Positions 1 to 64,000 of a DNA stretch of 64,000 bases are shown piece after piece; position 1 is the first letter of the stretch; each line of letters starts with the position of its first letter. Both the position numbers and the translations under genes were made by a program. The notes below the pieces were generated by a model, which worked only from the letters and a program-made list of their open reading frames with translations, did no database searches and had not been told where the DNA came from. The DNA is from an uncultured Spirochaetaceae bacterium (GTDB lineage Bacteria; Spirochaetota; Spirochaetia; Sphaerochaetales; Sphaerochaetaceae), in the NCBI GenBank assembly GCA_944389015.1, contig CALXKS010000074.1, positions 1-64,000 on the forward strand, in the 5' to 3' direction.

Positions 1-84
1 GAGGCAGCTGGAGAAGAAGACATCGTCCTCCAGGGTCGCATCCCTGAGTATCTCAAGCTTCTCCTTCATGCTCAGTATTGCCAT
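1..84 (-). CDS. N-terminal fragment of a gene running off the left edge
   Basis: An open frame starts at an ATG (82-84, minus strand) behind a good GGGAGG ribosome binding site and stays open to the window edge, giving 28 residues beginning MAILSMKEK. The segment LEDDVFFSSCL resembles the start of Rpn-type PD-(D/E)XK nuclease/transposase-like proteins, where a short acidic stretch leads into a D-x-x-F core. That resemblance is weak and from memory; the function is open. The start and frame are better supported than the family. Confidence 0.5.
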   Translation of the reverse strand, partial: MAILSMKEKLEILRDATLEDDVFFSSCL

Positions 85-188
85 ATAGGCCTCCCTTAGG
101 AGCATATATGCTTTTCAATAGCTCCTAAATCTTATACGCGCTAAGTAGGCTTTCCTGACAGCTTTCAGAGGAAAAAAGATGGAAAATT

Positions 189-1346
189 TCAGATTCTGGA
201 GAGCATTGCCACTGTCTCAATATGCTCGGAACCTGGGAACATATCGACAGGCTGGATTGCATCTATGCTGTAAGGAAGGAATCTTCTTATATATCTCAGA
301 TCCCTCTGAAGAGTAACTGGGTTGCATGAAATATAGACAATGCGCTCAGGTTCCATCCTGCCAGCCGCTGCAAGGAATTCCTCTGTTGCTCCGCTTCTGG
401 GAGGGTCCAAGAAGAGGACAGAGCATCTGTCGCCGTTCTTTGCCATTTCCTTCATGATCTTCGGGCAGTCACCTTCCATGAATTCAGCATTGTCCAGACT
501 ATTGAGCTTAGCATTCTGTCTGGCATCCATGACAGCCTGATTGGAGCTTTCTATACCTATGACCCTGCCCTTTGATGAAGAGGCTGCAATGAGTGCAATC
601 GTACCTGTTCCTGAATATGCATCGATAATGACATCATCATCTCTGAGTTCAGCCATATTTATTGCGATCTTATACAGTCTTTCCGCCATATATGGATTCA
701 CCTGATAGAATGATTTCGGTGATATCCTGAACTTCAGACCGCAGAGTCTGTCTGTTATGTATCCTTTTCCATATATTACGGACATGGGTGAATCCTCAGG
801 TATGACCATGCTTGTCTTCTCATTATTCCTTATAGTGACAACGGTCTTTACAAACGGATGCTTCTGATGAATGGCTGCGGCAATGTCCGAAACATGGGGA
901 ATCGAAGGCGATCCATGCACAAGGACGACCATGGCCTCATCACTGTGGGCTGCAAGACGTATCAGAACATGTCTAAGCTCCCCTGTGAAATAGTCCTCAT
1001 CGTATGAGGATATACCGAACCTATCTGAAAGGGTCCTGATTGTACGGAGGATCAGGGATGCCCTCTCATCCTCTACTATGCATCTTTTAACAGGGATGAG
1101 CTTATGCGTTCCTCTCCTGTAGATTCCTGTGACCATCTTTCCACGCTCTGTGCCGCAGACAGCCTGCACCTTGCACCTGTATCCTGTTATGGGATCGGCT
1201 GGAAGAACAGGATATACCCTGCCGAAAGATCCAAGAAGCTCCTTCTCGATATTATACTTATCGATTAATTCGCCTTTATATGATGAATCGGCATAAGCAC
1301 AGCTTCCGCAGCGCCCGTAAAGCGGGCAATATCTATCCTTTCCCAT
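189..1346 (-). CDS. rlmD: 23S rRNA (uracil-5-)-methyltransferase, RumA/TrmA family
   Basis: A 385-residue SAM-dependent methyltransferase that would make m5U in 23S rRNA. The iron-sulfur ligands match the RumA pattern: C7, C13 and C16 (C-x5-C-G-x-C) plus C89. The SAM-binding loop DAYSGTGT lies near residue 245, the FLDPPRSG motif follows, the catalytic cysteine is in the SCNP motif near residue 341, and the general base is in GSEHIE near the C-terminus. The N-terminal TRAM domain of E. coli RumA is absent, as in many compact homologues. The start is preceded by GGAGG. RlmC or RlmCD specificity cannot be excluded; the family is secure, the target uridine inferred. Confidence 0.88.
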   Translation of the reverse strand: MGKDRYCPLYGRCGSCAYADSSYKGELIDKYNIEKELLGSFGRVYPVLPADPITGYRCKVQAVCGTERGKMVTGIYRRGTHKLIPVKRCIVEDERASLILRTIRTLSDRFGISSYDEDYFTGELRHVLIRLAAHSDEAMVVLVHGSPSIPHVSDIAAAIHQKHPFVKTVVTIRNNEKTSMVIPEDSPMSVIYGKGYITDRLCGLKFRISPKSFYQVNPYMAERLYKIAINMAELRDDDVIIDAYSGTGTIALIAASSSKGRVIGIESSNQAVMDARQNAKLNSLDNAEFMEGDCPKIMKEMAKNGDRCSVLFLDPPRSGATEEFLAAAGRMEPERIVYISCNPVTLQRDLRYIRRFLPYSIDAIQPVDMFPGSEHIETVAMLSRI

Positions 1347-1356
1347 AATCCCTCCA

Positions 1357-2706
1357 TCAGATTGATGCTTTTATTCCTGTTCTCCGCAGCTTTCTGATCA
1401 TATATGCATATACAGGGATGACAAGAAGATCGGCCCCTATCCATGCAAAAGGCGTAGAGAATACAACGCCCCTGTATCCGAAGATATCACCGAAGATGAT
1501 TGAAGCAGAACATCTTGCCACAAGTTCGATTATACACGCAGCAAACGGTGCAAGGGAGTTCCCCATTGACTGCACTGCGGTCCTGTAAACACACAGCATC
1601 CCCAGAAGAGGATAGAACGGAAGCGTTATGAGGAAGAAATCCGATGCATAGCCGAAAACCTCAGGGGAGGCATCTGTCACGAACATAGGGACAATGAACG
1701 GCTGGACCAAGAGTATTATACCGATCATGATGAAATCCGCGATCTCCGCAAGTATCAGGGAGGACCAGATGCCTTTCCTGATCCTATCTACGTTCCCCGC
1801 CCCGTAGTTCTGCGCTGTATATGCCGCAACTGCTGTGAGGAATGAATGATTCACAAGCGATGATAGCTGATCAACCTTAGTCGCAGCGGTATAGCCTGCG
1901 ATTGCGAATGTCCCGAGCTTGTTCACCGATGCCTGCATAACAAGCTGACCTATGCACATCACAGACATCTGGAAGCCCATGATGAATCCCATATGCATGT
2001 TCTGGACAATGCTCTGCCTATGAGGCTTCCAATACTCCTTCCCGATCCTCAGCACAGGGTAGTTCCGGAGAGCCGCTATGACGGAAAGGACAGCAGCAAG
2101 AAGCTGTGAGAGGACCGTTGCAAGAGCTGCTCCTCCGACCCCCATCCCTAAAGGAACAATGAACACAATGTCGAGGATAACATTGAGAACAGAGGAGAAG
2201 ACCAGGAAGATAAGAGGAATGCGGCTGTCCCCCAGAGCACGGAGGATATTCGAGATGAGATTGTAGAATACAGTCGCACCAGTTCCAAGCAGAACAACAA
2301 GAAGATATATGGAGGCATCCTCTGCAATCTCCTCAGGTATCTTCATAAGACGGACGATCAAAGGAACGAGAGAGCATGTTATCACAGTGATGACAGCGGT
2401 GACAGCAATCGAAATATAGACCGATGCAGCTACAGACCTCTTCACTGCATCCATATCACCACGGCCGAAGCGCTGGCCGAGGATGATGGAGAAGCCTGAT
2501 GTGAGTCCCTGTATGAATACAAGGATGAAGTAGATGAAAACAGTTGTGGATCCAACTGCGGCAAGCGCATTCTCCCCTATTGTCTGTCCGACGATAAGCG
2601 TATCAGCAATCGTATAGAAAAGCTGGAAGAGGCTTCCACCTATAACAGGAATCACGAAACGGATAATTGCACTTATGGGTCTTCCCTTTGTCAATTCTAC
2701 AGCCAT
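1357..2706 (-). CDS. MATE-family multidrug/sodium antiporter
   Basis: A 449-residue inner-membrane protein with about 12 hydrophobic segments and the MATE hallmarks: an N-terminal GRPISAIIRFVIPVIGGSLFQ segment, the PxxxGSLFQLFY-TIADTLIVGQ region and a repeated second half (residues about 240-440). It would export cationic or aromatic compounds in exchange for Na+ or H+. I place the start at the ATG at 2704-2706, because GGAG sits 6-9 bases upstream and the protein then begins like other MATE proteins. An upstream frame adds 38 residues that look non-coding. It lies 10 bases before the rRNA methyltransferase and may be co-transcribed with it. Substrate unknown. Confidence 0.88.
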   Translation of the reverse strand: MAVELTKGRPISAIIRFVIPVIGGSLFQLFYTIADTLIVGQTIGENALAAVGSTTVFIYFILVFIQGLTSGFSIILGQRFGRGDMDAVKRSVAASVYISIAVTAVITVITCSLVPLIVRLMKIPEEIAEDASIYLLVVLLGTGATVFYNLISNILRALGDSRIPLIFLVFSSVLNVILDIVFIVPLGMGVGGAALATVLSQLLAAVLSVIAALRNYPVLRIGKEYWKPHRQSIVQNMHMGFIMGFQMSVMCIGQLVMQASVNKLGTFAIAGYTAATKVDQLSSLVNHSFLTAVAAYTAQNYGAGNVDRIRKGIWSSLILAEIADFIMIGIILLVQPFIVPMFVTDASPEVFGYASDFFLITLPFYPLLGMLCVYRTAVQSMGNSLAPFAACIIELVARCSASIIFGDIFGYRGVVFSTPFAWIGADLLVIPVYAYMIRKLRRTGIKASI

Positions 2707-2831
2707 GGAATTTCTCCGGAGAAGTATTACAGCAAGAGATATGCATTGTGCAAGATTATTCTTAAGGTTTTTCTGATTTTCCGGATAAATATTTTCTGGA
2801 GCTACAGAGTGTACGGGCAATGCAGATCAAT

Positions 2832-2855
2832 CCCGGGCAGATTGCTCCGCCCGGG
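2832..2855 (-). terminator. Strong hairpin after the nucleoside ABC operon
   Basis: Perfect 7-bp GC stem (CCCGGGC / GCCCGGG) with a 10-base loop, 9 bases downstream of the last permease gene. There is no clear T-run on either side, so it may be an RNA 3'-end stabiliser or a factor-dependent terminator. Confidence 0.5.
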
Positions 2856-2863
2856 TATGGTGA

Positions 2864-3811
2864 TCACGTTCTGATCTCTCTGTTGAATGGTTTTCCAAGC
2901 GATGATGGAGCCATTGTCTGATCCTTTGATGTGAAGGAAAGGACAACGATGACCAGAACGTACGGAAGCATTACTGCCAGCTCGTACGGGAATGAAATGC
3001 CCATGCTCTGGATAATCGTCTGGAAAGTCTGCGCGAATGTGAAGAGGAGCGCACCTCCCATTATCTGCAGAGGATGCCAGTGCCCGAAATAGACAAGCGC
3101 GACTGCGATGAATCCACGTCCTGAGATAAGAGTATCGGAGAACATCTTCGCCTGTGCAATCGAGAGATATGCTCCGGCCAGTCCCGCAAGCGCTCCTCCG
3201 AGCATCAGAGCCTCATAGCGGGTTCTTGTCACATTGATTCCCATCGAATCAGCGGCTCTGGGATTTGTACCTGCCGCCCTGACCTTCAGGCCCCAGGGTG
3301 TCTTGAACAGGATGTACATCGCGACAGGGATGAAGAGGTATGCAAGGTATGCCATTGCATTGTGGGAAAAGAGAACATCTCCGAAGAAAGGTATCTTCGA
3401 GAGCAATGGTATATCGATATCGGGGATGCCTGGGATGGACTGCGTTCCTCCGACGAAATGCCTGAAGAGCGTACCTGCTGTTCCGACACCGAACATCTGG
3501 AGTCCAATTCCAGCAATGCCCTGAGGCGCACGGAATGTCACTGTGATGACTGCGAATATGATTCCGAACACAGCACCGAGGGCTGCTGCTGCCACAAAAC
3601 CAAAGAAGTTGTACCACTGTGATACAGCACCGCCGCCACCTGCAGCGAACGGGATGAGCATACCGATGAATGCACCCATTGCCATAACGCCTTCGCATCC
3701 GAGATTGAATACCCCGGCCCTCTGATTGAACATCTCTCCAATGGAAGCGAGAAGGAGCGCAACTGAGAATGGTATGCACATTGCAAGCATATTAGTCAGG
3801 ATATCAAGCAT
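2864..3811 (-). CDS. ABC transporter permease, nucleoside (BMP-associated) type
   Basis: A 315-residue polytopic membrane protein of the branched-chain-amino-acid/ribose permease superfamily, second permease of a BMP-type nucleoside importer (NupQ/YufQ-like). The conserved GxxNPRAADSMGINV loop near residues 180-195 is the coupling region typical of this family, and the N-terminal FNLGCEGVMAMGAF segment is also diagnostic. The start has GGAGG 6 bases upstream. It follows the other permease by 1 base, so the two are almost certainly translated from one message. Purine nucleosides are the likely cargo by family and neighbours; this is not proven by sequence. Confidence 0.88.
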   Translation of the reverse strand: MLDILTNMLAMCIPFSVALLLASIGEMFNQRAGVFNLGCEGVMAMGAFIGMLIPFAAGGGGAVSQWYNFFGFVAAAALGAVFGIIFAVITVTFRAPQGIAGIGLQMFGVGTAGTLFRHFVGGTQSIPGIPDIDIPLLSKIPFFGDVLFSHNAMAYLAYLFIPVAMYILFKTPWGLKVRAAGTNPRAADSMGINVTRTRYEALMLGGALAGLAGAYLSIAQAKMFSDTLISGRGFIAVALVYFGHWHPLQIMGGALLFTFAQTFQTIIQSMGISFPYELAVMLPYVLVIVVLSFTSKDQTMAPSSLGKPFNREIRT

Positions 3812-3812
3812 A

Positions 3813-4898
3813 TCAGGCCTCCTTCTTCCTCAGACTCTGGTACTTTCTCCAGACCCTGTCCTGGAAATATGCATTGGACAGCACCATCTGGGCTGTGACA
3901 ATGACAATGATTATTATTCCCTGCATGACCTGCACGATGTTCGCAGGAACACCGACCTTGGAGGGAGCCAGCGTAGCTCCATAGATCATGAGACCGAAGA
4001 AGAACGATGCGGGGATGATGCCAAACGGATGAAGACCGCCGAAAAGCGCAACGACGACTCCAGAGAAGCCATAGTTGTTCGTTATTCCCTCGATGGCTCT
4101 TCTATGCACACCCGCAAGCTCGATTCCTCCTGCAAGACCTGAGAAGGCTCCTGATATCGCCATTGAGAGCGCTGCATAGAATCCGACGCTGATACCTGCG
4201 TAGCGCGCAGCTCTTGCACCTGAACCGGATGCTCTCATCCTGAATCCGATAGTAGTCTTCCACATGAGGATGTAGATGAGAACAGCAAGCACTATCGCTA
4301 TTATCACACCATAATGAAGACGGCCTGTGATGCGTCCGAGCCAGACATTCTCCGTCAGCCTCATCGACTGCGGCGTACCTGTTCCATAGACCTGCTCTGC
4401 AGGATCAAGATAGATTGTCCTGAGACAGAGCGAATAGAACTGGGCTGCGATGTAGTTGAGCATAACGGTCGAGAGAAGCTCCGACACATTCAGCTTTGCC
4501 CTGAGTATGCCTGGGATGTAGCCCCAGACCCCGCCACCGATCACAGACGCAAGGAGGGCAAGCGGAAGAAGGACCGGGCGGGGAACATCAGGGAAAGCAA
4601 GGGCAACACCTGTGAATGCAAGTATTCCCATTGCCATCTGCCCTTCTGCTCCGATGTTTATTATTCCAGACCGGTATGCGACAGAAATTCCTATTGCGAT
4701 TATGCAGAGCGGAATCGCCCTGATAAGAACCTCCGAGATATGGAGCATATTGGTCAGAGGCGCAATGCAGATCGTATAGAACGTCGCACCTACCTCTGCC
4801 CCGATAAGCCACAGGATCACAGAGGCTATCAGCACTGCTGCGACTATGGCAATAAGTATTATGGCTGCCTTGAAGGCAATCCTGAAGCCTCTTGTCAT
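3813..4898 (-). CDS. ABC transporter permease, nucleoside (BMP-associated) type
   Basis: A 361-residue permease, partner of the downstream 315-residue permease (NupP/YufP-like). It carries the IINIGAEGQMAMG motif near residue 85 and the RASGSGARAARYAGI coupling loop near 230. Its ATG overlaps the stop codon of the ATPase gene (ATGA, 4 bases), showing translational coupling. About nine hydrophobic segments are visible. Together with the ATPase and the BMP binding protein it forms a complete importer in the inner membrane. Confidence 0.88.
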   Translation of the reverse strand: MTRGFRIAFKAAIILIAIVAAVLIASVILWLIGAEVGATFYTICIAPLTNMLHISEVLIRAIPLCIIAIGISVAYRSGIINIGAEGQMAMGILAFTGVALAFPDVPRPVLLPLALLASVIGGGVWGYIPGILRAKLNVSELLSTVMLNYIAAQFYSLCLRTIYLDPAEQVYGTGTPQSMRLTENVWLGRITGRLHYGVIIAIVLAVLIYILMWKTTIGFRMRASGSGARAARYAGISVGFYAALSMAISGAFSGLAGGIELAGVHRRAIEGITNNYGFSGVVVALFGGLHPFGIIPASFFFGLMIYGATLAPSKVGVPANIVQVMQGIIIIVIVTAQMVLSNAYFQDRVWRKYQSLRKKEA

Positions 4899-6412
4899 TC
4901 CTTCACCCCCGCCATAAGTATTCCAAGCCTCTCCTTAGTAGCCTCATCCTGTCTCAGGACCTTCTGGACCGTTCCTTTGTAGATCACAGCGATCCTGTCA
5001 GAGAGATTCATGATCTCCTCTAGCTCCTCTGAGATGAGAAGTATGCCTATACCGCTTTCCCTTATCTCAAGCAGGCGCTGATGGATGAACTCCACAGCAC
5101 CCATATCAAGACCGCGGGTCGGATAGACAGCGACAAGGAAGCTGGGCTTCCTGTCAAGCTCACGGGCAAGGATAACCTTCTGTATATTGCCTCCGGAGAG
5201 GGATCCCGCAGCCGTCATTATCCCTGGGCACCTTATATCAAAGCCCTCGACAAGACGCTCTGCATTCTCCTCCTCTTCCTTCTTCTTCACGATTCCCTTA
5301 TCGGAGAACTTCTCCGTGGAGATATCCTTGAGAACAAGATTCTCCATGATGGAGAATGAAGGGACAATACCTTCGGTATTGCGTTCCTCTGGTATGTATC
5401 CCATTCCCGATGCTATGACATCATGGGGAGAGAGATTCTGTATCTCCTTTCCATTGAGGACAATCCTTCCGCTCTCTGTGCGTCTGAGCCCGTTTATCGC
5501 CTCTGCAAGCTCCCTCTGCCCATTTCCTGAGACTCCTGCAAGTCCTACGATCTCACCGGAGCGCACAGAGAGCGAGAAGCCATTGAGAGCCTTGGTCTTC
5601 ATATCGGACATCACGGTGATATCATCGATTTCAAGCGCCGTCTCACCGCTGGGCTCTCCTGCTCTGTTCTTCGGAAGTATGATCTCATGGCCTGTCATCT
5701 TCGCAGCGATCTCCTGCGAGGAATAATCATCTGTATTGCCGGAGAATACAACCTTGCCATGGCGGAGAATAGTGACTTTATTCGAAAGAGCCTTCACCTC
5801 CTGAAGCTTATGGGAGATGAATATGATAGGAAGCTCCTTTGTCATATTCCTAAGAAGCACGATAAGCTCATCTGTCTCCTGCGGAGTGAGTGCGGATGTC
5901 GGCTCATCGAGGATAAGGAACCTGGCGCCAAGGCAGAGCGTCTTCACAAGCTCAACCCTCTGCTGCTCGCCTACCGAGAGCTGCCAGATATATGCATCTG
6001 GATTCACAGCCAGCCCGTACTTCGAAGAGATATCATCAATCCGCTTCCTAACCTCGCCCAGATCGATGCTTGCATGCTTCCAGGCAGTCTTGTAGCCTAA
6101 AGCGATATTCTCAAGCACCGTCATATTGTGGACGAGCATATATGTCTGATGCACCATCCCGAGGCCGGCTTTGAAAGCATCCTCCGGCCCTCGGAAATGC
6201 ACTTCCTTGTCATTGATCAAAATACGTCCCTCATCGCTCTGATAGAGACCCATGAGGATGTTCATAAGCGTTGTCTTTCCCGCACCGTTCTCACCGACGA
6301 GCGCAAGGACTTCCCCCTCTCCGACGCTTATCGAGATATCATCGGAAGCAAGGACTCCGGGAAAACGCTTTGTTATGTGCTCCATCCGGAGACTTCTGAT
6401 TCTGTTTTCCAT
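4895..6412 (-). CDS. Nucleoside ABC transporter, double ATP-binding protein
   Basis: A 505-residue protein with two ABC domains in tandem, as in NupO/YufO and RbsA. The first domain has a complete Walker A (GENGAGKTT near residue 40), signature LSVGEQQR and Walker B LILDEPT. The second has a degenerate Walker A (GVSGNGQRE) but an intact LSGGNIQK signature, and a Walker B region where VAVYPTRG replaces the usual acidic hhhhDE. This asymmetry is normal for the family: one competent site powers transport. It is separated from the binding-protein gene by 45 bases holding a terminator, so it should be made at a lower level. Confidence 0.92.
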   Translation of the reverse strand: MENRIRSLRMEHITKRFPGVLASDDISISVGEGEVLALVGENGAGKTTLMNILMGLYQSDEGRILINDKEVHFRGPEDAFKAGLGMVHQTYMLVHNMTVLENIALGYKTAWKHASIDLGEVRKRIDDISSKYGLAVNPDAYIWQLSVGEQQRVELVKTLCLGARFLILDEPTSALTPQETDELIVLLRNMTKELPIIFISHKLQEVKALSNKVTILRHGKVVFSGNTDDYSSQEIAAKMTGHEIILPKNRAGEPSGETALEIDDITVMSDMKTKALNGFSLSVRSGEIVGLAGVSGNGQRELAEAINGLRRTESGRIVLNGKEIQNLSPHDVIASGMGYIPEERNTEGIVPSFSIMENLVLKDISTEKFSDKGIVKKKEEEENAERLVEGFDIRCPGIMTAAGSLSGGNIQKVILARELDRKPSFLVAVYPTRGLDMGAVEFIHQRLLEIRESGIGILLISEELEEIMNLSDRIAVIYKGTVQKVLRQDEATKERLGILMAGVKE

Positions 6413-6445
6413 ATCTGAGAGAAAAGGCAGGGAAAACCCTGCCTT
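6413..6445 (-). terminator. Intra-operon terminator between the BMP binding protein and its ABC genes
   Basis: Perfect 9-bp stem (AAGGCAGGG / CCCTGCCTT) with a 4-base loop, followed on the minus strand by TTTTCTC. It lies 12 bases after the binding-protein stop codon. Partial read-through would let the binding protein be made in excess over the membrane components. Confidence 0.82.
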
Positions 6446-6457
6446 GGTCAGTTGCTA

Positions 6458-7486
6458 TCAGAGAGTGGAGTAATCCACATCTGCCCAGGTTGCAAGAGTT
6501 CCATCCGGATCAGCCTTGAATGAATCGATTGTCGATGCGACAAGCTCCTTGAGTTCCGGAGATACCCACTCTGCCTCGAGAGCCGGGTTGTATTCGAATA
6601 TGAATCCGCCGTTTGCGAAATTCATCGGGATGCACTCGCCGCCCTTAACGCCGCTCTCGATTCTGTTCACAAGATCGATCACGACCGCTGCGTAGTTATA
6701 GGAGGAAGCTGCGATGCACTTTGCCTTTCCTTCCTCTGTCGTAAGCTGTGCAAGATCCTGGCCTACCCACATTGCTTTCGGGCTCTCTGCTGTCGCTCTC
6801 AGAGCTCCGATAGCCTGCTGGGATGAACCTGTAAGGACATCAGCGCCGCTTGAAAGCTGGGAAGTCGCGACCTCAGAGGACTTGACATAGTCGGAGAATG
6901 AACCTGTATGCGCGACAAGGATCTTAGCATCTGGATTGACTGCCTGTATGCCAAGAACATAGCCGCGGTTGTAGCGTGCGGCGTCACCGGAGTCGACTGG
7001 GCCTACAAGACCAATGATGTTGTCCTTTGTGACAGTTCCAGCGATAAGACCATTGATGTATCCGGTCTCCTCCGACTCAGGCATGTATGTGAATACATTG
7101 GCCGGTCCGATCTCAGAGGAAGTTCCGAACGCAAACGATACATCAGGATACTCCTCCGCCATCTCGAGTACGAAGTTCTTGTACTGGGCACCATGGGCAA
7201 TGATAAGATCATAGCCATCCGCAACATACTGGCGAGCAATAGATCCAGCGTCGACAGGAAGCATCTTCTCCGAGTATGAATACTCGATCTTCTTGTCAGG
7301 CATCGCTGCGATAGCCTCTGTGATACCATCATGCATCGACTGGCACCAGCCCTTATCATCTATTGTATTCTCAATGATCAGGGCAATCTTGAATGTTCCG
7401 TCATCTGCAGCGCTCTCGCTGCTTCCGGATGCACAAAGACTGAATGCTGCAATAAGCATAATGGCAATTACAAGTAGTCTCTTCAT
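6458..7486 (-). CDS. BMP-family (PnrA-like) nucleoside-binding protein, exported
   Basis: A 342-residue solute-binding protein of the Bmp/Med family. The N-terminus is a signal sequence (MKRLLVIAIMLIAAFSLC) followed by ASGSSES. A cysteine is present at residue 18, but the lipobox FSLC has Leu at -1 and is not canonical, so lipidation is uncertain. Family marks include DKGWCQSMHDGI near residue 45, IIAHGAQY near 95 and the GLVGPVDSGD region near 165. It should deliver purine nucleosides to the adjacent permeases; Treponema PnrA is the named precedent. The start has AAGGAG 7 bases upstream and a TATAAT box further up. Confidence 0.88.
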   Translation of the reverse strand: MKRLLVIAIMLIAAFSLCASGSSESAADDGTFKIALIIENTIDDKGWCQSMHDGITEAIAAMPDKKIEYSYSEKMLPVDAGSIARQYVADGYDLIIAHGAQYKNFVLEMAEEYPDVSFAFGTSSEIGPANVFTYMPESEETGYINGLIAGTVTKDNIIGLVGPVDSGDAARYNRGYVLGIQAVNPDAKILVAHTGSFSDYVKSSEVATSQLSSGADVLTGSSQQAIGALRATAESPKAMWVGQDLAQLTTEEGKAKCIAASSYNYAAVVIDLVNRIESGVKGGECIPMNFANGGFIFEYNPALEAEWVSPELKELVASTIDSFKADPDGTLATWADVDYSTL

Positions 7487-7516
7487 GCTTTTTCTCCTTA
7501 TTATTGTGTTAACTTG

Positions 7517-7545
7517 ATTATAATATTTATTGAGTTTCTTTCATA
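7517..7545 (-). promoter_or_regulatory. Probable promoter of the nucleoside importer operon
   Basis: A perfect TATAAT (7517-7522, minus strand) lies 30 bases upstream of the binding-protein start. The 17-base-spaced -35 position (7540-7545) reads TATGAA, a poor match, so an activator or a weak promoter is likely. No purine-riboswitch fold is evident in the short leader. Confidence 0.45.
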
Positions 7546-7593
7546 GACAGTTTTAATTGGAAATGGTGGTAGTATATAGATGGAGGAACTTTT

Positions 7594-7989
7594 ATGGATG
7601 AAATACTGGCATTTCTGAAGAAGGCTGGGACATACTATCTTGCAACCGATGACAACGGGCAGCCAAGGGTAAGACCATTCGGGACTGCAACCCTTTACGA
7701 CGGCAGGATCTATATACAGACGGGCAAGAAGAAGAGCGTATCGATGCAGATGCATGCAAACCCGCGCATCGAGATATGCGCTTTTCTTGATGGAGACTGG
7801 CTTAGAATTCAGGCAGAAGCGGTGGAAGATGACAGAAGAGATGCCCGGAAAGCAGTCCTTGATGACTATCCGGAGCTGAGAGCAATGTACAATGAAGACG
7901 ACGGAAATACCGAGGTGTTCTATCTTAAGAATGCGACTGCTGTGTTCTCTTCCTTCACGAAGCCTGCAAGGACGGTGGTATTTGGATAA
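7594..7989 (+). CDS. Pyridoxamine 5'-phosphate oxidase-like FMN-binding protein
   Basis: A 131-residue split beta-barrel protein of the PNPOx-like superfamily. The opening, a helix with a TYYLATDDNGQPRVRPFGT segment (residues about 12-30), and the IYIQTGKKKSVSMQMHANPRIEICAF stretch are the usual FMN-contact regions of small single-domain family members. These are flavin- or F420-type reductases or stress proteins of unknown substrate, rather than true PdxH. GGAGG precedes the ATG by 9 bases. It divergently faces the BMP gene and its last codons overlap the ATPase gene that follows. Confidence 0.8.
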   Translation: MDEILAFLKKAGTYYLATDDNGQPRVRPFGTATLYDGRIYIQTGKKKSVSMQMHANPRIEICAFLDGDWLRIQAEAVEDDRRDARKAVLDDYPELRAMYNEDDGNTEVFYLKNATAVFSSFTKPARTVVFG

Positions 7990-9307
7990 GTCCGATATAA
8001 GGGTTGCGGAGCTCAGGCTCATGGATTTCAGGAATGTCAGGCAGGGAGAGTTCTCCATGCCATCATTCATCCGTAGCTCTTCCACTCCCGACATCCTCGG
8101 GATCTACGGGCAGAACGGGTCAGGCAAGAGCGCTGCAATTGAGGCCCTGGGGCTGATACAGAGGATAATGACAGGGGAAGAGCTTCCAGGCAGAAGCTAT
8201 GATTATATAAACATAGATAGCAGCAGTGCCACCCTGTCCCTCTCCTTCTCCATCGAGGATGATGGCAAGAGTATATGCATCCTCCGCTATGAGATTGTGA
8301 TTGCAAGCGACATGGATGCTGCGGCAATCGCATCAGAAGCGCTTTACAGAAAGGATCCAGGAAAGAGGGAAAGATGCATCATCTCCTTCTCCAGGAAGGA
8401 CAGGAAGATCGCACCCTCTTCAGCTGTCAGGCAGCTCAGGGCTGATAAGGAGACAGCATTGGATCTCATGGTTGCCATGAGAATGGCTGAGAAGGAGGAT
8501 ATCTCATTCCTCTTCGGAGATGATGCTGCCTATCCCATGCTCTCTGCAGCGATTCCTGAGATCAGGGCACTGAAGGAGTATGCAGAGACATCATTCATCG
8601 TCCTTACTGCCGATGATTCAGGTCTCAGCGGCGGTATTCTCAGGATATCCTACCAGCAGATAAGACATGGAAGGCCTATGAAAGGCAGGATCATGATCGA
8701 CATCTCAAAACCTGCAGTGATCTCAAACGAGGAGGAGCGCTTCCTTGAGGATCTCATCGAGGAGATGAACAAGGTCCTTACCGCCATCGTTCCACGCCTG
8801 AGGATAGGAATCTACAAAGTCGGAGAGGAGCTGACTGCAGAGGGACGGAAAGGCATTGCCGTCGAGATTGTCTCCTACAAGAACGACACCCCCATACCTC
8901 TGCGATCGGAATCGGTCGGGATAATCAAGATCATATCCCTGCTCTCTTGCCTTCTTGCAGTCTACAATTCAAGATCGGTATGCCTTGTCATTGATGAGTT
9001 CGATGCATCGATCTTCGAGTTCCTGCTCGGCGAGCTGATCGCTGTATTCGAGAGCGGAGCCAAGGGGCAGCTCATATTCACAAGCCACAATCTACGCATC
9101 CTTGAGATGGTGGGAAGCGACAGCATCATATTCAGCACGGCAAATCCCGATAACCGGTATATCCGTCTCAAGGTAAAGCCAGGGAACCTCAGGGATGAAT
9201 ACCTGAGATCCCTTCTCCTCGGAGGCACAGAGGAGGACATCTATGAGAAGACAGATCCTTTTGAGATCGGGAAAGCACTGAGAAACGCCTGGAAGAGAGA
9301 TGAGTGA
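7982..9307 (+). CDS. SMC/RecF-like AAA ATPase, first gene of an ATPase-TOPRIM pair
   Basis: A 441-residue ATPase of the SMC/RecF/OLD-like type. It opens with the beta-strand pattern IRVAELRLMDFRNVRQGEF and has Walker A GQNGSGKS (residues about 43-50). Walker B LVIDEFD lies near residue 338, followed by FTSHN near 366, a His switch typical of ABC-type AAA_15/AAA_21 ATPases. I choose the TTG at 7982 because AAGGA lies 9 bases upstream and the N-terminal strand is then complete; a longer frame through the previous gene is unsupported. Its 3' end overlaps the next gene by 8 bases. Such pairs (RloA/RloB, AbiLi/AbiLii, OLD systems) are often anti-phage; here that role is inferred. Confidence 0.8.
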   Translation: MDKSDIRVAELRLMDFRNVRQGEFSMPSFIRSSSTPDILGIYGQNGSGKSAAIEALGLIQRIMTGEELPGRSYDYINIDSSSATLSLSFSIEDDGKSICILRYEIVIASDMDAAAIASEALYRKDPGKRERCIISFSRKDRKIAPSSAVRQLRADKETALDLMVAMRMAEKEDISFLFGDDAAYPMLSAAIPEIRALKEYAETSFIVLTADDSGLSGGILRISYQQIRHGRPMKGRIMIDISKPAVISNEEERFLEDLIEEMNKVLTAIVPRLRIGIYKVGEELTAEGRKGIAVEIVSYKNDTPIPLRSESVGIIKIISLLSCLLAVYNSRSVCLVIDEFDASIFEFLLGELIAVFESGAKGQLIFTSHNLRILEMVGSDSIIFSTANPDNRYIRLKVKPGNLRDEYLRSLLLGGTEEDIYEKTDPFEIGKALRNAWKRDE

Positions 9308-9977
9308 TAGACGGAAGCTTGTGATAATCATCGTGGAGGGCAAAAGCGAGGAGAACGCGCTCTCATCGCTGATGAAGCGCTTCTTCTCACCCGATGAAGT
9401 CATTTTCCATGTCATGAACGGCGACATGATGACCAAGAGCCAGAAGAATATAGTGAAGATCGTCAATGCGATTGTCTCGGAGGAATCAAGGCGCTATGGC
9501 CTCCAGCGCGCTGATATCAGAGAAGTGATCCAGCTTACCGATACAGATGGATGCTTCATATCGGACAAATACATCGTAGAGGATGAGAGCCTATCACATA
9601 TCGCTTATTCGGAAGAGTGCATCCGTACCCCGTTCCCGCTATCGATACAGCAGCGGAACGGAAAAAGGAGGAGAGCTATATCATCGCTTGTGAGCATGAG
9701 GATGCTGAAGGGACACATCCCCTATTCCATCTTCTATTTCTCCAGGAACATCGAACATGCCCTCTATGGCATCGAGAACGGTGTAAGCGACAGCCGCAAG
9801 ACAGATCTGGCATATGAGTTCTCCGATAGATTCAGCTACAACATCACAGCATTCATACGCTACCTTGAGAAAGCGGATATCTGTCCCGGGAATGATTATC
9901 TTTCCTCATGGCAGGCTATTGAGACAGGCAGGGAGAGCCTTAGACGCCATTCCAATCTCATACTCCTTCTTTCTTGA
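9300..9977 (+). CDS. TOPRIM-like (RloB/OLD-nuclease-like) protein, partner of the ATPase
   Basis: A 225-residue protein with a possible TOPRIM-type acidic constellation: a hydrophobic strand ending in VEG (E13) and, about 65 residues later, DTDG (D81, D83). That is the arrangement seen in OLD-family and RloB-like nucleases. The C-terminal part is helical with no recognised domain. Start and stop overlap the ATPase gene (ATGAGTGA), so the two are translationally coupled. I infer a metal-dependent nuclease or primase-like effector gated by the ATPase. Nothing in the sequence names its target. RloB-like proteins and DUF4435-type proteins are the closest families I can think of; confidence in the exact family is modest. 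Confidence 0.62.
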   Translation: MSDRRKLVIIIVEGKSEENALSSLMKRFFSPDEVIFHVMNGDMMTKSQKNIVKIVNAIVSEESRRYGLQRADIREVIQLTDTDGCFISDKYIVEDESLSHIAYSEECIRTPFPLSIQQRNGKRRRAISSLVSMRMLKGHIPYSIFYFSRNIEHALYGIENGVSDSRKTDLAYEFSDRFSYNITAFIRYLEKADICPGNDYLSSWQAIETGRESLRRHSNLILLLS

Positions 9978-10008
9978 CCATCTCCCTTCTTTTTCAGAAT
10001 ATAGGCCC

Positions 10009-10404
10009 ATGGAACCGATAGCCATACTCAGAGGAAGGGTGATTCATGGTAAGGGACTTGGACGGACAGTAGGGATGCCGACTGCCAATCTTGATGTCTC
10101 GAAATCATCGGAGATTCCTCCTGAGGGGGTCTATGCATCGATTGCCCGTGTCAGATCCGGTTCCTATTACGCTGTGACTAACATAGGTACAAGACCCAGC
10201 GTCGACAGCAGTCCGAGGCTGACGATCGAGACGAATATAATGGACTTCGATGAGGACATCTACGGCGAGGATATGGTTGTTGAGATCATGGCGTATCTCA
10301 GACCCATAAGGAAGATGGATGGCATAGAGGAAGTCAAGAAGCAGGTTGACGAGGACAAGCTCAGATCAAGAAGGATATTGTCTTCCCTGCCCCTTTCTGT
10401 GTAG
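10009..10404 (+). CDS. Stand-alone riboflavin kinase (flavokinase domain)
   Basis: A 131-residue protein corresponding only to the C-terminal riboflavin kinase half of RibF. Diagnostic motifs are GxGRTVGMPTAN (residues about 15-26, nucleotide/riboflavin binding), GVYA, NIGTRPS and the ET-x-hM-DFDEDIYG loop. It would convert riboflavin plus ATP to FMN. The FAD-synthetase half is absent and no trace of it lies upstream. The start ATG at 10009 is the natural domain boundary; residues upstream in this frame overlap the TOPRIM-like gene and look non-coding. Only a weak ribosome binding site is visible, so it may rely on read-through from upstream genes. Confidence 0.85.
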   Translation: MEPIAILRGRVIHGKGLGRTVGMPTANLDVSKSSEIPPEGVYASIARVRSGSYYAVTNIGTRPSVDSSPRLTIETNIMDFDEDIYGEDMVVEIMAYLRPIRKMDGIEEVKKQVDEDKLRSRRILSSLPLSV

Positions 10405-10407
10405 CAT
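10402..10407 (+). promoter_or_regulatory. -10 box 6 bases before a GTG start (leaderless type)
   Basis: TAGCAT ends exactly 6 bases before the GTG of the MATE gene at 10414, with TTGTCT 18 bases further upstream (10378-10383). There is no Shine-Dalgarno sequence. This predicts a leaderless mRNA starting at or next to the GTG. Confidence 0.5.
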
Positions 10408-10413
10408 CACCTG

Positions 10414-11748
10414 GTGGACACAGAACTTCTATCGGAAAGAACCGAAAAGCTTTACATAAGATACCTCGTTCCCTCGCTCGGAGGAGCGCTTGCGACATCC
10501 GTATACAGCTTTGTCGATACAATCGCTGTAGGACAGTCCTGCGGACCTGTCGGAGCTGCTGCGATTGCTGTGATCAATCCGCTATTCGCGCTTGCATGCT
10601 TTGTGGGCCTTCTTGTCGGAATAGGAAGCTCCGTGCTGATGAGCCGTGCCAAAGGGGCCGGTGAAATGGAGGAATCGAAGAGGATATTCATCGCCTCACT
10701 GGTTCTGCTTGCCGCTTTGGGAATCGCATCATGGGTATTCACAGGAGTCTTCCTCCGGCCCATTCTCGCATTCTGCGGGGCCGATGAAGAGATCATGCCA
10801 TATGCAGTCAGCTACATGATACCGATAGCTATCGGTCTTCCCCTATTCATCATCAATACATATCTTGCTCCTGTAATAAGATACGATGAGCATCCATCTC
10901 TTGTGCTGAAGGCTGTCCTCACAGGAGGATGCTTCAACATATTCGGGGACTGGTTCTTCGTTTTCCCGCTTGATATGGGAATGTTCGGAGCCGGTCTTGC
11001 GACAGCGCTTGGCGCTCTGATACAGACATCCATTCTTCTTTCCCACTTCCTGAGAGGGAAGTCATCTCTGGGAATCATCAGGCCTGAAAGGATAATCGGA
11101 CAATCCGGCAGGATAATCGCATCAGGCTTCGGGGCAAGCATACTCGATGTTGCCATTGGAGCACTTACGATAATGATCAACAGGCAGACGATGAAGTATG
11201 GAGGCAAGGATGAGCTTGCTGTGCTGGGAGTCATAATGACGATCTCGTTCCTTCTCCAGCATCTCTATGCAGGTATCGGGCAGGCTGTGCAGCCGATTGC
11301 CTCAACAGCATATGGAGCAGGACGGAATGACAGGGTTTGGCAGTCCTTCTCGTACCTTCTCTCATCATCTTTGATCGCAGGCCTGCTTTCAGCTGCCATG
11401 TGCATCTTCTTCCCTATTCCGATACTCAGGCTCTTCATAGATGCAACGGAGAACGTGCTGGCAATCGGGCCGCATATAGTGATCATCTATTCGCTCTCAT
11501 TCCTCCCGATGGCTGTGAACATAAACCTGGTATTCTTCCTCCAGTCCATCCTTGCACCTGGTGCTGCTCTTGCATTCTCGCTTTCAAGGGGTGTTGTGAT
11601 AAGCCTCATACTCCTATACATCCTTCCCCTCTTCATGGGCATGGACGGAATACTATGGGCAATGGTTCTTGCCGAGATCATAACGATCATCGGAGCCCTT
11701 CCATATACGCTTTCACTGAAAAGAAAGCATAGAAGTGAATCAGACTGA
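10414..11748 (+). CDS. MATE-family efflux transporter
   Basis: A 444-residue membrane protein with about 12 hydrophobic segments and MATE signatures in both halves: YLVPSLGGALATSVYSFVDTIAVGQ at the start (P-x-x-G-A pattern) and the matching QAVQPIASTAYGAG region near residue 290. It belongs to a different MATE subgroup from the protein at 1357-2706, which begins GRPISAIIRFVIP. Start is the GTG at 10414, without a ribosome binding site but with a -10 box 6 bases upstream. Substrate unknown. Confidence 0.88.
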   Translation: MDTELLSERTEKLYIRYLVPSLGGALATSVYSFVDTIAVGQSCGPVGAAAIAVINPLFALACFVGLLVGIGSSVLMSRAKGAGEMEESKRIFIASLVLLAALGIASWVFTGVFLRPILAFCGADEEIMPYAVSYMIPIAIGLPLFIINTYLAPVIRYDEHPSLVLKAVLTGGCFNIFGDWFFVFPLDMGMFGAGLATALGALIQTSILLSHFLRGKSSLGIIRPERIIGQSGRIIASGFGASILDVAIGALTIMINRQTMKYGGKDELAVLGVIMTISFLLQHLYAGIGQAVQPIASTAYGAGRNDRVWQSFSYLLSSSLIAGLLSAAMCIFFPIPILRLFIDATENVLAIGPHIVIIYSLSFLPMAVNINLVFFLQSILAPGAALAFSLSRGVVISLILLYILPLFMGMDGILWAMVLAEIITIIGALPYTLSLKRKHRSESD

Positions 11749-11774
11749 AAGCACGGCAAGCGGTTATCCCTCCT

Positions 11775-11839
11775 GTGGGTAGGGTTGCTGCAATCCTCCC
11801 GACTCGCCCTTATGGTTTATAAGGGAAAGGAGGTGCGCT
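11775..11839 (+). promoter_or_regulatory. Structured 5' UTR of toxin-like locus 1
   Basis: This leader is conserved with the one at 16011-16085 (minus). It contains GGGTTGCTGCAATCCTCCCGAC, then a stem CCTTAT / ATAAGG, then the ribosome binding site AAGGAGGTG. The CCTCC elements are complementary to the ribosome binding site and could hide it, as in type I toxin mRNAs whose full-length form is poorly translated. Confidence 0.6.
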
Positions 11840-11893
11840 ATGAGTGATTATGAACTCCTGATGATTGAATTCACAGTTGTTGGAAAGCAATAG
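11840..11893 (+). pseudogene. Frameshifted small holin-like/type I toxin ORF, copy 1
   Basis: ATG (11840) follows a perfect AAGGAGG. The frame encodes 17 residues, MSDYELLMIEFTVVGKQ, then stops. Compared with the intact copy at 15930-16010, the first 15 residues align (MSxYxxLMxxFTVxG). One base then appears missing, so the shared AATAGCT segment is out of frame. Restoring one base would give VVG-x-AIATSQSKDRY and a longer hydrophobic peptide. The start resembles the MSxYExLxLM start of Firmicutes putative holin-like toxins (Hol_Tox). It could also be a genuine 17-residue peptide, but the frame comparison favours an inactivated toxin. Confidence 0.6.
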
Positions 11894-11902
11894 CTACTTC
11901 GC

Positions 11903-11994
11903 AAAGCAAAGACCGCTACGCCCTAGGAAAGCTTATCAGCGGTCCGCGCTTTTAACTTTTATCAGGGGACGCCGCTTGCTGCAGCGTCCTTCCT
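11903..11994 (-). ncRNA. Predicted antisense RNA of toxin-like locus 1
   Basis: On the minus strand a promoter TTGATT-N17-AATAAT (12024-12029 and 12001-12006) predicts a start near 11994. A terminator follows: stem GACCGCT / AGCGGTC (11911-11917, 11938-11944) with the T-rich tail TTTGCTTTG. The roughly 92-nt RNA would be complementary to the 3' part of the toxin mRNA, including its terminator. The same promoter spacing and terminator placement occur at the second locus, which is the main support. Confidence 0.65.
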
Positions 11995-11998
11995 ATTC
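11967..11998 (+). terminator. Terminator of toxin-like mRNA 1
   Basis: Stem GGACGC / GCGTCC (11967-11972, 11984-11989) with an inner GC/GC pair and tail TTCCTATTCC on the plus strand. The related hairpin with the same CGCTTGCTGCAGC core occurs at locus 2. Confidence 0.6.
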
Positions 11999-12038
11999 CT
12001 ATTATTTCCTGAATGCTGCTCAGAATCAACAGCTACTG

Positions 12039-13685
12039 TCAGCTAAGGCTGTATACTGCAACTGTTCCCGAAACTTCGAATGCCGCGATGAGGAGAGCCT
12101 CTCCCGATGGGCTGTCTTCAGCCTTTACGAATGCAAGCCCCTCCGGTGCCACATCACCTCCAGTGACCCACTTGTCAAGCTCCCCATCCTCATATACCTC
12201 AGAACCTGGGACAACAGTCATGAAATCACGTGTATTGATGTAGTTCACGTATTCGCTGTTTCCAGGATCGGTGACATCATATACCATGATACCTCCGGTA
12301 CGCTCGAGGGCAAGGAATGCATAGATCCTTCCATCTACCTCTCCGACTGTCACAGCTTCCGCCTCAGGGCCTTTCTTCCCTGATCTGTCATCAAGGACAG
12401 CATTGTCGTTGGATGCATTATAGTACTCAGGAAGATAGCCATAGGTGATGCGCTCCGCATCATCTGCTGATGTGAATACCTCTTCAAGACCGCTATTTGC
12501 TACGCGGAAGATAGTCATTGTCCTTCCTCCATAGAGGTAATCGATTCCATTCTCAAGACCATCGTAGTCGGAAGATGCAAGGAAAACAACCTTACCATCA
12601 AGACCTGAGTTCTCTGCGGTGATTGCTCCTGTCGGTGATGCATCGCCATCGCCGAAGTCCCTCTCATCCTCATTGAGATAATCGCCCCACTCCCTCGCAT
12701 CGCCTTCATTTGCGGTCACGATATAATCTGTTCCATCGACTGTGAAGCATGCAATGGCATCTGGCATCCTTACCCCGCGGAGAGTTTCATATGTTGCTGG
12801 GTTGTATGCATCATCCTTCTTGTCGATATCGACAGGGACTTTGGAGTAATCCTCATAGCCGATGCTGTAAATTCCTGTGAAGATCATCTTATCGAGATCA
12901 AGGACAGCAACAGCATTGGCCTCCTGAAGCGTTACATAGGCATTGTTCCCGCTGACAGCTATATACTCAGGCTCAAGATCCTCTGAAGGATCTGTCCCTT
13001 TCTGGAGCACAACGCCATTATCCGCAAGGGCCTTCCTTGCTAGCGCATTATCGAATGCATCAAAACCAATGACAGCTGAAGTGCCATCCTGCAACGATAC
13101 CACTGTAACGGATCCTTCGGGATCATCATCCGTGTACCCTTCCCTTGGCTCGCCTTCATCGGCTGTCAGCACATAGTTCCCATCAGGGGAGAATGTGACC
13201 ATATCGGGCTGGATACCAGCTTCATATATCCTCTGAAGCTCCAGGCTTCCATCTTCATTGCATGAAAAGAGAGCAATACGGCCCCCCTCATCATAGTCAG
13301 CATCCTGAAGCGATACAGCAAGCATAGAACCATCTGGGGATACCGCGACGCTTGTCATATCGCCATATGCGAAATCATCATCATTGATCAGCGCCTTCAC
13401 ATCGATATCCACAGAGGAGAGATTCTCTCCTTTTGCAATATCAATTGCAGCAAGCACACCATCATGACCGTTTACAGCATATGCGAAACAATTTGCTTTG
13501 TTATATGCGACAATCTCCATCACACCGCCATCAACATTGAAGCTTCCTGATGCATAATGTGCCTTCAATGTGATATCCAGTGATGAATTCCCGTTCTCAT
13601 AGCCAGTGAGGCTGACAGCCGCCATAGGCATTGCTGAAGCAAAGCACAAGGCGGATGCGATGATCATTACTGTTGTCTTTCTCAT
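12039..13685 (-). CDS. Secreted choice-of-anchor I beta-propeller protein
   Basis: A 548-residue exported protein: signal peptide at residues 1-22, then a WD/YVTN-like propeller of the choice-of-anchor I family. Examples are EIVAYNKANCFAYAVNGHDGVLAAIDI, SVAVSPDGSMLAVSLQD, TFSPDGNYVLTADEGEPREGY and the acidic YIVTANEGDAREWGDYLNEDERDFGDGD loop, likely a Ca2+/metal site. Related proteins are annotated as phytase- or alkaline-phosphatase-like; activity here is not established. No C-terminal anchor domain is evident, so it may be periplasmic or released. AAAGGAG precedes the ATG. Its 3' end converges with toxin-like locus 1. Confidence 0.8.
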   Translation of the reverse strand: MRKTTVMIIASALCFASAMPMAAVSLTGYENGNSSLDITLKAHYASGSFNVDGGVMEIVAYNKANCFAYAVNGHDGVLAAIDIAKGENLSSVDIDVKALINDDDFAYGDMTSVAVSPDGSMLAVSLQDADYDEGGRIALFSCNEDGSLELQRIYEAGIQPDMVTFSPDGNYVLTADEGEPREGYTDDDPEGSVTVVSLQDGTSAVIGFDAFDNALARKALADNGVVLQKGTDPSEDLEPEYIAVSGNNAYVTLQEANAVAVLDLDKMIFTGIYSIGYEDYSKVPVDIDKKDDAYNPATYETLRGVRMPDAIACFTVDGTDYIVTANEGDAREWGDYLNEDERDFGDGDASPTGAITAENSGLDGKVVFLASSDYDGLENGIDYLYGGRTMTIFRVANSGLEEVFTSADDAERITYGYLPEYYNASNDNAVLDDRSGKKGPEAEAVTVGEVDGRIYAFLALERTGGIMVYDVTDPGNSEYVNYINTRDFMTVVPGSEVYEDGELDKWVTGGDVAPEGLAFVKAEDSPSGEALLIAAFEVSGTVAVYSLS

Positions 13686-13754
13686 CGTATTCTCCTTTCG
13701 GAGCAGTTTATACGGACGATGTAAAGAGCATATGGGAAGTATGTTAAGCGATCT

Positions 13755-14570
13755 TTATTTCAATGCGGCATGGAAGAATTCAACAGCCTTGGATGCAGAT
13801 GATGGAAAATCACCATGGCAGTAGGCCTCGATGCTCAGCCTGTCATCGTACCCTGCATCAGAGAGAGCTCTGAAGAACGGCGCATAGTCCCATTCATCCA
13901 TGCTTCTGGGGAAAGTTCGTTCATCGGCTGTTCCAAGCGCTGGATATGCGAAGTGGGCATGTATCAGGTAGTCCTTGTATTTCACTATCGATTCCGGATC
14001 ATCATTCTCGACAGCCATATGATAGAAATCGACGAGCGCCTTCACATTCTCCATGCCTACATCCTCAGAAAGCTCTGCCGCCTCTGCATATCCTGTTATC
14101 ATATTGGACTCTGCCCTTCTAAGAGGCTCTATGGCTATCCTCATCCCATATTTCCCCGCAATATCCCCGATCATCCTGAATGAAGATACCAGCTCGCTGT
14201 ATCCCTTCTTCCTGTCATATCCATCGGGAATGCTCCTTGAAGGACCGGAGCCTACTCCTGCCATGACAGCACCGAGCTTCGATGCTCTGGAAAGCCCTGA
14301 ATAGAGATAATCCCTTGCTTTCTTCATATCGTATCCTGGACCTGCAATGCGGATTGAAGAGGGAAAGAAGCTATTGCAGCACTCGCACCGGATACTGCTT
14401 TCAGCAGCCTTTTCCAGAAGCGCCTCAAAACCCCTTTCATCCAGAGCAGAAAGCCCTGCAAGCGGAAGTTCGAAGTAATCGAACCCGGCAGCTGCGACCT
14501 CCGCGATACGCTCAGCTCCTACTCCATCCTTTCCTGTTGCAACCATATTCACGCAGCATCCGAATCTCAT
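13755..14570 (-). CDS. Sugar phosphate isomerase/epimerase-like TIM barrel
   Basis: A 271-residue AP-endonuclease-2/xylose-isomerase-like TIM barrel. It shows the strand ends FDYFELPL, CECCNSFFPSSI, IAIEPL, ALVDFYHMAVEND, HAHFAYP and LSIEAYCHGDF, which carry the Glu-Asp-His-Glu metal ligands of this superfamily. The metal-dependent isomerisation or epimerisation of a sugar or inositol is expected; substrate unknown. The start has AGGAG 9 bases upstream and a TATAAT box further up. It lies 69 bases from the propeller protein start, possibly in one transcript. Confidence 0.78.
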   Translation of the reverse strand: MRFGCCVNMVATGKDGVGAERIAEVAAAGFDYFELPLAGLSALDERGFEALLEKAAESSIRCECCNSFFPSSIRIAGPGYDMKKARDYLYSGLSRASKLGAVMAGVGSGPSRSIPDGYDRKKGYSELVSSFRMIGDIAGKYGMRIAIEPLRRAESNMITGYAEAAELSEDVGMENVKALVDFYHMAVENDDPESIVKYKDYLIHAHFAYPALGTADERTFPRSMDEWDYAPFFRALSDAGYDDRLSIEAYCHGDFPSSASKAVEFFHAALK

Positions 14571-14625
14571 GGCAAAACTCCTACAGAGGCATTATAGCAG
14601 ACTGGGATAGATCCGCGATAAGAAT

Positions 14626-14631
14626 TACAAT
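14626..14631 (+). promoter_or_regulatory. -10 box 6 bases before the chromate transporter start
   Basis: TACAAT ends exactly 6 bases before the ATG at 14638 and no ribosome binding site is present. The -35 region (14603-14608, TGGGAT) is weak. Predicted leaderless start. Confidence 0.5.
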
Positions 14632-14637
14632 GCAGCC

Positions 14638-15219
14638 ATGGAAGGAATCAGGAAACCAATCAATGCCCACCTGCTATGGACGCTGTTCCGGACATGCTTC
14701 GTGATAAGCGCCTGCACTTTCGGCGGTGGCATGGTCGTGATATCGATGCTGCAGAAGAAGTTCGTGGATGAGCTTCACTGGATCAGCGAGGATGAGGTGA
14801 TGGATATGGTAGCCATAGCCCAGTCCTGTCCGGGAGTAATGGCTGTGAATACCTCGATAATAATCGGCTACAGGATCGCAGGACCGATAGGAGCTATCCT
14901 TACAGTGCTCGGAACCGTAACGCCTCCTATGGTCATACTTGCCATAATCTCAGCTTTCTACACAGAGTTCAGAACAAACAGGGTCGTTGCCCTTGTCCTG
15001 AAAGGAATGCAGGCAGGTGTAGCTGCTGTAATGATAAACGTCACCTATTCAATGGTCCGGAACGTACTTAAGGACAAGAAGATCATCTACCTTCTGATGT
15101 TCATTGCAGCGTCTATTGCCTACATCATATTCAAGCTGGATATCATCATACTGATACTGGCCTGCGGAATCATCGGAGGAATCTATACATTCACTATCGG
15201 CAAGGAGGAGAACACATGA
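14638..15219 (+). CDS. Chromate transporter CHR-family protein, first half
   Basis: A 193-residue membrane protein equal to one CHR domain: LFRTCFVISACTFGGGMVVISMLQKKFVD near residues 17-45 (the FxxGxxxFGGG signature) and AQSCPGVMAVNTSIIIGYRIAG near 60-80. Short CHR proteins occur as co-encoded pairs that together replace a fused ChrA. The next gene overlaps its stop by 4 bases (ATGA). The family exports chromate in some bacteria; in anaerobes the physiological anion is usually unknown. Confidence 0.88.
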   Translation: MEGIRKPINAHLLWTLFRTCFVISACTFGGGMVVISMLQKKFVDELHWISEDEVMDMVAIAQSCPGVMAVNTSIIIGYRIAGPIGAILTVLGTVTPPMVILAIISAFYTEFRTNRVVALVLKGMQAGVAAVMINVTYSMVRNVLKDKKIIYLLMFIAASIAYIIFKLDIIILILACGIIGGIYTFTIGKEENT

Positions 15220-15788
15220 TACTTTTCGATCTATTCACTACATTCATCCTCCTTGGTGCGTTCAGCTTCGGAGGCGGCATAGGCTCAATGGAGCTTATAA
15301 GGAACAGAGTCGTATCGGTCCGTGGGTGGATGACCGATGCGGAGTTCACAGACATCATTTCGATATCTGAGATGACACCGGGGCCTCTCGGTATAAACAT
15401 CGCCTCCTTCGTCGGAGCAAGGACAGCTGGCATACCTGGAACAATCGTAGCTACCCTTTCCTACGTTCTCCCTGCCATAGCCATTGTCATGATCATGGCC
15501 AGGATCTACTTCCATTACAGGAATCTCAAAGGTGTGCAAGGGGTTCTCAAAGGATTGAGACCCGCAATAGCGGCAATGGTCCTTGCAGCAGCGATAACAC
15601 TCTCCTCTACCGCATGGTGGAATGGCATGAACAACATCTCGCTTGGAAATACAAACTGGATAGCTATTGCCATAACATCTCTTATGCTCATTCTCCTGGG
15701 AAAGAAGAAGACTGGCCCGATAACAACAATCCTCGGAAGCGGTATCATAGGTGCAGTAATCTACGCAATCATTGGCTATCCTCTGTGA
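15216..15788 (+). CDS. Chromate transporter CHR-family protein, second half
   Basis: A 190-residue CHR-domain protein, partner of the preceding gene with which it overlaps by 4 bases. Signatures are LFTTFILLGAFSFGGGIGSMELIRNRVV and SEMTPGPLGINIASFVGART, the mirrored motif of the second ChrA half. Five or six membrane segments follow. Opposite topology of the two halves is expected from the family. Confidence 0.88.
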   Translation: MILFDLFTTFILLGAFSFGGGIGSMELIRNRVVSVRGWMTDAEFTDIISISEMTPGPLGINIASFVGARTAGIPGTIVATLSYVLPAIAIVMIMARIYFHYRNLKGVQGVLKGLRPAIAAMVLAAAITLSSTAWWNGMNNISLGNTNWIAIAITSLMLILLGKKKTGPITTILGSGIIGAVIYAIIGYPL

Positions 15789-15828
15789 TAGATTGCTGAT
15801 GATTATCAGCATTATGCATACGTGAATA

Positions 15829-15857
15829 TTGATTCTGATCATCATTCAAGCAATAAT
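15829..15857 (+). promoter_or_regulatory. Promoter of antisense RNA at toxin-like locus 2
   Basis: TTGATT (15829-15834), 17-base spacer, AATAAT (15852-15857). The same boxes and spacing, with a similar spacer, occur in the corresponding position of locus 1 on the opposite strand (12001-12029). Confidence 0.6.
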
Positions 15858-15893
15858 TAGGAACAGAAAGGGTGCTGCAGCAAGCAGCGTCCC
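15858..15893 (-). terminator. Terminator of toxin-like mRNA 2
   Basis: On the minus strand GGGACGCTGC-TTGCT-GCAGCACCC forms a GC-rich hairpin with tail TTTCTGTTCC. The core CGCTGCTTGCTGCAGC is shared with locus 1. Confidence 0.6.
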
Positions 15894-15947
15894 ATTAAGT
15901 TTTAGCTATGCAGCCGCAACTTGTCAGGGTCAGCGGCTGTTGCTTTT
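15864..15947 (+). ncRNA. Predicted antisense RNA of toxin-like locus 2
   Basis: It would start near 15864 from the promoter just upstream and end at a terminator with stem CAGCCGC / GCGGCTG (15911-15917, 15933-15939) and tail TTGCTTTT. The roughly 84-nt RNA overlaps the 3' end of the toxin ORF and its mRNA terminator. Toxin and antisense therefore meet tail to tail, as in TxpA/RatA. Confidence 0.68.
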
Positions 15948-16010
15948 CATAGCAGCTATTACAATTCCGATTACCGTAAATACGAGCATCAAAATCTGAT
16001 AGCCACTCAT
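15930..16010 (-). CDS. Small holin-like/type I toxin membrane peptide, copy 2
   Basis: A 26-residue ORF starting MSGYQILMLVFTVIGIV and ending in a basic, polar tail (MKSNSR). It has a perfect AAGGAGG 8 bases before the ATG. One hydrophobic helix (residues about 6-20) would span the membrane. The MSxYxxLMLxF start and size match the putative holin-like toxins (Hol_Tox) of Firmicutes, which belong to type I toxin-antitoxin modules such as TxpA/RatA. The conserved leader and the antisense RNA at its 3' end support that reading. The homology to copy 1 at 11840 covers leader, ORF, terminator and antisense gene. Confidence 0.72.
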   Translation of the reverse strand: MSGYQILMLVFTVIGIVIAAMKSNSR

Positions 16011-16085
16011 AGGGCACCTCCTTTCCCTTATCGCCCATAAGGGTGGGTCGGGAGGATTGCAGCAACCCTCTCGGTCGGAGGGACA
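16011..16085 (-). promoter_or_regulatory. Structured 5' UTR of toxin-like locus 2
   Basis: This leader shares the GGTTGCTGCAATCCTCCCGAC block with locus 1, plus a stem (CCCTTAT / ATAAGGG) directly before AAGGAGG. Upstream, CCCTC / GAGGG forms a second small stem. The CCTCC elements could pair with the ribosome binding site. The remaining intergenic DNA (16090-16287) is AT-rich and shows nothing recognisable. Confidence 0.6.
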
Positions 16086-16287
16086 ACAGTTTCAGCACCC
16101 TTGGAGGGCTTATAGCATATTCAGATTCATGGATACTGATATTCTGGATTCTGACTTATTTAAAATATTCTGTATTATTTATGCTACAAAATAAGTTGCC
16201 TGTTTATTACATGCTGAAACGAGGGCCTATATAAAGAAAACATAAGCATGATAAGAAAACAGATACCTGATCAGAAACAGTGAATAC

Positions 16288-16316
16288 TTGCAACTAAAAC
16301 CAAGAGAATGTATTAT
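16288..16316 (+). promoter_or_regulatory. Promoter of tRNA-Val
   Basis: TTGCAA (16288-16293), 17-base spacer, TATTAT (16311-16316): a strong sigma-70-type promoter whose start would fall about 8 bases before the tRNA. Confidence 0.8.
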
Positions 16317-16330
16317 ATCGCTGTTAACAA

Positions 16331-16402
16331 GGGCGCGTAGCTCAGCGGGAGAGCATTACCTTCACACGGTAGGGGTCAGCAGTTCGATCCTGCTCGCGCC
16401 CA
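16331..16402 (+). tRNA. tRNA-Val (CAC anticodon)
   Basis: A 72-base cloverleaf: acceptor GGGCGCG / CGCGCCC, D-arm GCTC / GAGC, anticodon loop TTCACAC (anticodon CAC, reads GUG), T-arm AGCAG / CTGCT with loop TTCGATC, discriminator A. CCA is not encoded. It has its own promoter and terminator. Confidence 0.93.
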
Positions 16403-16413
16403 GGAAAACCCAG

Positions 16414-16436
16414 CCTCACCTAGAGTGAGGTTTTTT
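16414..16436 (+). terminator. Terminator after tRNA-Val
   Basis: Stem CCTCAC / GTGAGG with a 5-base loop followed by T6; a canonical intrinsic terminator 12 bases after the tRNA. Confidence 0.92.
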
Positions 16437-16464
16437 CATATAAAAGATTCTATTTAATAGGAAA

Positions 16465-16506
16465 TACAAAAATAAGAAGGCCCCAAAGCTATAATACTCT
16501 GGAGCC
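16465..16506 (-). terminator. Terminator of lipoprotein cassette 1
   Basis: On the minus strand GGCTCCA / TGGGGCC pairs over 7 bp (one G-T) and is followed by TTCTTATTTTTG. The same hairpin ends cassette 2 at 21193-21220. Confidence 0.75.
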
Positions 16507-16778
16507 AACGGATATTTCTATAGGAACGAGATTGAATCTCTGTTTCCCTCTGTTAAGGAGCCTATCTCGAGCCCCTGTCTGCCCAGGTCTTATCACCTGA
16601 TGCATAGCGCCTCTTGTAATCACGGACCGTATATGTGTTCAGCCCTGCAATCTGCGCTGTCTTCTTGTAGCCATATCCCTCTTCAAACAGCTGAAGGCAT
16701 TCCTTGCGCTTGTCCATTGAGATCCTTTGTTTCCGGAGGGACTCTACTTTCTCTTCCATAGTCGGCCTCCTAGAAAGT
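16473..16778. repeat. Near-identical 3' module of lipoprotein cassette 1 (terminator, HTH gene, RBS)
   Basis: About 305 bp that recur with few substitutions at 21191-21495. The shared block runs from the terminator through the 65-codon HTH gene to its TAGGAGG ribosome binding site and stops abruptly there. The DNA on the lipoprotein side is then dissimilar. This is a direct repeat on the same strand. Confidence 0.9.
16562..16759 (-). CDS. Small helix-turn-helix protein, cassette 1
   Basis: A 65-residue protein with a basic N-terminal helix (MEEKVESLRKQR) and one HTH resembling those at the start of IS3-type OrfA and other transposase-derived regulators: CLQLFEEGYGYKKTAQIAGLNTYTVRDYKRRY. It ends right after the HTH, so no transposase domain exists and no inverted repeats are visible. 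AGGAGG lies 7 bases upstream. It differs at only two residues from the copy at 21277-21474. Position downstream of each large lipoprotein, behind a hairpin, suggests a cassette-linked regulator, or a domesticated HTH used in cassette exchange. Function is inferred only from context. Confidence 0.72.
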   Translation of the reverse strand: MEEKVESLRKQRISMDKRKECLQLFEEGYGYKKTAQIAGLNTYTVRDYKRRYASGDKTWADRGSR

Positions 16779-16808
16779 ACCTACCTGCTCTTTTGTGAGC
16801 AGATAGGT
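16779..16808 (-). promoter_or_regulatory. 12-bp hairpin between lipoprotein 1 and its HTH gene
   Basis: ACCTATCTGCTC / GAGCAGGTAGGT, 12 bp with one wobble and a 6-base loop, located between the lipoprotein stop and the HTH ribosome binding site. There is no T-run. Cassette 2 has a different sequence but an equivalent hairpin in the same place, so structure rather than sequence is kept. Confidence 0.7.
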
Positions 16809-16822
16809 TGGAATAAATGCAA

Positions 16823-19276
16823 TCAGTTGCCGCTTACACCATTGATTACAACAGTTGTTTCCGCACCTTCTGTAGTGCCATCTGCATATGTAATTGTAAA
16901 TGTATAAGCTGTTCCTGATGTGATTATGAACTCTGCCTCATCGCTGATTGTTGTAGTTCCATATGTCACAGATGCTACTTTCGGGGCAGCAGGTGCACCA
17001 TGACCTTCAAAAGAACCATCAGCAAGCGTGAAGTTTGACAGCTTATATCTCGTCTCACTTGCTACAATCTGATTGTTCTTAATCTCAGCACTGTTAAGAA
17101 GAAGCTTAACATCTTTTGGTTCAGACCAATCCGTACCAGCAAATGCTGTTACATTAACTTCCTTTGTAAGCTGCTTTCCTGTCTTATCAAGATAGGAAAC
17201 AACTACTTTAAGAGTATTACCAGTTGCCTTGACTTCCTGCTGCTGTGATGACTTCTTCACATCGATAATCTCAGGATCCTCAGCGCCTGTCTTTGTGGTA
17301 TAACCAGCGATAGCATAATCATCCTCATTGCCACTGATTGGATCATCAATAAGAGCAATGTATGTATCAGCCTTAGCTGCTGTGATGCTTGATACATCGA
17401 CATATGGTACACCAGCAGGGACTGTTATGATATCAGACTCGACATCACCGATTACAACAGAGACCTTTGTCTCAGCTGCTGCGACTTCTGCCGGAAGCTT
17501 CTGGCTATCACCGTTGCCATCAACCCATGCAGTGTATGTTTCAGCATTCTCGCTTACTGTTCCAATCTCATTGTATGTTCTGACTGTCCAAGTGATTCCA
17601 GAATCAAGCATTGGTCTATCAGTGCCTTCAAGCTTGTAAGTGTATGTTGGTACAAGCTCGATACCTGTGATAGCAGGAGCCGACTGAAGAGTGATTGTTG
17701 CAATGCACTCTGTCAGAGGATCCTCTTCGCCGTAATCATAGAGGACAAATACATACAGATAACTTGTGTCAGAAAGATTCTTTCCATCTTTAAGCTCGGT
17801 GAAGGAACCCTGAGCCGTTGAGTAAGCAATCTCAACCTCAGCTGCTGTAAGAGGAACAACCTCATCATCTATCTTAACAGAGATATCACTGAGAAGAGCT
17901 GTTGTAAGAGCTTCTCTTACATCAGTATCATAGTGCTGCTTGTAAAGGACTGGTGTCTCAGTAAGCTTTGCTGTAAGATCTATTACCTTAGCAACATGTG
18001 CTGGCTGAGCAGTTCCAATGACATAGAGATCAGCAGAAGGCTGTCCGAGATACTCGGCATATACAGCTACATACGGACCAGCTGCAGGAACCTTTCCATC
18101 AGTAATCGCTGTAAGAGCAGAAACCTCTGTCGGCATATCAGGGCCATAAGCGAATCCGAACTTGAATGCAAGACCTTCATCAGATGCTGTGAGTCTGTCG
18201 AAAACTTCCTTCTCACCGTTGTAATACTTTGTCTCAACGATGATATCATCCGTTGTGTATTCAGGAAGGGCGGTACCAGCAATAAGCTTCTCTGCAGCAA
18301 AATTCTTTGCAGGCTTGATGTTAACAGTTACATTAGAAAGCGCAACTGCTGTACTGGTTACAGCTTCAAAATCCTCATAAACAGCCTTAACCTTGACGGC
18401 AGCACCAGTAGCAAGCATATTGCCATCGAGCAGAGGAAGTCCATTTCCATCAACCCACTCTACAGATGCAGGAACGACTTTATAAGTCTTAGCATCATCT
18501 TCGACAGTAGCTTCTACCTTTACCTTGCTCATATCGATTGCAGGAAGGTCTTCTGCATCACCATAATTGAGCTTTGGAAGTCTTCCATTATATGTCACTG
18601 TGATACCAGTAACTACTGCACCCTCTGGGAGTTCCTCGGATTCAGCTTCGCCGGTAAGAGTTACATCGAATGATGTCGTAGGAGCCTTCTCCTCATCAGT
18701 GTAACCAACAAGAGCATTGACTATTACTGTTGATACAGCACTGCCATTCTCAGCTATCTCTGCAGAAACATCTTCAACAACGAGCTCATACTCATTTGAT
18801 GAAAGAACCATTGTCTTCTCTGCGTTCTTGCTGTCGAAATAATGAGCAGTAACAACAACATCAGATGCAGGAATACCTGCAGCGTTAGCATAAGTCGTGC
18901 CTTTGACTTCTGCAGTGATGTAGTTGATTCTGTATGCGACAAGAGTACCCTCTGCATAGACGTTCTCATTATCTACATTAAGTCCTGCAATAGCCCAAAG
19001 CTTCTCACCATTCTGAGCTTTGTGATCACCATCATCCTCATAAACAGTAAGAGTATTAAGAACTTCGCTCTTGCCATTATCATAGATGACCATTACGGAA
19101 AACTTGCTTGCATCGAATGCCTGACCTTCAAGTATATCTGCAGCGCCTTCCCTTGGGATGACCTGTGCATCATTTACCTTCTGCGGCATATCGGGCCATG
19201 CTACCTGATCGGAGCAACCAGCAAGGATTGCAATTACGATCAGAGCAGCAGTCAATAAGATTGATTTCTTTTTCAT
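16823..19276 (-). CDS. Large surface lipoprotein with bacterial Ig-like repeats, cassette 1
   Basis: An 817-residue lipoprotein: signal peptide MKKKSILLTAALIVIAILAGC with lipobox LAGC (C21), then acidic, beta-rich repeats. Blocks of the form FDASKFSVMVIYDNGKSEVL and VVTAHYFDSKNAEKTMVLSSNEYEL recur, each reading like the Big_3/Big_2-type Ig modules found in spirochaete and Gram-positive surface proteins. No C-terminal anchor is present; attachment would be through the lipidated cysteine. It is a paralogue of the 820-residue protein at 21579-24041, alignable along its length but strongly diverged apart from the first seven codons. The promoter has a G-tract in its spacer. Adhesin or antigen is the likely role; no enzymatic motif seen. 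Confidence 0.8.
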   Translation of the reverse strand: MKKKSILLTAALIVIAILAGCSDQVAWPDMPQKVNDAQVIPREGAADILEGQAFDASKFSVMVIYDNGKSEVLNTLTVYEDDGDHKAQNGEKLWAIAGLNVDNENVYAEGTLVAYRINYITAEVKGTTYANAAGIPASDVVVTAHYFDSKNAEKTMVLSSNEYELVVEDVSAEIAENGSAVSTVIVNALVGYTDEEKAPTTSFDVTLTGEAESEELPEGAVVTGITVTYNGRLPKLNYGDAEDLPAIDMSKVKVEATVEDDAKTYKVVPASVEWVDGNGLPLLDGNMLATGAAVKVKAVYEDFEAVTSTAVALSNVTVNIKPAKNFAAEKLIAGTALPEYTTDDIIVETKYYNGEKEVFDRLTASDEGLAFKFGFAYGPDMPTEVSALTAITDGKVPAAGPYVAVYAEYLGQPSADLYVIGTAQPAHVAKVIDLTAKLTETPVLYKQHYDTDVREALTTALLSDISVKIDDEVVPLTAAEVEIAYSTAQGSFTELKDGKNLSDTSYLYVFVLYDYGEEDPLTECIATITLQSAPAITGIELVPTYTYKLEGTDRPMLDSGITWTVRTYNEIGTVSENAETYTAWVDGNGDSQKLPAEVAAAETKVSVVIGDVESDIITVPAGVPYVDVSSITAAKADTYIALIDDPISGNEDDYAIAGYTTKTGAEDPEIIDVKKSSQQQEVKATGNTLKVVVSYLDKTGKQLTKEVNVTAFAGTDWSEPKDVKLLLNSAEIKNNQIVASETRYKLSNFTLADGSFEGHGAPAAPKVASVTYGTTTISDEAEFIITSGTAYTFTITYADGTTEGAETTVVINGVSGN

Positions 19277-19385
19277 TCTCTCAATCCTCTCCTCTACTAA
19301 ATATCTGGATTTACTCTACCCTCCCCCGGTATCGAGTTGTCAAGGGAAAGAAAGCCATTATTTCAATGAATAGGGGGGTGAAATT
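19260..19385. repeat. Near-identical 5' module of lipoprotein cassette 1 (promoter, leader, first codons)
   Basis: 126 bp that recur at 24025-24150 with the same length and only a handful of substitutions. The block covers the first seven codons, the ribosome binding site, the leader, the promoter and about 45 bp upstream, and then ends sharply. Confidence 0.9.
19313..19343 (-). promoter_or_regulatory. Promoter of lipoprotein 1 with interrupted G-tract spacer
   Basis: TTGACA (19338-19343) and TAGAGT (19313-19318) are separated by 19 bases ending in G5-A-G3. A 17-base spacer is normal, so this promoter is long by two. The A inside the G-run should make it far less prone to slippage than cassette 2. 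Confidence 0.75.
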
Positions 19386-19515
19386 TATTTTTATGCGATT
19401 AAAATGCCAAAAATATCGGAATAAGATCCTCTTTCTGGAAACATGAAGCCGGATTCTATATCGATATAGCCTTCAAAGTTAAAGCTAGTGTATACTTTCA
19501 TTGGAGTAATATTTG

Positions 19516-21186
19516 ATGAATGGTATTAAGCTTCCTATCGGTTCATCCAGTTTTGAATATATCAGAGAAAACCACCTTTACTATATCGACAAGACATCGA
19601 TTATCAGAGAGGTCATGAACGATGGAGCTCAATCCATTCTTTTCACTCGTCCGAGAAGATTCGGGAAGACTACGCTTCTTACTACCCTGCTCTCCTTCTT
19701 TGATATCACAAAGGACAGCAGAAAGCTTTTTGAAGGCCTTTCGATAATGGAAGACAGGAGGTTCATCGATGAATGGATGAACAAGATTCCTGTAATATAT
19801 CTATCTCTGAGAGAGATTGATGGAGATTCCTTTGAAACAGCATTCGGCATGCTTCAGAAGGAAATCGGGAAGATCTTCAAGAAGTATCATTTCCTTCTTG
19901 ATGATGACATATTCCCAGACGACAGAGAGTCATTCAGAAGACTGATGACAGCATCCTCAACTGAGATTGACATCCGTTCATCAATGGCTCTGCTTGCTAG
20001 ATTGCTTAGAAACCACTATAGGAAGCCAATCTTATTCCTCGTTGATGAATATGACGTTCCTTTGGACAAAGCATATGGCAATGGCTATTATGATCCGATG
20101 CTGAAGATCATCAGGGCAATCTTCTACTCTGTCCTGAAAGATAATAATGACCTTGCAAAAGGGATTCTCACTGGCTGTCTGAGGATATCAAAGGAAAGCA
20201 TTTTCACAGGACTGAACAATCTTGCAGTCTACTCAATGACTGAGCCTAAATACGCTGATGCTTTCGGCTTTACGGAAAAAGAAGTAAATGGATTCCTCTA
20301 TGATATAGGCCTTGCAGAAGCTGGATCTGTAATGAAGAAATGGTATGACGGATACAGGATAGGTACTGAAAGCTTATACACTCCATGGGATGTCATAAGC
20401 TATGCCAATACCCTTCTTGCTGATAGATCCTCATCTCCAAGGAACTACTGGGCCAACAGCAGTGACAACGGGGTTATCACAAGGATGATCACAGAAACAG
20501 GGGCTTCCATTACAGATGAATACAGCGCCCTTATAGATGGCAGGGAAATCCCTGTGCATATCACAGAGAACCTTACATATGACGATCTTTACTCCAGCAA
20601 AGACAATATCTGGAGTCTTATGTTTGAATCGGGATACCTGACATTGGCAGGAGAATACAGCTCTGATTCACAGACAATGGTACGTATTCCTAATGAAGAA
20701 ATAAGGCAGCTATTCGCAACGAAAGTAAAGGAATGGTTTTCTGCTGATATAAAGAACAAGGACATGACCAAGCTCTTTGCAGCAATATGGGCAAAAGATG
20801 CAGAGACTGTTTCAGAGATAATCTCTGATTTCATGTTCAGGACCATAAGCTATTACGATTACAGCGAAGCATACTACCATGCATTCATTGCAGGGATACT
20901 TTCCGCATCCTCGGATATCACAGGATACATCGTCAGTTCCAATGATGAATCCGGAACAGGACGCCCGGATATAATCTTAATGGATCCAGGCAGCAGAGCT
21001 GCTGCTGTATTCGAGTTCAAGAAAGCACCCTCAGAAGACGAAATGACCGATACCGCTGATAACGCAATCAGACAGATCAGGGAAAGGAAATATGGCCTTG
21101 ATCTCCCTGGATACAGGAGAATCATAGGCTATGGCGTTGCCCTATTCCAGAAAGATGCATTTGCAAAGACAATCAGGATACTATGA
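19516..21186 (+). CDS. AAA-ATPase-like protein with C-terminal PD-(D/E)XK nuclease-like domain
   Basis: A 556-residue protein of the AAA-ATPase_like/DUF1703 family. The N-terminus LPIGSSSFEYIRENHLYYIDKT is diagnostic, followed by Walker A RPRRFGKTTL near residue 50 and Walker B-like PILFLVDEYDVPLDKA near 175. The C-terminus has RPDIILMD...AAVFEFKKA, the D-(x)-ExK core of PD-(D/E)XK nucleases. Such genes are abundant and mobile in gut bacteria, with no settled function. The ATG at 19516 has GGAG 9 bases upstream and a TATACT box at 19491-19496. It lies between, and oriented opposite to, the two lipoprotein cassettes; whether it acts on them is unknown. Confidence 0.88.
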   Translation: MNGIKLPIGSSSFEYIRENHLYYIDKTSIIREVMNDGAQSILFTRPRRFGKTTLLTTLLSFFDITKDSRKLFEGLSIMEDRRFIDEWMNKIPVIYLSLREIDGDSFETAFGMLQKEIGKIFKKYHFLLDDDIFPDDRESFRRLMTASSTEIDIRSSMALLARLLRNHYRKPILFLVDEYDVPLDKAYGNGYYDPMLKIIRAIFYSVLKDNNDLAKGILTGCLRISKESIFTGLNNLAVYSMTEPKYADAFGFTEKEVNGFLYDIGLAEAGSVMKKWYDGYRIGTESLYTPWDVISYANTLLADRSSSPRNYWANSSDNGVITRMITETGASITDEYSALIDGREIPVHITENLTYDDLYSSKDNIWSLMFESGYLTLAGEYSSDSQTMVRIPNEEIRQLFATKVKEWFSADIKNKDMTKLFAAIWAKDAETVSEIISDFMFRTISYYDYSEAYYHAFIAGILSASSDITGYIVSSNDESGTGRPDIILMDPGSRAAAVFEFKKAPSEDEMTDTADNAIRQIRERKYGLDLPGYRRIIGYGVALFQKDAFAKTIRIL

Positions 21187-21192
21187 CATGAA

Positions 21193-21220
21193 GAAGGCCC
21201 CAAAGATAGACTCTGGAGCC
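21193..21220 (-). terminator. Terminator of lipoprotein cassette 2
   Basis: GGCTCCA / TGGGGCC stem on the minus strand followed by a short T-containing tail (TTCTTCATG), starting directly after the stop codon of the convergent ATPase gene. Confidence 0.65.
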
Positions 21221-21276
21221 AACGGATATTTTATATAGGAACGAGATTGAATCTCTGTTTCCCTCTGTTAAGGAGC

Positions 21277-21474
21277 CTATCTCGAGCCCCTGTCTGCCCA
21301 GGTAGTATCACCTGATGCATAGCGCCTCTTGTAGTCCCTGACCGTATAAGTATTCAGTCCTGCAATCTGCGCCGTCTTCTTGTAGCCATATCCCTCTTCA
21401 AACAGCTGAAGGCATTCCTGCCGCTTGTCCATTGAGATCCTTTGTTTCCGGAGGGACTCTACTTTCTCTTCCAT
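21277..21474 (-). CDS. Small helix-turn-helix protein, cassette 2
   Basis: A 65-residue HTH protein nearly identical to the one at 16562-16759 (two changes, KRQEC for KRKEC and GDTTW for GDKTW). It has the same AGGAGG ribosome binding site. The start used here is the ATG at 21472-21474; an upstream in-frame ATG would add residues translated from the non-conserved hairpin region and lacks support. Conservation of this protein while the neighbouring lipoprotein has diverged implies either purifying selection or recent exchange of the module. Confidence 0.72.
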   Translation of the reverse strand: MEEKVESLRKQRISMDKRQECLQLFEEGYGYKKTAQIAGLNTYTVRDYKRRYASGDTTWADRGSR

Positions 21475-21495
21475 AGTCGGCCTCCTAGAAAGATC

Positions 21496-21557
21496 GCCTG
21501 CTCCAGTCCGGATATAGACCGGAACAGGCTGTCTGTCACACATCGGAATTCCGATGT
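21496..21557 (-). promoter_or_regulatory. Two hairpins between lipoprotein 2 and its HTH gene
   Basis: A 13-bp stem with wobble pairs (21496-21529, arms beginning GCCTG and ending CAGGC) and a perfect 18-bp palindrome at 21540-21557 (ACATCGGAATTCCGATGT). No T-run follows. It occupies the same place as the hairpin of cassette 1 but with unrelated sequence. Confidence 0.7.
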
Positions 21558-21578
21558 TCCTTATCAAAGGATCTTGGA

Positions 21579-24041
21579 TTACTCGGTATAAACACCCAAA
21601 GTGATATCCAGTACCTTCTCTGTCTTTGTTAAGTTCGCAGTATTGTAATAAGTGAATGTGAATGTGTAATTTGAATTCATATCACCAGTGACAGTCCCTG
21701 CATCCTCATTAACAAAAGTACCAGAGCACCATACAGCAGGATCTGCGATTACTACATCACCCTTTCCGGTAAAGGAATCTGGAGAAATAGAGAATTTCGC
21801 AATTTCGTATACTGTTCCCTGTTCGAACTTCTTGAACTCTTTTCCATCATAGAGAAGAACAGGTTCCTGCTCCAGTGTTGTGACATATGGTGTACCAACA
21901 ATTGTTACATTCACAGGTGCTGTTGCATCGGTCTTGCCTTCTGCGTCAGTGTATGTGATGACAACAGGAATTACATTTTCACCAGTCTCTAGAGTCTTGC
22001 TCGCATTGACCTTTACAGCAGTAACCTTTACAAGACTGTCTTTTACTGTTTCATAATCGACACCCTGCGTAACATCATAAGACTCTGTGTCAATAGTAAA
22101 GTTCGAAGTAATGAGAGCAGTATCAATCTTTGTACCAACAGCATAAAGCTTCTCGGCATCGTTTGGCTTAAGGACAAACTCAGGTGCCGGTGAAACAAAA
22201 CTCCTTCCTGCATCGATTATTACATTCGTAAATACAGCCGGATTATCTGTCACATAAAGAGTGTATGTCAGATTTTCTTTTCCAACTGTTTCAGGAATTT
22301 CTGCATATGCACCATCACTATCCAGAACAGTGTAATCGGTGAAATCCTTATCGATAGCATTTCCAGCTGCATCCTTTGCAACAACATTCACATGGACATA
22401 ATTTCCAATCATCGGATTTGTTATGTCTGCACCAGAAGCTGTTGTATATGTGTCTTCCGGAGTAAGAATTGCTATAACAGGATCTGTATCAAGCTCAATT
22501 GTTTCAAAATATGAGAGTTCCTCACCCATATATGTTGCATCAACCTTGATAAGAATATCAGCTGCATTAAGGAGAGCATCATAATCACCATCGTCCGTCG
22601 GTTCAGCTGTTGAAAGAGCTGTATCCTCATCAAGATAGTAATATGCTGCGATTGCATCTGACTTTGGAAGTACAACAGTTGATCCATCACTCATAGATAC
22701 TGTTATCGATACAAGCTGTGTCTGATCGAATACTGGCAGAGCATTATAATACTGTGTTGCAGGAACAGCACTTGTATAATACGCATCAGCAAGCTTGATT
22801 CCCGTGATTGCAACAGGTTCTGCCTCTTCTGGTCCAACAAGCTCCTCTGCAGTGAATGCATATGTAGCACTATAAATACCGTTGTAGTTTACACGTACTC
22901 CAAGTGGATCTGTTCCTTCAGGAACGGTTGTTCCCTTGTACTCCTGGCTCTTGGACATATACATGAATGCAGAAGCATCAAGAGTAAGCTCCTCAGGATC
23001 GTTGCCATCAACAACCATTGTGACAATGTAGTCAGCTGGGTTGATTGCAGGAATTGCTTCGCCTCTTACGAGCTTGGCATCGGATTCATATGTAACTGAA
23101 ATCTCAACATCTGAATATCCTGTTACATTTCCGAATACGACAACGCCATCATACTCTGCTCTGATTGCAAGATCATCCTGATTTGCTGTCTGAGTAAGAT
23201 CAAGAGATCTGATCGGGCGGTGAGTTGTTGCATCAACGAAGCTGAACTCAATACCAGGATCCTCTGTAAGAGTGACTGGGTCTGTCTCGTCTTCTACTTT
23301 AGCAGAAACATTCACATCCTCAAATGCGATCTCAGGAAGCTCTGCATAGTTGAAAGGCATGAAGTTTCCGTTCCAGGATACAGCTGTGATCTCCTCAACG
23401 ACAACAGGAGTAACGGGCTTGTCTGTTACTGTAACCTGAATCGGTGCAAGGAAATCCTTACTGCCACCAACAGCGGTCTCAACCTTGAGTGTTGCGCCTA
23501 CAGCCTCTGCTGCTTCTTCTGGTTTTCCTGCATCATAAGCATTGAATGTCACAGTATACTCATTTGAGCTGAGTGGCATTGTCTTGGCAACACCGTTTGC
23601 ATAATAGGATGCTGTAACCACATAGTCCGTATTCTGACCGATCTTCGGATTTTCTCCTACAGTTGCACTATAGGATTCCGGACCACCTGTTACCTCGATC
23701 TTATCAATGTCATAAACGGAGACAGAAAGCTCACGGTAGATATCATTGCCCTTAATATCTGTTGCTGTGTAAGTTACGTAGGAATTCTCTGTAACTTTAC
23801 CTTCACTTGCTGAATCAAGGGATACTGAGCCTACAGTCTTTGAGCTGCTGCCATCAAGATAGGTTACCTCAACCTCGAATTTATTTGAATCGAAGTTCTG
23901 ACCTGTGAGGAAATCACCTATCTGAGTGATCTTCGCATCTGTTACGGTCTTCGGGTATACTACTGAATCCGAGCAGCCGACGAATGTCATTGCTGCAAGG
24001 ATAGCAACCACGAGAGACACAAGAATTGATTTCTTTTTCAT
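21579..24041 (-). CDS. Large surface lipoprotein with bacterial Ig-like repeats, cassette 2
   Basis: An 820-residue lipoprotein: signal peptide ending FVGC (lipobox, C23), then acidic Ig-like beta modules. FDSNKFEVEVTYLDGSSSKTVG and YVVTASYYANGVAKTMPLSSNEYTV match the positions of equivalent blocks in the 817-residue paralogue, so the two share domain order. The rest has drifted far in sequence. There is no C-terminal anchor and no catalytic motif. The 5' module including the first codons, and the 3' module, are almost identical to cassette 1, while this body is not. Its promoter carries an uninterrupted G9 run and is a candidate for on/off switching. Confidence 0.8.
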   Translation of the reverse strand: MKKKSILVSLVVAILAAMTFVGCSDSVVYPKTVTDAKITQIGDFLTGQNFDSNKFEVEVTYLDGSSSKTVGSVSLDSASEGKVTENSYVTYTATDIKGNDIYRELSVSVYDIDKIEVTGGPESYSATVGENPKIGQNTDYVVTASYYANGVAKTMPLSSNEYTVTFNAYDAGKPEEAAEAVGATLKVETAVGGSKDFLAPIQVTVTDKPVTPVVVEEITAVSWNGNFMPFNYAELPEIAFEDVNVSAKVEDETDPVTLTEDPGIEFSFVDATTHRPIRSLDLTQTANQDDLAIRAEYDGVVVFGNVTGYSDVEISVTYESDAKLVRGEAIPAINPADYIVTMVVDGNDPEELTLDASAFMYMSKSQEYKGTTVPEGTDPLGVRVNYNGIYSATYAFTAEELVGPEEAEPVAITGIKLADAYYTSAVPATQYYNALPVFDQTQLVSITVSMSDGSTVVLPKSDAIAAYYYLDEDTALSTAEPTDDGDYDALLNAADILIKVDATYMGEELSYFETIELDTDPVIAILTPEDTYTTASGADITNPMIGNYVHVNVVAKDAAGNAIDKDFTDYTVLDSDGAYAEIPETVGKENLTYTLYVTDNPAVFTNVIIDAGRSFVSPAPEFVLKPNDAEKLYAVGTKIDTALITSNFTIDTESYDVTQGVDYETVKDSLVKVTAVKVNASKTLETGENVIPVVITYTDAEGKTDATAPVNVTIVGTPYVTTLEQEPVLLYDGKEFKKFEQGTVYEIAKFSISPDSFTGKGDVVIADPAVWCSGTFVNEDAGTVTGDMNSNYTFTFTYYNTANLTKTEKVLDITLGVYTE

Positions 24042-24150
24042 TCTCTCAATCCTCTCCTCTACTAAATATCTGGATTTCCTCTACCCCCCCCCGGTATCGA
24101 GTTGTCAAGGGAAAGAAAGCCATTATTTCAACGAATAGGGGGGTGAAATT
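24025..24150. repeat. Near-identical 5' module of lipoprotein cassette 2
   Basis: Second copy of the 126-bp block at 19260-19385. One of the few differences turns the interrupted G5AG3 run into G9, and another changes the -10 box from TAGAGT to TAGAGG. Confidence 0.9.
24078..24108 (-). promoter_or_regulatory. Promoter of lipoprotein 2 with G9 tract between -35 and -10
   Basis: TTGACA (24103-24108), a 19-base spacer whose last nine bases are all G (C9 on the plus strand, 24084-24092), and TAGAGG (24078-24083). Loss of two G would give the optimal 17-base spacing. Homopolymer runs in this exact position control phase-variable promoters such as Neisseria porA. Confidence 0.75.
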
Positions 24151-24266
24151 CCTTTTGTCTTAAACACTTTTTGGAGATTATGATGGAAAAACAGCTATAA
24201 ACCAGAGTCGATTGCTCTTTTTCCTGAATATCATGAATGCTTATATGCAGACTGACTTAGGATATC

Positions 24267-24292
24267 ATGAAAAGAGCCGGATCTCCCGGCCC
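24267..24292 (-). terminator. Terminator after the DUF362 gene
   Basis: Stem GGGCCGG / CCGGCTC (7 bp, one wobble) with 5-base loop GAGAT, followed by TTTTC on the minus strand, 9 bases downstream of the stop codon. Confidence 0.75.
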
Positions 24293-24301
24293 CTTCTGCT
24301 C

Positions 24302-25192
24302 TTAGAACTCTATCAGCTCGTAATCCCTTGTTCCATAGCCGAGAGCTGCTGCGGCTTCAATCGTGTGGATTCCATTGCGGCTATTGACGCGCTCCATGAA
24401 GTGCTCCTTTCCTGGATCATCTGAGTTCATCACAAGATCGATGCATGCCTGATCGATCGCAACCGGATCGAGGGATGCAAGTATTCCTATATCCTTCATG
24501 CATGGATCTTCTGCAACCTGGCAGCAATCACAGTCAACGGATAGATTCTTCATCACATTTATGAATGCGATCCTTCCCTTGAAATAATCGACAACGCTCA
24601 TCGCTGCATCCGCCATGGCTTCGGCGAATTCGTCTTTTCCCGCATGCATCTTCCAGGTATCGAATCTGTCATCGGTCTTGCCAGCTGAATGGATCAGGGC
24701 CTTCCCTGCCCTGCTTGCGCATCCGATCGAAAGCTGCTTAAGAGCTCCGCCGTAACCGCCCATCGGATGCCCCTTGAAATGGGCAAGGACAATCATGGAA
24801 TCATAGTTCTCGATATTCTTTCCGACAACGTTCTGCTTCAGTATCTTCCCATGAGGTATCTGCCAGACCGCATCAGGTCCTTCTGCATCCATTAGATCTA
24901 CAGGAAAGTACTTAGTCCAACCATGCTCTTCGAGAAGCTTTCGGTGGGACTCAGTGTTATCGCGGACACCACCTGCGGCATCGCCATATGCTGTATTGCA
25001 CTCTACGATCGTGCCATCAAGCTCATCCACCATCGGCTTCCAGAACTCTGGATGGAGATAGTTCTGGTTTCCCTTCTCCCCCGAATGGATCTTCACAGCA
25101 ACCTTGCCTGGAAGTTCTATACCAAGCTTATGATACGCTTCTACGACTTTGCCAGGGGTTATCTCCTTAGTGAAATATACCTTTGCCTTCAT
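24302..25192 (-). CDS. DUF362 domain protein
   Basis: A 296-residue DUF362 protein: KVAVKIHSGEKGNQNYLHPEFWKPMVD, a TIVECNTAYGD motif and the ALKQLSIGCASRAGKALIHSAGK block are typical. Cysteines cluster in VDCDCCQVAEDPC (near residue 230), where some relatives carry ferredoxin-type clusters. Here the spacing does not match a full 2x[4Fe-4S] ferredoxin. Function of the family is unsettled; redox or metal-linked roles are suspected. Start chosen at 25190-25192, where GCGGAGG lies 5 bases upstream; an ATG 21 bases earlier overlaps the operator. Transcription is probably controlled by the two palindromes just upstream. Confidence 0.8.
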   Translation of the reverse strand: MKAKVYFTKEITPGKVVEAYHKLGIELPGKVAVKIHSGEKGNQNYLHPEFWKPMVDELDGTIVECNTAYGDAAGGVRDNTESHRKLLEEHGWTKYFPVDLMDAEGPDAVWQIPHGKILKQNVVGKNIENYDSMIVLAHFKGHPMGGYGGALKQLSIGCASRAGKALIHSAGKTDDRFDTWKMHAGKDEFAEAMADAAMSVVDYFKGRIAFINVMKNLSVDCDCCQVAEDPCMKDIGILASLDPVAIDQACIDLVMNSDDPGKEHFMERVNSRNGIHTIEAAAALGYGTRDYELIEF

Positions 25193-25207
25193 ATTGCCTC
25201 CGCATTC

Positions 25208-25256
25208 TGACATAGTGTCAGCAATAGTAATGTACAGTCATTCTGACACTGCGTCA
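25208..25256. promoter_or_regulatory. Tandem operators TGACA-N3-TGTCA-like
   Basis: TGACATAGTGTCA (25208-25220) is a 13-bp near-perfect dyad. TGACACTGCGTCA (25244-25256) is a second copy, and both are preceded by ATTC. Centres are 36 bp apart, close to whole helical turns. They lie between two divergent genes, so a dimeric repressor or activator could control one or both. Confidence 0.6.
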
Positions 25257-25270
25257 ATATCATTGCTTTG

Positions 25271-25299
25271 TTGCGGATCGCATCATGATACTGTATCCT
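25271..25299 (+). promoter_or_regulatory. Promoter with -10 box 6 bases before ATG
   Basis: TTGCGG (25271-25276), 17-base spacer, TATCCT (25294-25299), then GTTTCC and ATG at 25306. No ribosome binding site. A leaderless mRNA is predicted. Confidence 0.6.
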
Positions 25300-25305
25300 G
25301 TTTCC

Positions 25306-26025
25306 ATGGATGCAGCAGAGGTCAGAGAGCTCGTTAACTTACTGGATACCCGTTCAGATTTTGATCCAGAAGCAGCAACTTCTTTCATTGAAAGACATGG
25401 CATGCCTTCCGATGCCCTTCTTATCCATGAGATGCAGAACCTTGATGATGCAGCGCTTGAGCGCATTATCTGCAATTCAGAGAGAATCGGCTCCACCAGA
25501 GAGATCAGGAATGCAGCAGAGACAGTAATGATAATACGGAGGGAGGTCGAGGCAGCTGCCAGCAAGATCCAGAAGGAAAGCGATGCGAGGCTGATGCGCA
25601 TGGAACGGTCATACACTGCGATCTTCGCAGTATTCACCGTCATTGTCTTCGCTCTTGCAGGTGGGATATTCCTTGCTCTTGCCGGAATCGGGATATCCTA
25701 CTCTGATGGGAATATCGTGCACCTCCGCACAGCCATACTCATCATCGGAGCATTCTTCCTCACAGTGCTTTCGATAATAATCAAACTTGTATCATCGCTT
25801 GTACCGCCGATGCAGAAAAAGGAGAAGCGCAGTCTCCCTGCAAGATTCATTGCAGCGCTGAAGCAGCCGATTGCAATTGCTATGCTCTTTCTTATCGTCG
25901 GCATAGTGACATCGGAAGCGGATACAGCAAATACAGATACGGACAGTGGGCAGACCAGCTCAGCTGTCCAGAATACACTCAGCAATGTGATACCGATCGC
26001 AGAGGATATACTCATAGATCTTTAG
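25306..26025 (+). CDS. Unrecognised three-helix membrane protein
   Basis: A 239-residue protein with no family I recognise. Residues 1-100 are charged and helical with a coiled-coil-like stretch (AAETVMIIRREVEAAASKIQKESD). Three membrane helices follow (about 108-132, 148-170 and 195-213), and the short C-terminal tail is acidic and Thr/Ser-rich. The start is set at 25306 because the -10 box sits 6 bases upstream; an ATG at 25285 would lie upstream of that box. It is 8 bases from the CoA-disulfide reductase gene, so co-transcription is very likely and a redox or stress-linked membrane role is possible but unproven. Confidence 0.65.
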   Translation: MDAAEVRELVNLLDTRSDFDPEAATSFIERHGMPSDALLIHEMQNLDDAALERIICNSERIGSTREIRNAAETVMIIRREVEAAASKIQKESDARLMRMERSYTAIFAVFTVIVFALAGGIFLALAGIGISYSDGNIVHLRTAILIIGAFFLTVLSIIIKLVSSLVPPMQKKEKRSLPARFIAALKQPIAIAMLFLIVGIVTSEADTANTDTDSGQTSSAVQNTLSNVIPIAEDILIDL

Positions 26026-26033
26026 GAGGGAAA

Positions 26034-27662
26034 ATGAGAGTTCTGATCATAGGAGGAGTCGCAGCTGGAGCAAGCGCTGCGGCAAGGCTCAGAAGGCTTG
26101 ATGAGAGTGCAGAGATAATCATCATAGAGAGAAGCGGATATATATCATATGCGAACTGCGGACTGCCCTATTATGTAGGCGGTGTAATCGAAAGCAAGGC
26201 GTCTCTTACTCTTCAGACACCGGAAAGCTTCTGGAGCCGCTTCCGGATTGAGGCAAGGGTAAGAACAGAGGCTGTGAGCATAGACAGGAAGGCAAAGACT
26301 GTGCTTCTCAGGGATCTTTCATCAGGAAGGGAGTACAGCGAGAGATACGATAAGCTGATACTCTCCCCTGGAGCAGAGGCCATCGTGCCACCGTTTCCTG
26401 GAATAGATAGCAGCAGGATCTACAAGCTCAGGCATACAGAGGATGCATTCATTCTCCGGGATGCAGCTCTTGCGGCAAGGAAAGCCATCGTGATCGGAGG
26501 AGGATTCATCGGTCTTGAGACTGCCGAGAATCTCAGGCATATGGGCCTTGATGTCACTATCATCCAGCTTCTGGACCATGTTTCGAATCTGTCGCGGGAT
26601 ATGGCTTCCTTCATTCATAGGGAGATCAGGGAGAATGGGATAGATCTCCATCTTGAAGAAGGAGTCAAGGCATTTGAGGAGACAGGCTCAGGCATCAGCG
26701 TCATCACAGATAAAGGCTCCTATGAAGCGGACTTCGCTGTCCTTGCGATCGGGGTGCGTCCTGACTCGAAGCTTGCAGTGGAAGCAGGACTTGAGACTGA
26801 CAGAAGAGGCTCCATCATCGTATCAGATACAATGAGAACCTCCGATCCTGATATCTATGCAGCAGGAGATGCTGTGGCAGTAAGGAACTCTGTATCGGGC
26901 GAGACCGGGATGATAGCGCTTGCAGGCCCTGCGAACAAGGAAGGCCGCATAGCAGCAGACAATATCGCGGAATATGAGAGCCACTACAGAGGAGCCAGCG
27001 GGGTATCGGCGATGAAGGTATTCTCTATGACAGCGGCCTCCGCGGGAATCACGGAGGAGAATGCGAAGCGTCTTGGTCTTGATTATGATATCGCAATGAC
27101 GTATCAGGCAGACCATGCATCCTACTACCCTGGAAGCCAGATGATGATGCTGAAGCTCATCTACGAGAAGACCACTGGACGTGTGCTTGGAGGAGAGGCT
27201 GCAGGAAAAGCAGGAACAGACAAGCGCATTGACAGGATATCGATGGCAGCAGCGATGGGAATGACGGTGCAGGATCTTGCCGATCTTGATTTCGCATATG
27301 CCCCACCCTACTCCTCAGCCAAGGATCCCGTGAACATCCTGGGATACATCGCTTCGAACAAGATGAAGGGAATACTTGAGGAGTTCCGTCCCGATGATGC
27401 TGACAGCATCGACTTCTCATCATCCATACTTGTCGACCTGAGGACTCCGGAAGAGGTAAAGGGCGGCATGATAAAAGGTGCGATCAACATCCCGCTGGAT
27501 GATCTGAGGGATAACCTCGATAGGCTCGACAGATCAAAGATGATATATGTCTACTGCAGGAGCGGACAGCGAAGCTACATAGGATACAGGATACTCCGAG
27601 GCCACGGTTTCAAGGCAAAGTCTCTCAGCGGGGGCTACCTGATGTACTCCTATACGCATTAA
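26034..27662 (+). CDS. CoA-disulfide reductase with C-terminal rhodanese domain
   Basis: A 542-residue flavoprotein. FAD-binding GGVAAGASAAARLRR at residues 7-21, redox cysteine in SYANCGLPYYVGG (C42), NAD(P)H-binding GGGFIGLETAENL near 152, and FAD motif IYAAGDAV near 275. The C-terminal rhodanese domain (about 450-542) has active-site loop YCRSGQRS (C508). This single-cysteine CoADR-RHD architecture reduces CoA disulfide, persulfides or polysulfide and can act as NADH oxidase. A role in thiol balance or sulfur reduction under oxidative stress fits an anaerobe. GGAGG lies 6 bases before the ATG. It converges with azlD, overlapping it by 4 bases. Confidence 0.9.
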   Translation: MRVLIIGGVAAGASAAARLRRLDESAEIIIIERSGYISYANCGLPYYVGGVIESKASLTLQTPESFWSRFRIEARVRTEAVSIDRKAKTVLLRDLSSGREYSERYDKLILSPGAEAIVPPFPGIDSSRIYKLRHTEDAFILRDAALAARKAIVIGGGFIGLETAENLRHMGLDVTIIQLLDHVSNLSRDMASFIHREIRENGIDLHLEEGVKAFEETGSGISVITDKGSYEADFAVLAIGVRPDSKLAVEAGLETDRRGSIIVSDTMRTSDPDIYAAGDAVAVRNSVSGETGMIALAGPANKEGRIAADNIAEYESHYRGASGVSAMKVFSMTAASAGITEENAKRLGLDYDIAMTYQADHASYYPGSQMMMLKLIYEKTTGRVLGGEAAGKAGTDKRIDRISMAAAMGMTVQDLADLDFAYAPPYSSAKDPVNILGYIASNKMKGILEEFRPDDADSIDFSSSILVDLRTPEEVKGGMIKGAINIPLDDLRDNLDRLDRSKMIYVYCRSGQRSYIGYRILRGHGFKAKSLSGGYLMYSYTH

Positions 27663-27970
27663 GCTCCCATAGCCATCAGCATTCCCGTTGTCGAGAGCAG
27701 GGCGATGACTATTGCAAGAATCATCGGTCCTTTGAGATAGGATGTGAGGAAAGCGGCGGAAACGCCAGCAAGCCCTGCGATCCACAGAGGGCCGAAGTCC
27801 GTAAGCGCAAGCGGGAATATCAGGGCACCGAGGGATGCCACAGGCAGCAGTAGCATGCACTTGCGTATAAAGCGTGGAAGCTTCTTAAGGAATGATGATG
27901 CGAAGTATGGGATTATGCGGGGAAGAAGCGTCACTGCAGAGCATGTGAGTATAAGCACGATCTTATTCAA
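27659..27970 (-). CDS. azlD: AzlD-type small subunit of a branched-chain amino acid exporter
   Basis: A 103-residue membrane protein with about four helices, including LPRIIPYFASSFLKKLPRFIRKCMLLLPVASLGALIFPLAL, characteristic of AzlD. It partners with AzlC to export branched-chain amino acids or analogues. I choose the TTG at 27968-27970 because AAGGAGG is placed correctly for it and the protein then begins LNKIVLILTCSAVTLLPR; a longer frame would run 87 bases further into azlC. The gene overlaps azlC by 8 bases. Confidence 0.82.
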   Translation of the reverse strand: MNKIVLILTCSAVTLLPRIIPYFASSFLKKLPRFIRKCMLLLPVASLGALIFPLALTDFGPLWIAGLAGVSAAFLTSYLKGPMILAIVIALLSTTGMLMAMGA

Positions 27971-28667
27971 TTCCAGCCTCCTTGTCGGTATAGATGAAAG
28001 CGCCGAATACGGTTGCCGCGATAAGCGAGATAAGGAATGAAAGACCTGTCGACACACCTGCAGCGATGATCAGCACGGAGTTCAGCGCTGCAGATACCGC
28101 TGCTGTCAGGAGAGCCTTGCCATTCTTCCTTGTCTCCCCTCCGAGGAGGGATGCGAACATCGCATATACAGTGATCACAGCAGCCTTCTGCACGACATCG
28201 GGAAGGAACGTTCCCGCCGCATATCCTACAGCAGTGCCTGACACCCATCCAGAGTAGGATGTGAAGATAAGACCAGCCATATATGTGTATGGAAGCTTTA
28301 TTCCCTTGAAGGATGCGACAGCAAAGACCTCATCGGTCGTACCGAATCCGCACATCAGCCTTCCTGGAACGGACTTAGGCCTAGCAAGCCTTCCTGAAAG
28401 AGAAGCTGCCATGAAGATATAGCGGCTGTTTATGAAGAATACGGAGAGCGCTATGCCGAGAAGGAAAGTTCCTGCATTATAGAGATTCATCATCAGGAAC
28501 TGCCCGGAACCTGCGAAGTTCGTGATGCTGACAAGAACGCCCTCCACGAATGTGAAGCCGCTTGTACGTGTCAGAAGTCCGAATGCAAGCGCTGTCGTGA
28601 AGTAACCGAGGAAGATGGGGAAGCCATCCCTGATTCCATCCCTGATCTCTTTCTTTGCACTACCCAT
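27963..28667 (-). CDS. azlC: AzlC-type large subunit of a branched-chain amino acid exporter
   Basis: A 234-residue protein with six or seven membrane segments and the AzlC signature GYFTTALAFGLLTRTSGFTFVEGVLVSITNFAGSGQFLMMNL. FINSRYIFMAASLSGRL and LMCGFGTTDEVFAVA are further family motifs. With AzlD it forms an exporter of the LIV-E family. It overlaps the preceding FAD-protein gene by 8 bases and azlD by 8 bases, giving a tightly coupled three-gene operon. Confidence 0.9.
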   Translation of the reverse strand: MGSAKKEIRDGIRDGFPIFLGYFTTALAFGLLTRTSGFTFVEGVLVSITNFAGSGQFLMMNLYNAGTFLLGIALSVFFINSRYIFMAASLSGRLARPKSVPGRLMCGFGTTDEVFAVASFKGIKLPYTYMAGLIFTSYSGWVSGTAVGYAAGTFLPDVVQKAAVITVYAMFASLLGGETRKNGKALLTAAVSAALNSVLIIAAGVSTGLSFLISLIAATVFGAFIYTDKEAGIE

Positions 28668-30186
28668 TGAAATCCCTCCTGAGGCTCAGAGCCGCCTCAG
28701 ATCCATCAATCGCAGCGGAAACTATTCCCCCTGCATACCCCGCGCCTTCTCCTGCAGGATAAAGTCCCCTGCCCTGATGCATCGAATCATCACGGAGAAT
28801 GCGCACAGGAGAGGATGTCCTGGTCTCTGCCGCAATCACAGTGCCATCAGCGGTCAGGAACCGTCCTCTTGTCATATCGGAGAACGCGAGGAAACCAGCC
28901 CTCAGCGATGATACGACAACTGGGGGCAGGATGTCATCAAGACGGGAGGCCTTCAGCCCCGGTCTGTAAGTGGACTCAGCGAGAGTACCGGAAGGTCTGT
29001 CGAAGCAGAAATCCGTCATGCGCTCTGCAGGAGCTATGAAGCCCGGAATGAATGAAGATCGCTCAATCGATTCGATATACCTCATGACGCGGAAAGGATC
29101 ATCTCCATCGATCTCCTCCTTCCGTATCTCGGTTATCATGCCGCTGTTGGCCCACCGGCCACGCCTTGATGCAGGGGACATGCCATTTATGACCAACAGG
29201 CCCTCCTCCGTGGATGCGGGAACCACAGAGCCTCCTGGGCACATGCAGAATGAGTAGACTCCCCTTCCATTGACCTGTGTCTTGAAGGAATATGATGCTG
29301 GAGGGAGAAAGGAGCTGCGTTTCCCGACTGCATGGTACTGGATCGAATCAATCAGGGACTGTGGCTGCTCAAGGCGGACCCCTACTGCAGTGCTCTTTGC
29401 CTCAAGCGCGAAACCATCCTTCAGAAGAAAGGAATATACATCCTTTGCGCTATGGCCAGCTGCAAGTATCACAGGACCGGCAATCTCCTCTCCGCTCTCA
29501 AGGCATGCCCCCTTCACCTCATCGCCCGATCTTATCAGGCCTGTCACCCTGGATGAGAATCTGACCTCCCCGCCGCTTGCTGTTATCGTGCGTCTTATGT
29601 TCTCAATGATTCCTGGAAGCCTGTCAGAGCCTATATGCGGGTGCGAGTCATAGAGGATCGACTCATCGGCTCCATGCTGGACAAAAAGACGGAGTATCCT
29701 GCCCACGTCCCCCCTCTTCACGGATCTTGTATACAGCTTTCCATCGGAGTAAGCACCGGCTCCGCCTTCCCCGAATGCATAGTTCGACTCAGGATCAAGT
29801 ATGCCCTTCTGTGAAAGCAAGGCAGTATCCATACGGCGCGAATGGACATCCTTCCCGCGCTCAAGGACTATCGGACGGATACCGTTCTCGATCAGAGTCA
29901 GCGCGGCAAAAAGCCCTGCAGGCCCGGCTCCAACGACAACTGCAGCGGGAGAAGCGCCGACATAGGGGAATATGACAGGATTCTCCACAGCAGGATCCTC
30001 GCCTATATAAACGCGGATCCTTTCATTTATCTTTATATCCTTCCTTCTTGCATCGATGCTCTTCCTGAGGATTGTCATATGGGCAATATCATCGGAAGAG
30101 ACTGAAAGCTTAACTGAAACGGCGCGCCTTCTTCCATCATCATTCTGCTCCTCGGGCCGGAGCACTATATCGATATCCCTGACCAT
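28660..30186 (-). CDS. FAD-dependent oxidoreductase of the FAD/NAD(P)-binding 'dehydrogenase' family
   Basis: A 508-residue flavoprotein. An N-terminal 80-residue domain precedes a Rossmann FAD site VVVGAGPAGLFAALTLIENG near residue 95. GEGGAGAYSDGKLYTR near 150 is diagnostic of this conserved, uncharacterised family, and a C-terminal GEGAGYAGGIVSAAIDG motif closes the FAD site. The real catalytic activity is unknown; relatives are loosely related to flavin-dependent reductases such as HI0933/YtfP. Start is the ATG at 30184-30186 with TACAAT 6 bases upstream and no ribosome binding site. It heads the operon with azlC and azlD. Confidence 0.85.
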   Translation of the reverse strand: MVRDIDIVLRPEEQNDDGRRRAVSVKLSVSSDDIAHMTILRKSIDARRKDIKINERIRVYIGEDPAVENPVIFPYVGASPAAVVVGAGPAGLFAALTLIENGIRPIVLERGKDVHSRRMDTALLSQKGILDPESNYAFGEGGAGAYSDGKLYTRSVKRGDVGRILRLFVQHGADESILYDSHPHIGSDRLPGIIENIRRTITASGGEVRFSSRVTGLIRSGDEVKGACLESGEEIAGPVILAAGHSAKDVYSFLLKDGFALEAKSTAVGVRLEQPQSLIDSIQYHAVGKRSSFLPPASYSFKTQVNGRGVYSFCMCPGGSVVPASTEEGLLVINGMSPASRRGRWANSGMITEIRKEEIDGDDPFRVMRYIESIERSSFIPGFIAPAERMTDFCFDRPSGTLAESTYRPGLKASRLDDILPPVVVSSLRAGFLAFSDMTRGRFLTADGTVIAAETRTSSPVRILRDDSMHQGRGLYPAGEGAGYAGGIVSAAIDGSEAALSLRRDFNG

Positions 30187-30192
30187 GCGGCG

Positions 30193-30251
30193 ATTGTACC
30201 TGATTAATGCTTGATGATGCAATTCACAGAAAGACCTGGAATATGTAGAAT
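30193..30251. promoter_or_regulatory. Back-to-back divergent promoters, both leaderless type
   Basis: Minus strand: TTGCAT (30217-30222), 18-base spacer, TACAAT (30193-30198), 6 bases, ATG (30186). Plus strand: TTCACA (30223-30228), 17-base spacer, TAGAAT (30246-30251), 6 bases, GTG (30258). The two -35 boxes touch, so the 71-bp intergenic region consists almost wholly of two promoters with no room for leaders. Confidence 0.72.
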
Positions 30252-30257
30252 CACGGT

Positions 30258-32111
30258 GTGAATATCCTATCAATAGAGAATCTTTCCAAGACGCTTAATG
30301 ATGAACCGCTCTTTGAGAATGCCACGCTGGGGCTTGAGGAGGGAGAGAAAGCCGGCATAGTCGGCAGGAACGGATCGGGGAAATCAACATTCCTCAAGGC
30401 CATTGCCGGAATCATCGTCCCGGATGATGGGAAGATATCGATGAAGAACGGCACGAACCTCTTCTATCTTCCCCAGGACATCGCTTTCAGGGATGGAGCG
30501 ACAATCACCGATTTCTTCTATGACTCAGATAATCCCGTCATAAGGAAGCTTGCTGAGTACAGAGCATCCATAGAAGAGGGACGGAGCGACAGCCAGAGGC
30601 TCTTTGATGAGATCGAGAAGGACAACCTCTGGGAAGCGGAAAGAAGATTCGAAGGATACCTTGGGAAGCTCGGAATGGCAGAGCCCCTGACAAAGAGGAT
30701 GTCGGAGCTCTCCGGCGGGGAGCAGAAGAAGACAGCGATAGCAAGAGCGCTCTCAGTCTCCCCTGACCTCCTGCTTCTCGATGAACCGACGAACCATCTT
30801 GATATCCCGTCGATCGAATTCCTGGAGAACTGGATATCGGAAAGCAGCGCTGCTGTGATCATCGTCACCCATGACAGGCACATTCTCAACCAGTGCTGTT
30901 CCTCCATATGGGAGCTGGACAGAAAGCGCTTCTACCGCCATCCCGGATCGTTCTCCGAATATCTGGAAAGACGCGAAGAGCGCATAAGGATGAACGAGAA
31001 GGAGCAGGAAAGGCTTGAGACTATACTGAGAAGAGAGCGCAAGTGGCTTCTCAGAGGGCCAAAGGCCAGGACTGGTAAGGATAAGAACAGGAAGGACAGG
31101 ATAGAGGAGATGGAAGACTCCCTCCACTCCGTCAGGGATCCTAAGCAGAAAGAGTTCACTTCCGGTGCGAGAAGGATGGGAAAGAAGGTTCTGGAAGCGG
31201 AGAATATAGCCAAGGGCTATGATGGGAAGATGCTCTTCTCATCATTCACATTCTCATTCCAGAAAGGACAGAGGATCGGACTTATAGGAAGCAACGGCTC
31301 CGGAAAATCCACCCTCCTTGATATCCTCACAGGACGGACAGAACCAGATGAGGGAACTATAGACAAGGGTGTGAACACGCACTTCGGATACTATGATCAG
31401 ATGGGCCGCGATCTCCGGTCCGATAAGACCATCATCGAATATGCCGAGGATATCGGGAAGACAATAAGGCTATCTGACAAGGAAGAGATGAGCGCATCAT
31501 CATTTCTGGAGCGCTTCGGATTTCCTCCACGCATGCAGCGGACTCCTGTCGGCATGCTATCTGGAGGGGAAAGGCGCAGACTCTACCTCATAACAAGGCT
31601 TCTGTCCAACCCTAACTTCCTCATCCTCGATGAGCCTACCAATGATCTGGATATAGAGACGATAGAGAACCTTGAGGACTATATCTCCTCTTTCAGCGGC
31701 ACTGTGATGATAACATCCCATGACCGCACATTCCTCGATATTGCAACGGAGATGCTCCTTGTCATAAAGGATGGAAGGATAACCCTCTTTCCCGGTAACT
31801 ACACAGAGTGGAAGGAAAGAGAGGATGAGGAGAGGAAAGAGGAAGCTCCGAAGGAAAAACCGAAGGCAGAACGCAGGGAAAGAGAGAGGAAGGGCCTCAC
31901 ATACAGAGAGAAGAAGGAGCTTGAGGAGATTGAATCGAAGATAGCGGAAACAGAGGAGCTTATCGCAATCCTCGAAGCATCCTTCGCCTCTGCAGCCACT
32001 GATGAATACGGAACGATAGCTGAGAGGACGAAGCTATACAATGATAAGAAAGCAAAGCTTGAGGAGATGACAGAGCGCTGGATGGAACTTGAGGAAAAGA
32101 ACGAAGGATAA
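30258..32111 (+). CDS. ABC-F family ATPase
   Basis: A 617-residue soluble protein with two ABC domains and no membrane part. Walker A motifs are VGRNGSGKST (near 37) and IGSNGSGKST (near 350), signatures are LSGGEQKKTA and LSGGERRRLY, and Walker B motifs are LLLDEPTNHLD and LILDEPTNDLD. The linker (about 240-300) is charged and matches the P-site tRNA interaction motif region. A C-terminal coiled coil, about residues 515-617, resembles that of Uup. The family acts on ribosomes as translation factors or antibiotic protection proteins; Uup-like is the best guess from the C-terminal coiled coil. Starts at GTG, no ribosome binding site. Confidence 0.88.
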   Translation: MNILSIENLSKTLNDEPLFENATLGLEEGEKAGIVGRNGSGKSTFLKAIAGIIVPDDGKISMKNGTNLFYLPQDIAFRDGATITDFFYDSDNPVIRKLAEYRASIEEGRSDSQRLFDEIEKDNLWEAERRFEGYLGKLGMAEPLTKRMSELSGGEQKKTAIARALSVSPDLLLLDEPTNHLDIPSIEFLENWISESSAAVIIVTHDRHILNQCCSSIWELDRKRFYRHPGSFSEYLERREERIRMNEKEQERLETILRRERKWLLRGPKARTGKDKNRKDRIEEMEDSLHSVRDPKQKEFTSGARRMGKKVLEAENIAKGYDGKMLFSSFTFSFQKGQRIGLIGSNGSGKSTLLDILTGRTEPDEGTIDKGVNTHFGYYDQMGRDLRSDKTIIEYAEDIGKTIRLSDKEEMSASSFLERFGFPPRMQRTPVGMLSGGERRRLYLITRLLSNPNFLILDEPTNDLDIETIENLEDYISSFSGTVMITSHDRTFLDIATEMLLVIKDGRITLFPGNYTEWKEREDEERKEEAPKEKPKAERRERERKGLTYREKKELEEIESKIAETEELIAILEASFASAATDEYGTIAERTKLYNDKKAKLEEMTERWMELEEKNEG

Positions 32112-32170
32112 TCCATCTTAACTTATCATTATCTGTTTTTCTCGTTCGTATTTTTATCTTTAATGATAAA

Positions 32171-33087
32171 ATGAAAGAAAGAGATACTTTTATGATTCTT
32201 GAAAACGCAAAGATCATACTTAATGACAAAGTCATTGATGGTTCTGTGAGGATAGATGGCACTTCTATCGCTGAGGTATCAGAAGGATATATCAGCGGAG
32301 AGGACCGCCTTGATATCCACAGTCTGTATCTTGCCCCTGGGATCATCGAGCTCCACTCCCACGGAGGCGGGGATATGACTTCCTCGATGACGATGATGAG
32401 GCGATCATAAGAGCATCGGAAGCCCATCTTGAGTATGGCGTGACATCGATACTGCCGACGGCGGTCTCCACATCGGATGAGGCACCCTTCCGCTTCATAG
32501 ACAGATATCTGGGAATCGATAAGAAGATCCACCCAACCTCATCGGAATACATCTTGAGGGGACATTCTTCTCAGCAAAGGAGAAAGGTGCGATTCATCCG
32601 CGCTGTAGACATCCCATACACTATGAGCATCCTCGAGAAGGCTGAGGGGACAGAGAGGCGCGGGTCATTCGCCCCTGAGCTTGATGGAGCTGAAGAGTTC
32701 ATGGACAGACTCAATGCAGAAGGAGTGATGCTCTCCGCGGCCCATACATCCGCTGCATATGATGATATCTCAAGAGCATATGATCATGGACTGAAGATGC
32801 TGACACACTTCTACTCCGGGATGTCCACGATGACAAAGGACAAAGGAGAAAAGATCCTTGGAACGGTAGAGAGCGGATACCTCATCGACGATCTGTATAC
32901 GGAGATCATACAAGATGGGTATCATCTTCCGCCTGAGCTACTTAAGTTCATATTCCGCTTCAAGCGCAATGAGAGGATCACAGGCTGCTCTGACAGCATG
33001 AGAGCTGCAAGGATGGAAGAAGGTCCTTCACCACAATCACAAAGTCTGTCGATCATCGGTCCCTGCTACGATCCTCAAGACGCATAG
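32171..33087 (+). pseudogene. nagA: Decayed N-acetylglucosamine-6-phosphate deacetylase gene
   Basis: The frame starting at 32171 gives a normal NagA beginning (LAPGIIELHSHGGG) but is lost at the G-run near 32367-32371; adding one base restores YDFLDDDEEAIIRASEAHLEYGVTSILPT in another frame. The family motif LEGTFFSAKEKGAIHP is read in the third frame at 32553-32600. The next part (SILEKAEGT...FAPELDGAEEFMDRLNAEGVMLSAAHTSA, TGCSDSMRAA) returns to the second frame. Homology then stops, so the C-terminal quarter is missing. At least three lesions make this a pseudogene. The substrate pathway would have been amino-sugar catabolism. Confidence 0.85.
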
Positions 33088-33158
33088 GGACTGGAATCTC
33101 TTCATCGACAGCCAGTCAGTATCAAGACTCACTGGTATCACAGAGTGAAAAGCAACTA

Positions 33159-33252
33159 CATAGGAGGCGCCTGTCTCACCTCCTATGGAATGGTCAGAAA
33201 ATGGCATTCCAGGAAAAGAACCTGATGCACTCAAAGAGGAGGAATAGCCTCC
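33159..33252. other. Cluster of three short hairpins in a gene-free stretch
   Basis: CATAGGAGG / CCTCCTATG (33159-33167, 33179-33187), GGAATG / CATTCC (33187-33192, 33205-33210) and GGAGG / CCTCC (33238-33242, 33248-33252). They follow the broken nagA end within the 33088-33481 gap. No T-run, promoter or long frame accompanies them. They may be RNA structure or debris of a deleted gene. Confidence 0.45.
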
Positions 33253-33349
33253 CACCTTCCGAGCCAGGAGCATCAGGAATCATTCCAATGCAGGTTCTCA
33301 TCGAGCCATGCAATCCATCCTTTCCCAATCATTATCTTTGAAATCCTGC

Positions 33350-33383
33350 AATAGGAAATTGCAACATGTTGCGGAAATCTTTT
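33350..33383. repeat. 34-bp direct repeat A with palindrome GCAACATGTTGC
   Basis: First of two copies (second at 33433-33466) of AATAGRAAATTGCAACAW followed by GTTGCRGAAATCTTTT. The centre, 33361-33372, is a perfect 12-bp palindrome. The copies are 83 bp apart and precede the ATPase gene at 33482. Confidence 0.8.
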
Positions 33384-33432
33384 CTAGATGTAGGTTTTCT
33401 GTTGTTAACAGAGAATCTTTCGGTTATTCTAG

Positions 33433-33466
33433 AATAGAAAATTGCAACAAGTTGCAGAAATCTTTT
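33433..33466. repeat. 34-bp direct repeat B with palindrome GCAACAAGTTGC
   Basis: Second copy, three substitutions from copy A, ending 15 bp before the ATPase start codon. Its central dyad GCAACAAGTTGC is at 33444-33455. A stem CTGTT / AACAG lies between the repeats. The arrangement suggests paired operator sites or iteron-like protein binding sites. Confidence 0.8.
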
Positions 33467-33481
33467 TCAAGAGAGGCCAAG

Positions 33482-34777
33482 ATGGAAATTCGCAGAGACT
33501 TGTATCTAAACAAATTGATAAAAAGAAAAAACAACGGATTGATCAAGGTGATCACCGGCATCCGCAGATGCGGCAAGTCTTATCTGCTTAACAATATTTT
33601 CTATCAGCATCTCATTGAAAGCGGCGTGAATGAAGAACATATAATCCGCTTTGCATTTGATTCTGGTGATGATCTTCATATAATTGGTGAGAACCTGATT
33701 CAGATGGAAAAGGAAAAGCGCGGAGCAGATCCTGAGAAATTCATGGCCTATATCCGCTCCAAGCTCATTGACGATGGAATGTATTATCTGCTTCTGGATG
33801 AAATCCAGATGCTTGATTGTTTCGAAGCTGTCCTGAATGGTTATCTCCGCAACACCAATATGGATATATATGTGACTGGAAGCAACGCAAGATTGCTGTC
33901 AAAGGATATCGCTACGGAATTTGCAGGGAGGGGCGATGAAATCCACATGCAGCCTCTGAGCTTTGCAGAGTTCATGACTGTATACAACGGGGATAGATAC
34001 ACAGGATTGTCAGAATATATGCTTTACGGCGGGATTCCCACAGTTGTTCTGAAAGAAGGAAGAGAAGAAAAAGCAGCTGCATTGCAGAACCTGTTCTCTG
34101 AGATTTACATCCGTGATATCACCAGGCGCTGCAAAATCAGGAATACCGGAGAGCTTGAGGATCTGCTTAACATCCTTTCATCCTCCATTGGATCTCTGAC
34201 TAATCCTGAAAAGCTGAAGAACACCTTCCGGAGCGTGAAGAAATCAAGGATCACTTCCGCAACCATAAAGAAATACCTGGATTATCTCGAGGATTCCTTT
34301 CTTATCGCTGCAGCAAATAGATACGATATCCGTGGAAGATCCTATATCGAGACTCCGAAAAAGTATTACTTCTCCGATCTTGGACTCCGCAACGCAAGAA
34401 TAAATTTCCGTCAGCTGGAAGAGACCCATTCCATGGAGAACGTGATTTACAACGAACTCCTTATGCTTGGCTTCAGTGTCGATGTAGGTGTCGTGCAGGT
34501 TGCTGAAAGAGATCAGAATGACAATATTATCCGCAAGCAATTGGAAGTTGATTTCGTATGCAATCTCGGCTCATTAAGATATTACATACAATCTGCATAT
34601 TCTCTTCCAGATGAGGAAAAAAGAACCCAGGAAATAAGACCTTTCAGGAAGATTGATGACTCTTTCAAGAAGATAATCATCACAAAGGATATCATACAGC
34701 CATATTATGATGACTACGGCATCCTGACTGTGAACATCTATGATTTCCTTCTGGATCCGCAGGTCATTGAGAAATAG
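33482..34777 (+). CDS. AAA_14/DUF4143 ATPase
   Basis: A 431-residue protein. Opening MEIRRDLYLNKLIKRKNNGLIKVITGIRRCGKSYLL holds the Walker A (GIRRCGKS), then YLLLDEIQML is Walker B near residue 105. VTGSNARLLSKDIATEFAGRGDEIHMQPLSFAEF is the family sensor/arginine region, followed by a DUF4143 C-terminal half (YYFSDLGLRNARINF, residues about 295-310). These are common, often multicopy genes in gut bacteria with no settled role; mobility or toxin-antitoxin-like function has been proposed. A 58-codon upstream extension of the frame runs through both repeats and is rejected. The ribosome binding site AGAGAGG is modest. Confidence 0.88.
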   Translation: MEIRRDLYLNKLIKRKNNGLIKVITGIRRCGKSYLLNNIFYQHLIESGVNEEHIIRFAFDSGDDLHIIGENLIQMEKEKRGADPEKFMAYIRSKLIDDGMYYLLLDEIQMLDCFEAVLNGYLRNTNMDIYVTGSNARLLSKDIATEFAGRGDEIHMQPLSFAEFMTVYNGDRYTGLSEYMLYGGIPTVVLKEGREEKAAALQNLFSEIYIRDITRRCKIRNTGELEDLLNILSSSIGSLTNPEKLKNTFRSVKKSRITSATIKKYLDYLEDSFLIAAANRYDIRGRSYIETPKKYYFSDLGLRNARINFRQLEETHSMENVIYNELLMLGFSVDVGVVQVAERDQNDNIIRKQLEVDFVCNLGSLRYYIQSAYSLPDEEKRTQEIRPFRKIDDSFKKIIITKDIIQPYYDDYGILTVNIYDFLLDPQVIEK

Positions 34778-34814
34778 TGGAAGCATTCTGAAAAACTCTG
34801 CTGAACAGCAATGA

Positions 34815-34837
34815 CCACCGGCCTAGCCGGTGGCTTT
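34815..34837 (+). terminator. Terminator after the AAA_14 ATPase
   Basis: Perfect 8-bp stem CCACCGGC / GCCGGTGG with a 3-base loop, then CTTTG. It ends the ATPase transcript. Hairpins of this form also occur at IS200/IS605 right ends, so a relic is possible. Confidence 0.65.
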
Positions 34838-34923
34838 GAACCCACATATAAGAGGATATCATCCGAAATCTGATTGCAGCCCTTGTCCGGGGCCTGTTAA
34901 CAGCTTCAGAAATGGACATCTCT

Positions 34924-36270
34924 TCATTTCATTGCCTCCGCCTCACTCCATATCCCATCAGCGACAGGCGCCCACTTCTCAGCCTTATCCTCGCATTTTC
35001 CGGCAAGCCCTTCCACATTCTCCGGAGCTGCAAGATCCGTTGACTCTGCATGTATCTCATTGATGATCGTGACTATCTCCTCAGGATTATCCAGCAATGG
35101 ACATGGTCTTAGATGATTGCAATTAAATGGCTGCTTTGATCTGTAGGAAGAGAAAAGAGGTGATGAAAGGACATCGATAAGGCTTTTCCCGTGGATATTG
35201 CTGTCTGAGTAATGGATGAATGCACAAGGTTCTGCATCCCAGTTTGCATTGATGTGGAAATAGTATCTTCCACCGGCGATACAGCCTTTCACATATTCTC
35301 CATCATTCCAGAAATCCATGGTGAATATCGGCTTTGTCTTCCTGAATGCCCTTATTGTGCGATACATCTCCGCTCTTTCGTCTGCAGATACCATGAGATC
35401 AGTAGGAGCGCCTTTCCCTATCGGCATATATGTGAAGAACCAGCAGAACTTGGCACCGCAGTCTATCATCCAGTCAAAATACTCCTCCGATCCTATGCAC
35501 TTCACGTTCTGCGAGGTATAGCAGCAGGAGAACCCGAATGGAAGCTTTCTTTCCCTCAGTATCGATACAGCCTTAAGCACTCTCCGATATGTTCCCTCGC
35601 CTCGCCTTGCATCTGTCGCGTTCTCGAACCCCTCCACACTGATAGCCGGTATGAAATTCTTCACACGGAGCATGTCATCAGCGAAATCCTCATCAATCAG
35701 AGTACCATTGGTGAATGCGAGGAACTGGGCGTCTGAGTGCTTTGAGCACAGTGCTATTATGTCCTCCTTTCTCACCAGCGGTTCGCCACCAGAGAAAAGA
35801 TACATATAGATGCCAAGTTTCTTGCCCTGTTCTATGATGCTATCAAGTTCATCGAAGCTCAGATTGAGCCTGTTGCCATATTCCGCGGCCCAGCATCCTG
35901 TGCAATGCAGGTTGCAGGCAGACGTCGGATCCATAAGTATTGTCCAGGGTGTTCTGAAACCATAAGCCTTCTCATTGAGTTTCTGCATCTGCGACCAGCG
36001 GAAGAATGCATTCACGATGAAGTTGCGGAAAGCTGTCTTCCTTACATCAGCATCCACATCTGTCCAGAGGGACAGAAGCAGCTTGTGCCAAGGACTCTCC
36101 TTATCGTTGATTGCCATCTCAAACAATATGAATTTGCCTTCATATTCCTCTTCAGGCATCATCTTCCTGACCAACGAGATCAGCTTCGGCAGATTCTCCT
36201 CCGGATTGCGGTCAAGATACTCATAGGCTTTGTTGAAGCCCTTCTCCACTGACATTGTCCTGATATCCAT
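34924..36270 (-). CDS. Radical SAM protein with probable SPASM-type C-terminus
   Basis: A 448-residue radical SAM enzyme. The cluster motif C-x3-C-x2-C is at C119, C123 and C126 (SACNLHCTGC). It is preceded by a 100-residue helical domain and followed by LFSGGEPLVRKEDI. C-terminal cysteines in VKGCIAGG, EPCAFIHY, NCNHLRPCPLL could bind a second cluster. Family: radical SAM proteins similar to those that activate or modify unknown partners; no ribosomal peptide precursor is adjacent. TAGGAG is 7 bases before the ATG. It lies downstream of the TetR-type gene, behind the palindrome at 36353-36370. Confidence 0.85.
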   Translation of the reverse strand: MDIRTMSVEKGFNKAYEYLDRNPEENLPKLISLVRKMMPEEEYEGKFILFEMAINDKESPWHKLLLSLWTDVDADVRKTAFRNFIVNAFFRWSQMQKLNEKAYGFRTPWTILMDPTSACNLHCTGCWAAEYGNRLNLSFDELDSIIEQGKKLGIYMYLFSGGEPLVRKEDIIALCSKHSDAQFLAFTNGTLIDEDFADDMLRVKNFIPAISVEGFENATDARRGEGTYRRVLKAVSILRERKLPFGFSCCYTSQNVKCIGSEEYFDWMIDCGAKFCWFFTYMPIGKGAPTDLMVSADERAEMYRTIRAFRKTKPIFTMDFWNDGEYVKGCIAGGRYYFHINANWDAEPCAFIHYSDSNIHGKSLIDVLSSPLFSSYRSKQPFNCNHLRPCPLLDNPEEIVTIINEIHAESTDLAAPENVEGLAGKCEDKAEKWAPVADGIWSEAEAMK

Positions 36271-36352
36271 TCTATTTCTCCTATGCCTTTAATATTGCAA
36301 GGAGAGATGCATTCCAGATATGAACGATTGAATGGCTTTGTATTGTTTTCAG

Positions 36353-36370
36353 ACAAAAAGGTACCTTTGT
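36353..36370. promoter_or_regulatory. Palindrome AAAGGTACCTTT upstream of the radical SAM gene
   Basis: A perfect 12-bp palindrome (36357-36368) with partial extension ACAAA / TTTGT. It lies 6 bases after the TetR gene stop and about 85 bases before the radical SAM start, a plausible operator for the adjacent TetR-type protein. Confidence 0.5.
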
Positions 36371-36376
36371 ATAAAT

Positions 36377-36919
36377 TCATTTCTCTTCATGGAGGAATCT
36401 AATGGTGCTCTTCATATTGCATTCAAGGAGATCTGCGAAACGGGAGAATCTCTCCCTCTGTTCAGGAGCGCCAAGACCGATCCAGCGCGATGTGAACTCG
36501 GAGATCATCAATGCTGTGAATTTCACAGCGACTTCCTTATTTTCTGCGCTCAGAGGGAAATCTATGATGACATCATCAACCATTGTCTCGGCTACGTGCT
36601 TCACTGCAGATTCAAGTCTGTGATTTATCTCCCTGATCTCTATGTGGCTATAGATATTCAAAAGCATCTGCCGGTGCCCAATGAAATAATCATATATCTT
36701 GAGCATGCATATGCTGAAATCCTTCTCACCATCTATGAGGGGCAGTAGCTCATCCTCGATCATGAAAAGCGTCAGGTCATAGATATCCCTGAAATTATAG
36801 TAGAACGTCTGCCTGTTTATCCCTGTCCTATCCGATAGATCAGCGATAGTGACCTTATTGAAAGGAATATCTTTCAGCATCTCCTTAAACGCGGAAAGAA
36901 TTGCGCGCTGTGTAATCAA
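36377..36919 (-). CDS. TetR/AcrR-type transcriptional regulator
   Basis: A 180-residue regulator. Residues 1-48 form the DNA-binding domain (AILSAFKEMLKDIPFNKVTIADLSDRTGINRQTFYYNFRDIYDL, the TetR HTH with the FYYNFxD end). The rest is helical ligand-binding domain resembling the DhaS/TetR_C_8 type. It starts at a TTG (36917-36919) with no ribosome binding site and a TATAT-containing box immediately upstream. The gap to 37186 upstream holds a TATAAT-bearing imperfect dyad at about 37020-37045 (TTGACATTATTGC...) but no gene. The likely target is the radical SAM gene. Confidence 0.85.
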   Translation of the reverse strand: MITQRAILSAFKEMLKDIPFNKVTIADLSDRTGINRQTFYYNFRDIYDLTLFMIEDELLPLIDGEKDFSICMLKIYDYFIGHRQMLLNIYSHIEIREINHRLESAVKHVAETMVDDVIIDFPLSAENKEVAVKFTALMISEFTSRWIGLGAPEQRERFSRFADLLECNMKSTIRFLHEEK

Positions 36920-37124
36920 TCTAGATATAGGAATACCTTGCAGCTCCGTATATGGCTTATGTATTGCTGACTATGGATACTGAGCATGACACCCTCATCA
37001 TCTATGATTTTCCCAGTTCTGGTTCTTGTATTATAGCAATAATGTCAACCAGGGAAACAATGATTATATGAATCTGGCAGCGGGCATTGCCTGCAACGGG
37101 TCTTTCAAAGGATCAATTCACAGA

Positions 37125-37161
37125 GGCAAGGAGAAGGACTGCCCATCGCTGAGCAGTCCTT
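37125..37161 (-). terminator. Hairpin downstream of the fused permease gene
   Basis: Perfect 9-bp stem AAGGACTGC / GCAGTCCTT with a 10-base loop, 26 bases after the permease stop on the minus strand; tail CTCCTTGC is only partly T-rich. Probable end of the importer operon. Confidence 0.55.
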
Positions 37162-37186
37162 CAGAGCAGTATAGAAAGGAGGTGTA

Positions 37187-38914
37187 TCACATTTTGAAGG
37201 ATGAGGAGAAATCTCCTTTGCCCTTTCTGTGGTTCATCGCATAGACAATCACGAATACGACAACAAGGAGCACTACAGACAGAGCACTCGCCTGCCCAAG
37301 CTTTCCATCCTGCACTGCGCCATAGATCTGGATAGGAACTGTCCTTGTGCGCCCTGAGTACAGAAGGATCGTTGTGCTGAGTTCCTGAAGAAGCGTCGTA
37401 AGCGTGAGGATCGATCCCGAGATGATTGCAGGCAGGATCAATGGAACGCTTACCTTTCTGAATGTATAGAACCAGGTCGCTCCCATAATCGTACTGGCCT
37501 CCTCCAGCGATGGATTGAGCTGGGTAAGTGATGCCGCAACGCTTCTGTATACATACGGTGTTCTCCTGATCATGTAGGAGATGACGATGATCGTATAGGT
37601 TCCTGTAAGCCTTATGAAGCTGGAACCGGAGAATGCTGAAAGAAGCGCGATAGATACAACTGTTCCGGGAAGGATGAACGGAGCCATGACCGAAAGATCA
37701 AGAAGGGCTGCTCCCTTAGGCTTCTTCCTCTCCGTTATGTATGCCACTATGCTTCCGAGGAGAGCACATAGCACCGTTGCAAGGAGCGAGAGATAGAATG
37801 AGTTGAAGAGCTCATGGCTGGAGTACTCAGGGATTCTCGTGTAGTTCGAGAGCGTGAAGCCTTCAGGGAAGAGCCCTGTCCACTTCTCGAAGAACGACAT
37901 CACGATGATCGTGATCTGCGGCAGCAGGGATACTATGAGTATGATCGCACAGTATATCGTGGATATGATGACCGCACCCTTTCCCTCATGCTGCTTCACA
38001 TCGGTATGCGTTGCGGAGATTGTCTCGTACTCATGACGCGATACCATCCACTTCTGCAGCCAGAGCACGAATGCTGTTATCGCGACATTGACAACTGCGA
38101 TGGAGGAAGCTCCGTTTATGTTCCAGAAGCCATTGACCTCAAAGAAGATGAGGGTCGGGAGAACGTAGTTGTTTCCACCGATGATCGCTGGGATTCCGAA
38201 GTTTCCGATAGCCCTTACGAATACCAGAAGCGCAGCAGCTCCAAGAGATGGGAGAATCAGAGGGAATGTGATGGTCCTCATTATCCTCGATCTCTTCGCA
38301 CCCATCAGCGCAGCAGATTCCTCAAGAAGGGAATTTGCCGATGCGAATGCTCCATAGCTGAGCTGGAACACGAATGGATAGTATGTCAGCGTCATGCAGA
38401 GTATCATGCCGAACATTCCATAGATCGATGGAAGCTCGATATGCAGAAGGCGGAAGAAATGCCTTACTATCCCATTCCTTCCGAGAAGGATGACCCATGT
38501 GAATGCTCCTACGAACGATGGCATGATGATCGGAAGGATCCCTAAAGAGAGTATGAGACGCTTTCCGGGCATCTTCACCCTTGCGACGCAGTATCCCATA
38601 GGAACACCTATGAGAATGCAGAGCAGCGTGACTGCAATGCTGACGATGAACGAGTTCAGAAGGCTCTTCTTGTAGAGATTGCTCGTGAAGAACTGCTTGA
38701 AGCTCTCAAGGCTGAAGCCGTGGAATGCAAGATCCTCTGCCGGTGCCATGAATGCCCTGACAAGTGTTGTGAACATCGGATAGAGAAGGAATATCGCGAG
38801 GAAGACCATCGGGATCGCGAATACGATGACCTGGCTGAAATCCTTCGAGAAGAAGCGCTTCACAGCTGAGTTCCTGTCAGCCGCGAAGTCAGTCATGGAT
38901 TCATTTTTCCTCAT
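37187..38914 (-). CDS. Fused ABC transporter permease, FbpB/AfuB type
   Basis: A 575-residue permease with about 12 membrane helices in two homologous halves, each with the EAA loop: EESAALMGAKRSRIMRTITFPLILPSL near residue 190 and EEASTIMGATWFYTFRKVSVPLILPAI near 480. This single-chain double permease is typical of ferric/sugar-phosphate/aminoethylphosphonate importers. Its start overlaps the ATPase stop by 4 bases (ATGA). The neighbouring mutase and isomerase-like genes favour a phosphosugar over iron. Confidence 0.88.
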   Translation of the reverse strand: MRKNESMTDFAADRNSAVKRFFSKDFSQVIVFAIPMVFLAIFLLYPMFTTLVRAFMAPAEDLAFHGFSLESFKQFFTSNLYKKSLLNSFIVSIAVTLLCILIGVPMGYCVARVKMPGKRLILSLGILPIIMPSFVGAFTWVILLGRNGIVRHFFRLLHIELPSIYGMFGMILCMTLTYYPFVFQLSYGAFASANSLLEESAALMGAKRSRIMRTITFPLILPSLGAAALLVFVRAIGNFGIPAIIGGNNYVLPTLIFFEVNGFWNINGASSIAVVNVAITAFVLWLQKWMVSRHEYETISATHTDVKQHEGKGAVIISTIYCAIILIVSLLPQITIIVMSFFEKWTGLFPEGFTLSNYTRIPEYSSHELFNSFYLSLLATVLCALLGSIVAYITERKKPKGAALLDLSVMAPFILPGTVVSIALLSAFSGSSFIRLTGTYTIIVISYMIRRTPYVYRSVAASLTQLNPSLEEASTIMGATWFYTFRKVSVPLILPAIISGSILTLTTLLQELSTTILLYSGRTRTVPIQIYGAVQDGKLGQASALSVVLLVVVFVIVYAMNHRKGKGDFSSSFKM

Positions 38915-40032
38915 ATCTCCCTTCCTTCAGGAGAGAACAGCGACATCCTCTCCTCCTTCATGGTGACAAACACCTCATCCGATTCCTTTATATTCTTGTC
39001 AAGGAAATCCATATCGATCTCGAATGTGACAGGCGAGACACGCTCATCCATCTCCACTTCATAGCGTATGAATGATCCGAGATGCTGGATTATCCTTACC
39101 CTTCCCTTCAGCGCATCAGAGCTCTCGCTCTTCGATACTGCAAGCTGCTCCGGTCTTCCGCCAAGGAGCACATGGTCGCCCTTTGAAGGATTGACATGGC
39201 ATCTGGAAATAGGGATGCGAACGCTGAAATCCGCAGTATCAGGACGTACTGTTATCGCATCATCGCCGACATCCGTGACAGTCGACTCGAAGAAGTTCAT
39301 CTTACCGATGAAGTTGGAGACGAAGGCATTCTCAGGATAGCTATAGAGATCATCGGATGTGCCGATCTGCTCCACAACACCCTTCCTGAGGACAGCAAGC
39401 CTGTCTCCGACGGCCATAGCCTCCTCCTGGTCATGGGTTACGAAGATCGTCGTGACATTCGTCGCCTTCTGTATGCGTCTGATCTCAGCGCGCATGTAGC
39501 GCCTGAGCTTCGCATCGAGGTTTGCAAGAGGCTCATCAAGAAGAAGCACATCAGGATCATAAACAAGAGCTCTGGCTATGGCGACTCTCTGCTGCTGACC
39601 ACCGGAGAGTCCTGTAGGGCTTGGATTCCTCTTCAGCTCCTCCTGCAGTCCCACAAGCTCCATAACCTCTGTGACCTTCTTCTTCACAGTCTCGTTATCG
39701 ACTTTCCTGACTCTGAGGCCATATGCGACATTCTCGAATATCGTCATATGCGGATAGAGAGCAAAAGACTGGAACACCATGCCTATATTCCTTCTGTAAG
39801 GAGGGATGGTGGAGATATCGACATCACCATAGTACATCTTTCCCGATGATATCTCCTCGAGTCCTGCAGTCGCTCTCAGGAGCGTGGTCTTTCCGCATCC
39901 GGACGGGCCGAGAAGACAGAAGAGCTCTCCCGGGTTGATCGTAAAGGAAACATCCTTGAGTGCATGGACAGGGTTCTTTCCCTTCTCATCGTAGATCTTG
40001 TTGATTTTGTCATATGTTACGCTTTTGCTCAT
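38911..40032 (-). CDS. ABC transporter ATP-binding protein, FbpC/PotA type
   Basis: A 373-residue ATPase. Walker A GPSGCGKTT near residue 41, Q-loop QSFALYPHMT, signature LSGGQQQRVAIARAL, Walker B VLLLDEPLANLDAKLR, switch His in FVTHDQEEAMA. A C-terminal TOBE region (about 290-365) follows. Start ATG at 40030-40032 is 59 bases from the binding protein stop and behind an internal terminator. GGAGTG lies 5-6 bases upstream. Confidence 0.9.
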   Translation of the reverse strand: MSKSVTYDKINKIYDEKGKNPVHALKDVSFTINPGELFCLLGPSGCGKTTLLRATAGLEEISSGKMYYGDVDISTIPPYRRNIGMVFQSFALYPHMTIFENVAYGLRVRKVDNETVKKKVTEVMELVGLQEELKRNPSPTGLSGGQQQRVAIARALVYDPDVLLLDEPLANLDAKLRRYMRAEIRRIQKATNVTTIFVTHDQEEAMAVGDRLAVLRKGVVEQIGTSDDLYSYPENAFVSNFIGKMNFFESTVTDVGDDAITVRPDTADFSVRIPISRCHVNPSKGDHVLLGGRPEQLAVSKSESSDALKGRVRIIQHLGSFIRYEVEMDERVSPVTFEIDMDFLDKNIKESDEVFVTMKEERMSLFSPEGREI

Positions 40033-40045
40033 TTTTCACTCCATT

Positions 40046-40073
40046 CAGGAAAAGGCCGCCGGAAGTGGCGGCC
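40046..40073 (-). terminator. Intra-operon terminator between binding protein and ATPase
   Basis: Perfect 7-bp GC stem GGCCGCC / GGCGGCC with 6-base loop followed by TTTTCC on the minus strand, 18 bases after the binding-protein stop. It would reduce expression of ATPase and permease relative to the binding protein, as in the nucleoside importer at 6413-6445. Confidence 0.85.
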
Positions 40074-40091
40074 ACCACTGAGAATTGATTA

Positions 40092-41078
40092 TCAGAGAAG
40101 TCCGTTGAACTGCTGTACAAGGTCTCTCTTTATCGATGCTGCCTCATCTGTGTCATAGATGAAGAACTTCATCTCCGAAAGCGCTGGCAGTCCTTCCGGT
40201 CCCGGAATCTCTGTCGATACAGGACGTCTGTTGCATTCATCGCGTACGATCTGGAAAGCCTCTGTGCTTGTCATGAAGTCGATGAAGAGCTTTGCTTCCT
40301 CAGGATGCTTGCAGTTTGCAAGGATTGCAGAGCCTTCGATTCTCCTTCCTGTTCCTTCCTCTGGAAGAACGTATGCAACCGGGTCTCCAGCCTGGATCTT
40401 GTTCGCGATGTTGAACTCGCCTGTAACTGTGATAGCATACTCGCCTCTTGCTACCGAATCAGGACCTGCAGTGGATGATGCTACGAAAGTCGTGTTCTTG
40501 ACGACATCGGCAACGAAGTCCATTCCATAGAGCTTGTTCATCATATAGAGCTGTGCATATGCCGATCCGCTTGATGCAGGATTTGCGAGCACGATCTCTC
40601 CCTGATACTTAGGATCCGCAAGATCTGCCCAGGATGCTGGAGCTTCTTCCGCTGTGAGAAGGTCTGTGTTGTACATTATTGCCTGAAGAGGCATCGATGT
40701 GCCGTAGTAGCGTGGCTCATCGGACTTCTGGTCCCTGTTCTCCTCATCGATCTTGTCATGATTTGCCGATGTATATGGCATGAGCATATCGTAGATCTGA
40801 TCAAGGTTCTCTGAGCCCATGAGAAGGATGACATCGCCATCCGGCTTCGGCCACTCTGTCTTGACTCTTGTGACAAGGTCTCCAGATCCAGCTCTGATGA
40901 TTGTCACGTTGATATCAGGATAGAGCTCATTGAACGCCTTTGTGATGCTCTCAGCCTCTCCTTCGCTTGCTGCGCTGTAGACAACAAGTTCCCTTGAACC
41001 TGATTCACTGCTTCCGCTGGCGGATACAGAGAACATTGCAAGAAGAACGATAAGAATAAATACCAATCCTTTTTTCAT
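40092..41078 (-). CDS. Periplasmic solute-binding protein, AfuA/FbpA-like
   Basis: A 328-residue binding protein: signal peptide (MKKGLVFILIVLLAMFSVSA), then SGSSESGSRELVVYSAASEGEAESITKAFNELYPDINV, the type 1 extracellular-solute-binding start. The iron-binding Tyr-Tyr pair of FbpA is absent; the equivalent stretch reads ARGEYAITVTGEFNIANKI. No lipobox cysteine is present. Family members without the Tyr pair bind sugar phosphates (AfuA) or 2-aminoethylphosphonate. The DeoR regulator, isomerase-like gene and phosphohexomutase upstream favour a hexose phosphate. AAAGGAG lies 6 bases before the ATG. Confidence 0.82.
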   Translation of the reverse strand: MKKGLVFILIVLLAMFSVSASGSSESGSRELVVYSAASEGEAESITKAFNELYPDINVTIIRAGSGDLVTRVKTEWPKPDGDVILLMGSENLDQIYDMLMPYTSANHDKIDEENRDQKSDEPRYYGTSMPLQAIMYNTDLLTAEEAPASWADLADPKYQGEIVLANPASSGSAYAQLYMMNKLYGMDFVADVVKNTTFVASSTAGPDSVARGEYAITVTGEFNIANKIQAGDPVAYVLPEEGTGRRIEGSAILANCKHPEEAKLFIDFMTSTEAFQIVRDECNRRPVSTEIPGPEGLPALSEMKFFIYDTDEAASIKRDLVQQFNGLL

Positions 41079-41098
41079 ACTGACTCCTTTCTGAGAAC

Positions 41099-41127
41099 AG
41101 TATCAATCAGGTATTTGCTTTTAGCAA
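41099..41127 (-). promoter_or_regulatory. Promoter with overlapping palindrome for the ABC importer
   Basis: TTGCTA (41122-41127), 17-base spacer, GATACT (41099-41104). The inverted repeat TTGCT-AAA-AGCAA (41115-41127) overlaps the -35 box, a likely operator, probably for the nearby DeoR-type repressor. Upstream (41130-41175) lies a run of A/T-rich sequence. Confidence 0.6.
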
Positions 41128-41180
41128 GAATAATTTTTTCTTTTTTTACTAATTCTTACCAAAAGAAAAGAAAACATAAA

Positions 41181-42071
41181 TCATAAGGAAAACAAAAGCT
41201 CAAGGTTATGTACAGGATCCTCTACTGTTTCCAGTATCATATTCGCACCGCTGTCCTCTATCATCCGCAGAGCATCCTTCCATGGCATTGAGAAGCGGTC
41301 AAGGCTCTGATGGCTGTCGGAATATACTCCAGTCCTCCTGTCCGATGGATTCGAATGGAGGTGGGTTGTTACTACCCGTCCTGTTGAAAGGATCCTCTCA
41401 AGCGATGAGAGGAAATCGAGGGAAAAGCGTTCGGCAGAGACATAGAGATGTCCTATATCAAGAGTGAAGGAAAGAGAGGTCTTTGCTGAAAGCTCCACCA
41501 TCTCATCGGGATGGACAAGCATATACCCTGCCCTCGGGTTGAGATTCTCGACAGCAAGCGTCATCCCCCTCTCTCTCAGGTGACTTGAAAGCTCCTCGAG
41601 CCTCGGTATCATGCGCTCGAATGCCTCTCTGTACCGGGCTTCATGGATATAGGAAGCTGTGCATATCGATCCTCTGTCTATAGCTATGTAGTCTTTCAGC
41701 GCATCTCCTCCCATCACCTTCATCCGCTCTTCCTTATCCGAAGGAACAAGAAATGGGATGATATACCCAGGATGAAGCACAAGAATCGATGCTCCGAACG
41801 CTGCTGCGGTATCTGCATCTTCCAGCACCCCGGACAAGGACCAGGATAGAACGCTTTCGTCGCTTGATGCGAAGTTAGGGAAGAATGCACGCCTTGGGCA
41901 GAGGGAATGGACAGAAGCAGTACGTCCTCTGCAGACATCCTTCACTTCCTCCAGAAACGATTCATTCATTGCATATGAAAGCTCAAATGAGATCCCAGGG
42001 AAAAGAGAGAGAAGCGACTCTGCCTCCTCTCTCTTCTTTATTCCTACCAGGGATATGCCCTTTGCCATCAT
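41181..42071 (-). CDS. Sugar phosphate isomerase/AP-endonuclease-2-like TIM barrel
   Basis: A 296-residue TIM-barrel protein of the xylose isomerase-like superfamily, shown by ASILVLHPGYIIPF, TLAVENLNPRAGYMLVHPDEM, SFTLDIGHLYVSAERF, VTTHLHSNPSDRRTGVYSDSHQSL and MILETVED, which include the Glu, Asp-His, His and Glu metal-binding positions. Substrate is unknown but it is co-transcribed with a DeoR regulator (4-base ATGA overlap) and lies next to the importer and mutase, so a phosphorylated or free sugar is expected. It is distinct from the protein at 13755-14570. Confidence 0.78.
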   Translation of the reverse strand: MMAKGISLVGIKKREEAESLLSLFPGISFELSYAMNESFLEEVKDVCRGRTASVHSLCPRRAFFPNFASSDESVLSWSLSGVLEDADTAAAFGASILVLHPGYIIPFLVPSDKEERMKVMGGDALKDYIAIDRGSICTASYIHEARYREAFERMIPRLEELSSHLRERGMTLAVENLNPRAGYMLVHPDEMVELSAKTSLSFTLDIGHLYVSAERFSLDFLSSLERILSTGRVVTTHLHSNPSDRRTGVYSDSHQSLDRFSMPWKDALRMIEDSGANMILETVEDPVHNLELLFSL

Positions 42072-42829
42072 GCCTCCGGTGCGATTATGACCTTGACACC
42101 AGCCTCCTCAAGCTCCGATCTGAAATCATCAGGGATGCTGTCAGAGACGAAGTAGTCGATATCCTTCCATGGAGCGATCTTTCCAAGACCTTTCATCATA
42201 AGCTTCTTGCTGTCTGCCAGGAGACATACTGTATCTGCGGCCTTGATCATGCTGCGCTTTGTATCGGCCTCGACAAGATTGGAGCTCCAGACACCATCTG
42301 AGGATATAGCAGAGGCACCCATGAAGAGTATATCGGCATGTATATCATTGAGAGTATTCTTCGTCAGTGGTCCTATAGCTCCCATCGAATAGCGCCTGAG
42401 CATCCCCGGAAGCATGATAAGCTCTACAGTGTCATCATTCATCAGGGCATTCATTGCCAGGAGCGAGCTTGTGACAGCCGTTATGTTCCTGCCCCTGAGA
42501 TACTTCGCGATATGAACAGTCGTGCTGCCCGTGTCTATGATCACGGTATCACCGTCATGGAGAAGGGATGATGCCGCCTTCGCGATGCGCTCCTTCTCCT
42601 CCGCCTCTTCCGTCATCGTATCGGTGAAGATCCTTATGAGCTTCTGGTTCTCCGCAGAGAGCGCACCTCCATGAGTCCTTATGAGAAGGCCCTTTGCCTC
42701 TAAGCTATCGAGATCCGAGCGGACTGTGACCTTTGACACTCCGAAGATGCGTGTAAGCTCTTCGACATCGACGCTTTCCTTCTGGGTAAGGATCCTCAGG
42801 ATTTCCTTCTTTCTCTCTACACCATTCAT
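42068..42829 (-). CDS. DeoR/GlpR-family transcriptional repressor
   Basis: A 253-residue regulator. N-terminal HTH KKEILRILTQKESVDVEELTRIFGVSKVTVRSDLDSLEAKGLLIRTHGGA is the DeoR signature. The C-terminal domain resembles ribose-5-phosphate isomerase (DTVIIDTGSTTVHIAKYL, ADILFMGASAIS, CLLADSKKLMMKG) and senses a sugar phosphate. It overlaps the TIM-barrel gene by 4 bases. By position it should control the importer, isomerase and mutase. CTGGAG precedes the ATG by 6 bases. Confidence 0.9.
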   Translation of the reverse strand: MNGVERKKEILRILTQKESVDVEELTRIFGVSKVTVRSDLDSLEAKGLLIRTHGGALSAENQKLIRIFTDTMTEEAEEKERIAKAASSLLHDGDTVIIDTGSTTVHIAKYLRGRNITAVTSSLLAMNALMNDDTVELIMLPGMLRRYSMGAIGPLTKNTLNDIHADILFMGASAISSDGVWSSNLVEADTKRSMIKAADTVCLLADSKKLMMKGLGKIAPWKDIDYFVSDSIPDDFRSELEEAGVKVIIAPEA

Positions 42830-42844
42830 AGATACTCCAGGCTA

Positions 42845-44383
42845 TCAATAGTATGCGGCACCCTCTTTCACATAGCCATCTGCTATGGATTTTACCATAT
42901 CATTGTACTCCTGGCAAAGAACAGGATCGCTTGCAACGACCTCCCAGCGCGTCATTGCATCCTCGCTTCTCGATATCCTCTGCGCAACCTGGCACCAGGA
43001 TGATGGGAAGGATGATGATGCATCGAAATGCTCAGGAAGATTGAAGCGCATCAGCGTAGCATCGAGATCAGAGCCATCATCCATACGCTTGATCACAGTC
43101 GCCCCCTTTGCCCTCATCACATTCTCGACATCATCCATGATCCTCTCCATCTTCGAAGGATCTTTGAAGTTCAGAGGCCACTCACGATAGCGGTGTATTC
43201 CCTCCTGCATCCTGTGGATTCTGTCGTATTTCTCCCTGTTCTCCTTGTAGGCCCTAGCTGATAGAAGCGCAAAGAAGAGCGTATTCTCAGTTGCGATAAG
43301 ACCCTTTGAAGGATCTGAGAGATCGACAGGGAAGTTCATATAGTAGTGGGCTGACTCCTCTTCCGATACGACATACCCCTCGCTCTTATGCTCAAGAAGC
43401 TTCTCCTTTATGAATGAGTGTCCGTTGCGGATTATATGGGGCTCTATACCGCTTTTTGCGATCTCTATCACAGCAAGCGGAATAGCCTTCACATCCACAA
43501 AGCACTTAAGCTCGTTCTCGTTGAAATAAGGAGCGAATATCGGCTTGATATACTCAATCAGGGCTGACATATTCAGGCCGGGGATTATCTGCGTTCCATC
43601 GGGGAACATCAGATCCATCCTGTCCCCATCCCCATCGAAGCAGAAGCCAAGATCGAAGTCCCCGCTTCTCATCCTTTCCCTCGCAGGAGCTATCGAGCTC
43701 TCAACGACAGGATTGGGATCGCCCGCTGGGAAGAAGCCATTTGGAACGAGGTGGGATACAGTGACATCAGCACCGGCCTCGGTAAAAGCCATGAGGAAAT
43801 CAGAGCCGCTGGAGCCTGAAAGGAACTCAGCATAGATCCTCATTCCCGATAGGCTGCCCTTCCCGACTCCTGCAAGCTTCATCGAGTAATCAACGAACTC
43901 CCTCTGAAGCATAAGGTAATGGAGCCTTCCTCTCTTCCTCCCGGAAGGAATACCTGCATCGGATAGATAGTATTCCCTGATCTTCACGATACCGCCCTCC
44001 GGTCCGCAGCCAGAGGCAATCGCAGCACAGTTTCTGCCGACGAACTTGAATCCGACATACTCAGCAGGATTGTGGCTGGCTGTTATCATGACACCGCCGA
44101 AAGACGGATTTGACATGCACATATAGTAGAACTGGCAGGTTCCTGTCTGCAGAGGATTCACATATACATCAACACCCGATGAAAGCAGAGCCTCAATCAG
44201 ACCTTCCATGAGCTCAGGACAGTAAAGCCTAGCGTCCCGTGCAAGGATCACGGCCTCCGTGCCTGCATCATCTGCATAGTACCTTGCTATCGATGCAAGA
44301 ACACCAACCCTTGCCTTCTCGCTCAGAACCGAATGCTTTGTCCTTATATCATATGCTTTGAACATTCCAAGGTTTTCGTCCAT
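42845..44383 (-). CDS. Phosphomannomutase/phosphoglucomutase
   Basis: A 512-residue alpha-D-phosphohexomutase. The phosphoserine loop is MITASHNPAEYVGFK near residue 100, the Mg2+ site DGDGDRMD near 255, the sugar loop EESAHYYMN near 345, and the phosphate-binding C-terminal region follows. It interconverts hexose 6- and 1-phosphates for glycogen, cell-envelope or nucleotide-sugar synthesis. The start is the ATG at 44381-44383, with GAGGAG 7 bases upstream; an earlier in-frame ATG adds 15 residues without family match. It lies 15 bases from the DeoR gene, consistent with one operon. Confidence 0.9.
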   Translation of the reverse strand: MDENLGMFKAYDIRTKHSVLSEKARVGVLASIARYYADDAGTEAVILARDARLYCPELMEGLIEALLSSGVDVYVNPLQTGTCQFYYMCMSNPSFGGVMITASHNPAEYVGFKFVGRNCAAIASGCGPEGGIVKIREYYLSDAGIPSGRKRGRLHYLMLQREFVDYSMKLAGVGKGSLSGMRIYAEFLSGSSGSDFLMAFTEAGADVTVSHLVPNGFFPAGDPNPVVESSIAPARERMRSGDFDLGFCFDGDGDRMDLMFPDGTQIIPGLNMSALIEYIKPIFAPYFNENELKCFVDVKAIPLAVIEIAKSGIEPHIIRNGHSFIKEKLLEHKSEGYVVSEEESAHYYMNFPVDLSDPSKGLIATENTLFFALLSARAYKENREKYDRIHRMQEGIHRYREWPLNFKDPSKMERIMDDVENVMRAKGATVIKRMDDGSDLDATLMRFNLPEHFDASSSFPSSWCQVAQRISRSEDAMTRWEVVASDPVLCQEYNDMVKSIADGYVKEGAAYY

Positions 44384-44481
44384 TGTGTGCTCCTCAATCT
44401 GATGATAACAGCGAACATCCAACCTCACAACAGAAAAAGAAAGAAAAGGAAAATAAAAGCAAAACCAATCATCTGCAAAGA

Positions 44482-44511
44482 CAAAAGAAATCCCCCATCC
44501 ATAGATGAGGG
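44482..44511 (-). terminator. Terminator after tRNA-Arg
   Basis: 8-bp stem CCCTCATC / GATGGGGG (one wobble) with loop TATG, followed by ATTTCTTTT on the minus strand, 5 bases after the tRNA. Confidence 0.88.
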
Positions 44512-44516
44512 ACCGA

Positions 44517-44590
44517 TACGCCCTATTGGATTCGAACCAATCACCTACTGCTTAGAAGGCAGTTGCTCTATCCAGGTGAGCTAAGGGCGC
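44517..44590 (-). tRNA. tRNA-Arg (TCT anticodon)
   Basis: A 74-base cloverleaf: acceptor GCGCCCT / AGGGCGT, D-arm GCTC / GAGC, anticodon stem ACTGC / GCAGT with loop CTTCTAA (anticodon TCT, reads AGA), T-arm ATTGG / CCAAT with loop TTCGAAT, discriminator A. CCA is not encoded. Confidence 0.94.
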
Positions 44591-44601
44591 ATGACTACAT
44601 G

Positions 44602-44630
44602 AAGATACACGTTTTCAGGACTTTCTGCAA
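44602..44630 (-). promoter_or_regulatory. Promoter of tRNA-Arg
   Basis: TTGCAG (44625-44630), 17-base spacer, TATCTT (44602-44607); start expected 6-9 bases before the tRNA. Confidence 0.75.
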
Positions 44631-44712
44631 TAGGATTCCAACATTCTTGTTCTATATGAAAGCAATGGCAGCAATCCGCTGAACTCAGCCATCATTATCA
44701 ACATGATTCCTT

Positions 44713-45219
44713 TTACAGTTCCAGTCCGTAATGCTCACCTGAGATGTACTTGCCATCGATATAGAACAGACGGGAATCGCTTCCTTCATGGACAAAGCCA
44801 TTCCTTTCATAGAAGTCCCTGGCGGTTTTGTTGTCAGAGCGAACAAGGACTCCGATCTTTGTGATCATGCGGTCCTTTGCTTCGGCAATGGCAAATTCAA
44901 GAAGGTGCTGAGAGATGCCCATTCCCCAGTAATTCTTCCGGACAGCTATTGCCATATAAGCACGGTGCCTTATCCTTGCACCCTCCCCCTGGACCTTTAT
45001 GTCGCAGCTTCCGATTATCTTCCCATCGGATATTGCAACGGCAAACACATTCCTGCCCTTGCGCATCTCCCTGATGACATACTTCTCATCCTCAGGGTCG
45101 ACTGATGAGAAATCGGAGGCAGAGAAGGATAGATTATCGGTATCGCCCCCGATAACCGTCATGAATTCAATAAGAGAACTAGCATCATCTTCGCGTATGA
45201 TTCTGTAATCGGTATCCAT
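44713..45219 (-). CDS. GNAT-family N-acetyltransferase
   Basis: A 168-residue acetyltransferase with the GNAT core: FAVAISDGKIIGSCDIKVQG (beta4), IAVRKNYWGMGISQHLLEFAIAEAK (motif A, acetyl-CoA binding RKNYWGMGI) and KTARDFYERNGFVHEGSD (motif B). RimJ/RimL- or YhhY-like subtypes fit; substrate unknown. No ribosome binding site is visible. TATAAT lies 9 bases before the ATG (45229-45234), so a leaderless or near-leaderless mRNA is likely. Confidence 0.85.
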   Translation of the reverse strand: MDTDYRIIREDDASSLIEFMTVIGGDTDNLSFSASDFSSVDPEDEKYVIREMRKGRNVFAVAISDGKIIGSCDIKVQGEGARIRHRAYMAIAVRKNYWGMGISQHLLEFAIAEAKDRMITKIGVLVRSDNKTARDFYERNGFVHEGSDSRLFYIDGKYISGEHYGLEL

Positions 45220-45280
45220 AATGCGATTATTATATCAGCTAAACTAACTCTGATGGTATATAATCGTTCCAGGAGTTCAT

Positions 45281-46141
45281 ATGATTTGCGAAATAAAAAA
45301 GAATGGAACTGTGATGAAGGTATTATCGCTAGGAGCAGAGCCCCAGAGCCTGGTGAAGGACGGGGTTGAATATATCTGGAATGGGGATAAGGAGTACTGG
45401 TTCCGCCATGCCCCTCTCCTTTTCCCGATGATCGGACCAACCAAGGATGACAAGATAGCCGCCAAAGGAAGAGAGTACTCGATGCCGAACAATGGCTTTG
45501 CAAGGGATACGGAGTTCGAGCTCGTCGAGAAGACAGAGGACTCTGTGACATTCCGTCTTGAGGATTCGGAGGAGACACGGTCAAAGTACTATCCTTACGG
45601 CTTTGTCCTTACAGCAACCTATACCGTCAGGGAAGACGGCTATGAGGCAAAGGCAGAGATCAGGGCAAAGGAGGATCTCTGGTATACATTCGGCTGGCAT
45701 CCTGCATTCTCGCTTGATATGAACGGAAAGGGAACAGACCTTGAGACCTACTCCGTGTCATTTGAGCAGAATGAGAAACTTGATAGAAAATATGCCAAAA
45801 ACGGAGTATTTGTAGTTGAGAATGATTTCATTGTCGGAGATGAGCTCAGACTGACAAGAGCAGAGACGGACAAGGGTGCGATCATCCTTCCTGGGGTGAA
45901 AAGCCGCGAGGTGACGCTCACAAGCAGCGAAGGCGAGCATGGAATCACCGCATTCATGGGAGACATGCCGCTTCTGACTGTGTGGACATGCGCTCCAAAG
46001 CATGGCCAGTATGTCTGCATAGAGCCGATGCTCTCATTCGGCGACACTACCCGCCCTCTTGATATAGAGAAGATGGAGGAGACAAAGCTCCTCAAGGGCG
46101 GGGAAAGCGTGACATATACGAATTTCTTCAGGATTTTCTAG
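45281..46141 (+). CDS. Aldose 1-epimerase-family protein
   Basis: A 286-residue galactose-mutarotase-like beta-sandwich protein of the YeaD/LacX subgroup. MKVLSLGAEPQSLVKDGVEYIWNGDKEYWFRHAPLLFPMIG near the N-terminus and TFGWHPAFSL near residue 130 (catalytic His) are typical, and CIEPM closes the fold (Glu base). It would equilibrate anomers of an aldose or hexose 6-phosphate. TATAAT and AGGAG precede the ATG. Its 3' end overlaps the convergent HemA-like gene by 14 bases. Confidence 0.85.
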   Translation: MICEIKKNGTVMKVLSLGAEPQSLVKDGVEYIWNGDKEYWFRHAPLLFPMIGPTKDDKIAAKGREYSMPNNGFARDTEFELVEKTEDSVTFRLEDSEETRSKYYPYGFVLTATYTVREDGYEAKAEIRAKEDLWYTFGWHPAFSLDMNGKGTDLETYSVSFEQNEKLDRKYAKNGVFVVENDFIVGDELRLTRAETDKGAIILPGVKSREVTLTSSEGEHGITAFMGDMPLLTVWTCAPKHGQYVCIEPMLSFGDTTRPLDIEKMEETKLLKGGESVTYTNFFRIF

Positions 46142-47222
46142 CAATCAGCTCTGACACAGCAGCCTTCCGTATGTTCTCATAGAGATCCTCGCGGAGGGCT
46201 TTTTCCTTCTCTGCATCCAGGCGGAGCGATGAGATAGCATCAGCTGAACGGCGGATGGAGTTCGATGCGATGCTCTCTGCCCTTTCATGCACGCTTCCTG
46301 CAATTTCAGCTTTCTTCTTCCAGGCTCTGAACTCAGAAACAGCCCTCTCCGCACCGGCTCTGACTGCTGCAATGACTTTCTCACGCTCAGGGAGTGGGAC
46401 AGAAAGATCCTCTACCCGGATTGCATTGAATGAGGAGGGAAGATCAGTTGGAGAGGAAAGATCAAAGAGAAGCTTCCTTTCCACCAGAGGCCAGTCATTC
46501 TCCTCGAGCGTATGGTACAGCCCGGATGATGCGGATACCACTGCATCGAAAGCCCCGATTGATTCCCGTCTTGAGTCATATGGTATATGCCCTGCTCCTG
46601 GAGGAATGAGGAATGTCTTTGTATCGTCGCGGAGGGTCATCGTCACAGAATTGCCAGGAAGGAGGCACTCCGCTGCAATCCTTGCCCCCTCGCCTGATCC
46701 GATTATAAGGACGGACCTTCCCTTCCCTATCCTCCTTGCCACCTCCTCCGCGATCGTTCTATCAAAGACCCGAGTGTTCATCTCAGTATGGATGCTTTTC
46801 GAGAAGGCCACAGCCGATGAGAAGAGCTTCCGGAGAGCCGGGGATGCGGTCCCTGAAAGAGACGCAGCCTCAGCTGCTGCTGTCATCTGGCTCTGGATCG
46901 TATCCTCGCCGAATAATGGCGAGAGAACCCCGGATGAAAGAAGGAATATCCTTGAAAGAGCTTCATCTCCCTCATACTCATACCGGAACTGCTTCACTGC
47001 GGCAGGATTGAGAGACAGGGCTCTTTCGAGAGGCTCTATCGATGGCTTCCCCTCCGCGATGACCTCTGCCCTGTCACATGTCAGAAGGAAGATGAAAGGG
47101 AACCTGAATCTTCTCAGAAGCACTGAATGGATATGCATAAGGAAGCTTCCATCCCTGTTCTGGAGATGGGAAAACAGCTCTGGGGAGAGTGTGAAATCAA
47201 TGCCTGCGGAATAAAGCTCCAT
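46128..47222 (-). CDS. hemA: Glutamyl-tRNA reductase-like protein
   Basis: A 364-residue HemA homologue. The nucleophile motif TCNRxE reads TCDRAEV (C49). The SGVLSPLFGEDTIQSQM segment matches the conserved GEdQIlgQ motif, the NADPH domain has VLIIGSGEGARIAAECL near residue 170, and a C-terminal dimerisation helix follows. It would reduce glutamyl-tRNA to glutamate semialdehyde for tetrapyrrole or cobalamin synthesis. It is diverged (Asp for Asn after the Cys, Asp for Gln in GEDTI) and shorter than usual (about 420), and no other tetrapyrrole gene is in the window. TATACT lies 6 bases before the ATG, and there is no ribosome binding site. Confidence 0.78.
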   Translation of the reverse strand: MELYSAGIDFTLSPELFSHLQNRDGSFLMHIHSVLLRRFRFPFIFLLTCDRAEVIAEGKPSIEPLERALSLNPAAVKQFRYEYEGDEALSRIFLLSSGVLSPLFGEDTIQSQMTAAAEAASLSGTASPALRKLFSSAVAFSKSIHTEMNTRVFDRTIAEEVARRIGKGRSVLIIGSGEGARIAAECLLPGNSVTMTLRDDTKTFLIPPGAGHIPYDSRRESIGAFDAVVSASSGLYHTLEENDWPLVERKLLFDLSSPTDLPSSFNAIRVEDLSVPLPEREKVIAAVRAGAERAVSEFRAWKKKAEIAGSVHERAESIASNSIRRSADAISSLRLDAEKEKALREDLYENIRKAAVSELIARKS

Positions 47223-47228
47223 GCCATA

Positions 47229-47269
47229 AGTATACAGATATTGCAGATTATCGAAACAGCCTGTACGAT
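47229..47269. promoter_or_regulatory. Divergent leaderless-type promoters between hemA-like and PhoB-like genes
   Basis: Minus: TATACT (47229-47234) 6 bases before the ATG at 47222, -35 unclear. Plus: TTGCAG (47241-47246), 17-base spacer, TACGAT (47264-47269), 6 bases, ATG at 47276. Neither gene has a ribosome binding site. Confidence 0.65.
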
Positions 47270-47275
47270 TTTCCT

Positions 47276-47947
47276 ATGACTATTCTCATTGTCGAGGATG
47301 ATAGCGATATCAGGGCACTGATGGCTTTCCACCTCAGAAACCATGGATATACCACAGAGGAGGCAAAGGATGGAGAGGAGGCACTGGAGATGCTATCTTC
47401 ATCTGTTCCTGACCTGGTGCTTCTTGATCTGATGCTTCCGAAGCTCAGCGGGCTGGATGTGCTCTCAGCGATAAGAAGCGGAAGCAGCACGAAGCGCATC
47501 CCTGTCATTGTCGCATCGGCTCTGACTGGTGAGAACGATATCATAAAGGCACTTGAGGACGGGGCCGATGACTATATAACAAAGCCATTCTCCCCGAAGA
47601 TACTCTGTGCGCGCGTCCACTCGCTCCTGAGGCGCTCAGGAAGGGAGATGGATGCCGTATCCACCTCCGGCGGTCTTAGCATAGACAAGGGAACAAGGGA
47701 ATGCTTTGTATCGGGAGAGAAGATAGTGCTCACAGCGACCGAGTTCGATATCCTGCTCTCTCTTGTCGAGGCTGAGGGACATGTGCTGAGGCGCGGAGAG
47801 ATAATAGAGAGGATCAAGGGAGCGGAGTACCATGTCACAGAACGCGCGATCGATGTGCAGATAGCTTCTATAAGGAAGAAGCTCGGGGATATGGGGAAGA
47901 ACATCGCGACAGTATGGGGAATCGGGTACAGATATGCCGAGGAGTGA
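47276..47947 (+). CDS. OmpR/PhoB-type response regulator
   Basis: A 223-residue two-component regulator. Receiver domain residues 1-115 with acidic pocket D8, D9 and phospho-acceptor D51 (LLDLMLP), plus K at KPF. A winged-helix DNA-binding domain follows (LTATEFDILLSLVEAEGHVLRRGEII ... DVQIASIRKKLGD). It overlaps the histidine kinase gene by 14 bases. PhoB-like by sequence, so phosphate or envelope stress are candidate signals; the target regulon is unknown. The convergent beta-barrel-like gene is not obviously a target. Confidence 0.9.
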   Translation: MTILIVEDDSDIRALMAFHLRNHGYTTEEAKDGEEALEMLSSSVPDLVLLDLMLPKLSGLDVLSAIRSGSSTKRIPVIVASALTGENDIIKALEDGADDYITKPFSPKILCARVHSLLRRSGREMDAVSTSGGLSIDKGTRECFVSGEKIVLTATEFDILLSLVEAEGHVLRRGEIIERIKGAEYHVTERAIDVQIASIRKKLGDMGKNIATVWGIGYRYAEE

Positions 47948-48986
47948 TATAGCAAAGCACTATCAGGGGATAATCGATGCGATGGAGGAAGGTGTTCTCC
48001 TGATAAACAGGAAACAGCGGATCATGCTCCACAACAAACGCTCTGCGCTGCTGCTTTCATGGGCAGATGAGATCGATGGGAAGGATCTGAAGAGCGTCAT
48101 TGACAGCAGTGACCTCTGCAAATCCGCCTCATCTGTCTTCTCAGGGAAGAAGACGGAGAGGATCACCATCGCGGTCTATGAAGGGGTGTGCGGAGATGAG
48201 GCATTCATAAAAGGCCATGGCAGGGAGAGGACATTCAGGATAAGGGTCACTGCTCTCGATGAGAAGCTTGCCGCTGTCACGATCGCCGACATCACGAAGA
48301 TCGAGAGGCTATCGCTCGTGCGCCAGGATTTCGTATCGAATGTCTCCCATGAGCTCAAGACGCCGCTGACGGCGATCACAGGCTTTGCGGAGACCCTGAC
48401 AGATGAAGCGCTGACAAGAGAGGAGATCAGGGGATTCTCAAGGATCATACTCAAGAACAGCAGCCATATGCAGAGGATAATCTCCGACCTGCTGCTTCTT
48501 ACATCGCTGGACAGGGCTGAGATCGAGCATGTCATGTCGACGACAACGGATACGAAGATCTTCCAGGAGGTCAGATCCTATACCCAGCACAAGGCGAATG
48601 CGAAGGAGACGGAGGTCATCTACTCCCCTCTCGACAGAGAAGTGACATGCAACGAATCCCTTATAGTGCAGGCAGTTGCCAATCTGGTGCTAAATGCCAT
48701 TGCATACTCTGCCGAGCGCTCCACGGTCGAGGTCAGAACAAGGGTCCGCAATGATATGATGGAGATCGCGGTCTCTGATCAGGGTGTTGGAATAAGCAAG
48801 GAGGATATCCCGAGGATCTTCGAACGCTTCTACCGCATAGACAAGGCAAGAAGCAGGGAATCCGGAGGAACGGGACTTGGGCTTTCGATTGTACGCCACA
48901 TCGCGATAATCCACTCAGGAACGATCAAAGTGTCTTCCAAACCAGGGGAAGGCTCGGTATTCACACTTGCAATACCGCTCAGCTGA
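47934..48986 (+). CDS. PhoR-type sensor histidine kinase
   Basis: A 350-residue kinase with an N-terminal PAS-like domain (AMEEGVLLINRKQRIMLHNKRS) and no obvious membrane helix. The H-box is FVSNVSHELKTPLTAITGFAETL (His near 139). The ATPase domain has N-box NLVLNAIAY, G1 DQGVGI, F/G2 RFYRIDKARSRESGGTGLGLSI. Lack of a transmembrane segment suggests a cytosolic or peripherally held sensor, unlike classical PhoR. It is the partner of the preceding regulator. Confidence 0.9.
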   Translation: MPRSDIAKHYQGIIDAMEEGVLLINRKQRIMLHNKRSALLLSWADEIDGKDLKSVIDSSDLCKSASSVFSGKKTERITIAVYEGVCGDEAFIKGHGRERTFRIRVTALDEKLAAVTIADITKIERLSLVRQDFVSNVSHELKTPLTAITGFAETLTDEALTREEIRGFSRIILKNSSHMQRIISDLLLLTSLDRAEIEHVMSTTTDTKIFQEVRSYTQHKANAKETEVIYSPLDREVTCNESLIVQAVANLVLNAIAYSAERSTVEVRTRVRNDMMEIAVSDQGVGISKEDIPRIFERFYRIDKARSRESGGTGLGLSIVRHIAIIHSGTIKVSSKPGEGSVFTLAIPLS

Positions 48987-49992
48987 TGTACGAGAATGAG
49001 ATTGTCGGAGAGATCGACGAGAAGTCCGTGGCTCTGAATACAAGACCTATGGTCCCATAGAAGCCGCTGGAGCCTCCACGGATGAAAAAGCTAACATAGC
49101 CGTTATCAGCATTGAAGGAGAACCATTCATGGTGAAGCTCGCGGTATGAGAGAGCGATCGTAAGGTCCGTATCCGGCAGGAACTGGAATGTTATGTCCCC
49201 TTCTGCCTCTATCTTCCTTGTAGAGCCATCGACAAGGCCTGTGATCGAGAACGAGAGGCGCGGCCTGACAAGCATGAGATCCCCTTCTCTGGTGAAGCGT
49301 CCTCCCTCAAGGGCAAGGGATACAGTCGTGGACTCCGCAAGTGTATCCCATCCAAGGTAGAGATTGTTGTTCTTCAGCGTCAGCAGCTTCCCTACATAGA
49401 TGCCTGCAGACACTGGGCTGAGCTCAAGGATAGCCCCGACGCCAAGATCGAAGAACTCACTTCCAGGATCCCTGTCGAATGGGGAAAGCCAGGCATTGAC
49501 AAAGACATCTCCGATATTGTCCATGGTCTTGTCGCGCCTGACCATCTGGTTTCCGCCCGATATCCTCGCACCTATAGAGAAATGGGGAAAGGCATATGCG
49601 GCATCAAGCTCTATCTTAAGAGATGAGTAGATATCATAGTTGGAAGACGAAGGACTGACCCTGTCGAACTCCGATCCGAATGATGCGGTGAGAGCGATGT
49701 ACTTGGAAATGAACGTGGCATCAATGCTCCATAGCTGATCCTGGATGAATGACATCGTGCCCTTGCCGAAATCCGCGGCATTCCATGAATCGCTTGCGCT
49801 TACCGTCAGAGCGAACAGACCGGGCTCAACCTCCATCATCGGAAGAGCTGCAGGATTGGCGAACATATCATAGAAACGGCCGGAGTATGCAACCGACTGA
49901 TACGGAGAGTCCATTGCATATCTATCATCCACAGCAGCGGAAAGCGGTAAAATGATCAGAATAGCGACAGCAATCGCTTTTAGCCGTTTCAT
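48979..49992 (-). CDS. Exported beta-barrel-like outer membrane protein
   Basis: A 337-residue exported protein with a signal peptide (MKRLKAIAVAILIILPLSAA, residues 1-20). The remainder alternates short amphipathic beta strands, e.g. LFALTVSAS, YIALTASFGSEF, IELDAAYAFPHFSIGARISGG, DITFQFLPDTDLTIALSYREL, and the last residues are SPTISFSYIS. This pattern fits an outer-membrane barrel or PorV/TraF-like spirochaete protein; no family is named with confidence. The ATG at 49990-49992 has TATAAT 7 bases upstream and no ribosome binding site. Its 3' end overlaps the kinase gene by 8 bases. Confidence 0.65.
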   Translation of the reverse strand: MKRLKAIAVAILIILPLSAAVDDRYAMDSPYQSVAYSGRFYDMFANPAALPMMEVEPGLFALTVSASDSWNAADFGKGTMSFIQDQLWSIDATFISKYIALTASFGSEFDRVSPSSSNYDIYSSLKIELDAAYAFPHFSIGARISGGNQMVRRDKTMDNIGDVFVNAWLSPFDRDPGSEFFDLGVGAILELSPVSAGIYVGKLLTLKNNNLYLGWDTLAESTTVSLALEGGRFTREGDLMLVRPRLSFSITGLVDGSTRKIEAEGDITFQFLPDTDLTIALSYRELHHEWFSFNADNGYVSFFIRGGSSGFYGTIGLVFRATDFSSISPTISFSYIS

Positions 49993-49999
49993 AATGGGG

Positions 50000-50031
50000 A
50001 TTATACCAGAATAAGGGCAATGTGGTACACT
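50000..50031. promoter_or_regulatory. Divergent -10 boxes for the outer membrane protein and dinB
   Basis: Minus: TATAAT (50000-50005), 7 bases before the ATG at 49992. Plus: TACACT (50026-50031), exactly 6 bases before the GTG at 50038. Both predict leaderless messages from a 45-bp intergenic space; -35 boxes are weak. Confidence 0.6.
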
Positions 50032-50037
50032 GACAGA

Positions 50038-51201
50038 GTGGGACAGGTATTCTTTCATATCGATCTCGATGCCTTCTTTGCATCCGTCGAGATCCTCGAC
50101 CATCCGGAATACAGAGACAAGCCCCTGATAATAGGGACACCGGGGCCGCGCCATGTCGCATCCACATGCTCATACGAAGCAAGGAAGTATGGAGTTCACA
50201 GCGCAATGCCCATGACGACAGCTCTGAGACTTTGCCCCGATGCCATATGCATAAAAGGAAGGATGGACAGATATGCGGAGAAGAGCCGGGAGGTCATGGG
50301 TATAATCAGCTCATTCGCCCCGGGCTTCCTTCAGGTATCGATCGATGAGGCTTTCCTGGATCTCACGGGTATGGAGAGGATCTATCCGCTTCCAGGGAAA
50401 GCCGCGAAGAGTCTGAAGGAACGGATACTTTCCGAGACAGGGCTTACTGTATCCATCGGTGTCGCATCCTCACGCTTCATTGCAAAGCTTGCCTCCGACT
50501 ACAGAAAGCCCGATGGGCTTACAATCGTTCCAAGGGGCAAGGAAGAGCTCTTCGTCGATACAGTGGGATTAAGAAAACTCTGGGGCATCGGGGACTCAAT
50601 GCTCAGAGCGCTTGAGAACAAGGGAATAAAGAGCACCGAGCGCCTGAGATCCTACAGCGAAGAGGATCTGAAGAGGATGTTCGGGGCCGCATCAGGCACT
50701 TATCTTTATAGCGTATCAAGAGGCATGGATCCGGGGATATATCAGGGAGAGGCGAAATCCAGATCGATATCCACAGAGCGCACCTACTACCCTGACCTGT
50801 ACTCCACCGATGCCGTCGAGAACATACTCCTCGAGATGAGCGAGGAAGTGATGTTCCGCGCTTTTGATGAGAAGAAGATACCCAGGACCGTATCAGTCAA
50901 GCTCCGTTACGGGGATTTTTCGACAATCACCATGCAGACTACGCCTTCCAGTGCGATATATTCATCGATGGATGTCTACAGAATAGCGAAGGACCTTTTC
51001 TTCTCAAGATGGAAGGGCGAAGGCATAAGGCTAATAGGAGTTGCCCTCCAGAGCATCTATGATGGCGATGATGTCGAACAGGGAGAGTTCTTCAGGGAGC
51101 GTGAAATGAAGGAGCGTGAGCTGGAGAAGACAATCCTGGAACTTGGGAGGAATGGAAGCAAGGTAATGCGCCTGAGGCACCTCGAAGATACACGGTACTG
51201 A
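50038..51201 (+). CDS. dinB: DNA polymerase IV
   Basis: A 387-residue Y-family polymerase. The catalytic acids are in FFHIDLDAFFASVE (residues about 5-18) and SIDEAFLDLTG (near 102). The finger/helix-hairpin region GLRKLWGIGDSMLRAL and little-finger domain (about 230-345) are complete. It performs error-prone lesion bypass. GTG at 50038 is preferred over an ATG 18 bases earlier because the -10 box ends 6 bases before it and the protein then begins MGQVFFHIDLDAFF. No LexA-type operator was seen. Confidence 0.9.
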   Translation: MGQVFFHIDLDAFFASVEILDHPEYRDKPLIIGTPGPRHVASTCSYEARKYGVHSAMPMTTALRLCPDAICIKGRMDRYAEKSREVMGIISSFAPGFLQVSIDEAFLDLTGMERIYPLPGKAAKSLKERILSETGLTVSIGVASSRFIAKLASDYRKPDGLTIVPRGKEELFVDTVGLRKLWGIGDSMLRALENKGIKSTERLRSYSEEDLKRMFGAASGTYLYSVSRGMDPGIYQGEAKSRSISTERTYYPDLYSTDAVENILLEMSEEVMFRAFDEKKIPRTVSVKLRYGDFSTITMQTTPSSAIYSSMDVYRIAKDLFFSRWKGEGIRLIGVALQSIYDGDDVEQGEFFREREMKERELEKTILELGRNGSKVMRLRHLEDTRY

Positions 51202-51292
51202 TGAATGGGAATGACTCCATATCCCGCTGCTTTGGATGGCAGAGCGCTTCCAGCTCTGGTCAGAGCCATGCGATTGATGCTACTCTTCACAC

Positions 51293-51802
51293 ATGCTCAG
51301 CATATGCCTTTTCGAACCGGAGATACCGCAGAACACAGGGAATATAGCACGCACATGCGCAGTGACAGGAACACATCTTCACCTTGTCCGGCCTCTGGGC
51401 TTTGACATCTCGGAAAAGGCTGTGCGCCATGCCGGCCTGGACTACTGGAGCGATGTTGATATAACGGTGCATGAGAGTGTTGATGCTTTTCTGGAGAAAT
51501 ACAAGGATAGAAGGCTCTACTTTTTCTCAACAAAAGGCAGGAATGTCTACAGCGATGTTGTATATCCTGCCGATGAAGATGTATTCTTCATCTTCGGAAA
51601 GGAAAGCAGGGGCATCGATGAGGAGATACTTCTCCAGCATCCCGATACCACTCTCCGCATCCCGATGCTGAGCACGATGAGGAGCCTGAACCTGTCCAAC
51701 AGCGCTGCGATAGCGGCATATGAATACTACAGGCAGCTTGGCTTTCCCTGTCTCGGGAAGGAAGGAGAGCTGCATGGGAAAAGGAAATGGGAGAACTTAT
51801 GA
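51293..51802 (+). CDS. trmL: tRNA (cytidine(34)-2'-O)-methyltransferase
   Basis: A 169-residue SPOUT methyltransferase. MLSICLFEPEIPQNTGNIARTCAVTGTHLHLVRPLGF is the TrmL/YibK N-terminus, and the SAM knot is formed by FIFGKESRGIDEEIL, LRIPMLSTMRSLNLSNSAAIAAYEYYRQ. It modifies the wobble base of tRNA-Leu. TACTCT (51281-51286) lies 6 bases before the ATG and no ribosome binding site is visible. It overlaps proC by 4 bases. Confidence 0.9.
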   Translation: MLSICLFEPEIPQNTGNIARTCAVTGTHLHLVRPLGFDISEKAVRHAGLDYWSDVDITVHESVDAFLEKYKDRRLYFFSTKGRNVYSDVVYPADEDVFFIFGKESRGIDEEILLQHPDTTLRIPMLSTMRSLNLSNSAAIAAYEYYRQLGFPCLGKEGELHGKRKWENL

Positions 51803-52593
51803 GGATCTCGGTTATCGGAACGGGAAACATGGGCGGAGCGATAGCCTCTGCGCTCTGTGAATCGGCGGAGTATGAAGTCGCTGTATATGACAAAGCCATA
51901 GAGAAGGCAGAGAAGCTGAAGGAAGAGCATGACGGGATAACAGTGCTTCCGTCCATCGAGGATGCATCGGGAAGCGATGTGATCATCATTGCGGTCAAGC
52001 CACAGGTGCTTCCATCGCTCTATCTTTCCCTCAGGGAGATCGAGGCCGGACTCTGGATCAGCATAGCAGCGGGCGTTCCCCTTTCAATCCTTGAGGACCA
52101 TCTCGGCACCGATTCAATCGTTCGTTTCATGCCGAATATCGCAGCAACAGCAAGGAAGGCTGTCACGGCGATTGCAGCAGGAAGCGGCATAAGCGCAGAG
52201 AACAGGGATCTGGCTTTCAGCATTGCATCATCATTCGGATCGGCATACTTCATCCCTGAGAATCTCTTCCCTGCATTCATCGGGATATCAGGATCAGGGA
52301 TCGCATATATATTCGAAGTCATGCATCAGATAGCGATGGGAGGAGTCAGGGCCGGAATCCCCTACCCTGAGGCACTTTCGATTGTACGCGATACCGCAAT
52401 CAGCGCTGCAGAGACGCTCAAACTCACAGGAAAGAATGCAATAGAGCTTGAGACAATGGTATGCTCCGCAGCAGGAACTACGATCGAAGGGGTCAAGGCG
52501 CTCCATGATGGAGGGCTTCCGAGCACTCTTATGGATGCTGTTGCGAAGGCTGCAGCCAGAAGCACCGAACTTGAGAACGAAGCACTGAGATAA
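51799..52593 (+). CDS. proC: Pyrroline-5-carboxylate reductase
   Basis: A 264-residue enzyme making proline from 1-pyrroline-5-carboxylate with NAD(P)H. The dinucleotide motif ISVIGTGNMGGAIASAL is at residues 3-19, VKPQVLP near 60, FMPNIAATARKAVTAIAAG near 118 and SGSGIAYIFEVMHQI near 165. The ATG at 51799 is used because GGGAG lies 5 bases upstream and it overlaps the trmL stop; the frame also contains an ATG 12 bases earlier. It continues into serS after 14 bases. Confidence 0.9.
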   Translation: MRISVIGTGNMGGAIASALCESAEYEVAVYDKAIEKAEKLKEEHDGITVLPSIEDASGSDVIIIAVKPQVLPSLYLSLREIEAGLWISIAAGVPLSILEDHLGTDSIVRFMPNIAATARKAVTAIAAGSGISAENRDLAFSIASSFGSAYFIPENLFPAFIGISGSGIAYIFEVMHQIAMGGVRAGIPYPEALSIVRDTAISAAETLKLTGKNAIELETMVCSAAGTTIEGVKALHDGGLPSTLMDAVAKAAARSTELENEALR

Positions 52594-52607
52594 GGAAAGG
52601 TGGAATC

Positions 52608-53885
52608 ATGATAGATATCAAAGACATCAGGACAAGGTACAGCGAGATCGAGAGCAACATAAAGAACAGATACATGAATGTTGACCTTCAGAAGATCGCT
52701 GCTGATATGGAAAAGAGGAGCGAGCTGCTGCAGAAGGCTGAGGCACTCAGAGCCAGAAGGAATGAGACAGCGGCGAAGATGAAGGGGAAGCTCGATCCTG
52801 AGACACGCAATCAGCTGATTGCGGAAGGAAAGGCGATAAAGGATGAGCTTGCAGCTGCCGAGGCAGAGCTCGATGAGGTTGAGCGCACATTCCAGGCTGA
52901 GGTCAGGACGATTCCGAACTACGCCTCTCCGGAAGCTCCTGTAGGAAAGGAAGACAAGGACAGCCTTGCAGTGAAGTTCTATGGCGAGCCTACGAAGTTC
53001 AGCTTCAAGGCAAAGGATCATGTTGAGCTTGGCGAAGCCCTTGATATCCTCGACTTCGACAGCGGCGCGAAGGTCTCAGGACAGAAGTTCTACTACATAA
53101 AGAACCAGGGTGTGATCCTTCAGATGGCACTGGAGCGCTATGCGATGGATATCGTGCTCCGTCACGGATTCACTCCCTTCATCACTCCTGATATCGCAAA
53201 GGAGGAGATCCTTCAGGGAATCGGATTCAATCCAAGAGGAGCTGAATCGAATATCTATACACTCGAGGGAACAGGGACATGCCTTGTCGGGACAGCGGAG
53301 ATCACCCTCGGAGGCTACTACTCCGGGCAGATCCTTGACAAATCAAGCTTACCGATAAAGATGACAGGCCTTTCCCACTGCTTCAGGAGAGAGGCTGGAG
53401 GGGCTGGGCAGTACTCCAAGGGACTTTACCGCGTGCACCAGTTCTCGAAGCTCGAGATGTTCATCTACTGTCTGCCTGAGGAGAGCGACAGCTTCCACAA
53501 GGAAATACTCTCGATCGAGGAGGAGATCTTCCAGGGTCTTGGCCTTCCATACCGCATCGTCGATACTGCCACTGGCGATCTCGGTGCTCCTGCATACAGG
53601 AAGTTCGATATCGAGGCATGGATGCCGGGACGCGGCGATGAGGGAGAGTACGGAGAGGTGACATCTACCTCGAACTGCACCGACTACCAGGCAAGGTCCC
53701 TGAACATCAGATACAGGGATGACGATGGTAAGGTAAAGTTCGTTCACATGCTCAATGGCACTGCCGTAGCGCTCTCCAGGGCGATTGTCGCGATAATGGA
53801 GAACTATCAGAACGAAGATGGTACCATAACCATACCTCCGGCACTTGTGCCATACTGCGGTTTCGATAAAATAGTAAGGAAGTAA
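52608..53885 (+). CDS. serS: Serine--tRNA ligase
   Basis: A 425-residue class II synthetase. The N-terminal helical arm (residues about 1-110, antiparallel coiled coil with RSELLQKAEALRARRNET) binds the tRNA. Motif 2 is FRREAGGAGQYSKGLYRVHQFSKLEMFIYC and motif 3 is GTAVALSRAIVAIMENYQNEDGTITIPPAL. Length matches the family. AAAGG is 9 bases before the ATG. It sits in the trmL-proC-serS-pncB run. Confidence 0.93.
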   Translation: MIDIKDIRTRYSEIESNIKNRYMNVDLQKIAADMEKRSELLQKAEALRARRNETAAKMKGKLDPETRNQLIAEGKAIKDELAAAEAELDEVERTFQAEVRTIPNYASPEAPVGKEDKDSLAVKFYGEPTKFSFKAKDHVELGEALDILDFDSGAKVSGQKFYYIKNQGVILQMALERYAMDIVLRHGFTPFITPDIAKEEILQGIGFNPRGAESNIYTLEGTGTCLVGTAEITLGGYYSGQILDKSSLPIKMTGLSHCFRREAGGAGQYSKGLYRVHQFSKLEMFIYCLPEESDSFHKEILSIEEEIFQGLGLPYRIVDTATGDLGAPAYRKFDIEAWMPGRGDEGEYGEVTSTSNCTDYQARSLNIRYRDDDGKVKFVHMLNGTAVALSRAIVAIMENYQNEDGTITIPPALVPYCGFDKIVRK

Positions 53886-53904
53886 AGACAAAGGAGGAGA
53901 GGAT

Positions 53905-55371
53905 ATGCATAAGAGCGCTCTCATAACCGACTTCTATGAACTGACAATGATGCAGGGATACTACCTTGAGCATCATGATGGCAGGGCGGTATTCGATATG
54001 TTCTACAGAACGAACCCTTTCCAGGGCGGATACACGATATTCACCGGAGTCGAGGAGCTTATCGACAAGCTCGGATCCATATCCTTCTCCGATGATGATA
54101 TCTCCTACCTCGACTCCCTCAGGATGTTCGACAGAAGCTTCCTGGAGTATCTCAGGACATACCGCTTCCATGGCGATGTATACACATTCGACGAAGGCAC
54201 CCCGGCATTCCCCGGAGAGCCTCTGATAAGAGTCGAAAGCGATCTCATGGATGCACAGCTCATCGAGACCCTTCTCCTGAATACCGTCAATTTCCAGACT
54301 CTGATCGCGACAAAGGCATCAAGGATGGTGCTTGCGACAAAGGGTCATGGAAGCATCATGGAGTTCGGACTGAGAAGAGCGCAGGGAGAGAACGGAGGGC
54401 ATGCAGCATCAAGGGCATCCTTCATCGGTGGAACTGTCTCTACAAGCAATACATATGCTGGAAAGCTCTATGGCATTCCCGTATCAGGAACGATGGCGCA
54501 CTCATGGATCATGAGCTACCCCACTGAGGAGGAGGCTTTCCGCAAGTTTGTGGAGATCTACCCTGATAACGGCATCCTGCTGATCGATACATACGACACT
54601 CTCGGATCAGGGATCGAAGCGGCCATAAAGATAGGACTCGAGCAGAAAGCAAAGGGAAAGAGAATCGGGGTCAGGATCGATTCCGGGGATCTCTCGTACC
54701 TTACGAAAGCAATAAGGCAGCGCCTCGATGATGCAGGACTCGAGGATGCAAGGATCTGTGTCTCCAATGATATCACGGAAGATATCATCAGGAGCCTCAT
54801 CTCCGATGGCGCCCCTATCGACAGCTGGGGAATCGGAACACATCTTGTGACGGGAGGAAGCCAGGCATCGCTCAATGGCGTATACAAGCTCTCCGCAAAG
54901 GAAGAGAATGGCTCATTCACACCATGCCTCAAGGTCTCCAGCAGCTACGAGAAAACCACGAATCCAGGAATCAAGCAGGTATATAGATTCTTCGACAGAT
55001 CCGGAGGAGCGCTTGCGGATCTCATAACGCTCTCCGATGAAGTGCTTGAGAGCGGAAAGGACTATACATTCTACCATCCGTTCTCAACTGCTGACCAATT
55101 CACTATGAGAAAGAATGCATACGCCTCGTTCATGCCGCTTCTTACGAAGAAAATGGAGAATGGCAGGAGGATATCCCCAGAGAGAAGCCTCAAGGAGATC
55201 CAGGAGACATCCGCTGCCCTTCTTGGAGCGTTCGACAAATCCTACAAGAGGCTTATCAATCCGCACATCTACAAGGTATCGCTATCTGAGAAGCTCAGGA
55301 GCCTCAAGACCGATCTCCTTGTGGAAGCGAGACAGAAGGAAAGCACTGTCAGGAACGGGCAGGACGGCTGA
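53905..55371 (+). CDS. pncB: Nicotinate phosphoribosyltransferase
   Basis: A 488-residue enzyme joining nicotinate and PRPP to form nicotinate mononucleotide. LITDFYELTMMQGYYLEH at the N-terminus, GHGSIMEFGLRRAQGENGGHAASRASFIGG near 155, GTMAHSWIMSYPTEEEAF near 196 (phosphoryl-accepting His, H198), RIDSGDLSYL near 258, and TGGSQASLNGVYKL near 317. The start follows AAAGGAGGAGAGG. The 3' end overlaps the convergent ywaF-type gene by 23 bases. Confidence 0.92.
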   Translation: MHKSALITDFYELTMMQGYYLEHHDGRAVFDMFYRTNPFQGGYTIFTGVEELIDKLGSISFSDDDISYLDSLRMFDRSFLEYLRTYRFHGDVYTFDEGTPAFPGEPLIRVESDLMDAQLIETLLLNTVNFQTLIATKASRMVLATKGHGSIMEFGLRRAQGENGGHAASRASFIGGTVSTSNTYAGKLYGIPVSGTMAHSWIMSYPTEEEAFRKFVEIYPDNGILLIDTYDTLGSGIEAAIKIGLEQKAKGKRIGVRIDSGDLSYLTKAIRQRLDDAGLEDARICVSNDITEDIIRSLISDGAPIDSWGIGTHLVTGGSQASLNGVYKLSAKEENGSFTPCLKVSSSYEKTTNPGIKQVYRFFDRSGGALADLITLSDEVLESGKDYTFYHPFSTADQFTMRKNAYASFMPLLTKKMENGRRISPERSLKEIQETSAALLGAFDKSYKRLINPHIYKVSLSEKLRSLKTDLLVEARQKESTVRNGQDG

Positions 55372-56068
55372 AAGGCAGATACATAATAGTCCAGACAATA
55401 GCGGCGATGATGGGGAATGCGATCCTGTACCAGCCTCCTATATACCTTTCAAGGATGGTAAGAGGATTGCCCTCTGCCGGGCCGTTCATGAAGAAGAAGT
55501 TCGTCCCAAGGGCGTTGTTCACGAAGTAGATCGCGACTCCGTAGAGCACTATGAATGGCACAAGCCTTATGAGCCTTCTGAATGAAGGCCTGAATCCTCC
55601 GGAAAGCAGCATGGCAGGATAGAGCGCGATGAGTATGTGTATCGAGAAGCTGTGGAAGCACATTATGTTGATAAGCGGAAGATTCATCCAGTCCGGGAAC
55701 ACGAGCGCCATAAGCGCTGTAGGCAGGGAAACCGCATAAAGATACTCGGCAAGATAGACAGAGCCGGAAACAGCATGGAAGAATGCTATGAATACGGATA
55801 TCGAGCAGAGATGGAGCGGAAGGAACTCCCAGATCCACTGCCCTGTCGGTATCGTGACAGCATATTTCAGAGCCTCATCCGCAAGAAGGAGAACGGCAAG
55901 GATGATCCTTATCCTCCGTCTTGTCCCTTCATTGCTTCTGCTGTACTTCCTTCCAAGCACAAGGCACAGGACGGCCGCGAGCATGAGCCATAGAAGATGC
56001 CCTATCGAGAAAGTACCCATTCCATAACCATCAGGAATGGCCTCTGATGTATACAGCCATGGTTCCAT
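55349..56068 (-). CDS. YwaF/TIGR02206-type integral membrane protein
   Basis: A 239-residue protein with six or seven membrane helices. GTFSIGHLLWLMLAAVLCLVLGRKYS, WEFLPLHLCSISVFIAF (LPLHLC core) and YAVSLPTALMALVFPDW (near 110) match the TIGR02206 family, whose role is unknown. Start is the ATG at 56066-56068, with TATTAT 8 bases upstream and no ribosome binding site; longer upstream starts would cross that box. Divergent from xseA. Confidence 0.78.
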   Translation of the reverse strand: MEPWLYTSEAIPDGYGMGTFSIGHLLWLMLAAVLCLVLGRKYSRSNEGTRRRIRIILAVLLLADEALKYAVTIPTGQWIWEFLPLHLCSISVFIAFFHAVSGSVYLAEYLYAVSLPTALMALVFPDWMNLPLINIMCFHSFSIHILIALYPAMLLSGGFRPSFRRLIRLVPFIVLYGVAIYFVNNALGTNFFFMNGPAEGNPLTILERYIGGWYRIAFPIIAAIVWTIMYLPFSRPARS

Positions 56069-56076
56069 AGTTACTG

Positions 56077-56110
56077 ATAATAGCATCACTAAGGCGATTT
56101 CTGCTACAAT
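56077..56110. promoter_or_regulatory. Divergent -10 boxes of ywaF-type gene and xseA
   Basis: Minus: TATTAT (56077-56082), 8 bases before the ATG at 56068. Plus: TACAAT (56105-56110), exactly 6 bases before the ATG at 56117. No ribosome binding site for either; -35 boxes weak. Confidence 0.6.
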
Positions 56111-56116
56111 AACGGC

Positions 56117-57505
56117 ATGGAAAGCTACGACATCTTCGGCAGAACGCTCACTGTAAGCGAAGCAAACGGCATAATACATGATACTGTCGAGGAGATCTTC
56201 TACGAGCTGAGGATCGAAGGTGAGATCTCAGGCTTCCGTCCGGCCTCATCGGGACACTGGTATTTCACGCTCAAGGACAGCTCAAGCGCAATCGATGCCG
56301 CGGTATTCCGTTCTGCCCAGTATGCAATGGAGTATCCGAAGAATGGAGATCTTGTCGTAGCAAAGGGCTCCCTATCCTACTACACCAGGAACGGCAGGCT
56401 CACATACGTCATCAGGGAGATGAGGAAAAAGGGAGAGGGAGACATCCTGGAGATGCTCGAGAAGCGGAAGGAATACTACCGTGGGCTCGGGTATTTCGAT
56501 GAGGACAGGAAGAAGCCGATACCGGAGGAGATAAGGACTCTCGGTGTTGTCACAAGCCCTACAGGAGCAGCTATCCGCGATATCCTGAATGTGACAAAGC
56601 GCAGAGCCCCCTCCCTTGATATATTGATCTTCCCTGCGAAGGTCCAGGGTGATGGAAGCGCCGAGTCCATAGCATCGCGCATCAGGCAGGCAGATAACTT
56701 CCAGGCATGCGATCTTCTGATAATAGGCCGTGGAGGCGGAAGCACGGAGGATCTCCTATGCTTCTCCGATCCAGAGGTCATAGAGGCAATCCATAACTGC
56801 TCCATACCTATAATCTCAGCTGTCGGACATGAGATAGACTGGCCGATCTCAGACTATGCAGCAGACAGGCGCGCACCTACCCCATCTGCCGCTGCAGAGA
56901 TAGCGACCGAGACCATATTCCGCAGACGTGAAAGACTTGGTAATGCGCTATATGGTTCGGAAAGCATAATCCGTGGCAGGATAGCGGAGATGAGGCTGCG
57001 GCTCTCCGATGCACTCAGCAGCCTTTCCATTCTTGAGAAGAAGGTGCTCTCGCTTGAAGGCCGGATACCCTCATCGGAGGATCTGAGGAAAATGCTTATT
57101 CTCCGTGTACAGAATGCTGAGACAAGAGTCGGATACGCAGAAGAGGATATACAGAACTGCATTGAGAAGCGGATCAGGGAAGCTTCAGCCAGGATCTCGA
57201 TCAGCATTGAAAGAGAGGAGAATGCCATGAAGGAGAGGGTATCATCCGCATCAAGGCTTCTTTCCAGGCTCATCCCCTCTTCCAATGAGAGAATGAAAGC
57301 CCGGGTTGCTGTATCAAGGACAAGGGTAGATGCACTTGTCCGTGAATCGGAAGCGCTCTCCCCTCTTCTCATACTCCGACGCGGATACTCGGTGACGGAG
57401 AAGGAAGATGGAAGCATCGTCAGGCAGTCCAGCCAGCTGAAAGCCGGCGAGATTATAAGGACAAGACTTATGGACGGTACAGTGCTGTCCAGAGTGGAGG
57501 AATAG
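56117..57505 (+). CDS. xseA: Exodeoxyribonuclease VII large subunit
   Basis: A 462-residue nuclease subunit. N-terminal OB-fold for single-strand binding (IFYELRIEGEISGFRPASSGHWYFTLKDSSSAI, residues about 20-55). The catalytic Exonuc_VII_L domain has VVTSPTGAAIRDILNV, GRGGGSTEDLLCFSDPEV and VGHEIDWPISDYAADRRAPTPSAAAE, then a C-terminal coiled coil. With XseB it degrades single-stranded DNA. It lies 1 base before xseB. Confidence 0.93.
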   Translation: MESYDIFGRTLTVSEANGIIHDTVEEIFYELRIEGEISGFRPASSGHWYFTLKDSSSAIDAAVFRSAQYAMEYPKNGDLVVAKGSLSYYTRNGRLTYVIREMRKKGEGDILEMLEKRKEYYRGLGYFDEDRKKPIPEEIRTLGVVTSPTGAAIRDILNVTKRRAPSLDILIFPAKVQGDGSAESIASRIRQADNFQACDLLIIGRGGGSTEDLLCFSDPEVIEAIHNCSIPIISAVGHEIDWPISDYAADRRAPTPSAAAEIATETIFRRRERLGNALYGSESIIRGRIAEMRLRLSDALSSLSILEKKVLSLEGRIPSSEDLRKMLILRVQNAETRVGYAEEDIQNCIEKRIREASARISISIEREENAMKERVSSASRLLSRLIPSSNERMKARVAVSRTRVDALVRESEALSPLLILRRGYSVTEKEDGSIVRQSSQLKAGEIIRTRLMDGTVLSRVEE

Positions 57506-57506
57506 A

Positions 57507-57728
57507 ATGAGCTTCGAAAGCGATCTTAAGAGAATGGAGGAGATTACGGATCTCCTGAAGAATGAAGAGACAGGACTTGAAGAGTCGATAAAGCTCTATG
57601 AGGAAGCGGCAGCTCTTGGGAAGAAGCTGACAAAGACACTGACAGAGATACAGAGAAAGGTCGAGAAGGTGACTTCCGAGAACGAGATGGAGCTCGGCAC
57701 CGAGCCATTCGAGGAGGATGAAGAGTGA
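57507..57728 (+). CDS. xseB: Exodeoxyribonuclease VII small subunit
   Basis: A 73-residue helical protein matching XseB (SFESDLKRMEEITDLLKNEETGLEESIKLYEEAAALGKKL). It wraps the coiled coil of XseA in the holoenzyme. It starts 1 base after the xseA stop and overlaps purU by 4 bases, so the three genes are translationally linked. Confidence 0.92.
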   Translation: MSFESDLKRMEEITDLLKNEETGLEESIKLYEEAAALGKKLTKTLTEIQRKVEKVTSENEMELGTEPFEEDEE

Positions 57729-58582
57729 TCAGAGCAATATTCCTGATTCAGGCTGATGACAAGAAAGGGCTTCTAGCCTCCACCGTCGGCTTCTTCTACG
57801 AGAAAGGCTACAACATCCTCAAGTGCCAGCAGCATACTGACAGCTACGAGAAGCGCTTCTACATGCGCATTGAGATCGATGCCTCCGATATGAAGGAGAC
57901 AAGGAAGGAGCTTGAGGACGGCTTCGGGGAGGTTGCGGCAAGAGAAGGGCTGAACTGGTCATGCCATTGGTCTGACTATAGGATGCGTGTCGCTATCCTT
58001 GTATCGAAAGCAAGCCACTGCCTCTATGATCTTGTATCACGCAAACTCGAGGGTGAGCTCAGCTGCGAGATACCGCTCATAATATCGAACCACCCCGATC
58101 TCGAGATTGCTGCGAACCAGTTCAGGATCCCCTATTACTGCTTCCCTGTAGGCGACAGCAAGGCAGAGCAGGAGAGGAAGATCAGGGATCTGCTGAAGCG
58201 CTTCGATATAGATCTTGTTGTCCTTGCCCGCTATATGCAGATACTTTCGCCTGAGTTCACCGATGAATGGCAGGGAAAGATAATAAACATACACCATGCT
58301 TTCCTTCCTGCATTCCAGGGTGCTAATCCATACCTCAGAGCGTACCAGAGAGGCGTGAAGATGATCGGCGCAACCGCACACTATGCCTCAGAGGATCTCG
58401 ATCAGGGACCGATCATCGAGCAGGATACGGTAAGAGTCAGCCATGAACTCACGCCAAGCGGTCTTAAAGAGGTCGGCAAGGACTGTGAGAAGAGAGTGCT
58501 TGCGAATGCTGTCAAAGCACACCTTGAGCATAGGATAATAATCAACGGAGGACGTACGATCGTATTCCCCGTCGAGCGATGA
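57725..58582 (+). CDS. purU: Formyltetrahydrofolate deformylase
   Basis: A 285-residue enzyme hydrolysing 10-formyl-THF to formate and THF. N-terminal ACT domain (residues 1-80, IFLIQADDKKGLLASTVGFFYEKGYNIL) and C-terminal formyltransferase-like domain with YMQILSPEFTDEWQGKIINIHHAFLPAFQGANPY (near 165-198) and GATAHYASEDLDQGPII (near 214). It supplies formate for purine synthesis in some bacteria. Its stop abuts the convergent pseudouridine synthase without a gap. Confidence 0.92.
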   Translation: MIRAIFLIQADDKKGLLASTVGFFYEKGYNILKCQQHTDSYEKRFYMRIEIDASDMKETRKELEDGFGEVAAREGLNWSCHWSDYRMRVAILVSKASHCLYDLVSRKLEGELSCEIPLIISNHPDLEIAANQFRIPYYCFPVGDSKAEQERKIRDLLKRFDIDLVVLARYMQILSPEFTDEWQGKIINIHHAFLPAFQGANPYLRAYQRGVKMIGATAHYASEDLDQGPIIEQDTVRVSHELTPSGLKEVGKDCEKRVLANAVKAHLEHRIIINGGRTIVFPVER

Positions 58583-59266
58583 TCAGATCGTTATCGTCAG
58601 CTTGCGTCCAGAGCATGGCTCGATATAGCTTATCGATATCGCCTCCAGACCGAAATCATCAGATGCAATCCCGCCATACTGGGTGTCCCCGAGTATCGGA
58701 TGCCCAGCCCAGGCAAGGTGCGAGCGTATCTGATGGCGGAACCCTCTTGTGATCGTGCAGAGAAACTCATCATCGGAGACAGGGATGATCTCTGTAGTAT
58801 AGACCTTTCCCTTCATATGCCGCTGGTTCGCGGCTACAGGGCGGACGCTCTTCCCGCCCTTGCCGAATGAACGGAAATATGATGTGATGCGCACCGGGCC
58901 TTCGGTTATCGGGTACTGGGTGAATGGCTCGAAGCCCTCATCGATGCTCCTTCCGGATGAAGTGATGGCTCTGTACTCCTTCACTATCATGTCCTTCTTC
59001 TGCTGCTGCATCAGCGCGTCATATGCCTTCTGCGTGCGAGCGATGAGGACAAGGCCCTTTGTGAGATTGTCAAGACGGTGCACTACCCCGCCCTCCCATG
59101 GATTATCACCATGGCAGCAGCGGATCTCAGGATAATATGCAGATGCGATGGAAAGGAGAGTCCGGCCATCGATTGTGTTCTTCAGCGGAACGGTCGGGAT
59201 GCCGCTCTCCTTCCACCAGATGAGGGTATCAGGCCCTTCGAAGACAAGGTGAGTATCAGTTGTCAC
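58583..59266 (-). CDS. RluA-family pseudouridine synthase
   Basis: A 227-residue catalytic domain without an S4 domain. Active site VVHRLDNLTKGLVLIARTQKAYD (the family motif HRLDxxTSG with K for S; catalytic Asp present), GFRHQIRSHLAWAGHPILGDTQYGG is the C-terminal motif. It isomerises uridine in rRNA or tRNA, target unknown. Starts at a GTG (59264-59266) overlapping the YccA gene by 11 bases. Confidence 0.87.
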   Translation of the reverse strand: MTTDTHLVFEGPDTLIWWKESGIPTVPLKNTIDGRTLLSIASAYYPEIRCCHGDNPWEGGVVHRLDNLTKGLVLIARTQKAYDALMQQQKKDMIVKEYRAITSSGRSIDEGFEPFTQYPITEGPVRITSYFRSFGKGGKSVRPVAANQRHMKGKVYTTEIIPVSDDEFLCTITRGFRHQIRSHLAWAGHPILGDTQYGGIASDDFGLEAISISYIEPCSGRKLTITI

Positions 59267-59963
59267 TTGACCTGCCGAAGATCCTGAGGAGATAGAGGAA
59301 GATATTCAGGAAATCAAGATAGAGCTCAAGAGCGCCGAGGATTCCGATCTTCGTAAGCTCCTCATTTGTCATATCGGGACCATACTGTGCGTTGATATCA
59401 GCAACACGGCGTGCATCCCATGCTGAAAGACCAGTGAAGAGCAGCACACCGATGATCGAGATCATGAAATCGAACCCGGAGGATCTGAGGAAGATATTCA
59501 CCATCGATGCAATGAGGAGACCTATGAGTCCCATCATCAGATAGCTGCCCATGCCCCTGAGATCGCGCTTCGTAAACGTTCCGTAGATCGCTCCTGCACC
59601 GAATACAGCTGCAGCTGAGATGAATGCAAGCGATACATCGGCCATCGTATACGCGAAGAAGATGGAAGAAAGGGTTACGCCTGTAAGGGCAGAATACCCG
59701 ATGAATACGCCGATCGCAGTCCCTGTCTGCATCCGCTCCACCCTTCCGGAAAGCATCATGACCATCACAAGCTGGGCAATGAAGACTGCAAGCGTGACAA
59801 GCGGATTGAGGACAACGTATCTCATCAGCGTCACGGAATGCGAGACCGCGAATGCTGTGACTGCTGTGATAGCGAGACCTGCGAACATCCATAAGTATAC
59901 ATTCCTGAGGAGAACATTCTCCCTCAGTGAGACATCATGAAGAATAAGTGATCTGTCTTTCAT
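59256..59963 (-). CDS. Bax inhibitor-1/YccA-family membrane protein
   Basis: A 235-residue protein with seven membrane helices. The opening NVYLWMFAGLAITAVTAFAV and the closing DARRVADINAQYGPDMTNEELTKIGILGALELYLDFLNIFLYLLRIFGR (with the family Asp/Glu residues near 190-220) are characteristic. Relatives modulate FtsH protease or form pH-sensitive Ca2+ leak channels; the function here is unknown. AGGAG is 8 bases before the ATG and a TATACT box is upstream. It leads the two-gene run with the pseudouridine synthase. Confidence 0.9.
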   Translation of the reverse strand: MKDRSLILHDVSLRENVLLRNVYLWMFAGLAITAVTAFAVSHSVTLMRYVVLNPLVTLAVFIAQLVMVMMLSGRVERMQTGTAIGVFIGYSALTGVTLSSIFFAYTMADVSLAFISAAAVFGAGAIYGTFTKRDLRGMGSYLMMGLIGLLIASMVNIFLRSSGFDFMISIIGVLLFTGLSAWDARRVADINAQYGPDMTNEELTKIGILGALELYLDFLNIFLYLLRIFGRSSDN

Positions 59964-60101
59964 TCAAAACTCCTGTACTAAGTATAACATATACAGATGG
60001 CATAACAAACAACTACACCCAAACTACGCAGAAGTACACATCAAATGACTGCAGAACATTCCCACTTGCCAACACAGACGGAAAAGTGAGATGCTCAGTA
60101 T

Positions 60102-60569
60102 ATGATCGAAGAAAAGACAATCGCACCGGATTTCACTCTCCCAGACCAGAATGGCAAGGATGTAACGCTTTCCTCATTCAGAGGAAAGAAGGTGATCCTC
60201 TATTTCTATCCAAAGGACAATACCCCTGGATGCACAAAGGAGGCATGCTCTCTCAGGGACAATCTCCCCGACTTCGACAGTCTCAATGCAGTCGTGATCG
60301 GAGTCAGCCCGGACAAGAGCGAATCACATATGAAGTTCAGGGATAAGTTCACACTGCCCTTCACCCTCCTTTCAGATCCTGAGCATAAAGCGATGGAGCT
60401 CTATGGTGCATATGGAGAGAAGGTTCTCTATGGAAAGAAGACGATGGGCGTCATCAGATCGACATTCCTCATCGGGGAAGATGGAACTGTCCTTAAAGTC
60501 TGGAAGAAAGTGAACACCGCAACGCATGGTGATGATGTCAGGAAATACCTGAAGGAGCACGAGCTCTAG
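60102..60569 (+). CDS. bcp: Thioredoxin-dependent thiol peroxidase (bacterioferritin comigratory protein)
   Basis: A 155-residue peroxiredoxin of the PrxQ/BCP type. The peroxidatic cysteine C44 is in TPGCTKEAC and the resolving cysteine is C49, five residues later, as in atypical 2-Cys PrxQ. It reduces H2O2 and organic peroxides with thioredoxin. The region before it has TTGCCA-N18-GATGCT ending 6 bases before the ATG and only a weak ribosome binding site. Converges with the gene at 60581. Confidence 0.92.
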   Translation: MIEEKTIAPDFTLPDQNGKDVTLSSFRGKKVILYFYPKDNTPGCTKEACSLRDNLPDFDSLNAVVIGVSPDKSESHMKFRDKFTLPFTLLSDPEHKAMELYGAYGEKVLYGKKTMGVIRSTFLIGEDGTVLKVWKKVNTATHGDDVRKYLKEHEL

Positions 60570-60580
60570 GATTCCGGCAC

Positions 60581-61549
60581 TCAGATGTACCGGAATTCCA
60601 TCGTATCAAGACTCCTGTTCTCATCGCGGTACAGCTCTGCCTTCTCCATGAGGGCTGAGAAGAACCGTGGCGGGTTATCAGGGATAATGCAGGCAGCGCT
60701 GAGCACAGGATATGTGATCCTGCCGCCGCCTCTCTCTTCAGAGAATACCCTTGCAGCATCCTCATAAGCTCTGCAGATGATCTTTCCAGCCTCTTCTTCA
60801 GTTATTTCCGGAGGATAGCCGATGACATCGAAAAAGCGTGTTGTAAGCCCGCTTGTCTCGGTATTGAAGCTTGAGACATAGCTTCCGGGAAAGAAATGGA
60901 AGCCATCGGATCCTTCCAGAGCTGAGATCATCGTCTCCTTCATTATAAGCCGGAGCCTGATTAGCTTCCTGTCAATATCCTTCGGAATGCTTCCGGATTT
61001 CCCCTTCCTTCCATCAGGAGTGCAGAGGATGTTGCTCTCTGATAAGAGGTAACCATACCCAGCAGCATCTGGAAGGACATCTGTATTGAGCTCGCCATCC
61101 ATGAAATCCCTCTCATCATAGATGGTCTCGAACTCTTCATTTATAGCATCGCTCTGCTCTGATATCATATCATTGAGTTCATGGAAGAAGAGCATCGAGC
61201 CTTCGAAAGCAGAGCCCTCAAGGCTGGTAAGCTCTGCTGAAGCTATAGCCGAAACAGCGGCTTTCACATCTCTCTTGAGAGACCTTATGAAAGCATGGTC
61301 GACGGAAGGACAATCGAAATACTCAACGGCGAAGACATCCACGGCATGCTCCTCACCTGTATCGATCACAGCATGATAGCATGGTGCATACTGAGCTCTT
61401 CTGCCTGCGCTCTCCCTGATTGCGTTGACCATGTTCCTGCGGATACCCTCGATCTCCGAATGGAGAGCATCAAAGCTCTCTGCAGCTTCTACCGCAGGAA
61501 CCGCATTCTCCGTTTCTATCCTGAATTCTTCTATTATCTGTACAATCAT
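60581..61549 (-). CDS. Unrecognised conserved-looking protein linked to UPF0210
   Basis: A 322-residue soluble protein I cannot assign. It is acidic, without membrane segments or signal peptide. Visible features: a helical N-terminal third (RIETENAVPAVEAAESFDALHSEIEGIRRNMVNAIRES), a central HAVDVFAVEYFDCPSVDHAF segment and a C-terminal GGGRITYPVLSAACIIPDNPPRFFSALME. It starts 1 base after the UPF0210 stop (ATG at 61547-61549, with AGGA upstream), so it belongs to an ACT-UPF0210-unknown operon. A role in the same unknown pathway is inferred. An upstream in-frame start would overlap UPF0210 and is rejected. A hairpin (60571-60596) spans its 3' end. Confidence 0.68.
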   Translation of the reverse strand: MIVQIIEEFRIETENAVPAVEAAESFDALHSEIEGIRRNMVNAIRESAGRRAQYAPCYHAVIDTGEEHAVDVFAVEYFDCPSVDHAFIRSLKRDVKAAVSAIASAELTSLEGSAFEGSMLFFHELNDMISEQSDAINEEFETIYDERDFMDGELNTDVLPDAAGYGYLLSESNILCTPDGRKGKSGSIPKDIDRKLIRLRLIMKETMISALEGSDGFHFFPGSYVSSFNTETSGLTTRFFDVIGYPPEITEEEAGKIICRAYEDAARVFSEERGGGRITYPVLSAACIIPDNPPRFFSALMEKAELYRDENRSLDTMEFRYI

Positions 61550-61550
61550 A

Positions 61551-62915
61551 TCAATTCCTGAAGCTGTGGACAGGTGCCGGGATACGGCCTCCACGTGCAA
61601 TGAACTTCTCCGAGGAGAAGCGGCTTACCGCCATTATAGGGGCGTAGCCGAGAAGTCCGCCGAAGTATGCTGTATCGCCGACATCCTTTCCGATGACAGG
61701 GATGATTCTTACAGCCGTCGTCTTCTGATTCACCATTCCTATCGCCATCTCATCGGCTATGATTCCTGAGATCGTGCTCTCCGGGACATCTCCCGGGATT
61801 GCGATCATATCCAGCCCCACAGAGCATATGCATGTCATCGCCTCAAGCTTCTCTATCGTAAGAGCACCGGCATTGACTGCGTTTATCATCCCCTGATCCT
61901 CGCTTACTGGAATGAAAGCACCGGAAAGCCCTCCGACATAGCTGGAAGCCATGATCCCGCCCTTCTTCACCTGATCATTGAGAAGCGCAAGGGCTGCAGT
62001 CGTACCAGGCGCGCCTGTGCGCTCAAGGCCCATGCCTTCGAGTATGTCTGAGATGGAATCCCCGATAGCTGGAGTCGGTGCAAGCGAAAGATCGACGATC
62101 CCGAACGGTATTCCCATCCTTCTGGATGCTTCCTTCGCAACCAGCTGGCCAAGCCTCGTGACTTTGAATGCCGTGCGCTTTATCGTCTCAGCCAGCTCTT
62201 CGAAATCAGCATCGGGAACGCTGTCTACAGCATGCTTTATCACCCCCGGCCCGCTGACACCGACATTTATCACAGCATCGGTCTCAGTGACACCATGGAA
62301 GGCCCCGGCCATGAACGGATTGTCATCGGGAGCATTGCAGAACACCACAAGCTTAGTACATGCAGAGGAATCGGTATCCTTTGTCCTCTCAGCGCTCTCC
62401 TTGATCACCCTTCCCATCAATGCAACCGCATCCATGTTTATCCCGACCTTAGTCGATCCGAGAGCTACGGATGAGCAGATTCTCTCCGTTGATGAGAGAG
62501 CCATAGGAATGGACTGTATAAGAAGCCGCTCCGCATCTGTCATTCCCTTGACAGGAAGCGCAGAATAGCCTCCGAGGAAATTGACACCGACCTCCTTTGC
62601 GGCTTTATCGAGAACAGCAGCGATCCTTGCAAAATCCTCAGGGGAAGATGCTGCCGCCGAGCCTACTATCCCTATCGGTGTGACTGAGATCCTCTTGTTG
62701 ACGATAGGGATAGCGTACTCCCTCTCGATATCCTCACCTGTCCTGACAAGATTCTCTGCCTTCTCTGTGATACGGTCATATATCTTCCTGCAGACTGCAT
62801 CGATATCATCGGACATGCAGTCAAGAAGGGAGATACCTAGCGTTATGGTTCGGACATCGAGATTCTCCTTCTCGATCATAGCATTCGTTTCAATGACTTC
62901 CGAAAGATTTATCAT
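61551..62915 (-). CDS. UPF0210/PFL-family protein (DUF711)
   Basis: A 454-residue protein matching UPF0210. [33 protein letters not shown] and the glycine-rich [26 protein letters not shown] block are diagnostic, with [25 protein letters not shown] near the C-terminus. The fold is related to pyruvate formate-lyase-like barrels, but the activity is unknown. The start is the ATG at 62913-62915, 1 base after the ACT gene stop; residues upstream in the frame do not fit. Constant pairing with the ACT protein is seen across bacteria and supports a shared role. Confidence 0.9.
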
Positions 62916-62916
62916 C

Positions 62917-63189
62917 TCATATCCTCTGCATGCTGTTGAAAATCTCTTCCCTCTGCAGCTTGATGATGCAGCCCATCTTCTTTCCAAGCTCCTCAAGCTC
63001 AAGCGACAGCGCCCTGAATTCCTTTGCCGATCCATCAGCATCGGCAATCATCATCATATTGAAGAATCCATCGACGATTGTCTGGCTTATATCAAGTATA
63101 TTCACATCATTATCAGCAAGGTATGTGCAGACCTTGGCGATTATCCCCACCTGGTCCTTTCCGACTACTGTGATTATGGATTTGCTCAT
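62917..63189 (-). CDS. ACT domain protein, UPF0237 type
   Basis: A 90-residue single ACT domain ([50 protein letters not shown]), expected to bind a small ligand, typically an amino acid or formate-related metabolite. Next to UPF0210. Its GGAGG ribosome binding site lies inside the 3' arm of the terminator hairpin at 63192-63232, so initiation may be affected by that fold. Confidence 0.9.
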
Positions 63190-63232
63190 AGAAAAACAGC
63201 CTCCAGCTATATTGATGATAGCTGAAAGGCTG
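63190..63232 (-). terminator. Terminator of the edge permease operon overlapping the ACT gene leader
   Basis: On the minus strand CAGCC-TTT-CAGCTAT ... ATAGCTG-G-AGGCTG forms a two-part stem followed by TTTTT, 20 bases after the permease stop and 2 bases before the ACT start codon. The GGAGG ribosome binding site of the ACT gene is in its 3' arm. Confidence 0.78.
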
Positions 63233-63252
63233 CCTGATGCTCAACAAAAGCC

Positions 63253-64000
63253 TCAGCTCTCCTTTATATAAGGAACACCGAGCTTTGCAGGGACTGCGAA
63301 GTTGCGCTTCGCGATCGTAAGGACGATTGTAAGGATATATGGCAGTGCGATGACGAACTCATTCGGTATCACAGCAATGCCGCCTGTCGACTGCAGGTAT
63401 ATCGATATAGCCTCCGCAAGTCCGAATACGAGAGTTCCGAACATAGCACCCCTGGGATTCCAGTTGCCCAGGAAGCATATTGAGAATGCGATCCACCCTC
63501 TTCCTCCGATGATGCCTGTAGTGAACATTCCGAGATACCCGATTGTATAGAATGAACCGGCAAGCCCTCCCATGGCGCCTGCTGCGAGGACTGTGAGGAA
63601 GCGTATCCTGTTGACATTGATTCCCGATGCATCGGCCGCCTCAGGATTCTCTCCTGCTGATCTGATGGCCAGTCCAAGGGATGTTCTGTACAGCACGATG
63701 TACGATACAGGTATCACGATATAAGCGAAATACGTGAGTATGTTCTGATTGAAAAGCATCGGCCCTATTACAGGTATCGAAGAGAGGACAGGAACAGGGA
63801 TCCTGTCGAGGACGCTTATCTGCAGAGGAGTTGTCGGGATACCGAAGAGCACACGCTGGAAGTATGCGCAGAAACCTCCTGCAAGGATGTTTATCGCAGT
63901 TCCTGTAACGATCTGTTGCTGCTTGAGCAGAACCGTTATCACAGCATATACAAGAGCAGTGGCGACACCCGCGGCAATTGCAGCAAGCATTCCGACAGCA
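63253..64000 (-). CDS. ABC transporter permease, nucleoside (BMP-associated) type, incomplete
   Basis: C-terminal 249 residues or so of a second permease of the BMP nucleoside family, continuing past the right edge. RSAGENPEAADASGINV (coupling loop) and YTIGYLGMFTTGIIGGRGWIAFSICFLGNWNP match the family. It is a paralogue of the one at 2864-3811, not a copy. The frame stays open upstream (AVGMLAAI...), so the ATG in view at about 63988 is not a true start. A second nucleoside importer operon probably lies to the right. Confidence 0.88.
   Translation of the reverse strand, partial: AVGMLAAIAAGVATALVYAVITVLLKQQQIVTGTAINILAGGFCAYFQRVLFGIPTTPLQISVLDRIPVPVLSSIPVIGPMLFNQNILTYFAYIVIPVSYIVLYRTSLGLAIRSAGENPEAADASGINVNRIRFLTVLAAGAMGGLAGSFYTIGYLGMFTTGIIGGRGWIAFSICFLGNWNPRGAMFGTLVFGLAEAISIYLQSTGGIAVIPNEFVIALPYILTIVLTIAKRNFAVPAKLGVPYIKES

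Follow-up and report, generated by a model that had tools for sequence, protein, structure and literature searches.

Poly-G tracts of differing length in the promoter spacers of predicted surface lipoprotein genes across a genus of uncultured gut spirochaetes

The gene for an 820-residue predicted surface lipoprotein of an uncultured spirochaete is preceded by a promoter whose spacer ends in nine consecutive guanines (G9), and the same design recurs before lipoprotein genes of several families across the genus, with tracts that differ in length between near-identical copies. We consider it very probable that this represents slipped-strand variation of expression of the porA/TP0126 type, in which a sigma70-type promoter carries a mutable poly-G spacer. 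The stretch analysed, referred to here as the window, is the first 64 kb of contig C74 of a 2.03-Mb metagenome-assembled genome, which we infer to belong to the genus of Candidatus Ornithospirochaeta; matches to the promoter motif include this taxon.

The block from TTGACA to TAGAGG lies 37-67 bp upstream of the 820-residue gene, and its G9 tract is the only run of G or C longer than six in the window (Table 1). Re-reading of the sequence confirmed the coordinates and base counts given for this promoter and for a paralogous one in the first-pass annotation, and the description there of a promoter with a G tract inside its spacer is supported both by the sequence and by the family comparison below. 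Transcription would be expected to start near 24071, at the A of a frequent AGA.

Table 1. Features of the two lipoprotein promoters and genes in the window.
Feature	Position	Strand	Basis
-35 hexamer TTGACA	24103..24108	-	sequence; perfect in 38/41 family promoters
Spacer, 19 bp, ACTCGATACC + G9	24102-24084	-	sequence
G9 tract, last 9 spacer bases	24084..24092	-	sequence
-10 hexamer TAGAGG	24078..24083	-	TAnnnT directly after run in 95/100 and 124/137 promoters
Shine-Dalgarno GGAGAGG	24051..24057	-	sequence
ATG of 820-aa lipoprotein	24041	-	sequence
820-aa predicted surface lipoprotein, lipobox FVGC, Cys23, predicted beta-sandwich Ig-like chain	21579..24041	-	sequence and AlphaFold2 model
Upstream C-rich box CACCCCCC, possible regulator site	24138..24145	-	box enrichment in family promoters
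Promoter cassette (126 bp), copy 1, through codon 6	24025..24150	-	alignment to copy 2
Promoter cassette, copy 2	19260..19385	-	alignment to copy 1
Paralogous promoter, whole (TTGACA, 19-bp spacer, TAGAGT)	19313..19343	-	sequence
Paralogous -35 TTGACA	19343-19338	-	sequence
Paralogous interrupted tract G5AG3, ends 19-bp spacer	19327-19319	-	sequence
Paralogous -10 TAGAGT	19318-19313	-	sequence
C-rich box of paralogue	19380-19373	-	sequence
817-aa paralogous lipoprotein, ATG 19276	16823..19276	-	ORF, lipobox Cys

The gene product is predicted to be a lipoprotein at the cell surface. The open reading frames of 820 and 817 residues both carry a lipobox cysteine, and Cys23 of the former is invariant across 13 relatives in the alignment. 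When the 820-residue protein was compared with Pfam no family exceeded the cut-off, and NCBIfam gave no match, so that neither collection provides a sequence match to a Big/Ig family model. An AlphaFold2 model, built from an alignment of 13 relatives, shows several domains made up of beta structure throughout (mean pLDDT 79.6, pTM 0.40). Its structural matches are weak (Z below 6) and comprise the Sap S-layer protein, a LigA segment (8gyr, Z 5.6), Rib domains and animal Ig proteins; values of Z below 8 indicate a common arrangement only. The term 'Ig-like', as first applied to this protein, therefore seems a fair description of the predicted chain rather than a family assignment.

The two cassette copies are identical at 123 of 126 bp (24025-24150 against 19385-19260) and their identity stops at codon 6, whereas direct comparison of the 820- and 817-residue proteins yields one match, of 31% over 114 residues. 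Since the proteins are far less alike than the DNA preceding them, promoter and signal-peptide start behave as a cassette common to the genes: cassettes including the first codons are shared by paralogues while the mature proteins diverge. Such cassettes have presumably been copied by recombination. Two other loci are of note here. An IS66-like transposase gene, judged by eye, lies just upstream of a third family promoter with G8 (L003, G000:C64, 3-1088). At L040 (G000:C4:12622-13142) the promoter resembles a chimera, L039-like upstream and L035-like downstream, with its junction at the G tract, and the -10 element has lost its T (GAGTCT), reflecting either recombination at the tract or mis-assembly.

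The design extends well beyond the window. A protein search gave nine matches in the same genome (the query counted; the 817-residue neighbour not among them) and found relatives in 12 of 47 sister genomes. Upstream DNA was readable for 41 family genes of the own and sister genomes, and 38 of these have a perfect TTGACA before the G run; one of the three exceptions (L068) has TTGACC 17 bp before TAAAAT. Counted independently of protein homology, the pattern TTGACA-N10-G7 occurs at 201 sites in 33 of the 48 genomes of the genus, and the reversed pattern, used as a control, at 0 sites in the same 48 genomes. The architecture is thus far above chance. On the family and genus-wide counts the reading as an isolated odd promoter was rejected; a single odd promoter is the wrong description, as related lipoprotein genes carry the same design. 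In a sample of 100 genus sites, a TAnnnT -10 element follows the run immediately in 95, and in 89 the gene that follows encodes a lipoprotein signal peptide, a count in which some reading frames cut at contig ends were unscorable and entered as negatives. These genes belong to several different lipoprotein families and, together with the invariant Cys23, point to targets for which surface export is predicted.

Outside the genus the pattern thins out. Only 6 of 91 genomes from other genera of the family have a TTGACA-N10-G7 site, a stricter motif is sparse across the class although present in several families, and a motif scan of viral contigs gave no match. The same promoter design was seen outside the spirochaetes, in Clostridia/Firmicutes MAGs, where TTGACA-N10-G8/9-TATACT precedes neighbouring copies of one exported protein family beginning MKKKLVAFAVTAAM (L124, L128, L167 and L211). 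Other Lachnospiraceae motif matches precede membrane or exported proteins.

For the comparison of tract lengths, 137 promoters of 21 genomes were merged into one set; in 124 of them TAnnnT directly follows the run. Tracts range from 6 to 14 bases with a mode of 9, a sample biased against short tracts because the search pattern demanded seven G's at a fixed place; the lengths are metagenome-assembly consensus values, where a homopolymer may be miscounted or its length may represent a majority vote. Close pairs were defined as those whose 51 flanking bases differ at no more than 3 positions, with both tracts at least 8 long, about the length from which a tract is able to slip. Of 36 such pairs 24 differ in tract length, with a mean of 0.7 flank differences, as do all five cross-species close pairs (for instance L037 G10 and L065 G8, or L038 G11 and L064 G9). 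Because pairs inside one cluster are not independent, the count of clusters of close promoters is the safer figure, and 11 of 13 vary in tract length. Unequal tracts with identical flanks were found in L038 (G11) and L064 (G9), in L289 (G8) and L291 (G11), and in L326 (G9), L330 (G10) and L063 (G8). Differences reach 3-4 bases (G8/G11, G8/G12) at 0-2 flank differences. One short-tract promoter (G7) is unchanged in three species. Unusually long tracts, G11-G14, were observed in 7 of 9 sampled promoters of one species (G022, L332-L340).

Judged from these alignments, the tract appears to behave as a hypermutable site. The first-pass annotation had predicted slippage of the spacer; the expected length differences among near-identical promoters were indeed observed, in a comparison made between paralogues and species rather than strains. 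Loss of mismatch repair was considered as a source of the variation and rejected, since all 48 genomes of the genus contain a MutS1 match, which exceeds the cut-off in 46 of them. With MutS present, tracts may slip more slowly than they do in species lacking repair.

The relationship between tract length and total spacing gives some indication of how length could matter. Spacing in the long-tract promoters of the merged set runs from 17 to 24 bp, with 19 bp in the majority (70 of 130), and all seven short-tract promoters (G6-7) have 17 or 18 bp. Either a longer non-G portion, of 11-12 bases, makes up for the missing G's or, as in the G7 group, a short tract is combined with a C before the -10. 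In most short-tract promoters the -10 also comes closer to consensus (TATTGT, TAAATT, TATATA, TAAGAA), L066 having TACTCT. That every short-tract member keeps 17-18 bp suggests that this is the strong spacing, and on our reading these promoters are probably held close to the optimum, and the long-tract promoters are those open to adjustment. Tract-free promoters with TTGACA, sampled over about 395 kb from the genus, show a slight excess at 17 bp, based on few sites. Weak activity at 19 bp is expected of sigma70 promoters generally and from the behaviour of TP0126 (PMC7864442) and, by analogy, would be expected here. Nevertheless, equating 19 bp with 'off' would be tentative, since no other state is as common in the genus as G9 with a 19-bp spacer, and that spacing is locked in the interrupted paralogue. 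Its G5AG3 tract is fixed at 19 bp by the A, which argues that 19 bp is probably still transcribed and not wholly silent, making graded expression as likely as an on/off switch. Moreover G9 is modal at total spacings of 17, 18 and 19 alike, which may reflect a mutational equilibrium rather than an OFF state.

It is possible, though unlikely, that the G tract, perhaps with the C-rich box, is mainly a regulator binding site whose length alters regulator binding and not the spacing seen by RNA polymerase. C-rich boxes occur upstream of the -35 in 13 of 39 family promoters (about 1 expected), including 7 of 9 short-tract ones; besides the two window copies they are found at L042, L045, L054, L056, L066, L067 and L073. 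In most cases the distance from the end of the box to TTGACA is 17-18 or 28-29 nt, two positions separated by about one helical turn, and the tract is commonly preceded by (T/A)AC(C/T/G). There are also precedents, as the effect of length at opc in Neisseria has been proposed to act via regulator binding and the tpr promoters of T. pallidum partly likewise, with CRP (PMC7864442). However, only 2 of 100 other lipoprotein promoters of the genus have the box. Furthermore the tract occupies the very interval that separates a perfect -35 from a -10, so that any change in its length must change the spacing, and the common 17-18 bp total of the short-tract promoters is a signature of spacing.

The genome-wide distribution of G runs bears on whether the tracts are simply neutral. 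By a first-order model from the composition of one 64-kb window, which makes the expected counts approximate, the genome that carries the window contains 20 separate tracts of at least G7 against about 141 expected; exactly G7 is seen 5 times against about 108, yet tracts of 10 or longer are seen 8 times against 1.7. Long runs are therefore avoided generally, although the longest class is in excess. Such a pattern would be expected were long tracts kept chiefly where they serve a purpose, and half of this genome's long tracts sit in these promoters. A G11-TAGCC was also noted upstream of an unrelated 662-residue lipoprotein gene, without TTGACA at the usual distance (L222, G000:C30:40428-40438), and an in-frame G9 lies between the start codon and signal sequence of a putative lipoprotein of more than 800 residues (L226, G000:C67, near 73985-73993), a candidate translational on/off switch. 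We regard it as very unlikely that these are ordinary promoters with a neutral homopolymer inherited by duplication, in which 19 bp is adequate and length drifts to no useful effect. Although G9 is commonest across lineages and the interrupted copy keeps 19 bp, the tract keeps its place in different lipoprotein families of 33 species, and the genome is markedly poor in tracts of 7; in addition, a change of 1-2 bp is non-neutral in porA (PMC3639595) and TP0126 is also dependent on spacing (PMC7864442). Errors of assembly or sequencing in the metagenome bins are an extremely unlikely source of the length differences since, even though every length comes from a MAG consensus and several contigs end near these promoters (e.g. 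L283, L286, L290), differences of several bases occur between near-identical flanks and the architecture is independent of exact tract lengths.

Probable slipped-strand variation of the spacer places these promoters among contingency-type promoters of a known kind, an assignment that is well supported. In Neisseria meningitidis porA, which likewise has a poly-G spacer between -35 and -10, expression is graded by tract length, with 11G, 10G and 9G giving high, medium and low levels (PMC3639595), although porA is one porin gene in an unrelated organism encoding an unrelated protein. A closer parallel is TP0126 of Treponema pallidum, an OmpW homologue. This spirochaete surface-protein promoter also has poly-G between -35 and -10 and is most active at 17 bp (PMC7864442); it serves one outer-membrane barrel gene of a pathogen, whereas here many lipoproteins of uncultured gut spirochaetes have cassettes common to paralogues. 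Poly-G tracts also occur at the promoters of T. pallidum tprE/G/J and tprL, a paralogue family with variable poly-G near the transcription start; tprE/G/J are permissive at 8 or fewer G, and the tprL tract (7-11, mostly 9) differs in overlapping the -10 region, leaving the -35/-10 spacing unchanged (PMC7864442). Leptospira LigA and LigB are likewise spirochaete Ig-like surface proteins, from which the 820-residue protein differs in having no sequence-family match.

The earlier statement that no such case was known for a spirochaete Ig-like lipoprotein needs narrowing: TP0126, tprE/G/J and tprL are precedents, albeit in outer-membrane proteins rather than Ig-like lipoproteins (PMC7864442). A literature search for phase variation in Sphaerochaeta or Brachyspira found none, most subscription journals being beyond its reach, and none of the Ornithospirochaeta papers found concerns the subject by title or abstract. 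With the principle of the poly-G spacer already known, what appears to be new here is scale, namely shared slippery promoter cassettes before a lipoprotein set that spans the genus.

In the mechanism that we propose, slipped-strand mispairing would add or remove G's in the spacer tract, and the number of G's would set the -35/-10 distance (G7 giving 17 bp, G8 18, G9 19, and onward) and hence the rate of transcription of the lipoprotein gene, probably strongest at 17-18 bp and weaker at 19 or more. Slippage within populations and its effect on transcription would be part of this, so that the expression of each gene is probably raised or lowered randomly by errors in copying. As each gene in a large genus-wide set of surface lipoproteins would have its own slippery promoter, a population would be a mosaic of cells expressing different subsets or amounts, perhaps serving antigenic or adhesive diversification. 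With less assurance, we lean towards a genus-wide switchboard of up to about a dozen independent poly-G promoters per species, spanning several lipoprotein families, in which the cassette of promoter and signal peptide is copied by recombination. Copying between genes would spread and homogenise the promoter while the exposed proteins diverge.

Because the cassette is shared, the pattern can be searched for by a simple DNA motif. Overall, dozens of surface-lipoprotein genes in uncultured gut spirochaetes have promoters with mutable poly-G tracts, which suggests that gut spirochaetes not known as pathogens commit much of their lipoprotein repertoire to random switching by promoter length, a strategy best documented in pathogens. 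If the switchboard is true, gut commensal spirochaetes would diversify their surface combinatorially, as pathogens do.
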